A stretch of DNA of 64,000 nt, taken from NCBI RefSeq assembly GCF_008802405.1, contig NZ_VZDO01000002.1, forward strand, positions 1 through 64,000, in the 5' to 3' direction. Below the pieces are notes generated by a model. It had not been told where the DNA came from. It saw only the letters and a program-made list of their open reading frames with translations, and ran no database searches. Below are positions 1 to 64,000 of the stretch, piece after piece. A program made the position numbers and the translations under genes. The stretch comes from Plantimonas leprariae. Lineage in GTDB: Bacteria > Pseudomonadota > Alphaproteobacteria > Rhizobiales > Rhizobiaceae. Positions within the stretch are counted from its first letter, which is position 1, and each line of letters begins with the position of its first letter.

Positions 1-99
1 GACGATGTCCTTCGTCTGCCTCGTCGTCAGCAAGGCGGGGTTTAAGCTCGCGAGCTGGATCACGCCGGAGCTTTATGATGATCGCCGGGAGTTGCGGCG

Positions 100-297
100 T
101 TGAAGGCGGCAGTATCGACGCGACGAACTGCGGACCGCGCATGGCGGCAACATGTGGCCGCCGAGATCGAGAGGCTGATCGCGATCCTGGACGCCTTGGA
201 TGGAGACGCAGATTTCGAGCCTTCTCTCGGTTGGACACGAACGATGGCTTGGGGCTCTATGGACGAACGGGAACATGACGCGATCACGCCTGCGTGA
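100..297 (+). CDS. Small hypothetical protein, 65 aa
   Basis: The function is unknown. The reading frame begins at a TTG codon, and a GTG at 154 is an alternative start that would give 47 residues. The part that looks most like a real protein is the second half: a short amphipathic helix (IERLIAILDALDGD) followed by an acidic tail with EPSLGW and MDEREHD. From memory, similar small acidic proteins with a DxEPSLG-type core occur in alphaproteobacterial genomes and prophages, but this could not be checked. It sits just upstream of a convergent tRNA-Lys. No strong ribosome binding site decides the start, so the 5' end is uncertain. Confidence 0.45.
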   Translation: MKAAVSTRRTADRAWRQHVAAEIERLIAILDALDGDADFEPSLGWTRTMAWGSMDEREHDAITPA

Positions 298-381
298 TGC
301 AACATATGCGGACATGCTGCGGACACGCCCACGAGGCGACATTATCCCCGATCCGCAAGTAGTTGCAAATGCTGGCATTTT

Positions 382-457
<76 letters not shown>

Positions 458-611
458 GCCCATCCGCCGGAAGCCCGGCCGGGACGCGGCGGACCATAGA
501 AAGGCGCCATGCGGCGGTCAACCGCGTCATAGAGGACTTCCGCCGCTTTCGTGGCCGGGTCGTACGGGATATGGAGAGCCACGCTCTCAACGCATCCGGG
601 TCCAGCACCGC

Positions 612-1358
612 TTGTTCGCCGAACTCACCTACCCCTGGGCGGTCTTCGCCGGCGCGCTCTCCTTCCTGTCGCCCTGCGTCCTGCCGCTGGTGCCGCCGTA
701 TCTCTGCTACATGGCGGGCGTTTCAGCCGAGGAACTGCGGGGCGGTACGGCGGCGAGCCGGGGCGGCTACACGCAGTTGCGGGTGTTGGTCGCGGCGGTC
801 GTCTTCGTTCTCGGCTTCTCGACCGTGTTCGTCGCGAGCGGCGCGGGCGCGAGCAGCATCGGATATCTCCTGCGGTCGAACGGCTGGTGGCTGTCGGTCG
901 CGGCGGGAGCCGCGATCATCGTCATGGGTCTGCATTTTCTCGGCGTCTTCCGCATCGCCTTCCTGTTGGGCGAATTGCGGTTGCGGGCGCCGGACAAGCC
1001 GAACAGTCTCGTCGGCGCCTATCTCATGGGCCTCGCCTTCGCCTTCGGCTGGACGCCGTGCATCGGTCCGGTGCTGGGAACCATCTTCGGTCTCGCCGGC
1101 GCGCGCGACACCGTCGGGGAGGGGGCCGCGCTGCTCGGGGCCTATTCGCTCGGGCTGGGGCTGCCCTTCATCCTCGCGGCGGCGTTTTCCAGCAGCTTCC
1201 TCCGGTGGATGGGCTCCTTCCGCCGCCATCTCGGCAAGATCGAGAAGGTGATGGGCGGTTTCCTGGTCGCGACCGGCGTCCTGTTCCTCACCGGCGGCAT
1301 GCAGTCCGCGTCGTTCTGGCTGCTGGAGACCTTTCCAGCCCTGCAGAAGATCGGCTAA
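612..1358 (+). CDS. ccdA: Cytochrome c biogenesis protein CcdA (DsbD transmembrane family)
   Basis: This inner-membrane thiol transporter passes reducing equivalents from cytoplasmic thioredoxin to periplasmic partners used in cytochrome c maturation. The 248-residue length is normal for the family. The first membrane segment carries LSPCVLPLVPPYLCY (about residues 17-31), and a second conserved motif, WTPCIGPVLG, lies near residue 147; the two cysteines are the redox pair expected in CcdA. Several further hydrophobic segments fill the rest. No ATG occurs upstream in frame, so the TTG at 612, which places MFAELTY just before the first membrane helix, is the best start. glmU follows after about 50 bp on the same strand. 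Confidence 0.9.
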   Translation: MFAELTYPWAVFAGALSFLSPCVLPLVPPYLCYMAGVSAEELRGGTAASRGGYTQLRVLVAAVVFVLGFSTVFVASGAGASSIGYLLRSNGWWLSVAAGAAIIVMGLHFLGVFRIAFLLGELRLRAPDKPNSLVGAYLMGLAFAFGWTPCIGPVLGTIFGLAGARDTVGEGAALLGAYSLGLGLPFILAAAFSSSFLRWMGSFRRHLGKIEKVMGGFLVATGVLFLTGGMQSASFWLLETFPALQKIG

Positions 1359-1410
1359 CCGTTCCCCGTTACGGTGAGGCGGGTGCGCCGGTGCCAATGG
1401 CGGAGCTGGA

Positions 1411-2772
1411 ATGTCGAGAACCTGTCTTTCGGTGATTCTCGCCGCGGGCGAAGGCACGCGGATGCGCTCGACGCGCGCGAAGGTGCTGCACGAGATCGCC
1501 GGACTGCCGATGGTCGCGCATGCCGCCCGCGTCGCCGAAGCGGCGGGGTCCACCGCTGTCGCCGTCGTGACGGGCCGCGATGCGGACGCGGTCGAGGGCG
1601 TTGTCCGCCAGGCGATGCCGGCTGCCGAGACCTTCGTTCAGGCCGAGCGGCTCGGCACGGCGCACGCGGTGCTCGCCGCGCGCGAGGCGATCACGCGCGG
1701 GTTCGACGACGTGCTGGTCCAGTTCGGCGATACGCCGCTGGTGCTGCCGGAAACCCTGATGCGGGCGCGCGCGGTTCTCGCCGAGGGCGCGGAAGTCTGC
1801 GTGGTCGGCTTTCGCACCGCCGAGCCGACCGGCTACGGCCGGTTGATCGAGAAGGACGGCGCGGTCGTCGCGATCCGGGAGGAGAAGGACGCATCCGCCG
1901 CGGAGCGTGCGATCACCTTCTGCAACGGCGGCATCATGGCCATCCGCGGCGCTTCGGCGCTGGCGTTGCTCGATGCGGTCGGCAACCGCAACGCCAAGGG
2001 CGAATACTACCTGACCGACGTCGTCGAGATCGCCTGCGCCCGGGGTGCGACGGTGCGGGCCATCGAGGCGGGCGCGGACGAGGTGCTCGGCGTCAACACG
2101 CGCGTCGAACTCGCGGCCGTGGAAGGCATCTGGCAGGAGCGCCGGCGGCGCGCGGCGATGCTGGGCGGCGCGACGCTGATGGCGCCGGAAACGGTGTTCT
2201 TCGCGCACGACACGCAGCTTGGTCTCGACGTGATCGTAGAGCCGAACGTCGTCTTCGGCCCCGGCGTCGCGGTGGCGGACGGCGCGACGATCCATGCCTT
2301 CAGCCATCTGGAAGGCGCGCGTCTCGCGAGCGGCGCTACGATCGGGCCTTACGCGCGGCTGCGGCCGGGAACCGAGATCGCCGAACGGGCGAAGGTCGGC
2401 AATTTCGTCGAAACCAAGAACGCCCGGATCGAACGCGGCGCGAAGGTGAATCACCTGACCTATATCGGCGACGCCCGCGTCGGGGCGGATGCCAACATCG
2501 GGGCCGGCACGATCACCTGCAACTACGACGGCGCCAACAAGTGGTTCACCGATATCGGCGCGAACGTCTTCGTCGGCTCGAACTCCTCACTCGTCGCACC
2601 GCTCGCCATCGGCGACGGTGCGTATATCGGCTCGGGAAGCGTGGTGACGCAGGACGTGCCGGCCGAGGCGCTGGCGATCGGGCGCTCGCGGCAGGTCAAC
2701 AAGGACGGCTACGGATCGAGGCTGCGCGAGCGCGCGGCGGCGATCAAGGCCTCGAAGAACGCGAAGAACTGA
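1411..2772 (+). CDS. glmU: Bifunctional UDP-N-acetylglucosamine pyrophosphorylase / glucosamine-1-phosphate N-acetyltransferase
   Basis: GlmU acetylates glucosamine-1-phosphate and then uridylates it to UDP-GlcNAc, the precursor of peptidoglycan and lipid A. At 453 residues it has the usual length. The N-terminal nucleotidyltransferase domain (about 1-230) opens with the signature [11 protein letters not shown] and a lysine in the AKVLHEI stretch. The C-terminal left-handed beta-helix (about 250-440) shows hexapeptide repeats and the acetyl-CoA site region [11 protein letters not shown]. The ATG at 1411 matches the usual N terminus. glmS follows 19 bp downstream, so the two steps of amino-sugar synthesis are probably co-transcribed. 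Confidence 0.97.
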
Positions 2773-2791
2773 GCGGCGGGGGAAGAGCGGA

Positions 2792-4618
2792 ATGTGCGGC
2801 ATCATCGGCATCGTCAGCACGCGCGGCGTCGCGGATCGCCTCGTCGATGCGTTGAAGCGCCTCGAATACCGCGGCTACGATTCGGCCGGGATCGCGACGA
2901 TCGCCGAGGGGCGGCTCGACCGCCGACGCGCCGAGGGCAAGCTGGTGAACCTCGAGGCGCGGCTGAAACGCGAGCCGTTGCCGGGCGCGGTCGGCATCGG
3001 ACACACGCGCTGGGCGACGCATGGCGTGCCGAACGAGGCCAACGCGCATCCGCATTTCGCCGGCGGCGTCGCCGTCGTGCATAACGGCATCATCGAGAAC
3101 TTCGCGGAGTTGAAGGCGGAGCTTGTCGCCGCCGGCGCGGAGTTCGCCAGCCAGACCGATACGGAGGTCGTCGCCCAGCTTCTCGCGAGGCTGCGCCGCG
3201 AAGGGCGCGGGACCCGCGAGGCCATGGCCGAGATGCTCGGCCGCATCCGCGGCGCCTTCGCGCTCGCCGTGATCTTCGAGGATGAGCCGGAGACGATCAT
3301 AGCGGCGCGGAACGGGCCGCCGCTGGCTGTCGGCGAAGGGCAGGGGGAGATGTTCCTCGGCTCCGACGCCATCGCGCTGTCGCCCTTTACCGACGCGATC
3401 CGCTACCTCGAGGACGGCGACTGGGCGGTGGTGACGCGCGACGGCGCGGAAATCCGCGGTGCGAACGGGGAGCGCGTCGAGCGGCCGCTGGTGCGTTCGG
3501 TCGGCAAGCCCTTCTACGTCGACAAGGGCAACCACCGCCACTTCATGCAGAAGGAGATCTACGAGCAACCGGAGGTCGTGGGGCATACGCTGGGTGCCTA
3601 TATCGACATGACCACCGGCCGCACGCGCCTGCCGGCCGGAACGGCGGTCGATTTCGCCGGGGTCCGGCGCATGGCGATCTCGGCCTGCGGCACCGGCTTC
3701 TACGCGGCGCTGACGGGCCGCTACTATTTCGAGCGCCACGCGCGCATCGCCTGCGACCTCGATGTCGCGAGCGAGTTCCGCTATCGCGAAAGCCCACTGG
3801 ACGACGTGGACTTGGCGCTGTTCGTTTCGCAGTCCGGTGAGACCGCCGACACGCTGGCGTCGCTGCGCTACGCGAAGGCGGCGGGAATCGGCACGGCGGC
3901 GGTGGTCAACGTGCAGGAATCGACGATCGCCCGCGAAGCGGCTACGGCGTTTCCGACGCTCGCCGGCCCGGAGATCGGCGTCGCCTCGACCAAGGCCTTC
4001 ACCTGCCAGTTGACCGCGCTGGCGGCGCTTTCCATTCATGCCGGCGTCGCTCGCGGCGCGCTGAGCGGCGAGCAGGAGGCCGAGTTGACCCGCGCGCTCA
4101 GCGAAGCGCCGCGGTTGATCGCCGAGGCGTTCCGGCTGGAGGCGCAGATCGAGACGCTGGCGCACCAGATGGCGACCTACCGCCACGCGCTGTTCCTCGG
4201 CCGCGGCTCCTCCTATCCGCTGGCGCTGGAGGGGGCGCTGAAGCTGAAGGAGATCAGCTACATCCATGCCGAGGGCTACGCGGCGGGCGAACTGAAACAC
4301 GGGCCGATCGCGCTGATCGACGAGACGATGCCGGTGGTGGTGATCGCTCCATACGACGGCGTCTTCGAGAAGACGGTCTCGAATATGCAGGAAGTCGCGG
4401 CGCGCGGTGGCCGGATCATCCTCCTGACCGACGAGAAGGGGGCCGCCGCCGCGCCCGTCGCGGCGATGGAGACATTGGTGCTGCCCACGATGCCGGACAT
4501 CCTGACGCCGATCGTCTACGCCGTGCCGCTGCAGATGCTGGCCTACCACACGGCGGTGCACATGGGGACCGACGTCGACCAGCCGCGCAACCTCGCGAAA
4601 TCCGTCACGGTGGAATAG
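2792..4618 (+). CDS. glmS: Glutamine--fructose-6-phosphate aminotransferase (isomerizing)
   Basis: GlmS makes glucosamine-6-phosphate from fructose-6-phosphate and glutamine, the first committed step toward UDP-GlcNAc. The protein has 608 residues. The N-terminal nucleophile cysteine is residue 2 (MCGIIGIV), as required after Met removal, and the glutaminase domain (about 1-220) contains GHTRWATHG and HNGIIENF. Two SIS sugar-isomerase domains follow, with SACGTGFYA and VSQSGETADT in the first and GRGSSYPLALEGALKLKE in the second. The end AKSVTVE is typical. It lies directly behind glmU. No glmS ribozyme is expected in this lineage and none was seen. Confidence 0.97.
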   Translation: MCGIIGIVSTRGVADRLVDALKRLEYRGYDSAGIATIAEGRLDRRRAEGKLVNLEARLKREPLPGAVGIGHTRWATHGVPNEANAHPHFAGGVAVVHNGIIENFAELKAELVAAGAEFASQTDTEVVAQLLARLRREGRGTREAMAEMLGRIRGAFALAVIFEDEPETIIAARNGPPLAVGEGQGEMFLGSDAIALSPFTDAIRYLEDGDWAVVTRDGAEIRGANGERVERPLVRSVGKPFYVDKGNHRHFMQKEIYEQPEVVGHTLGAYIDMTTGRTRLPAGTAVDFAGVRRMAISACGTGFYAALTGRYYFERHARIACDLDVASEFRYRESPLDDVDLALFVSQSGETADTLASLRYAKAAGIGTAAVVNVQESTIAREAATAFPTLAGPEIGVASTKAFTCQLTALAALSIHAGVARGALSGEQEAELTRALSEAPRLIAEAFRLEAQIETLAHQMATYRHALFLGRGSSYPLALEGALKLKEISYIHAEGYAAGELKHGPIALIDETMPVVVIAPYDGVFEKTVSNMQEVAARGGRIILLTDEKGAAAAPVAAMETLVLPTMPDILTPIVYAVPLQMLAYHTAVHMGTDVDQPRNLAKSVTVE

Positions 4619-4712
4619 GAGGGCAGCGCGTCGACGCGACGCACGAAAGGTTTTCTCGCACTGCGGCATGGAGGCTGCTAGCCTTCCCGTCGTGCAGCGA
4701 GGACGCCCGCCG

Positions 4713-5399
4713 ATGATGGTGAAGCTCAGGACCTACTTCTTCACCGGCTTCGTCATCTGTGCGCCGCTGGCGATCACGGTCTGGATCACCTGGGCCTTCA
4801 TGAACTGGGTCGATAGCTGGGTGAAGCCGTATATCCCGGCGCGATACGACCCGGACAACTATCTCTTCGTCAGCGTGCCCGGCTTCGGGCTGATCGTCGC
4901 GCTCGTCATCATCACGCTGGTCGGATTCCTGACCGCGAATCTGGTGGGCCGCACAGTGATCGGCTGGGGCGAGCGCGTGCTCGACCGGGTGCCGCTGGTG
5001 CGCTCGCTCTACACGGCGCTGAAGCAGATCTTCGAGACGGTGTTCGCCGACCACTCGTCGTCGTTCAAGACCGCGGCGCTGATCGAGTATCCGCGCAAAG
5101 GTCTCTGGTCGATCGCGCTGATCGCAACGACGGCCAAGGGCGAGATCGCCGAGGTCTTCGGCGACCAGGAAATGCTCGCGGTGTTCCTGCCGCCGACGCC
5201 GAACCCGACCTCCGGCTTCCTGCTCTACGTGCCGCGCGACGAGGTGAAGATCCTCGACATGAAGGTCGAGGATGCGATGAAGCTCATCGTTTCGGCCGGC
5301 ATCGTCGGGCCCGAAGGCGACAGTCGCGCGATGACGCAGACCGAGGCGGCAGCGCTGATCGACGCGCAGGCGGCGGAGCGGAAGGAGGCGGCGGAGTAG
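4713..5399 (+). CDS. DUF502 family membrane protein
   Basis: The function is unknown. The protein has two strong N-terminal membrane segments (YFFTGFVICAPLAITVWIT and a second around FGLIVALVIITLVGFLTANLV), separated by an amphipathic stretch with SWVKPYIPARYDPDN. A soluble C-terminal domain contains GLWSIALIAT and VFLPPTPNPTSGFLLYVPRDE, both typical of DUF502. A GAGGA sequence at 4699-4703 favours the ATG at 4713; an in-frame ATG at 4668 would add 15 residues but has no visible ribosome binding site. In Hyphomicrobiales the gene commonly lies between glmS and recG, as here, which gives context but no function. Confidence 0.85.
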   Translation: MMVKLRTYFFTGFVICAPLAITVWITWAFMNWVDSWVKPYIPARYDPDNYLFVSVPGFGLIVALVIITLVGFLTANLVGRTVIGWGERVLDRVPLVRSLYTALKQIFETVFADHSSSFKTAALIEYPRKGLWSIALIATTAKGEIAEVFGDQEMLAVFLPPTPNPTSGFLLYVPRDEVKILDMKVEDAMKLIVSAGIVGPEGDSRAMTQTEAAALIDAQAAERKEAAE

Positions 5400-5452
5400 G
5401 AGCTTTCTTCTTCTCCGGACTCGGGGGGAGAGTAGCCGGCCACGGTATGTCT

Positions 5453-7582
5453 CTACCCCGCCCTGAGCAGCCTGATCGCGTCGTCGCGCCCGAAGAGGTA
5501 GAGGAGCGTGCGAAGCGCTTCGCCGCGCGGGCCTTCGAGTTCGGGGTCGGTTGCGATCACCAGTCGCGCATCGTCGCGGGCGATCTGCATCAGGTCGCCG
5601 TGGACTTCGAGGTTCGCCAGCCGGAAGGTCGGCAGGCCGGACTGCTTGGTGCCGAGAAGATCGCCCTCGCCACGCAGGCGGAGGTCCTCCTCGGCGATGC
5701 GGAAGCCGTCCTCGGTCTCGCGCATCACGGCGATCCGCGCCTTCGCCACCTCGCCGAGCGGCGCGCGGTAGAGCAGCACGCAGGACGAGGGCTTGTCGCC
5801 GCGCCCAACCCGGCCGCGAAGCTGGTGCAGTTGCGCGAGACCGAACCGCTCGGCATGCTCGATGACGATGATCGTCGCATCCGTCACGTCGACGCCGACC
5901 TCGATCACCGTCGTCGCGACGATGAGACGCGAGTCGCCGGCCTTGAAGGCCGCCATCGCGGCGTCCTTGTCTTCGCCGCTCATCTGGCCGTGGACGAGGC
6001 CGACCGTCCGCTCGCCGAAAATGCTAGCGAGTTGCCGCCGCCGTTCCTCGGCCGCCATCAGGTCGCTCTTCTCGGACTCCTCCACCAGCGGGCAGACCCA
6101 GTAGACCTTGCCGCCGCTCTCCATCGCCTTGCCGATGCGGGTGACGATCTCGCCGAGCCGCTCCATCGGCACGGCGACGGTGGCGATGGGTTTGCGGCCC
6201 GCCGGCTTGCCGTGGAGGCGCGACACGTCCATGTCGCCGAAGGCGGCGAGGACGAGCGTGCGCGGGATCGGCGTCGCGGTCATCACGAGGAGGTCGGGCG
6301 AGCGGCCCTTGCGCGCGAGGCTGAGGCGCTGGTGAACGCCGAACCGGTGCTGCTCGTCCACCACGACGAGGCCGAGGTCGCCGTACTCGACATCCTCCTG
6401 GAACAGGGCGTGCGTGCCGACGACGATGTCCGTTTCGCCGGAGGCGATCTGCTGGAGCTTGGCGGCACGGGCTCGGCCTGAATCGCGGCCGGTCAGCATC
6501 ACCATGCGCAGGCCGACCTTCTCGCAAAGCGCGCTGAGCCCGATGAAGTGCTGCCGCGCGAGGATTTCGGTCGGGGCGAGCAGGGCGGACTGTGCGCCGG
6601 CCTCCGCTGCCGTCGCCATCGCCATCAGCGCGACCACCGTCTTACCGGCGCCGACATCGCCCTGGAGGAGCCGCAGCATGCGGTCGTCCTCGGCCATGTC
6701 GGCGGCAATCTCGGCGACGGCGAGCAGTTGCGCTTCGGTCAGCCGGAAGGGCAGGACGTCGACGATGCGGTCGGAGATGTGTCGGTCGCCGCGCAGCGGC
6801 CGGCCCTTCGCCTTCTTCATCCGCCGGCGCGACAGGGCGAGTGCAAGCTGGCCGGCGAGCAGTTCGTCGTAGGCGAGACGGCGGCGCGCGACGGAGCGCG
6901 GATCGACGTCCACCGCGTCCTCCGGCGAATGGGCGCGCTGCAGCGCTTCGGCGAAGGAAGGAAACGAGTGGCGCGAGACGACGCTCGGCTCGATCCATTC
7001 CGGCATCGCCGGCGCACGCGCCAGGCTGCCGGCGACGGCCTTGCGCAGCACCTTCGGCGACAGGCCCGCCGTCATCGGGTAGATCGGCTCCACCAGGGAA
7101 GCGGTCGCCGCTTCCTCCTCGGTCATCACGAGATCCGGATGCGGCATTTGCGGCCGGCCGTTGAACCATTCGACCCGGCCCGAGACGACCATCGTCTCGC
7201 CGAGCGGCAGCAGCTTCTCCATCCACTGCGGCTGCGCCCGGAAATAGACGAGAGCGATCTCGCCGGTTTCGTCCGACGCGAAGACGCGATAGGGCGTCGA
7301 GGCACCGCGTGGTGTCGGTGCATGCCGATCGACCGTGACCGTCAGCGTCACGTAGGTGCCGTCCGGCGAGGAGTTGATCTCGCCGCGCCGCCGCCGGTCG
7401 ACGACGCCGCTGGGCAGGTGGAACAGGAGATCGCGGATGCGGAGCGCCGCATCGGAACCGGCCGGCAGCAGCAGCGTCTTGAACAGCGCCGCGACCTTCG
7501 GCCCGACGCCGTCGAGGGCCGTCACGCCGGTGAAGATGGGATCGAGAACGGTCGGCCGCGTGTTCGGCCGCTGGACTTCCAT
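5453..7582 (-). CDS. recG: ATP-dependent DNA helicase RecG
   Basis: RecG is a monomeric helicase that reverses stalled forks and branch-migrates Holliday junctions. The N-terminal wedge/OB domain begins at LTALDGVGPKVAALFKTLL-type sequence and includes GRVEWFNGRPQMPHPD. The helicase core has Walker A GDVGAGKTVVAL, the DExH box as DEQH, and motif III VMTATPIPRTL. The C-terminal helicase domain has QLRGRVGRG. From the ATG at 7582 (MEVQRPN) the product is 709 residues, the family norm; another ATG at 7618 would add 12. Open frame further upstream is not part of the gene. It is divergent from sdhE. Confidence 0.96.
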   Translation of the reverse strand: MEVQRPNTRPTVLDPIFTGVTALDGVGPKVAALFKTLLLPAGSDAALRIRDLLFHLPSGVVDRRRRGEINSSPDGTYVTLTVTVDRHAPTPRGASTPYRVFASDETGEIALVYFRAQPQWMEKLLPLGETMVVSGRVEWFNGRPQMPHPDLVMTEEEAATASLVEPIYPMTAGLSPKVLRKAVAGSLARAPAMPEWIEPSVVSRHSFPSFAEALQRAHSPEDAVDVDPRSVARRRLAYDELLAGQLALALSRRRMKKAKGRPLRGDRHISDRIVDVLPFRLTEAQLLAVAEIAADMAEDDRMLRLLQGDVGAGKTVVALMAMATAAEAGAQSALLAPTEILARQHFIGLSALCEKVGLRMVMLTGRDSGRARAAKLQQIASGETDIVVGTHALFQEDVEYGDLGLVVVDEQHRFGVHQRLSLARKGRSPDLLVMTATPIPRTLVLAAFGDMDVSRLHGKPAGRKPIATVAVPMERLGEIVTRIGKAMESGGKVYWVCPLVEESEKSDLMAAEERRRQLASIFGERTVGLVHGQMSGEDKDAAMAAFKAGDSRLIVATTVIEVGVDVTDATIIVIEHAERFGLAQLHQLRGRVGRGDKPSSCVLLYRAPLGEVAKARIAVMRETEDGFRIAEEDLRLRGEGDLLGTKQSGLPTFRLANLEVHGDLMQIARDDARLVIATDPELEGPRGEALRTLLYLFGRDDAIRLLRAG

Positions 7583-7720
7583 CGGATGGTTTTCCGCGCT
7601 AGCGGTGAGAACAATCATGGAACAGCCTTTGACCTTCCGCGCTATCCGGCGCAAGCGGTGAACGGCTGTTTCCACGGCATCGCGCCTATATACGGCGCAG
7701 CATCCGCTTAAGGGTTTCTT

Positions 7721-8017
7721 ATGACCGGAACGCTCCGTTCCTCGCTCGATCTCGACGTCCGCCGCCGCAAGGCGCTGTTCCGCTCCTGGCATCGCGGCAC
7801 GCGCGAGATGGACCTCGTGCTCGGTCGCTTCGCGGACGCGGAGATCGACCGCTTGGACGACGGCGAGATGAGCGACTACGAGGCGCTGATGGAAGCGCCC
7901 GACCGCGACATCTTCAAATGGCTGACCGGCGAGGCGGAGACGCCGCCGAACTACGATACGCCGGTGCTGCGGCGAATCATGCATTTCTACAAGGATGGCG
8001 GGGCGGTGCAGCCGTGA
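7721..8017 (+). CDS. sdhE: Succinate dehydrogenase flavinylation factor SdhE (SDHAF2 family)
   Basis: This small soluble protein helps attach FAD covalently to the flavoprotein subunit of succinate dehydrogenase. The 98-residue length fits. The conserved RGxxE-type signature is present as HRGTREMD near residue 26, followed by the acidic helical stretch LDDGEMSDYEALMEAPDRD and the WL...P ending typical of the family. Its stop codon overlaps the GTG start of mfd by four bases (GTGA), so the two genes are probably translationally coupled, an arrangement common in Hyphomicrobiales. The promoter should lie in the roughly 140 bp shared with the divergent recG. Confidence 0.93.
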   Translation: MTGTLRSSLDLDVRRRKALFRSWHRGTREMDLVLGRFADAEIDRLDDGEMSDYEALMEAPDRDIFKWLTGEAETPPNYDTPVLRRIMHFYKDGGAVQP

Positions 8018-11000
8018 CGAAAGCGGACGATCTGAAGAAGGCGCTTTCCGGCGGCGAAAGCCTGTCGATCGGCAATGTGATCGACGGCTACGAGCCGTTC
8101 CTCGTCGCCGAGATCGCGCGCCAGCGCGCGGCGAAGGCGCCGCTCGTCTACGTCATGCGCAACGGCAATCGCATGGGCGAGTTCGAGGACGCGCTGCGCT
8201 TCGTCGCGCCGGAACTGCCGATCGTCTCGCTGCCGGCCTGGGACTGCCTTCCTTACGACCGCGTCGGTCCGTCCAGCGATGCGGCGGCGCTGCGGCTCGG
8301 CGCAATGTCGGCGATCCAGTCGCTGCGCGAGAACCCGCACCGCGCGGTGATCCTGACCACCGCCAACGCGCTGATCCAGAAAATGCCGCCGGCCGGCATG
8401 CTGGCGGCCGAGACGATCTCGGCGAAGGCCGGCGGCCGCATGTCGATGGACGCGATCGTGAAGGTGCTCGGACGCGGCGGCTTCGAGCGCGTCGCGACGG
8501 TGCGCGAGAACGGCGAGTTCGCGGTGCGCGGCGGCATCCTCGATCTCTTCGCGCCGGGCGACGAGGAGCCGATCCGGCTCGACTTCTTCGGCGATACGCT
8601 GGAATCGGTCCGAGCCTTCGATCCGGCGACGCAAAGGACGACCAGCCAGCGCAAGGCCTTCGACTTGGCGCCGGTTTCGGAAGTGACGCTGAACGAGACG
8701 ACGATCAGCCGCTTCCGCACCAACTACGTCAAGCGCTTCGGTGCGCCGCTGCGCAACGACGGGCTCTACGCCGCGGTCAGCGAGGGGCGGCGCTTCGCCG
8801 GCCTCGAACACTGGCTGCCGTTCTTCTACGAGAAGCTCGACACGCTCTTCGACTATGCGAGCGGCTGGACGATGGTGCTCGACCACCTGTCGCCGGAAGC
8901 CGTCGCCGAGCGGCGCAAGACGATCGAGGACCATTACGACGCCCGCAAGCGCGGTGCGGGCGAGGGGACGGCGGACGCCGTGCCCTACAACCCCGTCGAC
9001 CCGGCCGAACTTTACCTGACCGACGAGGAACTGGCCGGCGCTCTCGCCATCGCCGATCCGATCCGGCTCTCAGCGTACGGTCTGACCGATGCCGGCGGGC
9101 ACCGGACGGTGAACCTCGACCTGCAGCGCGGCCGCAACTTCGCGGCCGAGCGGGCAGCTGGCGACGTCAACGTCTTCGAGCGGGCGGTGGACCACATCGC
9201 GCGGCTGCGCGAGGGCGGAAAACAGGTCATCCTCGCGGCCTGGAGCGAGGGTTCGCGGGATCGGCTGACGCAGGTCGTCGAGGAGCACGGCCTCGGCAAC
9301 ATCAAGCCGGTCGGCAGCCTGAAGCAGGCGCTGGAAGCCGGCCGCAACATGGTCGCGACGGCCGTGATCGGCATCGAGTCCGGCTTCGAGACCGACCGCT
9401 TCGTGGTGATCGGCGAGCAGGACATCCTCGGCGACCGGTTGGTGCGGCGGGGGCGCAAGCGCAAGAAGGGCTCGGACTTCATCTCCGAGGTCACCGGGCT
9501 GAACGAGGGCGACATCGTCGTCCATGTCGACCACGGCATCGGCCGCTTCGTGGGCCTGCGCACGATCGAGGCGGCGGGCGCGCCGCACGACTGCGTCGAA
9601 CTGCACTACGCCAACGACAACCGGCTGTTCCTGCCGGTCGAGAACATCGAACTCCTGTCGCGGTACGGCGGCGAGGGGTCGGAGGCGATCCTCGACAAGC
9701 TCGGCGGCGGTGCGTGGCAGGCGCGCAAAGCCAAGCTGAAGAAGCGGCTGCTCGATATGGCGGGCGGGCTGATCCGCATCGCCGCCGAGCGGCAGATGCG
9801 CGGCGCGCCGAAGCTCCTGCCGCCCGAAGGCCTGTGGGGCGAGTTCGCCGCGCGCTTCCCCTACGAGGAAACCGAGGAGCAGCAGAACGCCATCGACGCC
9901 GTGGTGGACGATCTGTCGCTCGGGCGGCCGATGGACCGGCTGATCTGCGGCGACGTCGGCTTCGGCAAGACGGAGGTCGCGATCCGCGGCGCGTTCGTCG
10001 CGGCGATGAACGGCTTGCAGGTCGCCGTCGTTGTGCCGACGACGCTGCTCGCGCGCCAGCATTTCAAGACCTTCTCCGAGCGCTTCCACGGCCTGCCGTT
10101 GAAAGTAGCGCAAGCCTCGCGCCTCGTGCCAAGCAAGGAACTCGCCGCGACGAAGAAGGGCGTGCAGGAGGGCACGGTCGACATCGTGGTCGGCACGCAC
10201 GCGCTGCTCGGCAAGGGCGTCGACTTCAAGCGGCTCGGTCTCCTGATCATCGACGAGGAGCAGCACTTCGGCGTCAAGCACAAGGAGCGGCTGAAGGAGC
10301 TGAAGTCGGACGTCCACGTGCTGACGCTTTCCGCGACGCCGATCCCCCGCACCCTGCAATTGGCGCTGACGGGCGTGCGCGAGCTGTCGCTGATCACCAC
10401 CGCGCCGGTGGACCGCCTCGCCGTTCGCACCTTCGTCGCGCCGTTCGACGGGCTGGTGGTGCGCGAAACGCTGCTGCGCGAACGCTATCGCGGCGGGCAG
10501 AGCTTCTATGTCGCGCCGCGTCTCGCCGACCTCGCCGGCATCAAGGACTTCCTGGACGATCAGGTGCCGGAACTGAAGGTCGCCGTCGCGCATGGCCAGA
10601 TGGCGGCGGGCGAGCTGGAAGACATCATGAACGCCTTCTACGAGGGCCAGTACGACGTGCTGCTCTCGACCACGATCGTGGAGTCCGGCCTAGACATCCC
10701 GACCGCCAACACGATGATCGTGCACCGGGCGGATATGTTCGGTCTGGCCCAGCTCTATCAGCTTCGCGGCCGCGTCGGGCGGTCGAAGCAGCGCGCCTAC
10801 GCCCTGCTGACCATCCCCGCCAACAAGACGCCGACGCCGGGGGCGGATCGTCGCCTGAAGGTGCTGCAGTCGCTCGATACGCTTGGCGCCGGCTTCCAGT
10901 TGGCGAGCCACGATCTCGACCAGCGCGGCGCCGGCAACCTCCTTGGCGAGGAGCAGTCCGGCCACGTGAAGGAGGTCGGCTTCGAGCTTTATCAGCAGAT

Positions 11001-11523
11001 GCTGGAGGAGGCCGTCGCCGAGATGAAGGGCGAGCCGGAGGCGACCGACGGCCATTGGTCGCCGCAGATCACGCTCGGCACGGCGGTGATGATACCGGAA
11101 GGTTACGTGCCGGACCTGCAGCTTCGCATGGGCCTCTACCGGCGCCTGGCGGACCTCAACGACGCGCGCGAGATCGACGCTTTCGGCGCGGAACTGATCG
11201 ACCGCTTCGGTCCGATGCCGGACGAGGTGCAACACCTCCTGAAGGTCGTGTTCATCAAGTCGCTTTGCCGCAAAGCCAACATCGAGAAGCTCGATGCCGG
11301 GCCGAAGGGCGTCGTGATCCACTTCCGCGAGAAGAACTTCGCGAACCCGGCGGCGCTGGTGCGCTACATCGCGGAACAGGGTAGCCAGGCGAAGATCCGA
11401 CCGGATCAGTCGATCGTACTCATCCGCGATTACCCGACGCCGGAGAAGCGACTGAACGGCGCGGCGACGATCGCGACGCAGCTTTCGCGCTTCGCCGACG
11501 AAGTGCTGAAGAAGGCCGCATGA
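8014..11523 (+). CDS. mfd: Transcription-repair coupling factor
   Basis: Mfd removes RNA polymerase stalled at lesions and recruits UvrA for nucleotide excision repair. The GTG at 8014 overlaps the sdhE stop and gives 1169 residues, a normal length. The N-terminal UvrB-like part includes LPAWDCLPYDRVGPS and RGGILDLFAPG. The RNA-polymerase-interacting domain has GDIVVHVDHGIGRFVGL. The motor shows Walker A GDVGFGKTEVAIR, DEEQHFG, SATPIPRTLQLAL, and QLRGRVGRS. The C-terminal TRCF domain follows. The frame is open further upstream within sdhE, but that extension is not Mfd-like. Its stop overlaps the next gene's possible ATG at 11520. Confidence 0.97.
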   Translation: MTKADDLKKALSGGESLSIGNVIDGYEPFLVAEIARQRAAKAPLVYVMRNGNRMGEFEDALRFVAPELPIVSLPAWDCLPYDRVGPSSDAAALRLGAMSAIQSLRENPHRAVILTTANALIQKMPPAGMLAAETISAKAGGRMSMDAIVKVLGRGGFERVATVRENGEFAVRGGILDLFAPGDEEPIRLDFFGDTLESVRAFDPATQRTTSQRKAFDLAPVSEVTLNETTISRFRTNYVKRFGAPLRNDGLYAAVSEGRRFAGLEHWLPFFYEKLDTLFDYASGWTMVLDHLSPEAVAERRKTIEDHYDARKRGAGEGTADAVPYNPVDPAELYLTDEELAGALAIADPIRLSAYGLTDAGGHRTVNLDLQRGRNFAAERAAGDVNVFERAVDHIARLREGGKQVILAAWSEGSRDRLTQVVEEHGLGNIKPVGSLKQALEAGRNMVATAVIGIESGFETDRFVVIGEQDILGDRLVRRGRKRKKGSDFISEVTGLNEGDIVVHVDHGIGRFVGLRTIEAAGAPHDCVELHYANDNRLFLPVENIELLSRYGGEGSEAILDKLGGGAWQARKAKLKKRLLDMAGGLIRIAAERQMRGAPKLLPPEGLWGEFAARFPYEETEEQQNAIDAVVDDLSLGRPMDRLICGDVGFGKTEVAIRGAFVAAMNGLQVAVVVPTTLLARQHFKTFSERFHGLPLKVAQASRLVPSKELAATKKGVQEGTVDIVVGTHALLGKGVDFKRLGLLIIDEEQHFGVKHKERLKELKSDVHVLTLSATPIPRTLQLALTGVRELSLITTAPVDRLAVRTFVAPFDGLVVRETLLRERYRGGQSFYVAPRLADLAGIKDFLDDQVPELKVAVAHGQMAAGELEDIMNAFYEGQYDVLLSTTIVESGLDIPTANTMIVHRADMFGLAQLYQLRGRVGRSKQRAYALLTIPANKTPTPGADRRLKVLQSLDTLGAGFQLASHDLDQRGAGNLLGEEQSGHVKEVGFELYQQMLEEAVAEMKGEPEATDGHWSPQITLGTAVMIPEGYVPDLQLRMGLYRRLADLNDAREIDAFGAELIDRFGPMPDEVQHLLKVVFIKSLCRKANIEKLDAGPKGVVIHFREKNFANPAALVRYIAEQGSQAKIRPDQSIVLIRDYPTPEKRLNGAATIATQLSRFADEVLKKAA

Positions 11524-12146
11524 GAAGGCCGAACTCCGTCGCTGCGCTGACGGAGTTCGGTCGCGTCCGGCTGTCGAAGTCGTTCTTCATGCGCGACTTC
11601 CTGTTCTCGGACATCGCGGCGATCCACGGGTTCCCGAACGTCCCCGACGATCCCGATCTCGCGGTCGCCGCCGGCCGGAGGCTCTGCGAGGAACTGCTGG
11701 AACCGATCCAGGACCGGTTCGGCCGGATCGCGATCCGCTCCGCGTTCCGATCCGCGAAAGTGAACGGCTTCGGCAACGCGCAGCAGAAGGCTGGCAAGGC
11801 CGGCTACAACTGTGCGAACAACGCGGCGAACCTCGCCGGGCATATCTGGGACAAGCGCGACGAAGCCGGCAACATGGGTGCGACCGCCTGCATCGTGGTC
11901 CCGAGCGTCTGGGACCGCTTCCAGGCCGAGGGCGACTGGCGGAAGCTGGCATGGTGGATCCACGACCACCTGCCGTATTCCGACATGGAGTTCTTCCCGC
12001 GCTACTGGGCGTTCAACATCCAGTGGCGCGAGCAGCCGGTGCGGCGGATCTACAGCTTCGCGAAGCCGAGAGGCATCTTGACCCGACCCGGCATGCCGAA
12101 CTTCGCCGGCTCGCACGAAGCGGAATGGCGCGCGCTGTTCGATTAG
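11520..12146 (+). CDS. Conserved hypothetical protein, possibly a divergent peptidase M15-like fold
   Basis: The function is not established. The 208-residue product opens with RVRLSKSFFMRDFLFSD, resembling the start of M15-type peptidoglycan-binding/peptidase proteins. It continues with CEELLEPIQDRFGRIAIRSAFRS, AGHIWDKRDEAGNMGATACIVVP, WWIHDHLPYSDMEFFP and AFNIQW. The Zn-ligand pattern of true M15 peptidases is not clearly present, so catalysis is doubtful. There is no signal peptide. The ATG at 11520 overlaps the mfd stop; the ATG at 11589 (MRDFLFSD) avoids coding through the 12-bp hairpin but cuts into the part that looks conserved. The family assignment is from memory and tentative. Confidence 0.7.
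   Translation: MRRPNSVAALTEFGRVRLSKSFFMRDFLFSDIAAIHGFPNVPDDPDLAVAAGRRLCEELLEPIQDRFGRIAIRSAFRSAKVNGFGNAQQKAGKAGYNCANNAANLAGHIWDKRDEAGNMGATACIVVPSVWDRFQAEGDWRKLAWWIHDHLPYSDMEFFPRYWAFNIQWREQPVRRIYSFAKPRGILTRPGMPNFAGSHEAEWRALFD
11529..11560. other. Perfect 12-bp stem-loop at the end of mfd
   Basis: The arms CCGAACTCCGTC (11529-11540) and GACGGAGTTCGG (11549-11560) are perfectly complementary around an 8-nt loop. It begins six bases after the mfd stop. There is no T-run after either arm, so it is not a textbook intrinsic terminator. If the next gene starts at 11520, the hairpin lies inside its first codons; if it starts at 11589, the hairpin is an intergenic terminator or mRNA-stabilising element. 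Confidence 0.75.
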
Positions 12147-12160
12147 CCGGTGCGGATGCC

Positions 12161-12238
12161 TTATCGACGCAAGCAGAAGTAGCCGACGACGACGAGAACG
12201 CCGAGGAACTCCAGAGCGACGATCAGGTTCGAACTCAT
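12161..12238 (-). CDS. 25-residue single-span membrane micro-protein
   Basis: This very short frame encodes MSSNLIVALEFLGVLVVVGY followed by FCLRR. It has a short polar N terminus, about 18 consecutive hydrophobic residues that could cross the membrane once, and a positively charged C-terminal end. A good Shine-Dalgarno sequence, GGGAGGA, lies about seven bases before the ATG at 12238. The gene fills most of the gap between two convergent larger genes. The function is unknown. The composition and the ribosome binding site are the only evidence that it is translated. Confidence 0.55.
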   Translation of the reverse strand: MSSNLIVALEFLGVLVVVGYFCLRR

Positions 12239-12277
12239 CCGGTCCTCCCTGCTCTTGCCGACTGCAGATCGAAGGGC

Positions 12278-14119
12278 CTAATTACCGGGCTCGCGCCAGA
12301 AGGCGGGGAAGTAGATGCCGGTCAGTGGGATCGTGTCGGGGTGGTGGATGAAGCTCCAGCGCGCCAGCCATTGCTCCCCGACATAGAACAGCGGCACGAC
12401 ATAGGCCTCCGAGATCAGGACGCGGTCGTAGGCGCGTACCGCCGCGACGAAATCCTCGCGGTTCCGCGCCGCCGTCATCGCGTCGATCATCGCGTCCACG
12501 GCCGGGTTCGCGACGCCGGCATAGTTGAACGAGCCGTTCGCCTTGGCCGAAACCGTGCCCCAGCGGCCGCGCTGCTCCGCGCCCGGCGAGAGCGTCGAGT
12601 TGAACGAGGAGATCAGCACGTCGTAGTCGAAGCGCTGCTTGCGAAGCTGGTACTGCGCGTCGTCGACGAGGCGGACGGAAACGCCGATGCCGATCCGCCC
12701 GAGCGTGCGCTGGTAGCCGAGCGCGATCCGCTGCTGGTCGGAGTTCTGGACGAGAATCTCGAAGGCGAACGGTCGCCCCTCCGGATCGACCAGCCGGCCG
12801 TCGCGAAAGTCGAAGCCGGCCGACTTCAACAGGTCGGTCGCCTGCTTCAGGAGCTTCCGGTCGGCGCCGGACCCGTCGCTGACCGGCGCTTTCCACGCGC
12901 CGTCGAGCACCTCCGGCAGCACGGCGTCGGGGAAGCGCGAAAGCAGCCCGCGCTCCTTCTCTCCCGCCGGCCGGCCGACGCTGGATAGTTCGGAATTGGC
13001 GAAGTAGCCGGCGATGCGGCTGTAGGAGCCGAAATAGAGGTTCCGGTTCGCCCATTCGAAATCGTAGAGCAGGCCGAGCGCCTGCCGCACGCGGCGGTCG
13101 AAGAACATCGAACGGCGGGTGTTGAAGAAGAAGCCGTAGGTGCCGGCCGGCTTGCCGCTTTGGAACGTTTCGCGGACGACGCGGCCGTCCTTTACCGCCG
13201 GGAAATCGTAGGCCGTCCGCCAGTGCTGCGGGTTGCCGTCGGCGAAGACGTAGAAGAGGCCTTTCTGGAAGGCCTCGAACTGCGCGCCCGCGTCGCGGTA
13301 GTAGCTGATGGCGATCTCGTCGTAGTTGTCGAGGCCGCGCTTCACCGGCAGGTCCTTCGCCCAGTATTCCGGGTTGCGGCGGTAGACGATGCGCTGGCCG
13401 GGATCGACGCGGTCGATCACATAGGGGCCGGAGCCAATCACGGGCTTCAGCGTCGTCTGCGCGAAGGTGGCGCGGTCGAAGCCGTGTTCCGGCAGCACGG
13501 GCAGCCCGGCGAGCAGCAGCGGCAACTCGCGGTCCGCCCGCTCGTTGAAGGTGAAGCGAACGCCCCGCTCGCCGACCTTCTCGATCTTCGCGACCTTGGA
13601 CAGCCAGTCGGTATATTGCGGCCGGACGGTGCCGACCTCCTTCATCATATCCGTGGTGAAGAGCACGTCCTCCACCGTCACGGGCGTGCCGTCCGAGAAG
13701 CGCGCCTTCGGATTCAGCGTGAACTCGACATAGGTGCGCTCGGGATCGGTATCGACCGATTCGGCGAGGAGGCCGTAGAGCGTGAACGGCTCGTCCGGCG
13801 AGCGCCACATCAGCGGCTCGAAGACGAGGTTGCCGAAGTCCGGATCGAACCAGATGCCGCGCGCCGTGGTCGTCGCGCCGCGCACGATGATCGGGTTCAG
13901 GTTGTCGAAGGTGCCGTAGACGCCGTAGCGCATCGTGCCGCCTTTCGGCGCTGCGGGATCGACGAAGGGCAGGTGGTCGAAGCCGCCGGGGAGCTTCGGT
14001 TCCCCCTGCATCGCGATGGCATGCGCCGGCGCGGCGACGGCGCCCGGGAGGCTCGACAGGCACAGCGCCGAGGATGCCAGGAGGATCGCGATCGGCTTGC
14101 GGCAGGCTCGCAGGAACAT
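12278..14119 (-). CDS. Extracellular solute-binding protein, family 5 (oligopeptide/YejA type)
   Basis: This periplasmic binding protein of an ABC importer probably binds peptides or similar molecules. The 613-residue product starts at ATG 14119 with a Sec signal peptide (RKPIAILLASSALCLSSL, cleavage near AVAAPAHA). Family features include a mature N terminus with LPFVDPAAPKGGTMRYGVYG, FDNLNPIIVRG, FSDGTPVTVEDVLFTTDMM, and IGSGPYVIDRVDPGQRIVYRRNPEYW. The PAAPKGG start and the length of about 600 favour the YejA subgroup. No permease or ATPase genes are next to it, so this is an orphan binding protein here. It is divergent from the ialB-like gene across 175 bp. Confidence 0.9.
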   Translation of the reverse strand: MFLRACRKPIAILLASSALCLSSLPGAVAAPAHAIAMQGEPKLPGGFDHLPFVDPAAPKGGTMRYGVYGTFDNLNPIIVRGATTTARGIWFDPDFGNLVFEPLMWRSPDEPFTLYGLLAESVDTDPERTYVEFTLNPKARFSDGTPVTVEDVLFTTDMMKEVGTVRPQYTDWLSKVAKIEKVGERGVRFTFNERADRELPLLLAGLPVLPEHGFDRATFAQTTLKPVIGSGPYVIDRVDPGQRIVYRRNPEYWAKDLPVKRGLDNYDEIAISYYRDAGAQFEAFQKGLFYVFADGNPQHWRTAYDFPAVKDGRVVRETFQSGKPAGTYGFFFNTRRSMFFDRRVRQALGLLYDFEWANRNLYFGSYSRIAGYFANSELSSVGRPAGEKERGLLSRFPDAVLPEVLDGAWKAPVSDGSGADRKLLKQATDLLKSAGFDFRDGRLVDPEGRPFAFEILVQNSDQQRIALGYQRTLGRIGIGVSVRLVDDAQYQLRKQRFDYDVLISSFNSTLSPGAEQRGRWGTVSAKANGSFNYAGVANPAVDAMIDAMTAARNREDFVAAVRAYDRVLISEAYVVPLFYVGEQWLARWSFIHHPDTIPLTGIYFPAFWREPGN

Positions 14120-14294
14120 CGGCAATCGTCTCGGCAAAAGGCGGTTCGGGCGGTTTCTACCTGCTCGTGCCAAGCTTGCCTATGGCTGGAAACGCCAACG
14201 CCGGCAGGAGCTTGGGCCTTCAAACGGCCTCATTTGCGAAAGAGCACCGCAGCGGTTAAAGAGCCGCCGTCTCATTAGCACCGCAAGCTGCCGC

Positions 14295-15017
14295 ATGAAG
14301 GACCGCACGCCTGTGAAGAACAGCTCACTCCCCGTTTCCGTCGCCGCGATCAGGGCAGGCTTGCTGGGAGGCGCGATCCTGGCGGCCCTGGCGGGACAGG
14401 CCGCGGCGCAGAGCGCTCCGAAGCCCGCCGCTCCGGCCAAGCCGGCGGCCGCCGCCGCCCAGCCGCAGGCGGTGCCCGGCACCCAGTGGTTCAAGGTCTG
14501 CTCCAAGCAGGGCGACAACGAGATCTGCAACACGCAGTACACGCTGATCGCCGACACGCGGCAGCTCATCACGGCGGTGAATCTCATCGACGTGAAGGGC
14601 AAGGTTTCGCAGAAGGTGGTGCAGGCCGTCGTGCCGACGGGCCGCGTCATCGGCGCCGGCGTGCAGATGCAGATCGATTCCTCCAAGGCGCAGACGATGA
14701 ACTATTCGGTCTGCTTCCCGGACCGGTGCATCGCCGAGGCGCAGCTCACGGACCAGATGATCGCGGCTCTGAAGAAGGGCAACAACCTGACGGTGACCTC
14801 GGTCAACTTCCAGCGCCAGCCGAACCCGATCAAGATCACGCTCTCCGGTCTCGGCAAGGCCTACGACGGGCAGGCGACGCAGCAGTCCGACTTGGCGAAG
14901 CGCCAGCAGGAGCTGAACGACGCGCTGCAGAAGCAGGCCGACGCGCGCCGCAAGAAGTTCGAGGATGCGCAGACTCAGGCGAAGGCCGGCGCGGCGGCTC
15001 CGGCCACTCAGCAGTAA
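14295..15017 (+). CDS. Invasion-associated locus B (IalB) family protein
   Basis: This is an exported protein of the IalB family, which is widespread in Hyphomicrobiales and whose biochemical role is unclear. From ATG 14295 the product has 240 residues. It has an N-terminal signal peptide (VAAIRAGLLGGAILAALAGQ, cleaved near AAAQ) and a Pro/Ala/Lys-rich linker. The IalB domain (about residues 65-180) includes WFKVCSKQGDNEICNTQ and CFPDRCIAEAQ; the two cysteine pairs could form periplasmic disulfides. The C-terminal tail (LAKRQQELNDALQKQADARR) is charged and probably coiled-coil. A strong terminator follows directly. Confidence 0.88.
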   Translation: MKDRTPVKNSSLPVSVAAIRAGLLGGAILAALAGQAAAQSAPKPAAPAKPAAAAAQPQAVPGTQWFKVCSKQGDNEICNTQYTLIADTRQLITAVNLIDVKGKVSQKVVQAVVPTGRVIGAGVQMQIDSSKAQTMNYSVCFPDRCIAEAQLTDQMIAALKKGNNLTVTSVNFQRQPNPIKITLSGLGKAYDGQATQQSDLAKRQQELNDALQKQADARRKKFEDAQTQAKAGAAAPATQQ

Positions 15018-15041
15018 GGCTCCCTGTCGACGGGAAAGCCA

Positions 15042-15070
15042 GGGCGGTCCGGTCTCCGGGCCGCCCTTTT
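15042..15070 (+). terminator. Intrinsic terminator after the ialB-family gene
   Basis: An 11-bp GC-rich stem (GGGCGGTCCGG with CCGGGCCGCCC, one G-U pair) encloses a TCT loop and is followed by TTTT at 15067-15070. It is oriented for the plus-strand gene ending at 15017 and lies only a few bases before the convergent hspQ stop codon. Confidence 0.88.
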
Positions 15071-15076
15071 CGTTCG

Positions 15077-15400
15077 TCAGTTCCGGTGCTGGCCTTTCAA
15101 GCGGTAGACGCCTTCTACCGGCCCGTCGAAGAACTCGCCGACATTCGGGTGCCGGATCGGGTGGCCGCTGTCGTCGGCGACGAGGTTCTGTTCCGAGACA
15201 TAGGCGACGTACTCGGTTTCGGCGTTTTCCGCGAGCAGATGGTAGAAGGGCTGGTCCTTGCGCGGCCTGACTTCCTCGGGGATGGACTGGTACCATTCCT
15301 CCGTGTTGTCGAACTCGGGATCGACGTCGAAGATCACGCCCCGGAACGGAAAGATCCGGTGCCGGACGACCTGACCGATGAAGAAGCGCGCGGTTTGCAT
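15077..15400 (-). CDS. hspQ: Heat shock protein HspQ (YccV/hemimethylated-DNA-binding family)
   Basis: HspQ is a small beta-rich protein; in enterobacteria it acts as a specificity factor for Lon protease and also binds hemimethylated DNA. The ATG at 15400 gives 107 residues, the usual size. Diagnostic segments are FFIGQVVRHRIFPFRGVIFD, then PFYHLLAE, VAYVSEQNLV and HPIRHPNVGEFF. The upstream open frame to 15439 adds 13 unconserved residues and is not preferred. It converges on the ialB-like gene. The regulatory role here is inferred from the family only. Confidence 0.92.
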   Translation of the reverse strand: MQTARFFIGQVVRHRIFPFRGVIFDVDPEFDNTEEWYQSIPEEVRPRKDQPFYHLLAENAETEYVAYVSEQNLVADDSGHPIRHPNVGEFFDGPVEGVYRLKGQHRN

Positions 15401-15511
15401 CGTATCAGACAAGATGGCTGTCCCAAGCGGCCTGCGCAAGCTTCGGCGCCAGAGCGCCGGCCTGCCCGACGCCCATTCTAGCGGAACCGTTTCAGAGCCG
15501 GGTTAAGGGCC

Positions 15512-16729
15512 TCACGGCCGCGACGAGAAACCTGCCCGCACGGCTTCCGGCAGGCCGAACAGCCCGGCTCCGGGCGCGGCACCCTCGCGCATCGCGAAGC
15601 GCCGCAGCAGCGGCAGCGCCGACATCGCTGCCAGCCCCGCGGAGCGGAGCGCCTGGACGGGCAGGAAGTCGGAAAGCAGCGAACGGTTCAAGGCGTCGAC
15701 GCCGGCCGTGCGGCTCAGCACGTCGGTCCGACGCCTCGTCTCGAATCGCAGCAACGCGCTCTGCCGACCGGGATCGTCGCGCGCCGTCGTCGCCGCCTCG
15801 ACGATCGCGGCCGCATCCCGCAGGCCAAGGTTCAGGCCCTGCGCCCCGATCGGCGGAAAGACGTGGGCGGCCTCGCCGATCAGCGCGACGCGCGGCGCCG
15901 TCTGCCGCTGCGCGACGGAACCGCGCAGCGGGAAAGCCTGCACGGGCCCATCGACCTCGACCTTGCCGAGAATCGAATGCATCCGCTCCTCGATCATCGT
16001 GGCCAGACGTTCCGGCGCGAGGTCGACAACGAGTTCGGCGATCTCGGGCCGCTCCACCCAGACGAGCGAGGAGCGGCGACCCGGCAGCGGCACCTGCGTG
16101 AACGGCCCGGTCGGCGTGTGGAATTCGGTGGAAAGGTCGGCATGGTCGACCTCGTGCTCGAAGTTCAGGACGATCGCGGTCTGGGGATAGGACCAATCGC
16201 GCGACCTTATGCCCGCGCCTCCCCGCACCACCGACCGCCTTCCATCCGCGCCGACGACGAGCGAGGCGCGCAAGCTGTCGCCGTTCGCCAGCGTCACATC
16301 CACCGCGTCGGGCTCGATGGCGATGCCGGTCGCGCCGGTGTCGATCACGGCGAGGCGTTCGCCGAGTTCGCCTGCCCGGTCCGCCAGGATGGAAGCGAGA
16401 TCGAGGTTCAGGACGTTGTAGCCGAAGGCCGGGATGCCGATCTCGGCGGCGTCGAACTCCACCGTCGGGGCGCGCAGCAGCCGGCCGGTATCGTCGACGA
16501 TCCGCATCCGCGTCAGCGCCGCGCCGGCTCGCATGATCCGTTCGAGGACGCCGATCCGGTCGAGGAAGGCGACCGACGAACCGATCAGCGCGGTGGAGCG
16601 ACGGTCCTCCCGAAGCGGCTTCGGGGCGAGCAGCGTCGTCTCGAAACCTTGCGCAGCGAAGCCGATCGCCGCGCAGTATCCGGCCAGGCCGCCGCCGACC
16701 ACCGCTATTTCCCGTTTGTGCTGGCTCAC
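15512..16729 (-). CDS. UbiH/UbiF/COQ6-family FAD-dependent hydroxylase
   Basis: This flavin monooxygenase probably adds a hydroxyl group to the ubiquinone ring precursor. The GTG start at 16729 gives 405 residues. The N-terminal dinucleotide-binding motif is IAVVGGGLAGYCAAIGFAAQG; the DG motif is LVVGADGRRSVVR (about residue 155); and the FAD ribityl motif is VALIGEAAHVFPPIGAQGLN (about residue 280). These three motifs define the family, but which ring position is hydroxylated cannot be told from sequence. Longer open frame upstream runs into a region without similarity to the family. It is divergent from pcs across 79 bp. Confidence 0.9.
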   Translation of the reverse strand: MSQHKREIAVVGGGLAGYCAAIGFAAQGFETTLLAPKPLREDRRSTALIGSSVAFLDRIGVLERIMRAGAALTRMRIVDDTGRLLRAPTVEFDAAEIGIPAFGYNVLNLDLASILADRAGELGERLAVIDTGATGIAIEPDAVDVTLANGDSLRASLVVGADGRRSVVRGGAGIRSRDWSYPQTAIVLNFEHEVDHADLSTEFHTPTGPFTQVPLPGRRSSLVWVERPEIAELVVDLAPERLATMIEERMHSILGKVEVDGPVQAFPLRGSVAQRQTAPRVALIGEAAHVFPPIGAQGLNLGLRDAAAIVEAATTARDDPGRQSALLRFETRRRTDVLSRTAGVDALNRSLLSDFLPVQALRSAGLAAMSALPLLRRFAMREGAAPGAGLFGLPEAVRAGFSSRP

Positions 16730-16808
16730 GTAAGAACTCCGTGCGCGACGCGCCGGGGTTGAACTGCCGGCGATTCCCCGCGTTTGCTGCTGGCACCGTG
16801 AGATACGG

Positions 16809-17606
16809 ATGACGGGACCGATGACAATGGTGATGGACGGCTCGGGCCCACCGGCCGAAGGGGAAGAAGCGGAGGGCGGCGGTCGCGTATCCCGGTTCGA
16901 CGAATGGCGCGCCTTCTCGATCCATCTCCTGACCGCGAGCGGTGCGTTCTGGGCGTTCCTGTCGATCATCGCGGCGGCCGAGCACAACTGGTGGAAGATG
17001 TTCGCCTGGCTCGGCGTCGCGTTGTTCGTCGACGCCATCGACGGCCCGATCGCGCGCAAGGCCGAGGTGCGCCGCGTGCTGCCGAACTGGTCGGGCGACG
17101 TGCTCGATCAGATCATCGACTACACGACCTACGTGATCATTCCCGCCTTCGCGCTCTACCAGTCGGGCATCATCGGCGGGACGCTGTCGTTCATCGCCGC
17201 GGCGCTGATCGTCATCACCAGCGCCATCTACTACGCCGACACGCGGATGAAGACCGACGACTACTTCTTCCGGGGCTTTCCGGTGGCCTGGAACATGGTG
17301 GTGTTCACCTTCTTCGCGCTGCAGCCGAGCAGCGTCACCGCGTTCCTTTTCGTCGCGTTCTGCGCGGTGGCGACGTTCCTGCCGATCAAATTCGTCCACC
17401 CGACGCGGGTGAAGCGGCTGCGCGGCCTGACGCTCGGCGTCACCGCCGTCTGGGCGGTGCTGTCCACCATCGCGATCTTCTACGATTTCGACCCTCCCGC
17501 ATGGGCCACGACGGGCATCGTCCTGACGGGGCTCTATCTCCTCGCCATCGGCGCTGTGCTGCAGTTCGCCGACCGCATCGGCGCGAAGGGAAGGAAGATC
17601 GGATGA
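16809..17606 (+). CDS. pcs: Phosphatidylcholine synthase
   Basis: Pcs condenses choline with CDP-diacylglycerol to give phosphatidylcholine in a single step, a route typical of rhizobia and relatives. The 265-residue product is a multi-span membrane enzyme. The CDP-alcohol phosphotransferase signature is present as DAIDGPIARKAEVRR, followed by GDVLDQIIDY, supplying the metal-binding aspartates. The short acidic cytoplasmic N terminus (about 30 residues) is unremarkable. The ATG of the next gene overlaps its TGA, which suggests co-expression. The enzyme's presence implies that the organism can use external choline for its membranes. Confidence 0.94.
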   Translation: MTGPMTMVMDGSGPPAEGEEAEGGGRVSRFDEWRAFSIHLLTASGAFWAFLSIIAAAEHNWWKMFAWLGVALFVDAIDGPIARKAEVRRVLPNWSGDVLDQIIDYTTYVIIPAFALYQSGIIGGTLSFIAAALIVITSAIYYADTRMKTDDYFFRGFPVAWNMVVFTFFALQPSSVTAFLFVAFCAVATFLPIKFVHPTRVKRLRGLTLGVTAVWAVLSTIAIFYDFDPPAWATTGIVLTGLYLLAIGAVLQFADRIGAKGRKIG

Positions 17607-18580
17607 GCAAGGCGGTAGTCGCGCGGGCGATCGGCGGCCCCGAGGTTTTGAGCTATGAGGACCACGATCCCGGACGGCCGGGGCCGGGCGAAATCCTCGT
17701 GCGCCAGTCGGCGGCGGGCCTGAACTTCATCGACGTCTATTTCAGGACCGGCCTCTACAAGTCCGAGACCGTGCCGTTCGTTCTGGGCAAGGAAGGCGCG
17801 GGAACGGTCGCCGAAGTGGGCGAAGGCGTCTCGCGCTTCAAACCCGGCGACCGGGTGGCTTATTCCGCCGGCAAGGGCACCTACGCGGAATTGGTGCTGG
17901 TGCCGGCCGAACAGGCCGCCGCCCTGCCGGACGCGATCGATTTCGAGACCGCCGCCGCGGCGATGCTGAAGGGCATGACGGCCGAATACCTGCTCCGTCG
18001 CACCTTTCCGGTCGGGCCGGAAACGACGCTGCTCTTTCATGCCGCGGCGGGCGGTGTCGGCCTCATCGCCGGACAGTGGGCCAAGCATCTCGGCGCGACC
18101 GTGATCGGCACCGCCGGGTCGACGGAGAAGTGCGAACTCGCGCTCGCCAACGGCTACGACCACGTCATCAACTACCGCGACGACGACTTCGTAGAGCGGG
18201 TGAAGGAGATCACCGGCGGCCGCAAATGCGACGTCGTCTACGACTCCGTCGGCAAGGACACGTTCCTGAAGAGCCTCGATTGCCTGAAGCCACGCGGCAT
18301 GTGCGTCGCCTTCGGGCAGTCGTCGGGCAAGGTGCCGGATTTCGACCTCGGCATCCTGAATCAGAAGGGCTCGCTGTTCGTCACGCGCCCGAGCCTGTTC
18401 GGCTACACGCTTGACCGACGGGAGTTCGAGGAAAGTTCGGGCGCGTTGTTCGACGTCATCGCCTCGGGCGCAGTGAAGATCCGGATCGATCAGCGCTACC
18501 CGCTGGAGCAGGCCGCCGAGGCGCACCGCCACCTCGAAAGCCGCGCCACGACCGGCGCGACCATCTTCACCATCGCCTGA
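17603..18580 (+). CDS. Quinone oxidoreductase, zinc-independent MDR family (Qor-like)
   Basis: This medium-chain NADPH:quinone reductase has 325 residues. The N-terminal GroES-like domain contains LNFIDVYFRTGLYK and GKEGAGTVAEVGEGV. The Rossmann part has FHAAAGGVGLIAGQWAKHLG and GTAGSTEKCELA, and the C terminus contains VAFGQSSGKV and YPLEQAAEAHRHLESRATTG. The family's usual zinc ligands are absent, as expected for Qor. The ATG overlaps the pcs stop (ATGA). The physiological substrate cannot be told from the sequence. A GC hairpin follows at 18594. Confidence 0.9.
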   Translation: MSKAVVARAIGGPEVLSYEDHDPGRPGPGEILVRQSAAGLNFIDVYFRTGLYKSETVPFVLGKEGAGTVAEVGEGVSRFKPGDRVAYSAGKGTYAELVLVPAEQAAALPDAIDFETAAAAMLKGMTAEYLLRRTFPVGPETTLLFHAAAGGVGLIAGQWAKHLGATVIGTAGSTEKCELALANGYDHVINYRDDDFVERVKEITGGRKCDVVYDSVGKDTFLKSLDCLKPRGMCVAFGQSSGKVPDFDLGILNQKGSLFVTRPSLFGYTLDRREFEESSGALFDVIASGAVKIRIDQRYPLEQAAEAHRHLESRATTGATIFTIA

Positions 18581-18593
18581 GGCTAACGGTGCG

Positions 18594-18613
18594 CCGCCCG
18601 CCCACGCGGGCGG
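18594..18613 (+). terminator. Possible weak terminator or stem-loop after the quinone oxidoreductase
   Basis: The arms CCGCCCGC and GCGGGCGG pair perfectly around a CCAC loop, 13 bases after the stop codon. No T-run follows, so this may be a Rho-assisted or mRNA-stabilising hairpin. It also lies just beyond the 3' end of the convergent small gene at 18621-18824. Confidence 0.5.
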
Positions 18614-18620
18614 TGCGGCT

Positions 18621-18824
18621 TCAGGTGCGGATCACCGGGGTCGCGCCACCGCCTTCCTCTGGATCTGGCTCGATCGAAGGCGCATCGGAATCCGGTTCCT
18701 TGATGTCGTCCGGCTCCGCAATCCCGTCGTCGTCCGGATCGATCGTCGGCGGCAGCCCGCCCGGCGGCACCGCCGGCTTTCCCGGATCGATAATGTTCGG
18801 TTCGATGTTCGACATCCGCATCAT
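18621..18824 (-). CDS. Small acidic Pro/Asp-rich hypothetical protein, 67 aa
   Basis: The function is unknown. The sequence is highly acidic and proline-rich (NIIDPGKPAVPPGGLPPTID then PDDDGIAEPDDIKEPDSD), with no membrane segment or known domain, so it is likely disordered. A plausible ribosome binding site, GGACGAGG, precedes the ATG at 18824; the fourth codon is another ATG. The DPDDDG segment resembles calcium-binding DxDxDG loops, but that is only a resemblance. It sits alone between the quinone oxidoreductase and tRNA-Ser. Confidence 0.5.
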   Translation of the reverse strand: MMRMSNIEPNIIDPGKPAVPPGGLPPTIDPDDDGIAEPDDIKEPDSDAPSIEPDPEEGGGATPVIRT

Positions 18825-19041
18825 GCCTCGTCCATTTTTCGACTTTCCGCCGGTCGGCGGCGCGTCGGAGGGATATCTTGACGGCGACAGCCGGCTTCAA
18901 GTCCGAACCGGCGGGGATGCCGCACCGTTCCACCGGTGCCGCGTTGACGCATCGCGCGACGAAGCGATAAGACCGCCGACAGGATGTCCGCCGGGGCGCT
19001 CCGCCGGCCAGCAGCCCGGCTGCCTCGGGACATCCCCTCGC

Positions 19042-19131
19042 GGATGGGTGGCCGAGCGGTTGAAGGCACCGGTCTTGAAAACCGGCGGGCGGGTAACCGC
19101 CTCGTGGGTTCGAATCCCACCCCATCCGCCA
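19042..19131 (+). tRNA. tRNA-Ser (UGA)
   Basis: A 7-bp acceptor stem, GGATGGG/CCCATCC, frames a class II tRNA with a long variable arm (CGGGCGGGTAACCGCCTC region). The anticodon loop is CTTGAAA with anticodon TGA, and the T arm is GTGGGTTCGAATCCCAC. The discriminator is G at 19128, followed by an encoded CCA to 19131. Antisense frames over it give the classic false protein ending in FNRSATHP and should not be annotated. Confidence 0.97.
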
Positions 19132-19514
19132 GTCCAATGGTGTTTCCGCAACGTTGCCAAGCATATAGTCGGATATCGTCGGTTCGTCCGCTCGTCATCC
19201 CAAACGCGAGGCTCTACGATGTCCGCCGGCTTATTCACTGCCTCGTCGGGTGCCGAAGCGCCCGCGACTTAGAAAGTCGAAACGGTGCCCGCCGCGTCCT
19301 GAACGCCCTGCGGCAACGCGGAAACGCTTATCGCGCCTAGCCTGGCTGGCGACGTTGCCGCCGACGTCGCGCTGCGGGGCGCGGGCTGTGGCACATGTAC
19401 GGCGCCACTATCGGGAGCGGTAGACAACCTGCCGCAAGGCCGCTTCGCCAGCCGCGTGCTGGCGCTTCAAGTCTGCGACCGTCTACCAAGTGTTGCCGCC
19501 GAAAATGTAGCTCA
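19132..19514. other. 383-bp stretch downstream of tRNA-Ser with no supported gene
   Basis: There is no frame with a convincing start and ribosome binding site. One plus-strand frame from about 19353 reads DVAADVALRGAGCGTCTAPL and on through VDNLPQGRFASRVLALQVC without a nearby start codon. It looks somewhat protein-like and could be a decayed fragment, but it matches nothing I recognise. No repeat of the tRNA 3' end (a possible att site) was seen here. Confidence 0.5.
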
Positions 19515-19736
19515 TCACGCGGCTTCCGTCTCGGGTTGCGGCGCGGACCTCGGGCGTTGCGCCGGCTTCGGCGACTGGACGTCGATCGTCCCGAAGTCGT
19601 TGGAGAAGAACACGCCGGAACGACTGCGGTAGTCGGCGATCAGCTTCTCGGCGGCAGCGGCAATCCCGAACTCGTTCGGCGTCACGCCCGTCCTGTTTGC
19701 AGCATCGAATAGGGCGTCGCGAAGGTCGCGATTCAC
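19515..19736 (-). CDS. Hypothetical protein, 73 aa
   Basis: Not recognised. A GTG start at 19736 is preceded by AGGGACA. The first 50 residues look well folded: NRDLRDALFDAANRTGVTPN and then EFGIAAAAEKLIADY, a helical pattern that could suit a small DNA-binding or antitoxin-like fold. The tail (SPKPAQRPRSAPQPETEAA) is disordered. Codon use resembles the neighbouring core genes. It is transcribed away from an AT-rich 280-bp region that it shares with the divergent gene at 20019. Confidence 0.5.
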   Translation of the reverse strand: MNRDLRDALFDAANRTGVTPNEFGIAAAAEKLIADYRSRSGVFFSNDFGTIDVQSPKPAQRPRSAPQPETEAA

Positions 19737-19934
19737 CTGTGTCCCTGAGCGAAACAGACTAGCTGCCGATACGTTCGAGGCTCATCAGAGTTAGGCGAAT
19801 AATCCCATACCTAATGCAAAAGGTGTAGTCTTAGAATTTGATCATGTTTGCTCACTGGACGCTGTGTAAAATTCACTGAGCAATCTACCTTGACGTTCAA
19901 TTAATTCAAGCAGCCAATGTATTGCTTTCGACGA

Positions 19935-19949
19935 TTAACCGTTCGTTAA
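19935..19949. promoter_or_regulatory. CtrA-like box (TTAA-N7-TTAA)
   Basis: TTAA at 19935-19938 and TTAA at 19946-19949 are separated by exactly seven bases (CCGTTCG). This matches the core of the alphaproteobacterial CtrA recognition pattern TTAA-N7-TTAA(C), although the final C is G here. It lies 70 bp upstream of the gene at 20019, in the AT-rich divergent intergenic region 19741-20018. Assignment to CtrA is by motif only. Confidence 0.45.
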
Positions 19950-20018
19950 GGAATTAGGCGCTCAATTAGCTCAAATGACGCAGGATTTTACGATGTAACG
20001 GATCGGGAGCGAACACGC

Positions 20019-20234
20019 ATGACGCACCTGAAAATCGAAGCTTTATTCGTACTCCTAGAACTGCGACTGGCTGCGGCGGAGCAGGCCAAGAACTCTCCGG
20101 TCGACACCCGTCTGACCCCCGATCTTGCCGACCGGGCGGCTGAAGTACTCGACCGCTTCCTGGCGAAATTTCCCGATGCCGAAGCAAAAGCTGTCAAAGA
20201 ACAGCTCCGATTAGTCGGCGGGCGTTACGTTTAG
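20019..20234 (+). CDS. Hypothetical protein, 71 aa
   Basis: Not recognised. The ATG at 20019 has a GGGAGCG sequence about eight bases upstream. The product is small and mostly helical (IEALFVLLELRLAAAEQAK, then LADRAAEVLDRFLAKFPDAE), with alternating charge that suggests a helical bundle or dimer. Its GC content is lower than that of the neighbouring core genes. Its last 24 bases overlap a possible small gene on the other strand. Upstream lies a CtrA-like box. Confidence 0.5.
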   Translation: MTHLKIEALFVLLELRLAAAEQAKNSPVDTRLTPDLADRAAEVLDRFLAKFPDAEAKAVKEQLRLVGGRYV

Positions 20235-20327
20235 ACTCTGCATATATCGGCGAAACTCAGCGGCCGACCATTCCTCAACCCGGAGTTTGGCAGGCTTTGC
20301 GAAATCGTCATGACGGACGATTTTCAA
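20211..20327 (-). CDS. Possible 38-aa small protein or gene remnant
   Basis: From a TTG at 20327 the frame reads MKIVRHDDFAKPAKLRVEEW and then SAAEFRRYMQSLNVTPAD before a TAA. The composition and amphipathic pattern look like real protein, either a micro-protein or the C-terminal end of a decayed larger gene. There is no clear ribosome binding site. The frame overlaps the 3' end of the 71-aa gene on the plus strand. I do not recognise the family. Confidence 0.3.
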   Translation of the reverse strand: MKIVRHDDFAKPAKLRVEEWSAAEFRRYMQSLNVTPAD

Positions 20328-21065
20328 CTGCCAGCATATTCACTTCGCGCGGTGAACCGGGGGCAGGACTGTCGGCTGATGCCATAGTGCTTGATCCGGT
20401 GTCGGATCGTCACTTCGGAGCGTTTGGTTTGAACCGCGGCCAACGGCACCGTTTTCCACCCGCCGGGCACAACGAGAGCGAGGAGGCATATATATGCCTC
20501 CCCGACGAGGACGCGTTCCGCGCCGGGCTCGGCGCACCAACCCTTTCGTTTGGCTAAAGCTAGCTTGTTCGGCTTGGGGCTACAGGCCGGGTGCTGGGCA
20601 ACCAGCCGATCGAGACCTACCTCGAACATGAACTGTAGAACTCTTCGGCTTAGCGCCGGACGTGTAGGTGTGAATTGTAACAATTCGTGAATTTACGCCT
20701 CGTGCAACGCAAATTGCGGCCGAATCGCGGCGTCACGGTGTCCGCATTTTCGGAGCCATTCGACTGCACTATGAGGCTTCTAGCCGCCATTTGCACTCTG
20801 AGTCGTTGCCTTTGCGCGATTTCACAGCGCTTTGTACGGGAGCGCCTCCCATTCAGATGTCGCCCGGCCAAGTCTCGCCACACTTTCGCCATGGTGTGAT
20901 TGGCATGCCACAGTCAATATTCCGCATCCGCAAAAAGCGAAATAAGCAGAAAGTGTGACGTGGTTGCGGGGGTTTTTAAAGGGTTGGTAACGTCCTTCGG
21001 CGAGGGATGGGGCGTTTGCTGGGCCTCGGCACGGCAAGCGGTATGGCGTAGCGAGGGCAGGCAGG
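20328..21065. other. Roughly 740-bp region without a supported gene, upstream of rlpA
   Basis: Both strands have only short frames of low quality. What can be seen: a 20-bp perfect palindrome at 20482-20501; a smaller inverted repeat at 20672-20686 (GAATTG-TAA-CAATTC); and, near the rlpA start, a TTAA-N7-GTAAC sequence at 20976-20991 that is one base off the CtrA pattern. A 119-codon minus-strand frame (20324-20683) has the fragment KRSEVTIRHRIKHYGIS, reminiscent of a helix-turn-helix, but the rest does not support a gene. Confidence 0.5.
20482..20501. repeat. Perfect 20-bp palindrome
   Basis: The sequence GGAGGCATAT followed by ATATGCCTCC is its own reverse complement over 20 bases and stops matching on both sides. 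It lies in a gene-poor, compositionally mixed stretch. It may be an operator for a dimeric regulator, or the scar of a rearrangement. Confidence 0.7.
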
Positions 21066-22226
21066 ATGCAGACGACAGGAGCGGCGCTTCGGCGGAAGTC
21101 GGTTGTGACATTCGGCCTTCTCGCCGTCGTGTCGCTTGCGGGTTGCCAGGCGGAGCCGGCGGGGCACGCGAAGGCGGACCGCATCAAGAGCGATCCGAAC
21201 GAGCGCTTCACGGAAGCCAAGTACGGCGTGAAGGCCAGCCCACGCGTCACGGATCTGCGCAGGGTTCCGAAGGGCGGCGGCCGCGACCAGGTCGGCCGGC
21301 CCTACAAGGTTGCCGGCAAGTGGTACTATCCGAAGGAGCAGCCGGGCTATTCGAAGGTCGGCAATGCGTCCTGGTACGGTGCGAGCTTCCACGGCCGGCT
21401 CACCGCGAACGGCGAAGTCTACGACATGTTCGGCCTTTCGGCCGCTCACCCGACGTTTCCGCTACCGTCCTACGCCCGCGTGACCAACATGGACACCGGC
21501 GCGAATGTCGTGGTCCGGGTCAATGACCGCGGCCCCTACGTCTCCGACCGGATGATGGATCTTTCGTCCGAAGCGGCGGAGCTTCTCGGCTACAAGACGA
21601 ACGGCACCGCGAAGGTGAAGCTCGACTATATCGGCCGCGCGCCGCTGGAAGGCGACGACACGGCGATGCTGATGGCGAGCTTCCATCCCGGCAACGTCGC
21701 GCCGTCCGTCAACGACGGCCTGCCGTCGGGAGTGATGCTGGCGATGAACGAAACGGCGCCGCGCGGCGACCGCGTCTTCGGCCGCGCGCAGCCGTCGTCC
21801 GCGCTGCCGGGTGTCCGGCCCGTACCGGGCGCTGCTTCCGGCCAGACGACGATCGATTCGATCATCCAGGGGAGCCAGGGCGTTCCCACGCCGGCAACCA
21901 AGCCTCATCGGTTCGATCCGTCGAACCTCATCGTCGCATCCTATGCGCCGGCGGTCGCCAAGCCGACGAACGGCGCGGCCGGCGCGATCGGCTCGATGCT
22001 CGGCGCGCGCGAGACGACGCAGCGGATCGAGATCGGCGTGCTGGGCGATCCGGCGACTCTCGCCGCCGTGCGCGCCGTCGCCGACAAATACGGGCGGCTC
22101 GTCGCCGATCCGGACGGGAAGGCGACCTCCTACGTGCTCGAGACGGCGGCCTCGGTGGATGTCGATGTGGTGCTGCGCGAGGCGTGGCAGGCGGGGGCAG
22201 GGGACGCGTTCGTCCTGCGCGACTGA
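21066..22226 (+). CDS. rlpA: RlpA-family septal-ring lipoprotein (putative lytic transglycosylase)
   Basis: RlpA proteins act at the septum or cell wall; some cleave denuded glycan strands. The 386-residue product has a lipoprotein signal peptide with the lipobox LAGC, the cysteine falling near residue 27. The double-psi beta-barrel domain (about residues 90-200) includes GNASWYGASFHGRLTANGE, YDMFGLSAAHPTFPLPSYAR, VVRVNDRGPYV and DRMMDLSSEAA. A long low-complexity linker follows, and the C-terminal 65 residues may be a degenerate SPOR-like domain. Whether it is catalytic cannot be told. The long upstream region with a near-CtrA site could hold its promoter. Confidence 0.92.
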   Translation: MQTTGAALRRKSVVTFGLLAVVSLAGCQAEPAGHAKADRIKSDPNERFTEAKYGVKASPRVTDLRRVPKGGGRDQVGRPYKVAGKWYYPKEQPGYSKVGNASWYGASFHGRLTANGEVYDMFGLSAAHPTFPLPSYARVTNMDTGANVVVRVNDRGPYVSDRMMDLSSEAAELLGYKTNGTAKVKLDYIGRAPLEGDDTAMLMASFHPGNVAPSVNDGLPSGVMLAMNETAPRGDRVFGRAQPSSALPGVRPVPGAASGQTTIDSIIQGSQGVPTPATKPHRFDPSNLIVASYAPAVAKPTNGAAGAIGSMLGARETTQRIEIGVLGDPATLAAVRAVADKYGRLVADPDGKATSYVLETAASVDVDVVLREAWQAGAGDAFVLRD

Positions 22227-22306
22227 GTTCCCAAGTTTTCCTGTCGCAGTCGGGCGGATATGAGGTACTTTGCGCGCGACGCCGCCGACCTGCCGAAGCC
22301 CGCCCC

Positions 22307-23491
22307 ATGACCACGATCAGATGCCTCGGCCGGAACCTGCTGCTGACGGGCGCGATGCTGCTTGCGGGCGCGCTGGCCGGCATGGCCGCCGAGCCTTGGT
22401 CGCCGCGCGACACCAAGGCGGCGCAGGCGTTGGTGATGGACGGCGAGACCGGCGCCATCCTGTTCGAGAAGAATGCCGACAAGCCGTTTCCGCCGGCATC
22501 GCTGGCGAAGCTGATGGCGATGGAGGTCGTCTTCGAGGCCGTCGACAAGCACAAGGTTCGGCTCGACCAGACCTTTCCCGTCAGCGACCACGCCTGGCGG
22601 ACCGGCGGCGCGCCGTCCGGCGCCTCCACCATGTTCGCCAAGCTGAAATCGCAGGTGCCGCTGGACGCGCTCATTCGCGGCGTCATCGTGCAGGCGGCGA
22701 ACGATGCGGCCATCGTAATTGCCGAAGGCATGTCCGGTTCGGAGGAGGCTTTCGCCGGATTGATGAACGACCGCGCGCGGCAGCTCGGGCTCGCGGGCTC
22801 GACCTTCGTCAACCCGACGGGGCTTCCCGCGCCGGGCCAGAAGGTGACGGCGAGGGATCTCGCCACGCTCGCCCGCCATATCGAGGAGGCGCATCCCGAC
22901 CTCTACCGCATCTATTCCGAGCCGCAGTTCGAGTGGAACAAGATCACGCAGCGCAACCGCAATCCGCTGCTGCAGCAGGAGCTCGGCGCGACGGGGATGG
23001 GCACCGGCTTCACCGAGGCCGGCGGCTATTCGATGGTCGGCGTCACGCAGCAGGACGGACGCAAGACGTTCATGATCCTCGGCGGGTTGCCGACCATCAA
23101 GGACCGGCAGGACGACGCCCGGCGGATGATCGAGTGGTCGAACAGCGCCTTTCGCCGCGACGTGCTGTTCGACGCCGGGGCGCGGGTCGGCAAGGCGTCT
23201 ATCTATGGCGGCCTGCAGCCCGAGATCGACATCGTGACGCACGAGCCGCTCGTCGCCTTCGTGCCGACCGACAAACCGGAACGCGTGAAGGCGCGCGTCG
23301 CCTACGACTGGCCGCTGCGCGCGCCGATCGAGGATGGACAGAAGGTCGGGCGGATCGAGGTGACGATCGACGACAGCGTCAGCGTGGTGCACGACGTCTT
23401 CGCCGCGACGAAAGTGGAGCAAGGCAGTTTCGCGGGGAGGGCGCTCGACGCCGCGCAGGAACTCGCCCTCGGCTGGATCCGCGCGCTTTGA
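22307..23491 (+). CDS. D-alanyl-D-alanine carboxypeptidase homologue (PBP5/DacA family) with altered SxN and KTG motifs
   Basis: The family trims the terminal D-Ala from peptidoglycan stem peptides in the periplasm. The 394-residue product has a signal peptide (NLLLTGAMLLAGALAGMAA), the S11 peptidase domain (about 30-270), and a C-terminal PBP5-associated beta domain plus a terminal helix. The acylation motif SxxK is intact as S65-L-A-K68. The second motif SxN reads A130-A-N132, and the third, normally KTG, reads G232-T-G234. If these alignments hold, activity may be reduced or altered. tmk follows 19 bp downstream. The gene symbol is withheld because paralogues cannot be told apart. Confidence 0.88.
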   Translation: MTTIRCLGRNLLLTGAMLLAGALAGMAAEPWSPRDTKAAQALVMDGETGAILFEKNADKPFPPASLAKLMAMEVVFEAVDKHKVRLDQTFPVSDHAWRTGGAPSGASTMFAKLKSQVPLDALIRGVIVQAANDAAIVIAEGMSGSEEAFAGLMNDRARQLGLAGSTFVNPTGLPAPGQKVTARDLATLARHIEEAHPDLYRIYSEPQFEWNKITQRNRNPLLQQELGATGMGTGFTEAGGYSMVGVTQQDGRKTFMILGGLPTIKDRQDDARRMIEWSNSAFRRDVLFDAGARVGKASIYGGLQPEIDIVTHEPLVAFVPTDKPERVKARVAYDWPLRAPIEDGQKVGRIEVTIDDSVSVVHDVFAATKVEQGSFAGRALDAAQELALGWIRAL

Positions 23492-23510
23492 CCCGCGCCC
23501 TTGCCCCGTC

Positions 23511-24188
23511 GTGAGCGGCTTCTTCATCACCTTCGAGGGCGGGGAAGGCGCAGGCAAGTCGACGCAGATCGCGCGGCTTGCGGAACGTCTGCGTGCCAGA
23601 AGGATGGACGTGGTGACGACGCGCGAGCCCGGCGGCTCGGAAGGCGCGGAAGCGCTGCGCCATGTCCTGCTTTCCGGCGCGGCCCGTTCGAGCGGCGATC
23701 CCGACCTCGAGCCGATCCTCTTCGCGGCGGCTCGGGCGGATCACGTCGCGTCGCTGATCCGCCCCGCGCTGGATGCCGGCCGCACCGTGATCTGCGACCG
23801 CTTCCACGATTCCACCCGCGTCTATCAGGGCCTCGCCGGCGTCGATGCCGACCTGATCGCGCTGCTCGAGAAGCTCGCGGTCGGAATCACCGTGCCGAAC
23901 CTGACGATCGTCCTCGACGTTCCGGCGGAAACCGGCGTCGCGCGAGCCCGCGAAAGACGCGGCAGCGCCGGTCCCGACCGGTTCGAGGCGGACGATCTCG
24001 CCGTCCACCAGCGCCGGCGACAGGCGTTCCTGGATCTCGCGCAGCGCGAGCCGCAGCGCTGCGTCGTGGTGGACGGCTCGCGCGGCGTGGACGATGTCAC
24101 CAAGGAGATCGCCTTTCTCGTCCACGACCGGCTGGACGGGCAGCGGCTCGAACGCAGCTCGATGCTGGGCGACGACTCGATCATATGA
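23511..24188 (+). CDS. tmk: Thymidylate kinase
   Basis: Tmk phosphorylates dTMP to dTDP in the dTTP pathway. The GTG start at 23511 gives 225 residues. The P-loop is FEGGEGAGKSTQ near the N terminus. It is followed by the DR(Y/F)-type motif CDRFHDSTRVYQG and the LID region ARARERRGSAGPDRFE. The TGA overlaps the ATG of holB, which suggests translational coupling; tmk-holB is a widespread pair. Charged residues in the LID and a glycine-rich P-loop support normal activity. Confidence 0.95.
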   Translation: MSGFFITFEGGEGAGKSTQIARLAERLRARRMDVVTTREPGGSEGAEALRHVLLSGAARSSGDPDLEPILFAAARADHVASLIRPALDAGRTVICDRFHDSTRVYQGLAGVDADLIALLEKLAVGITVPNLTIVLDVPAETGVARARERRGSAGPDRFEADDLAVHQRRRQAFLDLAQREPQRCVVVDGSRGVDDVTKEIAFLVHDRLDGQRLERSSMLGDDSII

Positions 24189-25216
24189 TGCCGACACTCG
24201 TCGGCCTGGAGCAGCACGACACGCTGCCGGGCATTCCTTCGCCGGCCGAAACGCCGCGGGTGCTGGGGCACGGCGAAGCCGTCGCGCAGTTTCGCCAAGC
24301 CTGGCAATCGGATCGGCTGCACCATGCGTGGCTGATGCAGGGGCCGCGCGGCAGCGGCAAGGCGACGCTCGCCTTCGCCTTCGCGCGCGAGCTTCTGGCG
24401 GCGCAGGGGGGTGATGCGGCGGCGGCCGACTTGGCGCGGCAGGTGGCGTCCGGATCGCATCCGAACCTTGTGCATATTGTCCGCCCGCCGGCGGATCGCG
24501 GCGGCTTCCGCACCCAGATCACCGTCGACGAGGTGCGCAAGCTCAATCGCTTCTTCCAGACGACCTCCGGCTCGCGCCAGTGGCGCGTCGCCATCGTCGA
24601 TCCCGTCGACGATATGAACCGCAACGCCGCGAACGCGCTCCTGAAGATGCTGGAGGAGCCGCCCGCCCGCTGCCTGTTCCTGATCGTCAATCACCTGCCG
24701 GGGCGACTGCTGCCGACCATCCGTTCGCGCTGCCGCGTCATCCGGCTGGAACCGCTTTGTCTCGACGTCGCGGTGGACGTGCTGGAATCGCTCGAAATCG
24801 GGGTGACGCGTGACGAGCTGCGCGCGGCCGCCCAGCGTTCGAACGGTAGTGTGCGCGATGCTATCCAGCTTCTGTCGAGCGGCGGGCTGGAAACCGAGAA
24901 GCGGCTCGACTCGCTGCTCGGCACGCGCGAACCGGAATGGCACGGCATCCAGGCGCTCGCCGACGAGCTTACGCAGAAGGACCGGGAAACCGCTTTCGAG
25001 CTCGCGGTCTCCAGCCTGTTCTCGCGTCTGGCGGCGGAAAGCGAGCGGGCGTCCGCTGCCGGCGACCTGCCGAGGGCAGAGAGTCTCGCCGCGCTTTGGC
25101 AGAATGAAGCCGAGCGGTTCCGGGAGGGGCTGCTCTACAACCTCGACCGGCGGCAACTGCTGCTGACGCATTTCGCCAAGCGTTTCGCCGCGGATCGCTC
25201 GCCCGAGGCGCATTGA
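24185..25216 (+). CDS. holB: DNA polymerase III, delta-prime subunit
   Basis: Delta-prime is a structural subunit of the clamp loader that helps open the sliding clamp. The 343-residue product starts at ATG 24185, overlapping the tmk stop. It has an AAA+ fold with a degenerate P-loop region MQGPRGSGKATLAFAFARE, followed by RKLNRFFQTTS and the well-conserved NAANALLKMLEEPP and TIRSRCRVIRLEPL (arginine-finger region SRC). The long upstream open frame overlaps tmk and is not used. A probable metG promoter begins inside its stop codon. Confidence 0.94.
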   Translation: MMPTLVGLEQHDTLPGIPSPAETPRVLGHGEAVAQFRQAWQSDRLHHAWLMQGPRGSGKATLAFAFARELLAAQGGDAAAADLARQVASGSHPNLVHIVRPPADRGGFRTQITVDEVRKLNRFFQTTSGSRQWRVAIVDPVDDMNRNAANALLKMLEEPPARCLFLIVNHLPGRLLPTIRSRCRVIRLEPLCLDVAVDVLESLEIGVTRDELRAAAQRSNGSVRDAIQLLSSGGLETEKRLDSLLGTREPEWHGIQALADELTQKDRETAFELAVSSLFSRLAAESERASAAGDLPRAESLAALWQNEAERFREGLLYNLDRRQLLLTHFAKRFAADRSPEAH

Positions 25217-25240
25217 GGGCAGGGGATCGATCGCCTATAC
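25213..25240 (+). promoter_or_regulatory. Candidate sigma-70-type promoter for metG
   Basis: TTGAGG at 25213-25218 and CTATAC at 25235-25240 are spaced by 16 bases, close to the alphaproteobacterial housekeeping pattern with a CTATAT-like -10. The -35 overlaps the holB stop codon. The metG ATG lies 33 bases downstream. Confidence 0.42.
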
Positions 25241-25273
25241 GACGCTCGACACGAGTGATCGATCGACGAGTCC

Positions 25274-26815
25274 ATGGCCGAGCGCTTCTACATCACGACG
25301 GCGATTTCCTATCCGAACGGCAGGCCGCATATCGGCCACGCCTACGAGCTGATCGCGACCGACGCGATCGCCCGCTTCAAGCGGCTGGACGGTTACGACG
25401 TGATGTTCCTGACCGGTACGGACGAGCACGGGCAGAAGATGCTGCAGACGGCGCGGAACGAGGACATTCCGGTGGAGGCGCTGGCCGACCGGAACTCGGC
25501 CGAGTTCAAGCGCATGGCCGAGGTGCTGGACGCCTCGAACGACGACTTCATCCGCACCACCGAGGAGCGGCATCACCGCGCCTCGCAGGAGATCTGGCGC
25601 CGCATGGCGGATGCCGGCGACATCTATAAGGATACCTATGGCGGGTGGTACTCGGTGCGCGAGGAGGCGTTCTACGGCGAGGACGAGACGACGCTTCGCG
25701 AGGACGGCACCCGGTTCGGCCCGCACGGCACGCCGGTGACGTGGGTGGAGGAGGAGAGCTACTTCTTCAAGCTGTCCGCCTTCACCGAACGGCTGCTCGC
25801 GCACTATGAGGCGAACCCGGACTTCATCGGTCCCGCCGAGCGGCGGAACGAGGTCGTGTCTTTCGTGAAGCAGGGGCTGCGCGACCTCTCGGTGTCGCGC
25901 ACGACCTTCGACTGGGGCATTCCGGTGCCGGACGCGCCGGGTCATGTGATGTACGTCTGGGTCGACGCGCTGACGAACTACCTGACCGCGACCGGCTTTC
26001 TGGAGGACGGCGAGCGGAGGGATTTCTGGCCGGCCGACCTCCACGTTATCGGCAAGGACATCGTGCGTTTCCACGCGGTCTATTGGCCGGCCTTCCTGAT
26101 GTCCGCCGGCCTGCCAGTGCCGAAGCGGGTGTTCGCGCACGGCTTCCTCTTCAACAAGGGGGAGAAGATGTCGAAGTCGGTCGGGAACGTCATCGACCCG
26201 TTCGCGCTCGTTTCGACCTACGGCCTCGACCAGTTCCGCTACTTCCTGCTGCGCGAGGTTCCGTTCGGCCAGGACGGCAACTACTCGCACGAGGCGATCG
26301 TGAACCGTACGAACTCCGAGCTGGCGAACGACCTCGGCAACCTCGCGCAGCGCTCGCTTTCCATGATCGCGAAGCACTGCGACGCGGCGGTGCCGCAGCC
26401 GGGCGCGCTGGGGCCGGCCGACGAGACGCTGCTGCGCGCGGCGACGGAGCTGCTCGCCACCGCCCGCATGGCCATCGACCGGCAGGAGCTTCATGCGATG
26501 CTGGCGCCGATCGTCACAGTCGTCGCGGACGCGAACCGCTACTTCGCGTCGCAAGAGCCGTGGGCGCTGCGCAAGAGCGATCCGGCGCGCATGGCGACCG
26601 TGCTTTACGTCACGGCGGAAACGGTGCGCCGCGTCGCGATCCTCTTGCAGCCGGTGATGCCGGCCAGCGCCGCGAAGCTGCTCGACCTTCTCGGCGTCGA
26701 GGCGGACGAGCGCAGCTTCGATGAATTGACGCCGGACGTCGCCCTCGTGCCCGGCCGCCCGCTGCCGACGCCGACCGGCGTCTTCCCGCGCTACGTCGAG
26801 CCGGACGCCGCCTGA
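25274..26815 (+). CDS. metG: Methionyl-tRNA synthetase
   Basis: MetG charges tRNA-Met, including initiator tRNA. The 513-residue product has the class I HIGH-type signature [12 protein letters not shown] near residue 15 and the KMSKS loop as [14 protein letters not shown] near residue 300. The short form has no C-terminal tRNA-binding (EMAPII-like) domain, as is common in alphaproteobacteria. The zinc knuckle of the long form is replaced by the compact [17 protein letters not shown] type. The tatD ATG follows immediately after its stop. Confidence 0.96.
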
Positions 26816-27610
26816 ATGTACGTGGTCGACAGCCACTGCCATCTCGACTTCCCGGACTTCGACGAGGACCGGGACGCGATGATCGAGCGGGCCAGGGCCG
26901 AAGGCGTGCGCACCATGCTGACGATCTCGACGCGCCCGTCGAAGTTCGGGCGGCTTCGCGAGCTGGCCGAAAGGTATCCCGACGTCTACGCGACCATCGG
27001 CACGCATCCGCTCAGCGCTGCCGAAGAGCCGGAGATGGGGGCGGACGAATACCTCCGCATCGCCGCCGAGCCGAAGGTCGTCGGCATCGGCGAAGCCGGC
27101 CTCGACTATTTCCACGACCGCGCGCCGCGCGACGTGCAGGAGCGCGTGTTCCGCCGCCAGATCGGCGCGGCGCGGACAACCGGACTGCCGCTGGTGATCC
27201 ACGCACGCGAATGCGACGCGGACATGATCCACATCCTGACCGAGGAGAGCGGGCAGGGGCCCTTCCGCTTCGTCCTGCACTGCTTCGCTTCGGGCGAAGA
27301 ACTCGCGCTGCGCGGCCTCGAACTCGGCGGCACCGTCTCGTTCTCCGGCATCCTGGCGTTCAAGCGCTCGGACGAACTCCGCGCGATCGCGCGACAGGTG
27401 CCGCTCGACCGGCTGCTCGTCGAGACCGACGCGCCGTACCTCGCGCCGCCGCCGGATCGCGGCAAACGGAACGAGCCGTCCTACGTCGTGCGCACGCTGG
27501 AAGCCCTGGCGGCAGCGAAGGACCTGCCAGTCAGAGAAATGGCGCGGATCACGACGGACAACTTCTTCCGGCTGTTCTCCAAGGTGCCGGATCCCCGAGG
27601 CGCGGCTTGA
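26816..27610 (+). CDS. tatD: TatD-family metal-dependent hydrolase (DNase)
   Basis: TatD enzymes are two-metal hydrolases with 3'-5' exonuclease activity linked to DNA repair. The 264-residue TIM-barrel protein shows the metal ligands in DSHCHLDF near the N terminus, GEAGLDYF (about residue 92), IHAREC, LHCFASG and ETDAPYLAPPPDRGKRNEPS. Its ATG directly abuts the metG stop, and its stop overlaps the TTG start of the next gene. The metG-tatD-MBL order is common in this lineage. The physiological substrate is uncertain. Confidence 0.94.
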   Translation: MYVVDSHCHLDFPDFDEDRDAMIERARAEGVRTMLTISTRPSKFGRLRELAERYPDVYATIGTHPLSAAEEPEMGADEYLRIAAEPKVVGIGEAGLDYFHDRAPRDVQERVFRRQIGAARTTGLPLVIHARECDADMIHILTEESGQGPFRFVLHCFASGEELALRGLELGGTVSFSGILAFKRSDELRAIARQVPLDRLLVETDAPYLAPPPDRGKRNEPSYVVRTLEALAAAKDLPVREMARITTDNFFRLFSKVPDPRGAA

Positions 27611-28416
27611 GCGACATCCTGCGGGTGACGATCCTCGGCTGCGGCTCGTCGCCCGGGACGCCGCGGATCACCGGCGACTGGGGCGCTTGCGATCCGAACA
27701 ATCCGCGCAACCGCCGTCTGCGCGCCGCCGCTCTGGTCCAGCGCATCTCCGCCGGCGGTACGACCAACGTCCTAATCGACTGCGGACCGGACCTTCGCCA
27801 GCAGATCATCTCGGTCGGCGTTTCGCACCTCGACGCCGTACTGCTGACGCACGCGCATGCCGACCACATCCACGGCATCGACGACCTTCGCAGTTTCGCG
27901 CTCGACTGCCGGCGCGTGGTGCCGGTCCATGCGGACGACGCCACCTACAGCCGCGTGCTGGAGGGCTTCCGCTACTGTTTCGAGCGGGCCGAGGGCAGCA
28001 GCTATCCGCCGATCGCCGTGCGCCGCGAATTGTACGCCGGCAAACCATCCACGATCGACGGGCTGGGTGGGCCGGTGCCGTTCCTGCCGATCCGGCAGAT
28101 CCATGGCAGCATCCACTCGCTCGGCTTCCGCTTCAGCGACTTCGCTTATTGCAGCGACGTCAGCGATTTCCCGGAGGCCGCGGTCGAAGCGCTGCGTGGA
28201 GCGCAGCACATCGTCATCGACTGCCTGCAATACAAGCCGCATCCGAGCCATCTCTCGGTCGAGCAGGCGCTCGGCTGGCTGGAACGGCTCGGTGCATCCT
28301 TCGGCACCTTCACGCACATGCACACGCCGCTCGACTACGAGCGTCTGTGCGCGGAACTGCCGCCGCATATCCGGCCGGCTTACGACGGACTAGTGCTGGA
28401 GTTCCCGATCGACTGA
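27607..28416 (+). CDS. MBL-fold metallo-hydrolase (PhnP-like)
   Basis: This metallo-beta-lactamase-fold phosphodiesterase-type protein has 269 residues. The TTG at 27607 overlaps the tatD stop (TTGA), and no better start exists. It opens with ILGCGSSPGTPRI, followed by the metal-binding motif LLTHAHADHIHGIDD, and ends with a THMHTPLDY histidine motif. CSDVSDFP supplies the bridging aspartate. PhnP itself is a cyclic phosphodiesterase of phosphonate breakdown, but no phosphonate genes are nearby, so the natural substrate is unknown. Confidence 0.9.
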   Translation: MSDILRVTILGCGSSPGTPRITGDWGACDPNNPRNRRLRAAALVQRISAGGTTNVLIDCGPDLRQQIISVGVSHLDAVLLTHAHADHIHGIDDLRSFALDCRRVVPVHADDATYSRVLEGFRYCFERAEGSSYPPIAVRRELYAGKPSTIDGLGGPVPFLPIRQIHGSIHSLGFRFSDFAYCSDVSDFPEAAVEALRGAQHIVIDCLQYKPHPSHLSVEQALGWLERLGASFGTFTHMHTPLDYERLCAELPPHIRPAYDGLVLEFPID

Positions 28417-28910
28417 GCTTCGCGGACTCGTAAACTGAACCTATGCGGGACGGATCGTGAGGCTGGGATGCTCCTAAACATCCAGCGCGATACCGTTGCA
28501 GTCGCACGGCAAGAGAATGCCGGACACCTTGCGACTATCGGAAGCGAAGGCGTCGCGATCTTCTATCAACGCGATATCCACGCATGCTCGGCACCGTGGC
28601 ATGATGCGTTGCGAGGGCGAACCGAGAATGCCTAGCGGTGCGGATGCCGGAAGCTGCGAGCGCAAGGCCAGCGCTACCACCTCCCAGCCATCCGCCGATC
28701 AGCTATGTTCCATAATCTATATTATGCAACTTTAATGTTGAGTATGCGGATGGAGCTGGACCGCCGTACGCTTTGCCCGGCGAGCACCCTTCCCTTGTGA
28801 ACCAACCAGCTCCTCGCCGTGTACCGCGCTTGCGGTTCGCCTCGCGTCCAGGAAAGACAGTGATTGATAGCGGCCCGTCTAGGCGCTGCGAGCACGACAA
28901 GGGATTGCGG
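28417..28910. other. Roughly 490-bp gene-poor gap before mazG
   Basis: The only frame of note is a cysteine-bearing small frame on the minus strand, listed separately. A short AT-rich patch lies at about 28705-28740 (TTCCATAATCTATATTATGC). No repeat, tRNA or terminator was recognised. The mazG promoter is presumably within the last part of this gap, but no clear -35/-10 pair was found. Confidence 0.5.
28474..28602 (-). CDS. Possible 42-aa cysteine-containing small protein
   Basis: From ATG 28602 the frame encodes MPRCRACVDIALIEDRDAFA followed by SDSRKVSGILLPCDCNGIAL and DV. The CxxC near the start and the CDC near the end could bind a metal. In-frame codons continue upstream to a GTG at 28680. 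There is no convincing ribosome binding site at either start, and I do not recognise the family, so it may be a chance frame. Confidence 0.3.
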   Translation of the reverse strand: MPRCRACVDIALIEDRDAFASDSRKVSGILLPCDCNGIALDV

Positions 28911-29816
28911 ATGGAAGCTTCGCGCGACATCGGACGGCTGGTGGAGATCATGCGCGCGCTGCGTTCGCCGGATGACGGCTGTCCTTGGGACATCGAGCAG
29001 ACGTTCGACACGATCGCGCCGTACACGATCGAGGAAGCCTACGAGGTTGCCGACGCGATCCAGCGACGCGACGCCGAGGACCTGCGCGAGGAGCTCGGCG
29101 ATCTGCTGCTGCAGGTCGTCTACCACGCGCAACTGGCGGCCGAGGCGCAGCTTTTCACGTTCGAGGACGTGGTCAAGGCGATCACCACGAAGATGATCCG
29201 CCGGCATCCGCACGTCTTCGGCGACGTGTCGGCGCGCACCGCTCGCTCGGCCAAGGGTCAATGGGAGCGCATCAAGGCGGAGGAGCGCGCTGAGAAAGCG
29301 GCGCGCCGAGCGGCTGCGCAGGCTGTGGCGGCGGACGGCGACGCGGCGATACCGGAGGACTGGCGTCCGCGCCCGACATCCGATGCGACGGGACTGCTGG
29401 ACAGCGTGCCGAACAAGTTTCCGGCGCTGACCGAGGCGCTGAAGGTGCAGCAGAAGGCGGCGACGGTCGGCTTCGACTGGGATGCGGCGGAGCCGATCCT
29501 GGCGAAGATCGCCGAGGAGATCGAGGAGTTCCGTACCGAAGCCGCCGCCGCCGACAAGCCGGCGATGGAGGCCGAACTCGGCGACCTCCTGTTCAGCGTC
29601 GTGAACCTGGCCCGCTTCAACGAGATCGATCCGGAAGCGGCGACGAAGGCTTGTGTCGCGAAATTCCGCCGCCGCTTCGGCTTCATCGAGCGGCGGCTTC
29701 GCGATGAGAACACCGATCTGCCCGAGGCCACGCTGGAACGGATGGAAGCGCTCTGGGTCGAGGCGAAGACGCTCGAGCGCCATCAGCCCGAGCGTGCGAC
29801 CCTGATCTCCGGATAG
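28911..29816 (+). CDS. mazG: Nucleoside triphosphate pyrophosphohydrolase MazG
   Basis: MazG hydrolyses (d)NTPs to monophosphates, cleaning aberrant nucleotides and influencing stress signalling. The 301-residue product has two MazG repeats: the N-terminal one with SPDDGCPWDIEQTFDTIAPY, EEAYEVADAI and REELGDLLLQVVYHA, and the C-terminal one with KIAEEIEEFRTE and EAELGDLLFSVVNLAR. These EExxE/ExxD motifs bind Mg. An Ala-rich insertion between the repeats (ERAEKAARRAAAQAVAAD) makes it somewhat longer than E. coli MazG. The ATG at 28911 matches the family start. Its 3' end overlaps hflX by 34 bases, tail to tail. Confidence 0.94.
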   Translation: MEASRDIGRLVEIMRALRSPDDGCPWDIEQTFDTIAPYTIEEAYEVADAIQRRDAEDLREELGDLLLQVVYHAQLAAEAQLFTFEDVVKAITTKMIRRHPHVFGDVSARTARSAKGQWERIKAEERAEKAARRAAAQAVAADGDAAIPEDWRPRPTSDATGLLDSVPNKFPALTEALKVQQKAATVGFDWDAAEPILAKIAEEIEEFRTEAAAADKPAMEAELGDLLFSVVNLARFNEIDPEAATKACVAKFRRRFGFIERRLRDENTDLPEATLERMEALWVEAKTLERHQPERATLISG

Positions 29817-31174
29817 CGTCCGGCCAACCGCCGAAGCTCGGCACGGGCCTGGCTCGTCATTCCCAGCGTCAGCGACACGCTGCCGTCGTCGCGGTCGTCG
29901 CGATTGTGGACGGCGGCGTTGTCATAGACCCACTGCAGGAGTTGCAGCCGGCTCGCCGGGATGTCGAGATCGACGTCGCCGACCGCGCCGGCGAGGCGCT
30001 TCTCGATGTCGGCGAGGAGGGCGTCGACCCCCTCGCCCGTGACTGCCGATACGAGATGGACGCCGAGCCCGTCGCGCCGCGTTTCGGCGGCGGTCGCGAC
30101 CTGCGCACGCCCGGCCTCGTCAAGGAGGTCGATCTTGTTCCAGACCTCGACCACGTGCTCGGCATCCGCGGTGTCGATGTCGAGATCGGCGAGGATGGCG
30201 TTGACGTCCGCCCCCTGCGCCGAGGCATCGTGGTTCGACATGTCGCGAACGTGCAGCACGAGTTCCGCCTCGATGACCTCTTCCAGCGTCGCGCGGAACG
30301 CGGCGACGAGATGCGTCGGCAGGTCCGAGATGAAGCCGACCGTATCCGAGATGATCGCCTCGGTGCCGTGCGGCAGCGTGATGCGGCGGAGCGTCGGGTC
30401 GAGCGTCGCGAAGAGCAGGTTCTTCGCCAGCACGTCCGCACCGGTGACGGCGTTGAACAGCGTCGACTTGCCGGCATTCGTGTAGCCGACGAGCGCCACG
30501 ACCGGGTGCGGTGCCTTCTTTCGCTTCGAGCGGTGCAGCGTCCGTGTCCGCTTGACGGCTTCCAGTTCCTTCTCCAGCCGCGCGATCTTCTCCTGCAACT
30601 GCCGGCGATCGGACTCGATCTGCGTCTCGCCCGGACCGCCCATAAAGCCGGCGCCGCCGCGCTGGCGCTCGAGGTGCGTCCAACTGCGCACCAGCCGGCC
30701 TTTCTGGTAGTTCAGATGCGCGAGTTCGACCTGCAGCCGGCCTTCCTTCGTCCGAGCACGACGGCCGAAGATTTCGAGGATCAATCCGGTCCGGTCGAGA
30801 ACCTTCGCGCCGAGTTCCTTCTCGAGGTTCCGCTGCTGCACCGGCGTCAGCGGATGGTCGACGATGACCAGGCCGATCTCTTCGGCCGCGACGAGGCCCT
30901 TCAACTCCTCGACCTTGCCCGCGCCGATCAGCGTCGCCGGCCGCGCCTTCGCGACGGGCACTACCGCCGAAGCGACGACATCCAGGTCGATCGCCGCGGC
31001 AAGGCCGACGGCTTCCTCCAGCCGGCTCGCATCTTCGCGCGGCGTCGCGTCCTGTCCGGCCGCTTCGGACGGCTTCGGTGCCTGCCGCAGCACCGGCACG
31101 AATACCCCTGCCCGCGTGACGACGGCCTTGTGTTCGATCGGTCCGCGCGGGCGCCGTTCCTCGTACTCGGCCAA
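29783..31174 (-). CDS. hflX: GTPase HflX
   Basis: HflX is a ribosome-associated GTPase that splits or rescues 70S ribosomes under stress. The 463-residue product has the N-terminal HflX domain (about 1-200) with GKVEELKGLVAAEEIGLVIVD and the glycine-rich GAGFMGGPGETQIESDRR linker. The GTPase domain has G1 VGYTNAGKSTLFN, G3 SDTVGFISDLP and G4 VWNKIDLLD. Translation appears to start at TTG 31174 (LAEYEER), 11 bases after the hfq stop, so hfq-hflX is one operon as in many proteobacteria. The C terminus overlaps mazG on the opposite strand. Confidence 0.95.
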   Translation of the reverse strand: MAEYEERRPRGPIEHKAVVTRAGVFVPVLRQAPKPSEAAGQDATPREDASRLEEAVGLAAAIDLDVVASAVVPVAKARPATLIGAGKVEELKGLVAAEEIGLVIVDHPLTPVQQRNLEKELGAKVLDRTGLILEIFGRRARTKEGRLQVELAHLNYQKGRLVRSWTHLERQRGGAGFMGGPGETQIESDRRQLQEKIARLEKELEAVKRTRTLHRSKRKKAPHPVVALVGYTNAGKSTLFNAVTGADVLAKNLLFATLDPTLRRITLPHGTEAIISDTVGFISDLPTHLVAAFRATLEEVIEAELVLHVRDMSNHDASAQGADVNAILADLDIDTADAEHVVEVWNKIDLLDEAGRAQVATAAETRRDGLGVHLVSAVTGEGVDALLADIEKRLAGAVGDVDLDIPASRLQLLQWVYDNAAVHNRDDRDDGSVSLTLGMTSQARAELRRLAGRYPEIRVARSG

Positions 31175-31185
31175 ATCGTCGATCC

Positions 31186-31419
31186 CTACTCTTCCGCCTC
31201 GTGCATATGCACCGGCTGCGACGGCATGATGGTCGAGATGGCGTGCTTGTAGACGAGTTGCGAGTGCCCGTCGCGCCGCAGGAGGACGCAGAAGTTGTCG
31301 AACGACGTGACGACCCCGGTGAGCTTCACGCCGTTCACCAGGAAGATCGTCAGGGAGATCTTCTGCTTGCGGACGGTGTTCAGGAAGAGGTCTTGCAGGC
31401 TCTGCGGGCGTTCCGCCAT
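31186..31419 (-). CDS. hfq: RNA chaperone Hfq
   Basis: Hfq is a hexameric Sm-like protein that pairs small RNAs with target mRNAs. The 77-residue product contains the Sm1 region [20 protein letters not shown] and [20 protein letters not shown], and the Sm2 motif [10 protein letters not shown]. The C-terminal tail is short and acidic (HMHEAEE), as in alphaproteobacteria. ATG 31419 gives the canonical start; the longer frame to 31494 is unconserved. It lies directly after ntrX, whereas S. meliloti has trkA in between. Confidence 0.97.
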
Positions 31420-31527
31420 CTCACGTCCGTTCTTGATTGTTGGCGGGCGGTCGGACATGGCCGGGCCCGCAAGGTGTTGGGAGGCGCGCCGCAATTAGCA
31501 TCCGCCCCGAAATTCGTCCAACGATCC

Positions 31528-32889
31528 TTAGATTCCCAGCGATTTCAGCTTCCGGTGCAAGGCGGAGCGCTCCATGCCGACGAACTCGGCGGTGCGCGAG
31601 ATGTTGCCGCCGAAGCGGTTGATCTGCGCGACGAGATATTCCTTCTCGAACACCTCGCGCGCGTCCCGTAGCGGCAGCGCGAGGATGCGGCCATCCGCCT
31701 GGCTGGGGGTCCGCGGCAGCATCTCGCCGACCTCGTGCGGCAGCATGTCGACCGAGATGGCGGCGTTCTCGTCCTCGCGCGAGAGGATCATCAGCCGTTC
31801 GACGTTGTTGCGAAGCTGGCGAATGTTGCCGGGCCAATCGCTCGCCTGCAGCACCGCCATCGCCTCCTCGCTGATCGCCTTCGGCCGGATGCCGGTCTGC
31901 TCGCCGATCTGCTTCATGAATGCCTCAATCAGCAGCGGGATGTCGGCGCGGCGGTCCGCGAGCGGCGGCACGCTGATCGGAACCACCGCCAGCCGGTGGA
32001 AAAGGTCTTCCCGGAACGTCCCCTCTGCGATCATCGACTCGAGATTGTGCGAGGTGGACGAGACGATTCGCACATCGACCTTCACCTTTTTCGCGCCGCC
32101 GACGCGCTCGAAGGTCTGTTCGGTGAGGACGCGCAGGATCTTGTTCTGCGTCTCGCGCGGCATGTCGCCGACCTCGTCGAGGAACAGGACGCCGCCATGC
32201 GCCTCCTCGAAGGCGCCGACCTTGCGCTCGATGCCGGGCGGGGTCTCGGTGCCGAAGAGCTCGACCTCCATCCGCTCCGGCGTGATCGCCGCCGCGTTCA
32301 GCGCGACGAACGGCCCCTTGGCGCGCGAAGAGCCGGCATGGATCGCCCGCGCCACCATCTCCTTGCCGGAGCCGGACGGGCCGAAGATCATCACGCGGCT
32401 GTTGGTCGGCGCGACGCGCTCGATCGTGGTGCGCAACTGGTTCATCGGGTGCGACCGGCCGATCAGCTCGGCGAAATCCGACGAGCGCTTGCGCAGGTCC
32501 GAAATCTCGCGCTTCAGCTTCGAGGTCTCCAGCGCCCTTTCCGCGACGAGCACCAGCCGATCCGCCTTGAACGGCTTCTCGATGTAGTCGTAGGCGCCGC
32601 GGCGGATCGCCGAGACGGCGGTCTCGATGTTGCCGTGGCCCGAGATCATCACCACCGGCACTTCCGGGTGCTGCGTCTTGATCGCCTCCAGAAGGTCTAG
32701 GCCGTCGAGCCGGCTGCCTTGCAGCCAGATGTCGAGAAAGACCAACCGCGGCACCCGGTCCGCGATGGACTGGAGCGCGGCGTCGGAGTTGCCGGCGATG
32801 CGCGTCTCGTGCCCCTCGTCCTCCAGGATGCCTGCGACGAGTTCGCGGATATCGGCCTCGTCGTCGACGATCAGGATGTCCGATGCCAT
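31528..32889 (-). CDS. ntrX: Response regulator NtrX (AAA+ NtrC family)
   Basis: NtrX is the partner of the NtrY kinase and controls nitrogen, redox and envelope genes in alphaproteobacteria. The 453-residue product has an N-terminal receiver (DDEADIRELV, phosphoacceptor in VFLDIWLQG, K in YDYIEKPF). The AAA+ domain has Walker A FGPSGSGKEMVAR and Walker B GGVLFLDEVGD, and a Fis-type helix-turn-helix ends the protein (GGNISRTAEFVGMERSALHR). The sigma-54-contacting GAFTGA loop is absent: the segment reads ERKVGAFEEAHGG. It may therefore act without sigma-54, as is common for NtrX. Its ATG overlaps the ntrY stop by one base. Confidence 0.95.
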   Translation of the reverse strand: MASDILIVDDEADIRELVAGILEDEGHETRIAGNSDAALQSIADRVPRLVFLDIWLQGSRLDGLDLLEAIKTQHPEVPVVMISGHGNIETAVSAIRRGAYDYIEKPFKADRLVLVAERALETSKLKREISDLRKRSSDFAELIGRSHPMNQLRTTIERVAPTNSRVMIFGPSGSGKEMVARAIHAGSSRAKGPFVALNAAAITPERMEVELFGTETPPGIERKVGAFEEAHGGVLFLDEVGDMPRETQNKILRVLTEQTFERVGGAKKVKVDVRIVSSTSHNLESMIAEGTFREDLFHRLAVVPISVPPLADRRADIPLLIEAFMKQIGEQTGIRPKAISEEAMAVLQASDWPGNIRQLRNNVERLMILSREDENAAISVDMLPHEVGEMLPRTPSQADGRILALPLRDAREVFEKEYLVAQINRFGGNISRTAEFVGMERSALHRKLKSLGI

Positions 32890-35129
32890 CAGTCCGCTAT
32901 CCTTTCCGACTTGTCCTGCCCCTGCCCGCTTTCGCCTTCCACCGGCGTTTCTGCCGCCGGCAGCCGGATGCGGACCATCGCGCCCTGCGGCGCGTCGGGC
33001 GCGTCGTCGAGCTCGATGGTGCCGCCGTGCTCTTCGACGATCTTGCGGACGATCGCGAGGCCCAGCCCCGTCCCCTTTTCCCGCGTCGTCATGTAGGGCT
33101 CGAGCAGGCGATCTCGATCCTCGCGGGGGAAACCCTTGCCGTTGTCGACGATGTCGACGCGGTGGAACGCGCCGTCGCGCTTCGCCTCGATCCTGATCCA
33201 CGGCTCGTCTATCTCGACCTGCTCGAAGGCCTCGACGGCGTTCTTTACGAGATTGCCGAAAGCCTGGCTGAGAAGGCGGATGTCGAAGGAGCCGAGCAGC
33301 GGTTCGCTACCGTAGTCGGCGCTGAACTCGATGCCGTGGTCGCCCATCTCCCGCATGAAGACCGCTTCCTTCAGCGCCTCTCGCAGGTCCTTCGATTCCA
33401 TCTTCGGCTTCGGCATCCGGGCGAAGGTCGAGAACTCGTCGACCATGCGTCCGATATCGGCGACCTGCCGCCCGATCGTATCGATGCAGCGGTCGAACAC
33501 CTCGCGGTCGCCCTCGACATATTTGCCGTAGCGCCGCCGGATGCGTTCGGCCGAGAGCTGGATCGGCGTCAGAGGGTTCTTGATCTCGTGCGCGATGCGC
33601 CGCGCGACGTCCGCCCAGGCCGAGGAGCGCTGCGCTTCCACGAGGTCGGTGATGTCGTCGATGGTGATGACGCTGGAATGGCGCGTCGCGGCGCTTTCCT
33701 CCGAGGTCACGCGCACCACCAGCACGCGGTCGCGATCGCGGATGCGCAGCTTCATCTCCTCCTGGTACTCGCCCTTGCGCGAGTTGCCGGCGGCGCGATG
33801 GATCTTCGCCAGCGTCGGGAAGAGGTCGCGCAGGTTCTGCCCGACGACGTCCACCGCCCCGACCGAAAGGATGCGCTCGGCAGAAGGGTTCAGCATCGCG
33901 ATCGTGCCGTCACTGCCGACGCCCATGACGCCCGCCGTCACCCCGGACAGGACGGCTTCGGTGAAACGGCGCCGCTCGTCCAGCACCTCGTTGGTCGCCA
34001 CGAGCTCCTCGCGCTGCGTGCGGAGCTGCTGCGTCATGTTGTTGAAGGTGTTCGACAGCGAGCCGACGTCACCGTCCGACACGCGCACCGGCACCGACAC
34101 CGCGAGATTGCCCTCGCTGACCTCATCGGCCGCCGAGATCAGCAGACGGATCGGCCGGACGAGCCGGTCGGCGACGCCGATGCCGGTCCAGATCGCCGAA
34201 AGCAGCACGATCAGCGTGATGCCGAGATAGAGCAGCGCGAAGGCGATCTGCGTGCCGATGCGGTTGCCCTGCAGGTTGCGATATTCGCGCGTCCGCTCCT
34301 CCATGAGGCGCAGCGCCGCGACCACCTGCGGATCGAGCGGCCGGATCGTGTAAAGAAAGACGTCGCCGAGCGCCTGCGACTTTACGATAGCGCCGACGAG
34401 ATTCGTCTCGCCCGGTGGAATGAATACGAGATTGCCCGCTTTCGCGCGCCGGAACGACTCGTCCGGCGGCGGCGGCAATGGTTTGTCGGTCGGGATGTCG
34501 GCGCGCATGATCCGGCGTCCGTCCGGGTCGAGCAGTTCCGCGCCGAGCAGCGAACGCCCCCTCGCCTGCTCGGTGAACATGTCCTCGAAACCGGTGCGAT
34601 CGAGGTCGAACAGGCGGCGCTGCGAATCGAGATCGTAGCGCATCGAGAGCGTGGTGCCCTGCAGGTTCTTGGCGTTCTCGTTCACATAGGCGTGGGCGAC
34701 GCTGACCGACGATTCGACGATCGTGCGGGTGCGGATCTCGAACCAGCGGTCGAGGCCGAGGTCGAGCGTGATGCCGGCGACGATGGCGACCAGCAGCGCC
34801 GGCAGCGCCGCGACGATCGCGAACAGGACGACGATGCGCACGTGCAGCCGCGAGGCCGCCTTGCCCTGCCGCCGGGCGCGGAGCATCCGCGCCACCTCAC
34901 GGCCGATCAGCACGCAGAGAAGCAGGACGAAGGTGCCGTTGACGAGCGAGGCGACGGTGACGACCCGATCGTTCGGCTCGATCGGCGTCAGGCCCATCAG
35001 CACGACGAACGAGATCGCGCCCGTGATGAGCGCGCCGGCGACTGCGATCAAACCCGGCACCAGCATGAAGCGTCGGCGCTCAAGAAAGAACGACGGCGCC
35101 TCGGCTGGTACGAGCGGTTGTACGGACAT
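32889..35129 (-). CDS. ntrY: Sensor histidine kinase NtrY
   Basis: NtrY is the membrane sensor for NtrX. The 746-residue product begins with membrane segments (MLVPGLIAVAGALITGAISF and further helices to about residue 110), then a periplasmic region and another helix (IAFALLYLGITLIVLLSA). HAMP and PAS domains follow. The kinase core has the H-box IAHEIKNPLTPIQLSAERIR, the N-box FGNLVKNAVEAFE, and G-boxes DNGKGFPREDRDR and GTGLGLAIVRKIVEEHGG. It starts 82 bp after the ntrC stop, a gap that holds an inverted-repeat cluster, so ntrYX may have its own promoter besides read-through from ntrBC. Confidence 0.96.
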   Translation of the reverse strand: MSVQPLVPAEAPSFFLERRRFMLVPGLIAVAGALITGAISFVVLMGLTPIEPNDRVVTVASLVNGTFVLLLCVLIGREVARMLRARRQGKAASRLHVRIVVLFAIVAALPALLVAIVAGITLDLGLDRWFEIRTRTIVESSVSVAHAYVNENAKNLQGTTLSMRYDLDSQRRLFDLDRTGFEDMFTEQARGRSLLGAELLDPDGRRIMRADIPTDKPLPPPPDESFRRAKAGNLVFIPPGETNLVGAIVKSQALGDVFLYTIRPLDPQVVAALRLMEERTREYRNLQGNRIGTQIAFALLYLGITLIVLLSAIWTGIGVADRLVRPIRLLISAADEVSEGNLAVSVPVRVSDGDVGSLSNTFNNMTQQLRTQREELVATNEVLDERRRFTEAVLSGVTAGVMGVGSDGTIAMLNPSAERILSVGAVDVVGQNLRDLFPTLAKIHRAAGNSRKGEYQEEMKLRIRDRDRVLVVRVTSEESAATRHSSVITIDDITDLVEAQRSSAWADVARRIAHEIKNPLTPIQLSAERIRRRYGKYVEGDREVFDRCIDTIGRQVADIGRMVDEFSTFARMPKPKMESKDLREALKEAVFMREMGDHGIEFSADYGSEPLLGSFDIRLLSQAFGNLVKNAVEAFEQVEIDEPWIRIEAKRDGAFHRVDIVDNGKGFPREDRDRLLEPYMTTREKGTGLGLAIVRKIVEEHGGTIELDDAPDAPQGAMVRIRLPAAETPVEGESGQGQDKSERIAD

Positions 35130-35156
35130 ACGGCCGTCTTCCGGTCAAATTCGAAT

Positions 35157-35201
35157 CTTCGTTGCTAGTTTGCAACGTTTTGTGTTCAAATTGCAACGAA
35201 G
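35157..35201. promoter_or_regulatory. Inverted-repeat cluster between ntrC and ntrY
   Basis: The arms CTTCGTTGC (35157-35165) and GCAACGAAG (35193-35201) are perfect 9-base inverted repeats. A third GCAACG copy lies between them at 35172-35177. The stretch also contains CAA-N4-TTG and CAA-N-TTG arrangements. It is AT-rich for this genome and sits directly in front of ntrY, so it is a plausible operator for autoregulation. The binding protein is unknown. Confidence 0.5.
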
Positions 35202-35211
35202 AACGGGAAAT

Positions 35212-36657
35212 TTAGCGGATCGAGCGGACGACCGAGATATCGAGATCGCGGATTTTCTTCCGCAAGGTGTTGCGGTTCACGCCGAGCAGGTCGGCTGCCT
35301 TTACCTGATTGCCGCGGGTCGCCGCAAGCGCTGCCGCGATGAGCGGGTATTCCACGTCCCGCAGGATGCGGCCATGCAGGCCGGCCGGCGGCAGGTCTTC
35401 GCCGAACGAGGCGAAGTAGTCGGCGAGGTACCGTTCCACCGAAGCGCTGAGGTCGATCGGCTTGTTGCCGTCGACCGGCCGGTCGAGCGTCCGAGCGTGG
35501 TCGGCGGCGATCTCGTGCTCGATGATCTCGGCCGAGATTTCGTCCTGCGGGTAGAGCGCGGCGAGCCGGCGGACGAGGTTCTCCAACTCCCGGACGTTCC
35601 CCGGCCAATGATAGCGTCGCATCACCTCCAGCGCGCCCTGGTTCAGCGTCTTGCGCGGCAGCCCTTCCTTCTGCACCTCCTGGAAGAAATGGCGGGCGAG
35701 GTCCGGCACGTCCTCGACGCGCTCGCGCAGCGGCGGCAAGCGCAGCGGCACGACGTTGAGGCGATAGAAGAGATCCTCGCGAAACAGACCGCGACCGATC
35801 AGTTGCCGCAGGTCCTTGTTGGTCGCGGCGACGATCCGAACATCGGTCGAAATCGCGGTGCGCCCGCCGACCACCGTGTATTCGCCCTGCTGCAGCACGC
35901 GCAGGAGCCGCGTCTGCGCTTCCATCGGCATGTCGCCGATCTCGTCCAGGAACAGCGTGCCGCCCTCGGCCTGCTCGAACCGGCCGCTGGAGCGTGCCTG
36001 CGCCCCGGTGAACGCGCCCTTCTCATGCCCAAACAGTTCCGACTCGATCAGGTCGCGCGGGATCGCCGCCATGTTGATCGCGACGAACGGCCCCTTCCGC
36101 CGCCGGCCGTAGTCGTGCAGCGCCCGCGCGACGAGCTCCTTGCCGGTGCCCGACTCGCCGGAGATCGTGACGGTGAGGTCGGTCTGCATCATCCGCGCCA
36201 ACGCGCGATAGATGTCCTGCATGGCCGGCGAGCGGCCGACGAGCGGCATGTTCTCGCCCATGTCGTCGGTCGGCTGGGCTGGAGCCTTCGGTTCCGCCAA
36301 CGCGCGGCGGACGATCGAGACCAGTTCCGTCAGATCGAACGGTTTCGGCACGTAGTCGTAGGCGCCACGCTCCGACGCCTTGATCGCCGTCATGAACGTG
36401 TTCTGCGCGCTCATCACCACGACCGGCAGCTCGGGGCGCAGATTCTTGATGCGCGGCAGCACGTCGAAGGCGTTGCCGTCCGGCATGAGGACGTCGGTGA
36501 TCGCGAGATCGCCTTCGCCGGCCGAAATCCAGCGCCAGAGCGTCGCGATGTTGGAAGTCACCCGCACCTCGAAGCCGGCGCGGATCAGCGCCTGCGAGAT
36601 GACGGTGCGGATCGCGGCATCGTCGTCCGCAACGAGAATTTGCGCGGCAGCGGCCAT
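35212..36657 (-). CDS. ntrC: Nitrogen regulation response regulator NtrC
   Basis: NtrC activates sigma-54 promoters for nitrogen assimilation. The 481-residue product has a receiver domain ([14 protein letters not shown], phosphoacceptor in [18 protein letters not shown] in YDYVPKPFD). The central AAA+ domain has Walker [19 protein letters not shown], an intact sigma-54 contact loop [14 protein letters not shown], and Walker [14 protein letters not shown]. The C-terminal Fis helix-turn-helix ([20 protein letters not shown]) is complete. The intact GAFTGA contrasts with NtrX two genes on. It is 14 bases downstream of ntrB. Confidence 0.97.
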
Positions 36658-36671
36658 CGCGTCCCCTTCCC

Positions 36672-37793
36672 TTACGAACCCTTGCGCGCTTCCGTCAGCC
36701 GGCCGTCAGCCTCGTCCTGCCAGGCCGGCATCAGCACGCGGAACGCGGTGTGGCCCGGCTGCGAATCGCACTCGATGACGCCCCCGTGGTCACCGATGAT
36801 CTTCGCGACGAGCGCGAGGCCGAGCCCCGAACCGCTCGGCTTCGTCGTGACGAACGGGTCGAAGATCGCCTCGCGAATGTCTTCCGGAACGCCCGGACCA
36901 TTGTCCTCGACCACGAACTCCAGCGGCAGCGTGACGCGCGAGCGCGTTCCGGGTACAGACAGCCGGACGCCGGGACGAAACGCGGTCAGCAGCCGGATTT
37001 CCCGGCTCTCCTGCCCGTTCAGCGCCTCCGCCGCGTTCTTCACCAGGTTGAGGAACACCTGCACGAGCTGGTCGCGGTTGGCGAAGACGTAGGGAAGCGA
37101 CGGGTCGTAGATCTCGAGGATCCGCACGTCCCGCGCGAAGCCGCTTCGCGCCAGCGTCTTCACGTGCTCCAGCACCGAATGGATGTTGACCGCCGAGCGC
37201 TCGATCGGCCGCTGGTCGGAGAACACCTCCATCCGGTCGACGAGCTTGACAATCCGGTCGCTCTCCTCGCCGATGAGCCGCGTCAGGGCGCGATCCTCGT
37301 CGCTTGCCGAGGTCTCCAGAAGCTGGGCGGCGCCCTTGATGCCGGACAGCGGATTGCGGATCTCGTGCGCGAGCATCGCGGCAAGGCCCGTCACCGACCG
37401 CGCGGCGGAGCGATGCGTCAACTGTCGATCCATCTTATCGGCGATCGATCGGAGCTGGATCATCACCACGACGTGGTCCGAGTCCTCCGGCAGCCGCGAG
37501 ACATAGAGATCGACCAGCCGGTCGTTGCCGAGGCGCGGCGAGGACACGTCGACGCGGTACTCGCTGATCCGCGAGCGGTCGGTCCGCACCTGCTCGATCA
37601 GCGCGAAGAGCGGGCTGTCGCCAGGGATAAAGTCCGCCAGCCGGCGCTTGGCGAGGTAGGCAGCCCCCGCCGAGAAGAACTGTTCCGCGTCCGAGTTCGC
37701 GAAGACCATCCGCCCGTCGCCCGCGATCACCACCACCGGATGCGGGATGGCGTTGAGCGTCTGGACGGGCAGGTCGGCCGGCTTCACGGTCAC
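36672..37793 (-). CDS. ntrB: Nitrogen regulation sensor kinase NtrB (GlnL)
   Basis: NtrB phosphorylates or dephosphorylates NtrC according to PII signals. The 373-residue soluble protein starts at GTG 37793, overlapping the dusB stop (GTGA). The N-terminal PAS domain (about 10-110) contains [20 protein letters not shown]. The kinase core has the H-box [20 protein letters not shown], the N-box [14 protein letters not shown], and G-boxes [12 protein letters not shown] and [18 protein letters not shown]. There are no membrane segments, as expected. dusB-ntrB-ntrC is a classical rhizobial operon (dusB was called nifR3). Confidence 0.96.
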
Positions 37794-38881
37794 GCCGCCT
37801 CCACCGACGCGACGCGCCGCCCGCGCTCGATCGCGCCGATCGTCGTGCCGCCGAAAAGGTGGCGCAGTGTCCGTTGCACTTGGCGGCGGTCCAGGCTGCT
37901 CATCAGCATCGGCCGGTCGGCGGCAGGCGTCGCGCCGGTCGCCTCGGCGAACCGGTCGAGATACCAGCCGAGATGCTTCCGCGCGGCGCGGATGCCGACG
38001 ACTTCGCCGTAATGGTCGAGAATGCCGTCGTAGTGCTCCGTCACCAGATCGGCGAAGGATAGGCGATCGAGCCCGGCCAAGTCGATGCTCCCGGCGACGA
38101 GGCCCGGCAGCCAGGGCCGCCCCTGTGCGCCGCGCCCGATCATCAGCGCATCGGCGCCGCTGAGAAATAGCATCCGGCGTCGCTGCTCGGGCTCCGTCAG
38201 GTCGCCGTTCGCCACCACCGGCACGCCGACCGCCGCCTTCACCGCTGCGATGGCGCGCCAATCCGCCTGCCCTGAATAGAACTGCACGCGCGTCCGTCCG
38301 TGGACCGTGATCATGCGGACGCCGGCGGCTTCCGCGCGCTTCGCGATCTCCGGCGCGTTGATCGAGTTCGTGTCCCAGCCGAGCCGCATCTTCAACGTCA
38401 CCGGCACATGCGCCGCGCCCGCGACCGTCGCCTCGACGATGCGCAGCGCCAGTTCCGGCTCCCGCATCAAGGCGGAGCCGGAAAGGCCACCGACCACCTT
38501 CTTCGCGGGGCAGCCCATGTTGATATCGATCACGTCCGCGCCGGCATCGGCGAGCTGCGCCGCGGCGGCGCGCGTCCATGCAGGATCCCGGCCGGCAAGC
38601 TGAACGACGTGGGTCCCCTCGCCGTCCCGCAGCGCCCGCAACGCGCTTTCGGGGTGCCCCTGCACGAGTTCAGCGCTGGCGACCATCTCGGAAACCACCA
38701 TGCCCGCGCCGAACCGACGGGCGAGCCGCCGGAACGGCACGTCGCTGATGCCGGAAAGCGGAGCGAGGAAGACGCGATTCGGCAGCGTCACCGCGCCTAC
38801 GGACAGGGACCCTTCCGACGTTGAGGCGGCCCTGCCGCTCAAAACGTCATCATTTCCGCAATCTGTCGAATCTCGCATCAT
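37790..38881 (-). CDS. dusB: tRNA-dihydrouridine synthase B
   Basis: DusB is an FMN enzyme that reduces uridines in the D-loop of tRNAs. The conserved core starts at [20 protein letters not shown]. It continues with [20 protein letters not shown] (catalytic cysteine in MGCPAKK), [15 protein letters not shown] and VVANGDL, and ends with the DUF-like helical domain [22 protein letters not shown] 38881 gives 363 residues; a TTG at 38917 would add 12. It is the first gene of the ntrBC operon and divergent from ispDF. Confidence 0.93.
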
Positions 38882-38964
38882 CGGTTCGAAATCTACCGGC
38901 GACTGCACAAAAGACAAGCACGTTCGCTTGCGTGGCAGCTATGCATGTGGTCCATGCCGACGCG

Positions 38965-40188
38965 ATGACAGTCGAGCGCTCCAACATCCTTGCCAAACAG
39001 GCTGGTCGGGTCGGCGTGGTCATCGTCGCGGCCGGCCAGGGATCGCGTGCGGGCGGTGACGCAGCCGTACCGAAACAGTTCCGATCGATCGGCGGACGCA
39101 CGGTGCTGGAGCGAGCCATCGCCTGCTTCGAGGTGCTGGAGGAAGTCGCGGCCGTCGTGGTGGTGGTCGGCGAGGCGGATATTCCACGCGCCCGAGAGAT
39201 GCGGATGTCGTCCGCCGATCTACGCTTCGTCGCAGGCGGCCCGACGCGGCAGCGTTCCGTCCGCGCCGGTCTCGAAGCGCTCGGCGACGATCCGCCGGCG
39301 ATCGTGCTCATCCATGACGCAGCCCGCCCCTTCGCCGATGCCGATATGATTCGCCGCGTCATCGCCGGCGTCGAGCCGGACGTCGGCGCGCTGCCTGCCG
39401 TCGCCGTCAGCGATACGCTGAAGCGTGTGGGCGCGGATCGGCTGGTGGAAGCGACGGTCGACCGCTCCCGCATCCACGCCGCCCAGACCCCGCAGGGTTT
39501 CGCCTATGCCGCGATCTGCGCGGCCCATGCCGACGCAGCCGACGCCGGCCTGCATGATTGCACAGACGACACCGCCGTCCTCGAATGGCACGGCGGCCGC
39601 ACGAAGCTGGTCGAGGGCTCGACCGACAACATCAAGCTCACCTTCCCCGCCGACTTCGAGCGGGCGGAGGCGATGCTGGCGAGAGGCGACCGCATGATCG
39701 ATGTGCGAACCGGCAACGGCTACGACGTGCACCGGCTGGTCGAGGGCACGCATGTCACCCTGTGCGGCGTCCGGATCGCGCACGACCAGGCGCTGTCCGG
39801 CCATTCGGATGCCGATGTCGGCCTACACGCGCTGACCGACGCCCTGCTCGCGACCTGCGGCGAAGGCGATATCGGCGTGCATTTCCCACCGAGCGACGAG
39901 CGCTGGCGCGGGGCGGCCTCGCACATCTTCGTGCGACACGCGGTCGATCTGGTTCGTCGGCACGGCGGCACGATCTGCAATGTCGACGTGACGCTGATCG
40001 CCGAGGCCCCGAAGATCCTGCCGCACCGGGATGCGATGTGCGCGGCGCTGTCGGAGATGACGGGCCTCGACCGCCGCCGCGTGTCGGTGAAGGCCACCAC
40101 CAACGAGACCATCGGTTTCGTCGGACGGCGCGAGGGTATCGCCGCCATCGCCACCGCCAGCGTCAGTTACGCCGAGCACCCCGAGTGA
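38965..40188 (+). CDS. ispDF: Bifunctional IspD/IspF enzyme of the MEP isoprenoid pathway
   Basis: The fusion carries out two non-consecutive MEP steps: CTP-dependent cytidylylation of methylerythritol phosphate (IspD) and cyclisation to MEcPP (IspF). The 407-residue product has IspD at about 1-235 (VVIVAAGQGSRAG, PKQFRSIGGRTVLERA, IHDAARPF). IspF occupies about 245-405 (IDVRTGNGYDVHRLVEG with metal-binding D and H, SGHSDADVGLHALTDALL, VKATTNETIGFVGRREG). The ATG at 38965 lies just before the IspD core; ATG 38941 is an alternative. The fusion is typical of alphaproteobacteria. Its stop overlaps the next gene's GTG. Confidence 0.96.
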   Translation: MTVERSNILAKQAGRVGVVIVAAGQGSRAGGDAAVPKQFRSIGGRTVLERAIACFEVLEEVAAVVVVVGEADIPRAREMRMSSADLRFVAGGPTRQRSVRAGLEALGDDPPAIVLIHDAARPFADADMIRRVIAGVEPDVGALPAVAVSDTLKRVGADRLVEATVDRSRIHAAQTPQGFAYAAICAAHADAADAGLHDCTDDTAVLEWHGGRTKLVEGSTDNIKLTFPADFERAEAMLARGDRMIDVRTGNGYDVHRLVEGTHVTLCGVRIAHDQALSGHSDADVGLHALTDALLATCGEGDIGVHFPPSDERWRGAASHIFVRHAVDLVRRHGGTICNVDVTLIAEAPKILPHRDAMCAALSEMTGLDRRRVSVKATTNETIGFVGRREGIAAIATASVSYAEHPE

Positions 40189-40697
40189 TTGACGAACGCG
40201 AACTCAATCGGCGCGCCGCACGGATCGTCGCGACTTACGCGGCAAGCGGGATGACGATCGCCACCGCCGAATCCTGCACCGGTGGAATGATCGCGGCGCA
40301 GTTGACGAACGTCGCTGGATCCTCCGCCGTGCTGGACCGCGGCTTCGTGACTTACTCCAACGCGGCGAAGACCGAGCTTCTGGGCGTTCCGGCCGATCTC
40401 ATCGACCGGATCGGAGCAGTTTCCAAAGGCGTCGCGCAGGCCATGGCGGAGGGCGCCCTCGCCTCGGCACGAACCACGGTCGCGGTCGCGGTCACCGGCA
40501 TCGCCGGGCCCGGCGGCGGCAGCGAGACGAAACCTGTCGGTCTCGTGCATTTCGCACTGGCGCGAGCGGACGGTACGCGGCACGAGGTCTGCCGCTTCGG
40601 CCCGCTCTCGCGGGAGGAGATCCGCCGTCTCAGCGTCGCGACCGCCTTCGACCTCCTCGAGGAGGCGGCTCAGGCCGGGGATGCCGGCACGCCGTAG
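40185..40697 (+). CDS. pncC: CinA-family nicotinamide-nucleotide amidohydrolase (PncC)
   Basis: This enzyme deamidates NMN to nicotinate mononucleotide in NAD recycling. The 170-residue product corresponds to the C-terminal half of CinA on its own. Characteristic motifs are TIATAESCTGGMIAAQLTNV, YSNAAKTELLGV, AVSKGVAQAMAEGA and VTGIAGPGGGSETKPVGLVH. The GTG start at 40185 overlaps the ispDF stop, so the two are likely coupled. Its last 28 bases overlap the convergent coq10 gene. Confidence 0.92.
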   Translation: MIDERELNRRAARIVATYAASGMTIATAESCTGGMIAAQLTNVAGSSAVLDRGFVTYSNAAKTELLGVPADLIDRIGAVSKGVAQAMAEGALASARTTVAVAVTGIAGPGGGSETKPVGLVHFALARADGTRHEVCRFGPLSREEIRRLSVATAFDLLEEAAQAGDAGTP

Positions 40698-41134
40698 ATC
40701 TGGTCGGCGCGGGTCTCGAACGCCTGAGCAAACCGGCGGAAGGCGTAGTCGAACATCGATCCCATCAGGAGGCCGAGCGTGCGACTCTTGAACTCGTAGT
40801 CGATGAAGAACCGGACGTTCGTCCCGCCGTCGTCCTTCGGCTCGAAGGTCCAGCGGTTGTCGAGGTAGCGGAACGGTCCCTCGATATACTTCACGTCGAT
40901 CTGGCGCTCGCTCGGCCGCAGCAGCACCTGCGAGGCGAAGGTCTCGCGCACCAGCTTGTAGGCCACCGTCATGTCGGCGACGAGAAGCTGCTTGTCGCCG
41001 CGTTCCTCTCGCGTGCGGATGCGCAGGCGCTCGCAGAGCGGCAGGAACTCAGGGTAACTCTCGACATCCGCCACGAGGTCGAACATCCGCTCCGGGCTAT
41101 GCTTGACGGGGCGAACCGTCTCAAACTTCGGCAT
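40670..41134 (-). CDS. COQ10/RatA-type START-domain protein
   Basis: This lipid-binding START-like protein is probably a ubiquinone chaperone needed for efficient respiration. The 154-residue product shows the family core FETVRPVKHSPERMFDLVAD, VESYPEFLPLCERLRIR, GPFRYLDNRWTFEPKDDGGT and FFIDYEFKSRTLGLLMGSMF. RatA in E. coli was named as a toxin; the COQ10 reading fits alphaproteobacteria better. It is 68 bp downstream of lipA on the same strand and overlaps pncC tail to tail. Confidence 0.9.
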   Translation of the reverse strand: MPKFETVRPVKHSPERMFDLVADVESYPEFLPLCERLRIRTREERGDKQLLVADMTVAYKLVRETFASQVLLRPSERQIDVKYIEGPFRYLDNRWTFEPKDDGGTNVRFFIDYEFKSRTLGLLMGSMFDYAFRRFAQAFETRADQIYGVPASPA

Positions 41135-41202
41135 CTGATTCCGTTCGCTTCCTTGAACGGAAGGCAGCTAGCGTCGCAGGGACCGCCTTGCAACGCCCAT
41201 CG

Positions 41203-42174
41203 TCACGCGGCGGAACGGCGCGCCATGCGCGCGGCCTGCAGCTTGGCGAAGTCCTCGCCCGCGTGGTGCGAGGAGCGGGTCAGCGGACTGGCGGACACCA
41301 GCAGGAAGCCCTTCGAATAGGCGACGGTCTCGTAGGACTTGAACTCCTCCGGCGTGACGTAGCTCATCACGGCGTGATGCTTCTTCGTCGGCTGCAGGTA
41401 TTGGCCGATGGTCATGAAGTCGACGTCTGCCGTCCGCAGATCGTCCATGAGCTGCAGCACTTCGTTCCGCTTCTCGCCGAGGCCGACCATGATGCCGGAC
41501 TTGGTGAACATGGTCGGATCGAGTTCCTTCACCCGCTGCAGGAGCCGGATCGAGTGGAAGTACCGCGCGCCTGGCCGCACCGTCAGATAGTTCGATGCCA
41601 CCGTTTCGAGATTGTGGTTGAAGACATCCGGCTTCGCCGCGACAACCACTTCCAGCGCGCCCGGCTTCTTCAGGAAGTCCGGCGTCAGCACCTCGATCGT
41701 CGTGCCGGGTGCCGCCGCGCGGATCGCCCTGATCGTCTCGGCGAAATGCTCGGCCCCGCCGTCGGCGAGGTCGTCGCGGTCGACCGAGGTGATCACCACA
41801 TGGCTGAGGCCCATCGAGGCCACCGCGCGCGCCACGCTCACCGGTTCGCTCGTCGCGAGCGGCTGCGGGCGGCCCGTCGCGACGTTGCAGAAGGCGCAGG
41901 CCCTGGTGCACACGCCGCCCATGATCATGAACGTCGCGTGCTTTTTCTCCCAGCAGCCGCCGATGTTCGGGCAGCCGGCCTCCTCGCAGACCGTGACGAG
42001 CTTGTTGGAGCGCACGATCTCGCGCGTTTCCTCGTAGCCCCGCGAGACCGGCGCGCGGACCCGGATCCAGTCCGGCTTCGGCAGGCTCGGATTGTCCGGG
42101 CGGTGCGCCTTCTCCGGATGGCGCGGCCGGGGAGCCGCCGGCTGCTCGCTGCGGGTGTCGAGGACTGTAACCAT
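41203..42174 (-). CDS. lipA: Lipoyl synthase
   Basis: LipA is a radical-SAM enzyme that inserts two sulfurs into octanoyl groups to give lipoate on E2 and related proteins. The 323-residue product has the auxiliary cluster motif [16 protein letters not shown] (about residues 63-78), the radical-SAM triad [10 protein letters not shown], and the conserved C-terminal RSSHHAGE serine ligand. It is close to lpd and pdhABC, whose lipoyl domains are its substrates. A terminator for the upstream glsB-like gene separates the two. Confidence 0.97.
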
Positions 42175-42221
42175 TCCGGAGATTTAAGCGGGTGAGGCAA
42201 ACAGCGCAACGGAAACGAAAA

Positions 42222-42241
42222 CGCCGCCCCGAAGGGCGGCG
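42222..42241 (-). terminator. Intrinsic terminator after the GlsB-type gene
   Basis: On the minus strand an 8-bp stem (CGCCGCCC with GGGCGGCG) closes a stable TTCG tetraloop and is followed by TTTTC at 42221-42217. It is oriented for the gene ending at 42268. Confidence 0.88.
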
Positions 42242-42267
42242 CTGGTTCGTCCGACTTGTGCGTACGT

Positions 42268-42537
42268 TCAGACGCTGCGTCGGCCGCGGAACATCCGCGC
42301 GATGGCGATCAGCAGGCAGGCGCCGATGAAGCCGGTGATCAGGTAGGCGATCCAGCCGGCGCCGATCAGGCCCGGCGCCACCGCCGCGAGGATGGCGTTC
42401 AGCACCACCGCGCCGACGATGCCGAGGATGATGTTCATGAGGACGCCCATGTCGGACTTCATGAACTGCTCGGCCAACCATCCGGCGATACCGCCGATGA
42501 TGATCGCCCCGATCCAGCCAACGCCATTCGTATTCAT
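42268..42537 (-). CDS. GlsB/YeaQ/YmgE-family small membrane protein
   Basis: This member of the transglycosylase-associated/stress-response membrane family has no settled function. The 89-residue product is almost entirely membrane: WIGAIIIGGIAGWLAEQFMK, LMNIILGIVGAVVLNAILAA and AGWIAYLITGFIGACLLIAI, ending with a basic tail (RMFRGRRS). This three-helix glycine-rich pattern is diagnostic. It stands between lpd and lipA with its own terminator. Confidence 0.9.
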   Translation of the reverse strand: MNTNGVGWIGAIIIGGIAGWLAEQFMKSDMGVLMNIILGIVGAVVLNAILAAVAPGLIGAGWIAYLITGFIGACLLIAIARMFRGRRSV

Positions 42538-42645
42538 TCTGCCACTCCAAGCAGGAACTTCGTTGGCAGAGGAAATTGGTCGCGCGGCGAGCGCGACAAG
42601 ATGACCGGCGCGAAAATGCTCACTGCGGAGCCGCCGGAACGGCAG

Positions 42646-44097
42646 TTACATGTGGATAACGCGCCCGTAGGCATCGAGCACGCTCTCATGCATCGTTTCC
42701 GACAGCGTCGGGTGCGGGAAGACCGCGTGCATCAGGTCTTCCTCCGTCGTCTCCAGTCCCATCGCGATCACGAATCCCTGGATCAGTTCGGTCACCTCCG
42801 CGCCGACGAGATGCGCGCCCAGGAGTTCGCCAGTCTTCGCGTCGAAGATCGTCTTCACCAACCCTTCCGGCTCGCCGAGCGCGATCGCCTTGCCGTTGCC
42901 GATGAAGCGGAAGCGCCCGACCTTGATCTCGCGGCCCGATTCCTTCGCCTTCGCTTCCGTCAGTCCGACCGAGGCCACCTGCGGCTGGCAGTAGGTGCAG
43001 CCCGGGATACGGTCCTTGCGCATCGGATGCACGTCGAGCCCCTTGATCGCCTCGACGCAGATGACGCCCTCGTGCTCCGCCTTGTGCGCCAGCATCGGCG
43101 GCCCGGCGACGTCGCCGATCGCGTAGATGCCGGGCACCTTGGTGCGGCCGAGACCGTCCGTCTTGACGATGCCGCGCTCGACCTCGACGCCGACGCCTTC
43201 GAGGTTGAGGTTCTCGGAATTCCCCTGCACGCCGACCGCCGAGATCAGCCGCTCGGCCTTCAGCGTCTCGGTCTTGCCCTTCGTTTCGACCTCGACGGAA
43301 ACACCGTCGCCGCCCTTCGTGACCTTTGCCACCTTGGCGTCGGTCATGAAGCGGATGCCGAGCTTTTCGAGCTGCTTGCGCGCGACGGCCGCCACCTCCG
43401 CATCCTCGACCGGGAGGATCTGCGGCAGGAGCTCGACCACCGTCACCTCGGCGCCCATCGTGCGGTAGAAGGAGGCGAACTCGATGCCGATGGCGCCGGA
43501 GCCCATCACCACCAGCGACTTCGGCATGGCCGCCGGCTTCATCGCCTCGAAATAGGTCCAGATGCGGTCGCCGTCGGGCTCGATGCCCGGCAGCACGCGC
43601 GGCCGCGCGCCGGTGGCGATGATGACGTGCTTCGCCGAGTAGCGCCCTTCCCCGAGCGGCGTCTTCGGCACCGGGTTCTGAGGCTCGACCGGCGGCTTCT
43701 TCATCTTCGCGACCGAAACCTCGACCGGCCCGTCGCCGCCTGCCTTCTCGATGCGGGCCTCGCCCCAGATCACGTCGACCTTGTTCTTTTTCAGCAACAT
43801 GCCGACGCCGCCGTTGAGCTGCGCCGAGACGCCGCGCGAGCGCTTCACCACGTCGGCGATATCGAATTCCGGCTGCGGGATCTTCAGACCGTAGTTCTTC
43901 GAGTGCTCGGCGTAGTGGTAGATTTCCGCCGTGCGCAACAGTGCCTTGGTCGGGATGCAACCCCAGTTGAGGCAGATGCCGCCGAGATGCTCGCGCTCGA
44001 CCAGGGCAGTCTTGAAGCCGAGCTGCGCGGCGCGGATCGCCGTGACGTAGCCGCCCGGACCGCTGCCGATGATGAGGACGTCGTAGGTATCGGCCAT
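42646..44097 (-). CDS. lpdA: Dihydrolipoamide dehydrogenase (E3)
   Basis: E3 reoxidises the dihydrolipoyl groups of the pyruvate dehydrogenase complex with NAD. The ATG at 44097 gives 483 residues. The FAD motif is VLIIGSGPGGYVTAIRAAQL, and the redox-active disulfide is in GGICLNWGCIPTKALL (CxxxxC). The NAD-binding segment is VVMGSGAIGIEFASFYRTMG, and the C-terminal catalytic HPxPxxxE motif is AVFPHPTLSETMHE. A TTG at 44106 is a possible but less likely start. It lies 39 bp from an SGNH hydrolase gene in the pdh cluster. Confidence 0.96.
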   Translation of the reverse strand: MADTYDVLIIGSGPGGYVTAIRAAQLGFKTALVEREHLGGICLNWGCIPTKALLRTAEIYHYAEHSKNYGLKIPQPEFDIADVVKRSRGVSAQLNGGVGMLLKKNKVDVIWGEARIEKAGGDGPVEVSVAKMKKPPVEPQNPVPKTPLGEGRYSAKHVIIATGARPRVLPGIEPDGDRIWTYFEAMKPAAMPKSLVVMGSGAIGIEFASFYRTMGAEVTVVELLPQILPVEDAEVAAVARKQLEKLGIRFMTDAKVAKVTKGGDGVSVEVETKGKTETLKAERLISAVGVQGNSENLNLEGVGVEVERGIVKTDGLGRTKVPGIYAIGDVAGPPMLAHKAEHEGVICVEAIKGLDVHPMRKDRIPGCTYCQPQVASVGLTEAKAKESGREIKVGRFRFIGNGKAIALGEPEGLVKTIFDAKTGELLGAHLVGAEVTELIQGFVIAMGLETTEEDLMHAVFPHPTLSETMHESVLDAYGRVIHM

Positions 44098-44136
44098 GTC
44101 AGCCAAAAGCCTTTCCGCGCTGCGCCGCGCCCTGAA

Positions 44137-44781
44137 TTAGCCGCGCTCGAAGATCTGCCGCACCGGCTCGACCAGCGCCTCTCCGAGGCGCCTGGTGTTC
44201 TCGGCATCGAGATGGAAGCCGTCGATCGACGTCACCTCGCACACCTCGCCGGCATTGAAGACGTCGCAGCCGTATTCCTCGGCGACGACGGCGTAGGCGT
44301 CGGCCAGGCGCTGCGACTCCTCGATGGCGTGACCGAGCAGCAGCGTCGTGTCCTCGTCCTCGACCGCGACGAAGGTCGGCGGCGCGACGATGAGGATCTT
44401 CGGGACGTCGTAGACGCGCAGATACGGGAAGGTCTGCACGATCTCGACCAGCCGCTCCATGCCGAGCCGGGCCTCGAAGGCGCGGCCGCCGCCGGTGTGG
44501 CGCTTCATGTCGTTGGTGCCGAGCATGATGACGATCAGATCGATCGGCTGGTGCGTGCCGAGGGCGACCGGCAGGGTGCGGGCGCCGTTCCGGTCGGAAT
44601 ACGCACCATGATCGTCGAACATCGTCGTCCGACCGTTCAGGCCTTCTGGGATGACACTATAATCGTCCCCCAGCCCCTTCTGCAGCACGGTCGGCCAGCG
44701 CACGTCGTAGGGATGCCGCCCGGCCGAGGCCGCGTCGTAGCCCCAGGTCAGCGAGTCGCCGTAGCAGAGAACGGTCTTCAT
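44137..44781 (-). CDS. SGNH/GDSL-family hydrolase (arylesterase-like)
   Basis: This 214-residue cytoplasmic esterase-type enzyme (no signal peptide) shows the four SGNH blocks: VLCYGDSLTWGYD (nucleophile Ser10), EGLNGRTTMFDD (block II glycine), VIMLGTNDMKRH (Asn), and SIDGFHLDAENTRRLGEALV (Asp/His pair). Similar enzymes include aryl esterases and acetyl-xylan-type deacetylases, and the substrate here is unknown. Its place between pdhC and lpd is conserved in rhizobia, but no link to the complex is established. Confidence 0.92.
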   Translation of the reverse strand: MKTVLCYGDSLTWGYDAASAGRHPYDVRWPTVLQKGLGDDYSVIPEGLNGRTTMFDDHGAYSDRNGARTLPVALGTHQPIDLIVIMLGTNDMKRHTGGGRAFEARLGMERLVEIVQTFPYLRVYDVPKILIVAPPTFVAVEDEDTTLLLGHAIEESQRLADAYAVVAEEYGCDVFNAGEVCEVTSIDGFHLDAENTRRLGEALVEPVRQIFERG

Positions 44782-44791
44782 GTGATGCTCC

Positions 44792-46228
44792 TCAGACGAG
44801 CATGCCCATCGGGTTCTCGATGAAGCCCTTGAAGGCCTGCAGCAGCTCCGCGCCGAGCGCGCCGTCGACCGCCCGGTGATCGGTGGAGAGCGTCACGGAC
44901 ATCACGGTCGCGACCACCACCGCGCCGTTCTTCACCACCGCGCGCTGCTCCCCTGCCCCGACCGCGAGGATCGTCGCGTGCGGCGGGTTGATGACCGCCG
45001 CGAAATCGCGGATGCCGAACATGCCGAGATTCGAGATGGCGGTCGTGCCGCCTTGGTACTCCTCGGGCTTCAGCTTGCGCGAGCGTGCCCGCTTGGCGAG
45101 GTCCTTCATCTCGTTCGAGATGGTCGAAAGCGTCTTCTGGTCGGCTTTCCGCACGATCGGCGTGATGAGGCCGCCGTCGATCGACACGGCGACGCCGACA
45201 TCGACGGACTTGTGCTTCAGCATCGCGCCCTCGGTCCACGAGACGTTGGCCTCCGGCACCGCGTTCAGCGCCTTGGCCATCGCCTTGATGACCATGTCGT
45301 TGACCGACAGCTTGTAGGCCGGTTTGTCGCCGGCATCCGTCTTCACGAGCGGCGAGGCGGCATTGAGCTGCGAGCGCAGCGCCAGCAGCGCGTCGAGTTC
45401 GCAGTCGACCGTCAGGTAGAAGTGCGGAATCGTCGTCTTCGCTTCCACGAGGCGGCGCGCGATGGTCTTGCGCATGCCGTCGTGCGGCACCTTCTCGTAG
45501 GAGCCTTCCGCGAAGAGCTTGAGGATCTGGGCGTCGCTTTGGGCCTTCGGCTGGACGGGTGCCGATGCGGCTTCGGCCGCCGGCGCGGGTTTCGGGGTGT
45601 CCGGCGTGGCGGCGGCCGTTGCCGGCTTCGCGCCGCCCTTCGCCGCGCCTTCGAGGTCGGCCTTCACGATCCTGCCGTGCGGCCCGGAACCGGTGACGCC
45701 CGACAGGTCGATGCCCTGTTCCTTCGCCAGCCGCCGCGCCAGCGGCGAGGCGAAGACGCGGCTCTGCACTTCTCCGGCCGAACCACCCTGCCCGGCCGCG
45801 CGCGGCGCCTCGCCGTTCGGCCGCCCGATCGCCGCCGTCTCGTCCGCCTTGGCGTAGCCCTGCCGCTCGGGGTCCTTCGCGTCGTCAAGCGTGCCGACCA
45901 CGGCATCGTCGGCGCGGGCGTTCTCGTTGGCCGGCGTGCCGCCCGCCGTCGGCTTCGGCTCAGCCGATGCGCTGCCGGCGTCCTCGCCTTCGCCGGCCAG
46001 GATCGCGATCACGGCGTTCACTTTCACGCCTTCCGTGCCGGCCGGCACGACGATCTTCGCGACCTTGCCCTCGTCGACGGCCTCGACCTCCATCGTCGCC
46101 TTGTCGGTCTCGATCTCGGCGATCACGTCGCCGGCCGAAACCTGATCGCCCTCCTTCACCAGCCACTTGGCGAGGTTGCCCTCTTCCATGGTGGGCGAGA
46201 GCGCCGGCATCGTCACGTTGATGGGCAT
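44792..46228 (-). CDS. pdhC: Pyruvate dehydrogenase E2 (dihydrolipoamide acetyltransferase)
   Basis: E2 forms the core of the complex and transfers acetyl groups to CoA. The 478-residue product has one lipoyl domain (about 1-80) with the lipoylated lysine in [12 protein letters not shown] and a long Ala/Pro/Lys linker. The E1/E3-binding domain contains [20 protein letters not shown], and the catalytic domain ends in the active-site motif [20 protein letters not shown]. The lipoyl domain is nearly identical at DNA level over 70 bp to that in pdhB. It is 81 bp downstream of pdhB. Confidence 0.96.
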
Positions 46229-46309
46229 CTGGCGATCTCCATGAAAGAGCGTCGATCGGCTCTTCGCGAATGCAAGCGATAGGAAGGCGGCAGGCTCCTG
46301 CCACCCGCG

Positions 46310-47761
<1,452 letters not shown>

Positions 47762-47777
47762 CTCGCGCTCTCCCGCC

Positions 47778-48863
47778 TTACTCGGCCGCCTGCGGCACGT
47801 CGTCGGCGTAAATGTCCGTCCAGAGCTCGGAAACGTCCGGCTCGCGATCGTTCTGCGCGAAGTCGGCCGCATCCGCCACCGTGTCGCGCACGTCCTTGTC
47901 GATCGCCTTCAGGTCGCCTTCAGACACGCCGAAATCGTTGATCAAACGGCTGCGCACCTTCTCGATCGGGTCGTTCTCGGCGCGCATCCGCTGCACCTCG
48001 TCGCGAGAGCGGTACTTGGCGGGATCGGACATCGAGTGGCCGCGATAGCGGTAGGTCATCATCTCCAGGATCATCGGACCCTTGCCGTCCCGGCAATGCG
48101 CCAGCGCCAGATCGCCGGCCGCCTTCACGGCCCGCACGTCCATGCCGTCGACCTGGATGCCCGGCACCTTGAAGGAGATGCCGCGGTGGGCGAAGTTCGT
48201 CTCGGCCGAAGCGCGGTTCACCGCCGTGCCCATGGCGTAACGGTTGTTCTCGATCACGTAGACGGCCGGCAGCTTCCACAGCGAGGCCATGTTGAAGGCC
48301 TCGTAGACCTGCCCCTGGTTCGCCGCGCCGTCGCCGAAATAGGTGATGGAAACGGACTTGTCGTCGCGATAGCGGTTGGCGAAGGCGAGGCCGGTGCCGA
48401 TCGGCACCTGCGCGCCGACGATGCCATGGCCGCCGTAGAAGGCCTTCTCCTTCGAGAACATGTGCATCGAGCCGCCCTTGCCTTTGGAGTAGCCTCCGCG
48501 GCGGCCGGTGAGCTCGGCCATCACGCCGCGCGACTCCATGCCGGTGGCGAGCATGTGGCCGTGGTCGCGATAGCCGGTAACGACCTGATCGCCCTCCCGC
48601 ATCGCCATCTGCATGCCGACGACCACGGCCTCCTGGCCGATGTAGAGGTGGCAGAAGCCGCCGATGAAGCCCATGCCGTAGAGCTGGCCGGCCTTCTCCT
48701 CGAAGCGGCGGATCAGCAGCATGTCGCGGTAGGCGCGAAGGTCGTCGTCCTTCGAGAAGGACTGCGGCGCCGGAGCCTCGAACTGCTCCAGCGTGCGGAC
48801 GATCTCGGATGCCGTCGGAGCCGTCTCGGCCTGGGGGGCTTTCTTCTGTCTGGTCGCGGCCAT
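47778..48863 (-). CDS. pdhA: Pyruvate dehydrogenase E1 alpha subunit
   Basis: PdhA binds thiamine pyrophosphate and decarboxylates pyruvate. ATG 48863 gives 361 residues; the open frame to 48905 adds 14 unconserved residues. The N-terminal 30 residues are a Lys/Ala-rich extension. Conserved segments are [49 protein letters not shown], and the TPP motif [20 protein letters not shown] through [15 protein letters not shown]. It heads the pdhABC operon, with a plausible CTATAT promoter upstream. Confidence 0.96.
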
Positions 48864-48916
48864 CGCGCCTCTCCGTGTCGCCCTCGCATCCAGAACAGGA
48901 TGCATTTAGCGCGCGA

Positions 48917-48944
48917 ATATAGCCATGGCGGATGCGGCCGCAAG
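48917..48944 (-). promoter_or_regulatory. Candidate promoter for pdhABC
   Basis: On the minus strand CTTGCG (48944-48939) and CTATAT (48922-48917) are spaced by 16 bases, matching the alphaproteobacterial CTTGAC-N17-CTATAT pattern well at -10. Between it and the pdhA ATG is a small hairpin (GCATCC-N6-GGATGC, 48886-48903) in the 5' leader. Confidence 0.45.
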
Positions 48945-49016
48945 CGCGACCGGAAGTTTCAACCTACGTTCGGTTCAATTGTTGCGATGCAGTAGAATGA
49001 ACTATATCCCGGTTCA

Positions 49017-49325
49017 CTACCGTAGGATGACGACCTCGTCGGCCGTCGAGTAGTTCAGCGCCTGTCGCGCGCGCTCGTCGATCATGTCGCGGTCGAGCGT
49101 CCCGTCGTGAAGAAGCTGCACGCGCTGCTCCAACCGCTCCCGCTGCTTGCGCAGCTTTTCGTATGCACCCTGCGAGTTCGCAAGCGTCTGGACGAGCTGC
49201 TGCTTGGCTTCGAGGCCGTAGCGTCCGCTCTGCGCATGGATCGCGAAATAGGCGAGGAAGCTGCAGGTCACCGCCGGCACGATGAGCTTGGCGAGCTTCG
49301 ACTTGCGATACTGCCTGGTGAGCAT
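49017..49325 (-). CDS. ftsB: Septum formation initiator FtsB/DivIC family
   Basis: FtsB links FtsQ and FtsL in the divisome and helps activate septal wall synthesis. The 102-residue bitopic protein has a short basic cytoplasmic end (MLTRQYRKSKLAK), one membrane helix (LIVPAVTCSFLAYFAIHA), a coiled coil (LEAKQQLVQTLANSQGAYEK then LRKQRERLEQRVQLL), and the family signature DMIDERARQALNYSTADEVV. ATG 49325 is preferred over 49337. The eno-ftsB-pdhA order is conserved. A CtrA-like box lies 36-50 bases upstream. Confidence 0.9.
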   Translation of the reverse strand: MLTRQYRKSKLAKLIVPAVTCSFLAYFAIHAQSGRYGLEAKQQLVQTLANSQGAYEKLRKQRERLEQRVQLLHDGTLDRDMIDERARQALNYSTADEVVILR

Positions 49326-49360
49326 GAGTTTTGCCATTTGGCAAACATCGCACCGCGGCT

Positions 49361-49375
49361 TTAACGGGCGGTTAA
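49361..49375. promoter_or_regulatory. CtrA-like box (TTAA-N7-TTAA) upstream of ftsB
   Basis: TTAA at 49361-49364 and TTAA at 49372-49375 are separated by seven bases (CGGGCGG), the spacing of CtrA sites. TTAA is uncommon in this GC-rich window, so the paired arrangement stands out. It is placed where a regulator would contact the ftsB promoter, in keeping with CtrA control of division genes in this class. Confidence 0.5.
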
Positions 49376-49423
49376 GCCTGCCTGCGCTTGGCGCGCATAC
49401 GCTTTGGTCACGCGCTGCGAGGA

Positions 49424-49454
49424 TCGTCGTCCCAAGTCGGACCTGGGACGACGA
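49424..49454. terminator. 11-bp stem-loop downstream of eno
   Basis: TCGTCGTCCCA (49424-49434) and TGGGACGACGA (49444-49454) pair perfectly around a 9-nt loop, 23 bases past the eno stop codon. No T-run follows on the minus strand, so it may act as a Rho-assisted terminator or 3' stabiliser, or be a member of a dispersed palindromic repeat family. Confidence 0.6.
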
Positions 49455-49477
49455 GCGAAGGCGGTGAAAGCCGCCGA

Positions 49478-54099
<4,622 letters not shown>

Positions 54100-54219
54100 C
54101 AGGAATTTCAAAAGGAGGATCGAAGTGGCTGCCTCTTATAGGAGGCGTCCGGCAAATCCAAATCCTTTCGCCGCGCCGGCGGATGCTGCGGCGGCACGAG
54201 AAATTCAACGGCGCGCTGC

Positions 54220-54248
54220 TTGCGTCTCTCTCCCGCATTTTCCTATAG
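54220..54248 (+). promoter_or_regulatory. Candidate promoter of the ppiD-trpDC-moaC-moeA operon
   Basis: TTGCGT (54220-54225) and CTATAG (54243-54248) are separated by 17 bases. The predicted start point falls about 30 bases before the ppiD ATG at 54284. This supports that ATG over an upstream GTG at 54125, which would lie before the promoter. Confidence 0.5.
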
Positions 54249-54283
54249 CCGGGTCGAGACGAGGCTCAAGGTTTCCCCGCACG

Positions 54284-56176
54284 ATGCTGAAGACGCTGCG
54301 CAACAAGACGTCCGGCCTGATCGCCAAGGGCATTCTCGGCCTCGTCGTGGTCGGCTTCGTGGTGACGGGCTTCGCCGGGTTCTTCCAGGGCGGCCAGTCG
54401 ACCACGGTGGTGTCCGCCGGGCGGACGAAGCTCGGCTTCGAGGACTACCTGCTGGCTTGGCGCCAGTTCGAGGTCGTGATCGCCAGGCAGCTCCAGCGCC
54501 GTCCCACGAAGGAGGAAGCCGTACAGCAGGGCATCGAGCAGCGCGTCCTGTCGCAGCTGATAACCGATGCCGCGCTGGACGAGCAGGCACGCCGCCTCGA
54601 CCTCGGCATGTCGGAAGAACGGCTCGCCCAGCTGATCTCCGAGGATCCGTCCTTCCATAACGGGACGGGCAACTTCTCGCGCGACGCGTTCCGCCAGTTC
54701 CTGAACGGCATCGGCATGTCGGAGAACGGCTTCATCCGCAACCGGCAGCGGAACGCCGCGAGCAGTCAGCTCGTCGATGCAGTCGCGCGCGGCGCCACGG
54801 CCCCGCTGGCCGTCCGCACCGCCTTCGGCCTCTATTCCGACGAGCGCCGGACGGTGGACTACCTGACCATCCCGACCGCCTCCGTCGAGCCGATCGCCGA
54901 GCCCGCGCCGGACGCACTGGCGAAGTACTTCGACACGAACAAGCAGCGCTACCGCGCGCCGGAATACCGCGCCGTCGACTACGTGCTGCTGACGCCGGAA
55001 GCCCTGTCCGATCCGGCTGCCGTGACCGACGAGGATGTCCAGCGCGAATACGATCGCGCCAAGAGCCGCTACACGACGCCGGAGCGCCGGCAGGTGCAGC
55101 AGCTCCTCTTTTCGGATGCAGCCGCCGCGACCGCCGCGCGGGCGCAGCTCGCCGGCGGCACACCGGTCGAGCAGCTTGCCGCCGCGGCGAACGGCCAGAA
55201 GCCGTCCGTCTCCGATCTGGGCTTGCGCGCGAAATCCGAGATCCGCGACAAGTCCATCGCCGACGCCGCCTTCGCGCTCCAGCCCGGTCAGGTCTCGGAA
55301 GTCGTGAACGGCGCGTTCGGGCCGGCGCTCCTGCGCATCCTGAAGACCGAGCCAGAAGTCGTGAAGCCGCTCGACGAGGTGCGCGACGACGTCCGCCAGC
55401 GGCTGGCGCTGCAGATCGCGAACGACGAGGTCCAGCAGGCTCGCAACACCTTCGACGATGCCCGCGCCGGCGGCGCGACGCTGAAGGAGGCGGCGCAGCG
55501 CGCCGGCGTCGCCTTGAAGAGCGTGCCGGCCGTATCGCGCGTCGGCGAGGCGCCGGACGAGAAGCCAGTCGCCGACCTGCCGCAGGCCGAGGGTTTTCTC
55601 GACGGCGTCTTCGCCGCCGACATCGGCGCCGAGAATCCGGTGATCGACCTCCAGCCGTCCGGCGCGCTGATCTACGAGGTGACGAAGATCGATCCGGCGC
55701 GCGACCGCACGCTCGACGACGTGCGCGCCAAGGTCGTCGCCGACTGGAAGTCCGATGAAGCGCAGCGCCTCGTCGGCGAACGGGCGACGGAACTCAAGAA
55801 GCGGCTGGACGGCGGCGAGTCGCTCGACGCCATCGCGAGCGCAGAGAAGCTGACGAAGGAGACCGCGCCCGCTGTCACCCGGCAGACCGCCTCCGGCCAG
55901 CTCGGCGGCGAAGGCGCCGAGAAGGCCTTCGCCGGCAAGGAAGGGCTGACGGCCATCGCGACCGGCCCGGACGGTGCTTCGCGACTGCTCATGAGGGTCG
56001 CCTCCGTCGCCCCGCCGATCGACCCGCTGAAGTCGATCAAGGACAGCGACGCCGACCAGCTCGACCAGTACGTGCAGAACGATCTCCTGCAATCCTATGT
56101 CGACGGGCTGCGGCAGGACCTCCAGGTCGTCCCCCATCCGCAGGCGATCGCGCAGATCCAGGCATCGGTCCGATGA
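54284..56176 (+). CDS. ppiD: Peptidyl-prolyl isomerase PpiD/SurA-type periplasmic chaperone
   Basis: This inner-membrane-anchored periplasmic folding factor has 630 residues. A cytoplasmic stub ([16 protein letters not shown]) precedes a single membrane helix ([18 protein letters not shown]). The SurA_N-like domain ([20 protein letters not shown]) follows, then a parvulin-like region around [20 protein letters not shown] and [20 protein letters not shown]-type sequence, and a helical C terminus. The catalytic parvulin residues cannot be confirmed by eye, so it may act mainly as a chaperone. The trpD ATG overlaps its stop. Confidence 0.9.
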
Positions 56177-57204
56177 GCGTATCGCTGAAGCCGCATCTCG
56201 CGAAGGTCGCGGGCGGCTTCGCGCTGACGCGCGCCGAGGCGGAAGAAGCCTTCGGCATCATCATGGCCGGCGAGGCGACGCCGTCGCAGATCGGCGGCTT
56301 CCTGATGGCGCTGCGGGTTCGCGGCGAGACGGTCGACGAGCTCGCCGGCGCGGTGTCGGTGATGCGCGCCAACATGCTGCCCGTCGCCGCGCCGGCCGAC
56401 GCGATCGACATCGTCGGCACCGGCGGCGACCATGCCGGCACCCTGAACGTCTCGACCTGCGCCGCCTTCGTCGCGGCCGGCTGCGGCCTTGTCGTCGCCA
56501 AGCATGGCAACCGCGCCCTCTCCTCCCGTTCCGGCTCGGGCGACGTGCTGACCGCGCTCGGCGTGAACGTCGATCTCGCGCCGGCCGGCATTTCCCGCGC
56601 CATCGCGGCGGCCGGGATCGGCTTCATGTTCGCGCCGCTGCATCATTCGGCGATGCGCTTCGTCGGCCCGACACGCGTCGAGCTCGGCACCCGCACGATC
56701 TTCAACCTGCTCGGGCCGCTGTCGAACCCCGCCTCGGTCGACCGGATGCTGGTCGGAGTCTACGCGCCGGAATGGCTGGTGCCGGTGGCCGAAGCGCTGG
56801 GATCGCTCGGCGCGCGCAGCGTCTGGGTCGTCCACGGCGAAGGCATCGACGAGATGACGACCTGCGGCACGACCGACGTCGCCGCTTGGAAGGACGGGCG
56901 CGTCGAGCGTTTCACCGTGACGCCGGAAGAGGTCGGGATCGAACGCGTCGGGATTGAGGCGATCCGCGGCGGCGACGGCACCGCGAACGCCGCGGCGCTC
57001 CGCGCCGTGCTGGAGGGCGCGCGGAACCCGTATCGCGACATCGTGCTTCTGAACGTGGCGGGTGCGCTGGTGATGGCGGAACGCGCCTCCGATCTTCGAG
57101 GCGGCATCGCGCTGGCGGCCGAGGCGATCGACGACGGTCGCGCGCTCGCCGCGCTGGAAAAGCTGATTGCCGCATCCAACCAGCCCGGAGGCATGGCCGC
57201 GTGA
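56173..57204 (+). CDS. trpD: Anthranilate phosphoribosyltransferase
   Basis: TrpD joins anthranilate to phosphoribosyl pyrophosphate in tryptophan synthesis. The 343-residue product has the PRPP-binding [20 protein letters not shown] and [21 protein letters not shown] segments, [20 protein letters not shown] (anthranilate site), and [11 protein letters not shown]. The ATG overlaps the ppiD stop and its own stop overlaps the trpC GTG, so this is a tightly packed operon. No trp leader peptide was seen; control is likely through the ppiD promoter. Confidence 0.97.
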
Positions 57205-58016
57205 CGGACATCCTGAGGAAAATCGAGGCCTACAAACGGGACGAGATCGCCAACGCCAAGCGCGAGCGCTCGCTCGCCGAGGTGGAAGCGGCGGCACGCG
57301 ACGTTTCTCTCCCGCGCGGATTCGCCAAGGCCATCGGTGCGAAGCATGCCGCCGGCCAATACGCGCTGATCGCAGAGATCAAGAAGGCGAGCCCATCGAA
57401 GGGGCTGATCCGCGCCGACTTCGATCCGCCGTCGCTGGCGCAGGCCTACGAGCGCGGCGGTGCGGCCTGCCTCAGCATCCTCACCGACAAGCCGTCGTTC
57501 CAGGGCGATCCGGCGTTCCTCGCCGCGGGCCGCGACGCCACCGCCCTCCCCGCCCTGCGTAAGGATTTCATGTTCGACACCTATCAGGTCGCCGAGGCGC
57601 GGGCCTGGGGCGCGGACGCGATCCTGATCATCATGGCGGCCGTCGACGACGCGCTCGCCGCCGACCTCGAAGCGGCCGCGCTCGCCTACGGCATGGACGT
57701 GCTGATCGAAGTCCACGACGAAGCGGAGACGGAACGCGCGCTGCGACTCCGCTCGCCGCTGCTCGGGATCAACAACCGCAATCTCCGAACGTTCGAGACG
57801 GACCTCGCGACGTCCAGCCGGCTGGCGAAGCTGGCGCCGCCGGACCGCATCCTCGTCGGCGAGAGCGGCATCTTTACCGCGACGGACTGCGACCTTCTCG
57901 CCCGCGACGGCATCCGCACCTACCTCGTCGGCGAAAGCCTGATGCGGCAAGCCGATGTCGAAGCGGCCACCCGCGCGCTTCTCGCCCTCCCGGCGGCGGC
58001 GGAAGCCGCGGCATGA
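57201..58016 (+). CDS. trpC: Indole-3-glycerol phosphate synthase
   Basis: TrpC closes the indole ring in tryptophan synthesis. The 271-residue TIM barrel is monofunctional (no fused TrpF). It starts at GTG 57201 with the family N terminus [19 protein letters not shown]. It has the catalytic [48 protein letters not shown] and [12 protein letters not shown], and the phosphate-binding VGESGIFT near the end. Its stop overlaps moaC by four bases (ATGA). Confidence 0.97.
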
Positions 58017-58513
58017 GCGAGGCGCGCCTCACGCATCTCGATCCCGGCGGCGCGGCCTCGATGGTCGATGTCGGCGGGAAGCAGGCGACGCGGCGGGTCG
58101 CGGTGGCGGAGGGCCGGGTCGCGATGGCGGCGGAAACGCTGCGCACCATCGAGGCCGGCAACCTGAAGAAAGGCGACGTCTTCGGAGCCGCGCGCATCGC
58201 GGGCATCATGGCGGCGAAGCGCACCTCGGAACTCGTACCGCTCTGTCATCCGCTGCTTCTCGAGAAGATCGACGTCTCGATCGAACCGGACCCTGCCCTG
58301 CCAGGCCTCCTGGTCACCGCGACCGTGAGCCTCACCGGCAAGACCGGCGTCGAGATGGAAGCGCTCACCGCCGCCTCGGTCGCCTGCCTCACGATCTACG
58401 ACATGGCGAAGGCGGTCGACCGCGGCATGACGATCACCGGGGTCTGCGTCGTCGAAAAGTCCGGTGGCCGCTCCGGCGACTGGACCGCGCCGAGCGCAGC
58501 GGCCGCGACGTGA
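58013..58513 (+). CDS. moaC: Cyclic pyranopterin monophosphate synthase
   Basis: MoaC makes cPMP, the first stable intermediate of molybdenum cofactor synthesis. The 166-residue product shows [40 protein letters not shown], the conserved [12 protein letters not shown], and [20 protein letters not shown] followed by KAVDRGM and EKSGGRSG, covering all active-site motifs of the family. The pairing of trp genes with moaC-moeA is typical of Hyphomicrobiales. The stop overlaps the GTG of moeA. Confidence 0.97.
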
Positions 58514-59715
58514 TCTCCGTCGAGGAAGCCTTCGCTCGCATCGTCGGACGCGCCGAACCGCTGGCGGAAACCGAGACGGTGCCGCTGCGACAGGCGTTCG
58601 GGCGCGTCCTTGCGCGCGACCTTGTCGCGAACCGCACGCAGCCCGGCTTTCCGGCCTCGGCGATGGATGGCTATGCCGTTCGCGCGGCGGACTGCGCGGC
58701 CCCGTTTCGCGACCTTCGCGTGATCGGCGAATCGGCCGCAGGCCGCTCCTTCGATGGCACGATTGCCGCCGGCGAGTGCGTCCGCATCTTCACCGGCGCG
58801 CCGGTGCCAAAGGGCGCCGACGCGATCCTGATCCAGGAGAACGCCGAGCGCACGGAAACCGGAACGATCCGGCCGACCTCGGCCGTCGACACCGGCCGCC
58901 ATATCCGGCGTGCCGGCGCGGATTTCGCGAGCGGCGACGTGCTCGTCTCCGGAGCGTCCCGCTTTTCCGCCGGACGGATCGCGCTCGCTGCGAGCGGCGG
59001 CCATCCGAGCGTCGAAGTCGTCCGCCGCCCGCGCGTCGCCATCCTCGCCACCGGGGACGAACTCGTTCTTCCCGGCGAACCGATCGGTCCTTCGCAGATC
59101 GTCGCCTCGAACACCTTCGGCATCGCCGCGATTGCGGAGAGGGCCGGAGCCGAGCTCTTCGACTACGGCATCGCCCGCGACGACGAGGGCGCGATAGGCG
59201 CGCTCGTCGACCGCGCGGCGGCGGAAGATATCGACATCCTCGTCACCATCGGCGGCGCTTCGGTCGGCGACCACGACCTCGTCGGCGAGGTCTTCGCGTC
59301 GCGCGGCGTGGCGCTCGACTTCTGGAAGGTCGCGATGCGGCCGGGCAAGCCGCTGATGGCCGGGCGGCTCGGGGCCATGCACGTGCTCGGGCTGCCCGGC
59401 AATCCGGCCTCCAGCATGGTCACGGCGACGCTGTTCCTGAAACCGCTCGTCCAGGCGCTCGGCGGCGTGCCGAATCCCATCGTCTACCGCGAGGGCGTTC
59501 TCGGGGCGGAGATGGCCGCGAACGACGAACGCGCCGACTACATCCGCGCGACGCTGGACGAAGCGTCCGCCGTAACCCCGATCGTCAACCCGTTCGGCCG
59601 GCAGGATTCCTCGCTCCTGTCGGTCTTTGCCGCGGCCGACGCGCTCCTCCTGCGCCCGCCCCATGCCCCTGCCGCTCAGCGTGGCGACCTCTGTCGGTAC
59701 ATCGCGCTGTCCTAA
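58510..59715 (+). CDS. moeA: Molybdopterin molybdenumtransferase MoeA
   Basis: MoeA inserts molybdate into adenylylated molybdopterin. The 401-residue product starts at GTG 58510. It shows [20 protein letters not shown] near the N terminus, [39 protein letters not shown], the MoCF-type [13 protein letters not shown], and the conserved [11 protein letters not shown] followed by [20 protein letters not shown]. The C-terminal domain IV follows. It is the last gene of the operon. The lexA operator begins five bases after its stop. Confidence 0.96.
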
Positions 59716-59720
59716 ACGTT

Positions 59721-59746
59721 GAACGCTTGCGGAACACAACTAGAAC
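59721..59746. promoter_or_regulatory. SOS operator: three GAAC half-sites at 11-bp steps
   Basis: GAAC occurs at 59721-59724, 59732-59735 and 59743-59746, each separated by exactly seven bases. This gives two overlapping GAAC-N7-GAAC boxes, the alphaproteobacterial LexA site (GTTC-N7-GTTC on the other strand). A further GTTC-N7-GTTT at 59758-59772 is a near match. A TTGCGG/TATACT-like promoter overlaps the boxes, so bound LexA would block its own transcription. Confidence 0.85.
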
Positions 59747-59788
59747 ATATACTCATTGTTCAGGTTTTGTTTTGGTGAGTCCACCGCC

Positions 59789-60514
59789 ATGTTGACCCGC
59801 AAACAGCACGATCTCCTGCTCTTCATCCACCAGCGCCTGCAGGACGCCGGCGTCCCGCCGTCCTTCGACGAGATGAAGGACGCGCTCGACCTCAAGTCGA
59901 AGTCGGGCATCCATCGCCTGATCACCGCGCTGGAAGAACGCGGCTTCATCCGAAGGCTGCCGAACCGAGCCCGCGCGCTGGAGGTTCTCCGGCTGCCCGA
60001 ATCGATCTCGCAGCGGGCGCAGAAATCCCGCACCGGCTTCACGCCGAGCGTCATCGACGGCTCCAAGGGCGTGCGCGCTCCGGCACCCGAGGCGTCCGAG
60101 AAGGTGGTTCGCGCTTTCCCATCGGCGAATCAGTCGATCGGCATTCCGGTCATGGGGCGCATCGCCGCCGGTGTGCCGATCGCCGCGATCCAGAACAATA
60201 CGCACCACATCCAGATGCCGCCGGATATGCTGGGCGCGGGCGAGCACTACGCGCTGGAGGTGAAGGGCGACTCGATGATCGAGGCCGGCATCCTCGACGG
60301 CGACACGGTCATCATCCGCAAGTCCGAGGTCGCGACGCAGGGCGAGATCGTCGTGGCCCTCGTCGACGACGAGGAGGCGACCTTGAAGCGCTTCCGCAAG
60401 CGCGGCGACACGGTGGCGCTGGAAGCGGCGAACCCGGCCTACGAGACGCGCATCTTCGGCGCGGACCGCGTGAAGGTGCAGGGCAAGCTGGTCGGCCTCA
60501 TCCGTCGGTACTGA
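59789..60514 (+). CDS. lexA: SOS repressor LexA
   Basis: LexA represses SOS genes and is autocleaved when RecA is activated. The 241-residue product has an N-terminal winged helix-turn-helix ([40 protein letters not shown]) and a linker. The S24 peptidase domain carries the Ala-Gly cleavage site in [12 protein letters not shown], the catalytic serine in [16 protein letters not shown], and the lysine in [13 protein letters not shown] 59789 fits the family start, and an in-frame upstream codon at 59756 would lie inside the operator region. Self-regulation is likely through the boxes upstream. Confidence 0.97.
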
Positions 60515-60552
60515 GCCGGTAGCGATCAAGCTGCGGACACCCGCCGCGCTCG

Positions 60553-62868
60553 CTAGGGTGTCGCCGACGCATCGCCGTCCGTGGGTTTGCGCCATGCCTC
60601 CGGCCACGGAGCGGCGCGGTGGCGGTTCCATTCTTCCGAAGGCATGCGGATGGCCGAGGTGACGGCGATCCCGCCTGCTGTCGCTTCACGCGCTATCGAG
60701 AGTGAGCCTGTCGTTCGGAGCGTGCGCAGTGTGACGAGCCGCGCGGCGGAGCGGCAGACGGTCAGTCGAACCACTCGGGCGACGATCGCGACGTCGCTTT
60801 CGTCGCAGGCCTGGCCGAGCCGGCGGTAGTCGTCCGTCCAGACGACACGTATCCCGGTCCGTGTCGTGGCCCGGCAGTAGCGGCGCGGCGCGGCCCTCTT
60901 CACTTTCTCGCCCTTCGCTGGCGCGCCCGCGGCGGAGCTTTCAGGCTCTGCCGAACTGCTTTCTTCGATCGTTTCGCAAGCGAAGGCCGGGTTTTTCGCA
61001 TCGGTGGCCCGCGTATCTGCCGGCCCGGGATAGGCGCGCTCCCACTGGCCGAAAACAAAGCCGTTCGGCCGGGCCTTCAACGGCGAGAGGCGGCCATCGG
61101 CGTCGATGATCGCGACCTCCCTTCCATCCTCGAAGACAAGGAGTTCCGGAGGCGCGGTGCGGTCGGGCACGAGCAGCAGACCGACCAGCGCCGTCGGGAT
61201 CGCGACCAGACGCAACCGGCTCGCGAGAAAGCAGGCGGTGAGCAGCGCGAGCGTTAGGATAGCCAAGCCGATGTTCGTCAGGAGGCCGGTCGGAGCGTCG
61301 GGCAGCCGCTCGGCCAGGTAGCGGGCGATGGCGAAGACGAGCGTCAGCCCCTTCCCCAAGAGCCAGAACGGCGCGGCATCGAGCCCGAACGGCATGGCGA
61401 CCATCGCGACGAGCGCCAGCGGCATGATCCAGAACGAGAAGATCGGCAGCGTCAGCATGTTCGCGACGAGGCCGAAGGGCGCCATCCGCTGGAAGTGATA
61501 GGCGGCATACGGCGCGGTCGCGATGCCAGCGACGGTCGAGGTCACGGCGATGCCGACGAAGAACAGCAGCAGCCGAACGACGAAACGCTCGCTCGTCCCG
61601 TCGGATCGCTTCCGGTGCCAGCGGGTCAGCGCTCCGTAGATCCCGACGATGGCCGCCGTCGCCCCGAACGACATCTGGAAGCTGGCCGTCAGGAGGGCAT
61701 GCGGCGTCGTCAGGAAGATCACGATCGCGGCCAGCGCCACGTTGCGCAGCGTAAGCGCCGCCCGGTCGAACAGCGCCGCCGTCAGCATGATCGCGATCAT
61801 CAGGAACGAGCGGGTCGTCGCGACGTCGAGGCCGGCCAGCGCAAGGTAGAAGGCCGACACTCCGAGCGCGACGACGGCCGCGAGCTTCTTCGCCGGCAGT
61901 CGCAGCGCCACGCTCGGCACGGAGGCGCAGGCGCATCGCACCAGCACCATCGCGAAGCCCGCGACGAGCGCCATGTGGAGGCCGGAGATCGAGAGCACAT
62001 GCGACAGGCCGGTGACGCGCAGCCATCGCTCCACGTCGTCCGGGATGCCCGAACGCTCGCCGGAAATGATCGCGGCCGCGACCGCGCCTTCCGGGCCGTC
62101 GATCACCGACCGGATGCGATCGCTGATCGCGAGGCGCATCCGCACGAAGCGCTCGGTCGCGGTCAGCGTCGGCGCGGCCTCGTCCGGCGGCGTCGGGCCG
62201 GGCGCGCCGAGCGCGAAGCCGTAGGCGCCGAGGCCTTCGAAGAACGCGCCGAAGGCGAAGTCGTAGCCGCCGGGAAGCGCCGGCCCTGAAGGTGCGCGCA
62301 GCCGCACCAGACCGCGATATCGCTGCCCGACCTCGATCGGCGCGTGCCTCGCCGTGACGAGGATTTCGGCGTGCTGTGGCGGCCGCGACAGCGTCGGCCG
62401 CTCGGTCCGCTCGATCGCCACGAGATACCGCATCCGGCCCCGCTCGTCCCGGTCGCGCCAGAGCACGCGTCCGTCGATCCGCACCGTCGCCTCGCCCGAG
62501 AAGATGACGGTATCGACGCGTTGAAGCTCATAGGCCGCCGATGCCGCGCCGAGCGCGACGAAGGCGGCGAACATCGGAACCTTCGCGGCCGGGCGCGCCC
62601 AGCCGAGGCCGGCCAGCCCTGCAGCCGTGACGAGACAGACCGACAGCGACGGACGCCAGTCCGCGCCGTAGACGGCGAGGATGCCGAGCATCAGGCCGAG
62701 CGGCAGCAGGTAGAAGCTGGTCCGGGCCTCCGTTTCGACCGCGATCTGCTCGCCGAGCCACATGCGGAAGCGGGACCAAAAGCGCGCCGACCGAAGACGG
62801 ACGGAACCGAACTGCGGCTCCGCGCCGAGGGCGTTATCCGCCGTCCGTGATCCCTCCGTCGCGCTCAT
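60553..62868 (-). CDS. comEC: ComEC/Rec2-family DNA-uptake channel protein
   Basis: ComEC forms the inner-membrane channel through which single-stranded DNA enters during natural transformation. The 771-residue product has an N-terminal membrane/OB-fold part (about 40-230, with [20 protein letters not shown]). The Competence domain (about 270-530) begins at [40 protein letters not shown], followed by many helices. The C-terminal third has no HxHxDH metal motif, so the metallo-beta-lactamase-like nuclease domain of longer ComEC proteins is missing or unrecognisable. Whether the organism is transformable is unknown. Confidence 0.92.
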
Positions 62869-62991
62869 CTGTCGGCAGCATGCGGCCGATCGGCCGTCGT
62901 CTTGAGTCCCGTTCCTCCTATGCTACACACCCCGCCGACCTCGCCGATCGGAAAATGGCGGCGAAACGCGGCTGCGCACGGGATATTCGAC

Positions 62992-64000
62992 ATGACGGAT
63001 CAGGTGGTGACGCGCTTCGCCCCCTCGCCCACCGGTTTCCTGCATATCGGCGGGGCGCGGACCGCGCTCTTCAACTGGCTTTACGCCCGCCACACCGGCG
63101 GCAGGATGCTCCTGCGAATCGAGGATACGGACCGCGTCCGCTCCACCGACGCGGCGGTGACCGCGATCATCGACGGGCTATCCTGGCTCGGGCTCGATGC
63201 CGACGAGCCGCCGATCTCGCAGTTCGAGCGCGCCGCGCGCCACCGCGAGGTGGCCGAGGAGATGCTGGCGCGCGGCCAGGCCTATCTCTGCTTCGCGACG
63301 CCGGCCGAGCTGGAGGAGATGCGCGAGAAGGCGAAGGCCGAGAAGCGCCCGCCCCGCTACGACGGCCGCTGGCGCGACCGCGATCCCGCCGAGGCACCGC
63401 CCGGCGTGAAGCCGGTGATCCGCTTACGGGCGCCGCAGGAGGGCGAGACGGTCGTGCACGACCGGGTGCAGGGCGAGGTGCGCTTCCCGAACCGCGACCT
63501 CGACGATTTCGTGCTGCTGCGCTCCGACGGCACGCCGACCTACATGCACGCCGTCGTGGTGGACGATCATGACATGGATGTCACCCACATCATCCGGGGC
63601 GACGATCATCTGACCAATGCCGGCCGCCAGACCCTCATCTACCGGGCGATGGGCTGGGACGTTCCGGTGATGGCGCACATCCCGCTCATTCACGGCGAGG
63701 ACGGCGCGAAGCTCTCGAAGCGCCACGGCGCGCTCGGCGTCGAGGCCTATCGCGAGATGGGCTACCTGCCGGAGGCGCTCTTGAACTATCTGGCGCGGCT
63801 CGGCTGGAGCCACGGCGACGACGAGATCATGTCGATCGAGGACATGGTCCGCTGGTTCGACGTGGACGACGTCAACAAGGGCGCCGCGCGTTTCGATTTC
63901 GCCAAGCTCAACGCGCTGAACGGCGTTTACATGCGCGCCGCCGACGATGCGCAGCTGACGGACGCCGCCATGGCGGTTCGCGAGCACCTGCCCGAGGCGT
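62992..64000 (+). CDS. gltX: Glutamyl-tRNA synthetase (3' end beyond the window)
   Basis: GltX charges tRNA-Glu. The visible 336 residues start at ATG 62992 ([20 protein letters not shown]) with the HIGH motif as [20 protein letters not shown]. They include [10 protein letters not shown], the catalytic-domain segment [20 protein letters not shown] followed by [19 protein letters not shown], and the KMSKS-equivalent loop [20 protein letters not shown]. The anticodon-binding domain is only partly inside the window. It is divergent from comEC across about 120 bp. Confidence 0.95.

Follow-up and report, generated by a model that had tools for sequence, protein, structure and literature searches.

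Judged from comparison of its sequences, the rlpA-linked PBP5 orthologue of rhizobia and their relatives is subject to recurrent loss of catalytic residues, and the altered copy carried by a 64,000-nucleotide stretch of Plantimonas leprariae DNA (hereafter the window) is not a lone oddity. PBP5 is the textbook DD-carboxypeptidase, and the lysine of its KTG motif binds the terminal carboxylate of the substrate and is needed for carboxypeptidase activity. A positional orthologue of this enzyme has repeatedly been left without key active-site residues and yet has been retained, even in three genomes of 1.2-1.9 Mb. We consider it likely that the window protein is a maintained PBP5-like pseudoenzyme with no working DD-carboxypeptidase activity, that other S11 enzymes do the trimming, and that the protein itself would serve as a non-catalytic binder or scaffold, plausibly together with RlpA.

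Results and discussion

The rlpA-linked dac gene of the window

By synteny (rlpA-dac-tmk), the window gene is orthologous to the PBP5-type DD-carboxypeptidase gene found next to rlpA in other proteobacteria. It lies between rlpA and tmk in the order rlpA-dac-tmk-holB-metG-tatD, with all six genes on the forward strand (Table 1), and rlpA and/or tmk adjoin the orthologue in 203 of the 204 genomes tallied for the rhizobial family. An rlpA neighbour is also present at many of the gammaproteobacterial and alphaproteobacterial orthologue loci that we fetched, and E. coli has an rlpA-dacA gene pair. Because dac stands beside rlpA in the window, in the family and at gammaproteobacterial loci alike, the gene is by position the counterpart of classical DacA/PBP5.

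The gene product matches the Pfam model Peptidase_S11 (E 5.6e-64, 216.3 bits against a curated cut-off of 27.6) and, C-terminal to it, PBP5_C (E 6.8e-16, 58.7 bits against a cut-off of 21.2). It falls short of the NCBIfam equivalog cut-offs for DacD (228 of 610 bits) and DacA (176.9 of 694 bits), models that are probably narrow. The N-terminus of the 394-residue frame resembles a signal peptide by eye, and GC content at the three codon positions (0.67/0.47/0.90) follows the pattern of a translated gene. The nearest named relatives belong to Aureimonas, at 74% identity. Elsewhere in the window there is a tRNA-Ser gene, overlapped by several mechanically called open reading frames that are probably spurious, and a PADLOC search gave no match indicating a defence role.

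Table 1. Features of the window at and around the rlpA-linked dac gene
Feature	Position	Strand	Evidence or remark
tRNA-Ser (anticodon TGA)	19042..19131	+	
rlpA, DPBB lytic transglycosylase-like protein	21066..22226	+	E117, H128 and D154 present; start codon provisional
dac, PBP5-type protein (Peptidase_S11 and PBP5_C), 394 aa	22307..23491	+	translation, Pfam, alignments, AlphaFold model, structure search; motifs 2 and 3 altered
Motif 1, SLAK (S65, K68), intact	22499..22510	+	translation; codons S65 TCG at 22499, K68 AAG at 22508
P103, loop between motifs 1 and 2	22613..22615	+	
Motif 2, AAN replacing SxN (Ser lost, Asn kept), residues 130-132	22694..22702	+	A130 GCG at 22694, N132 AAC at 22700
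T229	22991..22993	+	replaces the Asp of DGxKTG, which 99% of intact orthologues in the family have (genus-weighted)
Motif 3, GTG replacing KTG (Lys lost), residues 232-234	23000..23008	+	G232 GGC at 23000, T233 ACC at 23003, G234 GGC at 23006
K253	23063..23065	+	Arg in the family orthologues with intact motifs, and in 72% of those that are Lys-less
C-terminal helix, residues 375-393, possible membrane anchor, judging from PBP5	23429..23485	+	predicted helix
tmk, thymidylate kinase	23511..24188	+	
holB, DNA polymerase III delta'	24263..25216	+	start approximate
metG, methionyl-tRNA synthetase	25274..26815	+	
tatD-family DNase	26816..27610	+	

Translation of 22307-23491 confirms what the sequence-only reading had reported, namely an intact SxxK motif, an SxN motif that reads AAN and a KTG motif that reads GTG, with the codons listed in Table 1. 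Compared with an active S11 DD-carboxypeptidase, the window protein has the SxxK motif and lacks both the SxN serine and the basic residue of KTG. Specifically, in comparisons with the structures of Pseudomonas PBP5 (4k91) and E. coli PBP6 (3it9), AAN lies opposite SGN and GTG opposite KTG. Both alignments are gap-free at the motifs, which rules out shifted motifs with a substitute serine and lysine. An error of frame, strand or sequencing is also ruled out, since the same states recur in relatives. Indeed, AAN/GTG is found in all five same-genus genomes typed (the window genome included), and the five named Aureimonas loci carry AAN/GTG (three), AAN/ASG (one) and AAN/ALG (one).

The AlphaFold2 model of the window protein, built with 30 aligned sequences of which some come from Lys-intact relatives, has a pLDDT of 87.5 and a pTM of 0.81, and the predicted structure is clearly a PBP5 fold overall. 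Its best structural matches are Pseudomonas PBP5 (Z 41.2) and PBP6 (Z 40.9), and Foldseek agrees. The C-terminal helix is modelled with a pLDDT of about 50-75. Streptomyces K15 DD-transpeptidase is an active enzyme. The catalytic domain of the window protein aligns with this enzyme and its laboratory mutants (S96A, S216A and K38H; PDB) at 1.5-1.7 Å over 241-246 residues, but the changes in the window protein and its relatives are natural and occur across many genera. With the PBP5 (DacA) proteins of E. coli and P. aeruginosa, the window protein shares the whole-length fold, the domain order, SxxK, the SxN asparagine, the C-terminal helix and, at many loci, the rlpA neighbour, whereas it differs from them in AAN/GTG, and residues 229 and 253 depart from those of intact orthologues.

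Motif loss in the family and order

The family tally covers 204 genomes from 96 genera, comprising 199 of the 235 matched family genomes and five more from another search; the remaining 36 matched genomes, which were not selected by motif, were not typed. The order-level set of 40 genomes yielded 34 that were typed, four with weak matches only and two with partial matches that were not fetched. In total, 345 loci were reduced to 291 by excluding 54 (paralogues, repeat genomes, non-syntenic loci and those scoring below 230). Named and unnamed loci were tallied separately because the same genomes may be present in both sets.

The KTG lysine is lost in 124 of the 204 family genomes (hereafter Lys-less), with replacement by G (50), A (46), V (13), E (8), L (3), T (2), Q (1) or S (1), and neither R nor H occurs at this position among the 124 Lys-less rows. 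The SxN serine is lost in 86 genomes, all of which are Lys-less, and in none of the 80 Lys-intact ones. Because the serine losses are confined to Lys-less rows, the lysine appears to have been lost first in the family. The nucleophile serine is replaced in nine genomes (genera g37, g103, g111 and g117). The SxxK lysine (K68) and the SxN asparagine (N132) are kept in all 204 genomes, and G234 in 203.

By genus, 50 are wholly Lys-less, 44 are wholly intact and two are mixed (g41 and g124, each with one Lys-less and two intact genomes among three typed). The KTG lysine is missing from all 16 named Sinorhizobium/Ensifer loci, of which 15 read LAN/ATG and one QAN/ATG; the Sinorhizobium meliloti orthologue has LAN/ATG, and the Methylobacterium loci have intact motifs. 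Outside the family, 34 genomes of the same order were typed: all motifs are intact in 26, the lysine is missing in six and two deviate in other ways. The loci of these two break the order of loss seen in the family: L168 (NxN/KPG) has lost the serine while the lysine stays, and L142 has lost K68 and N132 while KTG is intact. The nucleophile is also gone in two rows outside the family (L148 and L171), in which the gene is retained.

The sequence-only reading had suggested that loss of both residues should weaken or change the classical chemistry, perhaps in a subfamily with another role. Comparison among orthologues supports this suggestion, in that the change is recurrent and often genus-wide, the fold appears unchanged and intact S11 paralogues are present. 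That reading was right but understated, as it missed the rlpA-linked PBP5 orthology and the spread and repetition of the loss. We found no description of a degenerate rlpA-linked PBP5 group in the open-access literature, a search that did not extend to supplements, and earlier notice is possible.

Altered or residual catalysis

If the altered protein were still a serine acyl-enzyme with changed specificity, then S65, K68 and N132 would support acylation, and loss of the carboxylate-binding lysine would open the cleft to another substrate, which could be crosslinks (for an endopeptidase), an amidated or otherwise modified stem, or beta-lactams alone. Of the 124 Lys-less family rows, 115 still have the nucleophile serine, a larger share than might be expected if catalysis had simply gone, and this speaks against a pseudoenzyme; the constancy of K68 and N132 favors acylation as well. 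Similarly, according to the title of a 1992 paper cited in PMC9430164, the K213R mutant of E. coli PBP5 still binds penicillin although its carboxypeptidase activity is gone. By analogy, Bocillin labelling of the window protein may persist, and the penicillin insensitivity that the sequence-only reading offered as one option need not apply. Against these points, the replacements at position 232 differ even within genera (G/E in g21, G/E/A in g42 and A/V in g112), and such variety fits loss of chemistry better than new chemistry. A substitute basic residue is ruled out, since those gained in Lys-less rows (at positions 152, 95, 193 and 357) are not widely conserved, with none exceeding 61% even at position 152, the best of the four. 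Furthermore, Ser130 is also gone in 86 of the 124 Lys-less rows, and the gene persists where the nucleophile has been replaced, both inside and outside the family. On balance, we regard an enzyme of altered specificity as unlikely.

We judge it quite improbable that the protein is a weak but ordinary DD-carboxypeptidase, in which the backbone of the GTG strand and a basic residue at position 253 would be enough for low turnover. The window protein does retain T233 and G234, and K253 in place of R253 is still basic. However, by the same title, E. coli PBP5 loses its carboxypeptidase activity even through the conservative K213R change, and the window protein has lost Ser130 too. E. coli PBP5 S44G is reported to lose septal localisation and to fail to complement cell shape, and both are reported to depend on the active site (PMC2909392). 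With K232 and S130 both absent, neither trimming nor E. coli-style localisation is expected of the window protein, yet the gene is kept.

Constraint on the Lys-less gene

The Lys-less gene evolves faster yet remains mostly under purifying selection. Using NG86 on same-genus pairs with dS between 0.05 and 1.5 (loci lacking a genus name were pooled as one group), the median dN/dS is 0.11 for 165 Lys-less pairs versus 0.157 for 201 intact pairs, medians that rest on few genera because Methylobacterium supplies 153 of the intact pairs and Sinorhizobium/Ensifer 60 of the Lys-less pairs. Distance relative to Tmk has a median ratio of 1.39 for Lys-less copies versus 0.97 for intact ones, and Aureimonas within-genus pairs have dN/dS values of 0.13-0.45. 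These higher values indicate that constraint is partly relaxed in Lys-less copies.

In the 80 intact orthologues, 61 columns show an invariance of 98% or more, and the 124 Lys-less rows retain these columns at a median of 0.976. Retention is lowest for K232 (0), S130 (0.31), V180 (0.52), T233 (0.70) and R253 (0.72), of which V180 is not among the known catalytic residues. Since K232 and S130 head this list, loss is concentrated mainly on active-site positions. Of the 124 Lys-less rows, 123 match over 340 aa or more. In the exception (genome G032, locus L129), the match spans 309 aa, a further C-terminal part is matched in a second frame and the gene is apparently frame-broken near the C-terminus; this genome also carries an intact long-form second copy (L175).

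Even genomes of 1.2, 1.5 and 1.9 Mb (G132, G130 and G116, respectively) still carry the degenerate copy. An orthologue-level match is absent from 12 of 247 genomes, namely all four of genus g118 and eight genomes of 1.0-2.0 Mb, and the gene is therefore not indispensable. The g118 genomes (G123, G194, G246 and G288; 4.3-5.0 Mb) have only two S11 genes each (L294, L297, L298, L300 and L302-L305). That the gene is merely decaying towards loss while being carried by a housekeeping operon is very hard to credit, because although the raised rate relative to Tmk, the apparently broken L129 and the 12 genomes without a match would suit such a fate, it conflicts with a match of 340 aa or more in all other Lys-less rows, dN/dS near 0.1, a median retention of 97.6% for near-invariant columns and a Lys-less state that is genus-wide, as in Sinorhizobium/Ensifer.

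Other S11 genes and RlpA

The sequence-only reading proposed looking for an intact paralogue elsewhere in the genome. Indeed, the window genome has three more S11 genes, all with SxxK, SAN and KTG intact, in frames of 332, 413 and 810 aa. The 810-aa frame (L003:790-3219, reverse strand) joins an S11 domain to a C-terminal SPOR domain, a layout similar to that reported for the SPOR-type DD-carboxypeptidases of Bradyrhizobium (DD-CPase1) and A. tumefaciens (DacA, Atu1505). These are DD-carboxypeptidase relatives of the window dac, but they represent another gene at another locus, carry the SPOR domain and have as their counterpart here a copy whose motifs are intact.

In total, three or more S11 genes are present in every one of the 40 Lys-less genomes counted, and their mean number, 4.18, barely departs from the 3.83 of 40 intact genomes (Mann-Whitney p 0.056). 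A second long-form S11 copy, seen as two matches at 1e-60, is present in 20 of 247 genomes and additionally in G004, and all 21 of these genomes are Lys-less at the rlpA locus. The eight second copies that were read (L175-L182) have intact SxxK, SxN and KTG motifs and lie away from rlpA and tmk; five of the eight were placed on the gene tree, where they form their own clade outside the Hyphomicrobiales orthologues. This pattern fits a hand-over of activity in part of the family. As a general explanation the second copy fails, because more than 100 Lys-less genomes are without one and the carriers come from few genera, such that it explains part of the losses at most.

The E, H and D residues of RlpA are present in every readable row, Lys-less and intact alike (the E could be read in 93 of the 117 Lys-less and 56 of the 75 intact rows). 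Since they are kept in both groups, a partnership of the PBP5-like protein with an active RlpA is possible, and support for it comes only from their neighbourhood, in a cluster that also holds tmk-holB-metG-tatD.

In the family, loss thus begins with the KTG lysine, goes on to the SxN serine and occasionally reaches the nucleophile serine. For a maintained pseudoenzyme, we hypothesize that D-Ala trimming would be done by other S11 enzymes, such as the three with intact motifs here, whereas the protein itself would act in the periplasm as a binder or scaffold. Its constant neighbour RlpA is a plausible partner, perhaps in septal or polar wall remodelling. Holding the cleft together, or binding the stem peptide without turnover, is the probable task of the retained SxxK lysine and SxN asparagine. 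A comparable way of working may be seen in the catalytically inactive LytM factors, which are reported to regulate other cell-wall hydrolases (PMC8416486), a case of a dead cell-wall hydrolase fold kept for regulation. The likeness is an analogy only, as LytM factors have an unrelated metallopeptidase fold and a regulatory role of the PBP5-like protein would be hypothetical.

Published work on S. meliloti names dac, SMc00996, SMc00683 and SMc00068 as putative DD-carboxypeptidases (PMC7327166) and describes reduced fitness under NCR247 upon insertion into smc01188 (pbp5C; PMC5539429). In A. tumefaciens, dac is reported to be synthetically lethal with loss of LD-transpeptidases (PMC11527210). 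No match of the rlpA-linked orthologue to any of these S. meliloti tags or to A. tumefaciens dac was established. The availability of intact and altered natural relatives, including pairs within two genera, together with the model species S. meliloti, offers a way to ask what roles PBP5 has beyond D-Ala trimming. At the rlpA-linked locus, automatic annotation as a DD-carboxypeptidase may often mislead.

Number of losses and position 103

Repeated loss is well founded in kind, and less so in number. A gene tree made by a quick method with the motif columns removed (173 rows, comprising 168 orthologues and five intact paralogues) requires at the fewest seven changes for the lysine, 18 for the serine and six for any SxxK change; when only losses are allowed, the counts are 13 for the lysine, 25 for the serine and six for the nucleophile serine. 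For a neighbour tree of RlpA and Tmk (155 rows, also by a quick method), the corresponding counts for lysine, serine and nucleophile serine are 15, 17 and six as fewest changes, and 15, 25 and six as losses only. State-change counts do not separate gain from loss; given intact motifs in the outgroups and across most of the order, we read the changes as losses. Independent pairs on well-supported (starred) branches number only five on the gene tree and six on the RlpA and Tmk tree.

A broader proposal, which we hold to be evenly balanced between true and false, is that the rlpA-linked PBP5 orthologue in the rhizobial family and its order has turned perhaps 15 times into a non-catalytic regulator that binds the wall or RlpA, with the order of loss fixed in the family, the SxxK lysine and SxN asparagine always kept, and a change to proline at position 103 tending to occur alongside. 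If true, natural active-site knockouts would here lay bare a further function of PBP5 that is not enzymatic.

Position 103 is proline in 74 of 79 Lys-less tree rows versus 31 of 89 others, and proline also accompanies losses outside the family. Among the five to six pairs on supported branches of the two trees, on average 2.0 and 3.4 change the same way, and 0.2 and 0.1 the other way. As a proven convergent marker P103 was rejected, because a sign test with five to six pairs is unable to reach 0.05, and we treat it as no more than a lead. Proline is likewise present at this position in the intact paralogue L175.
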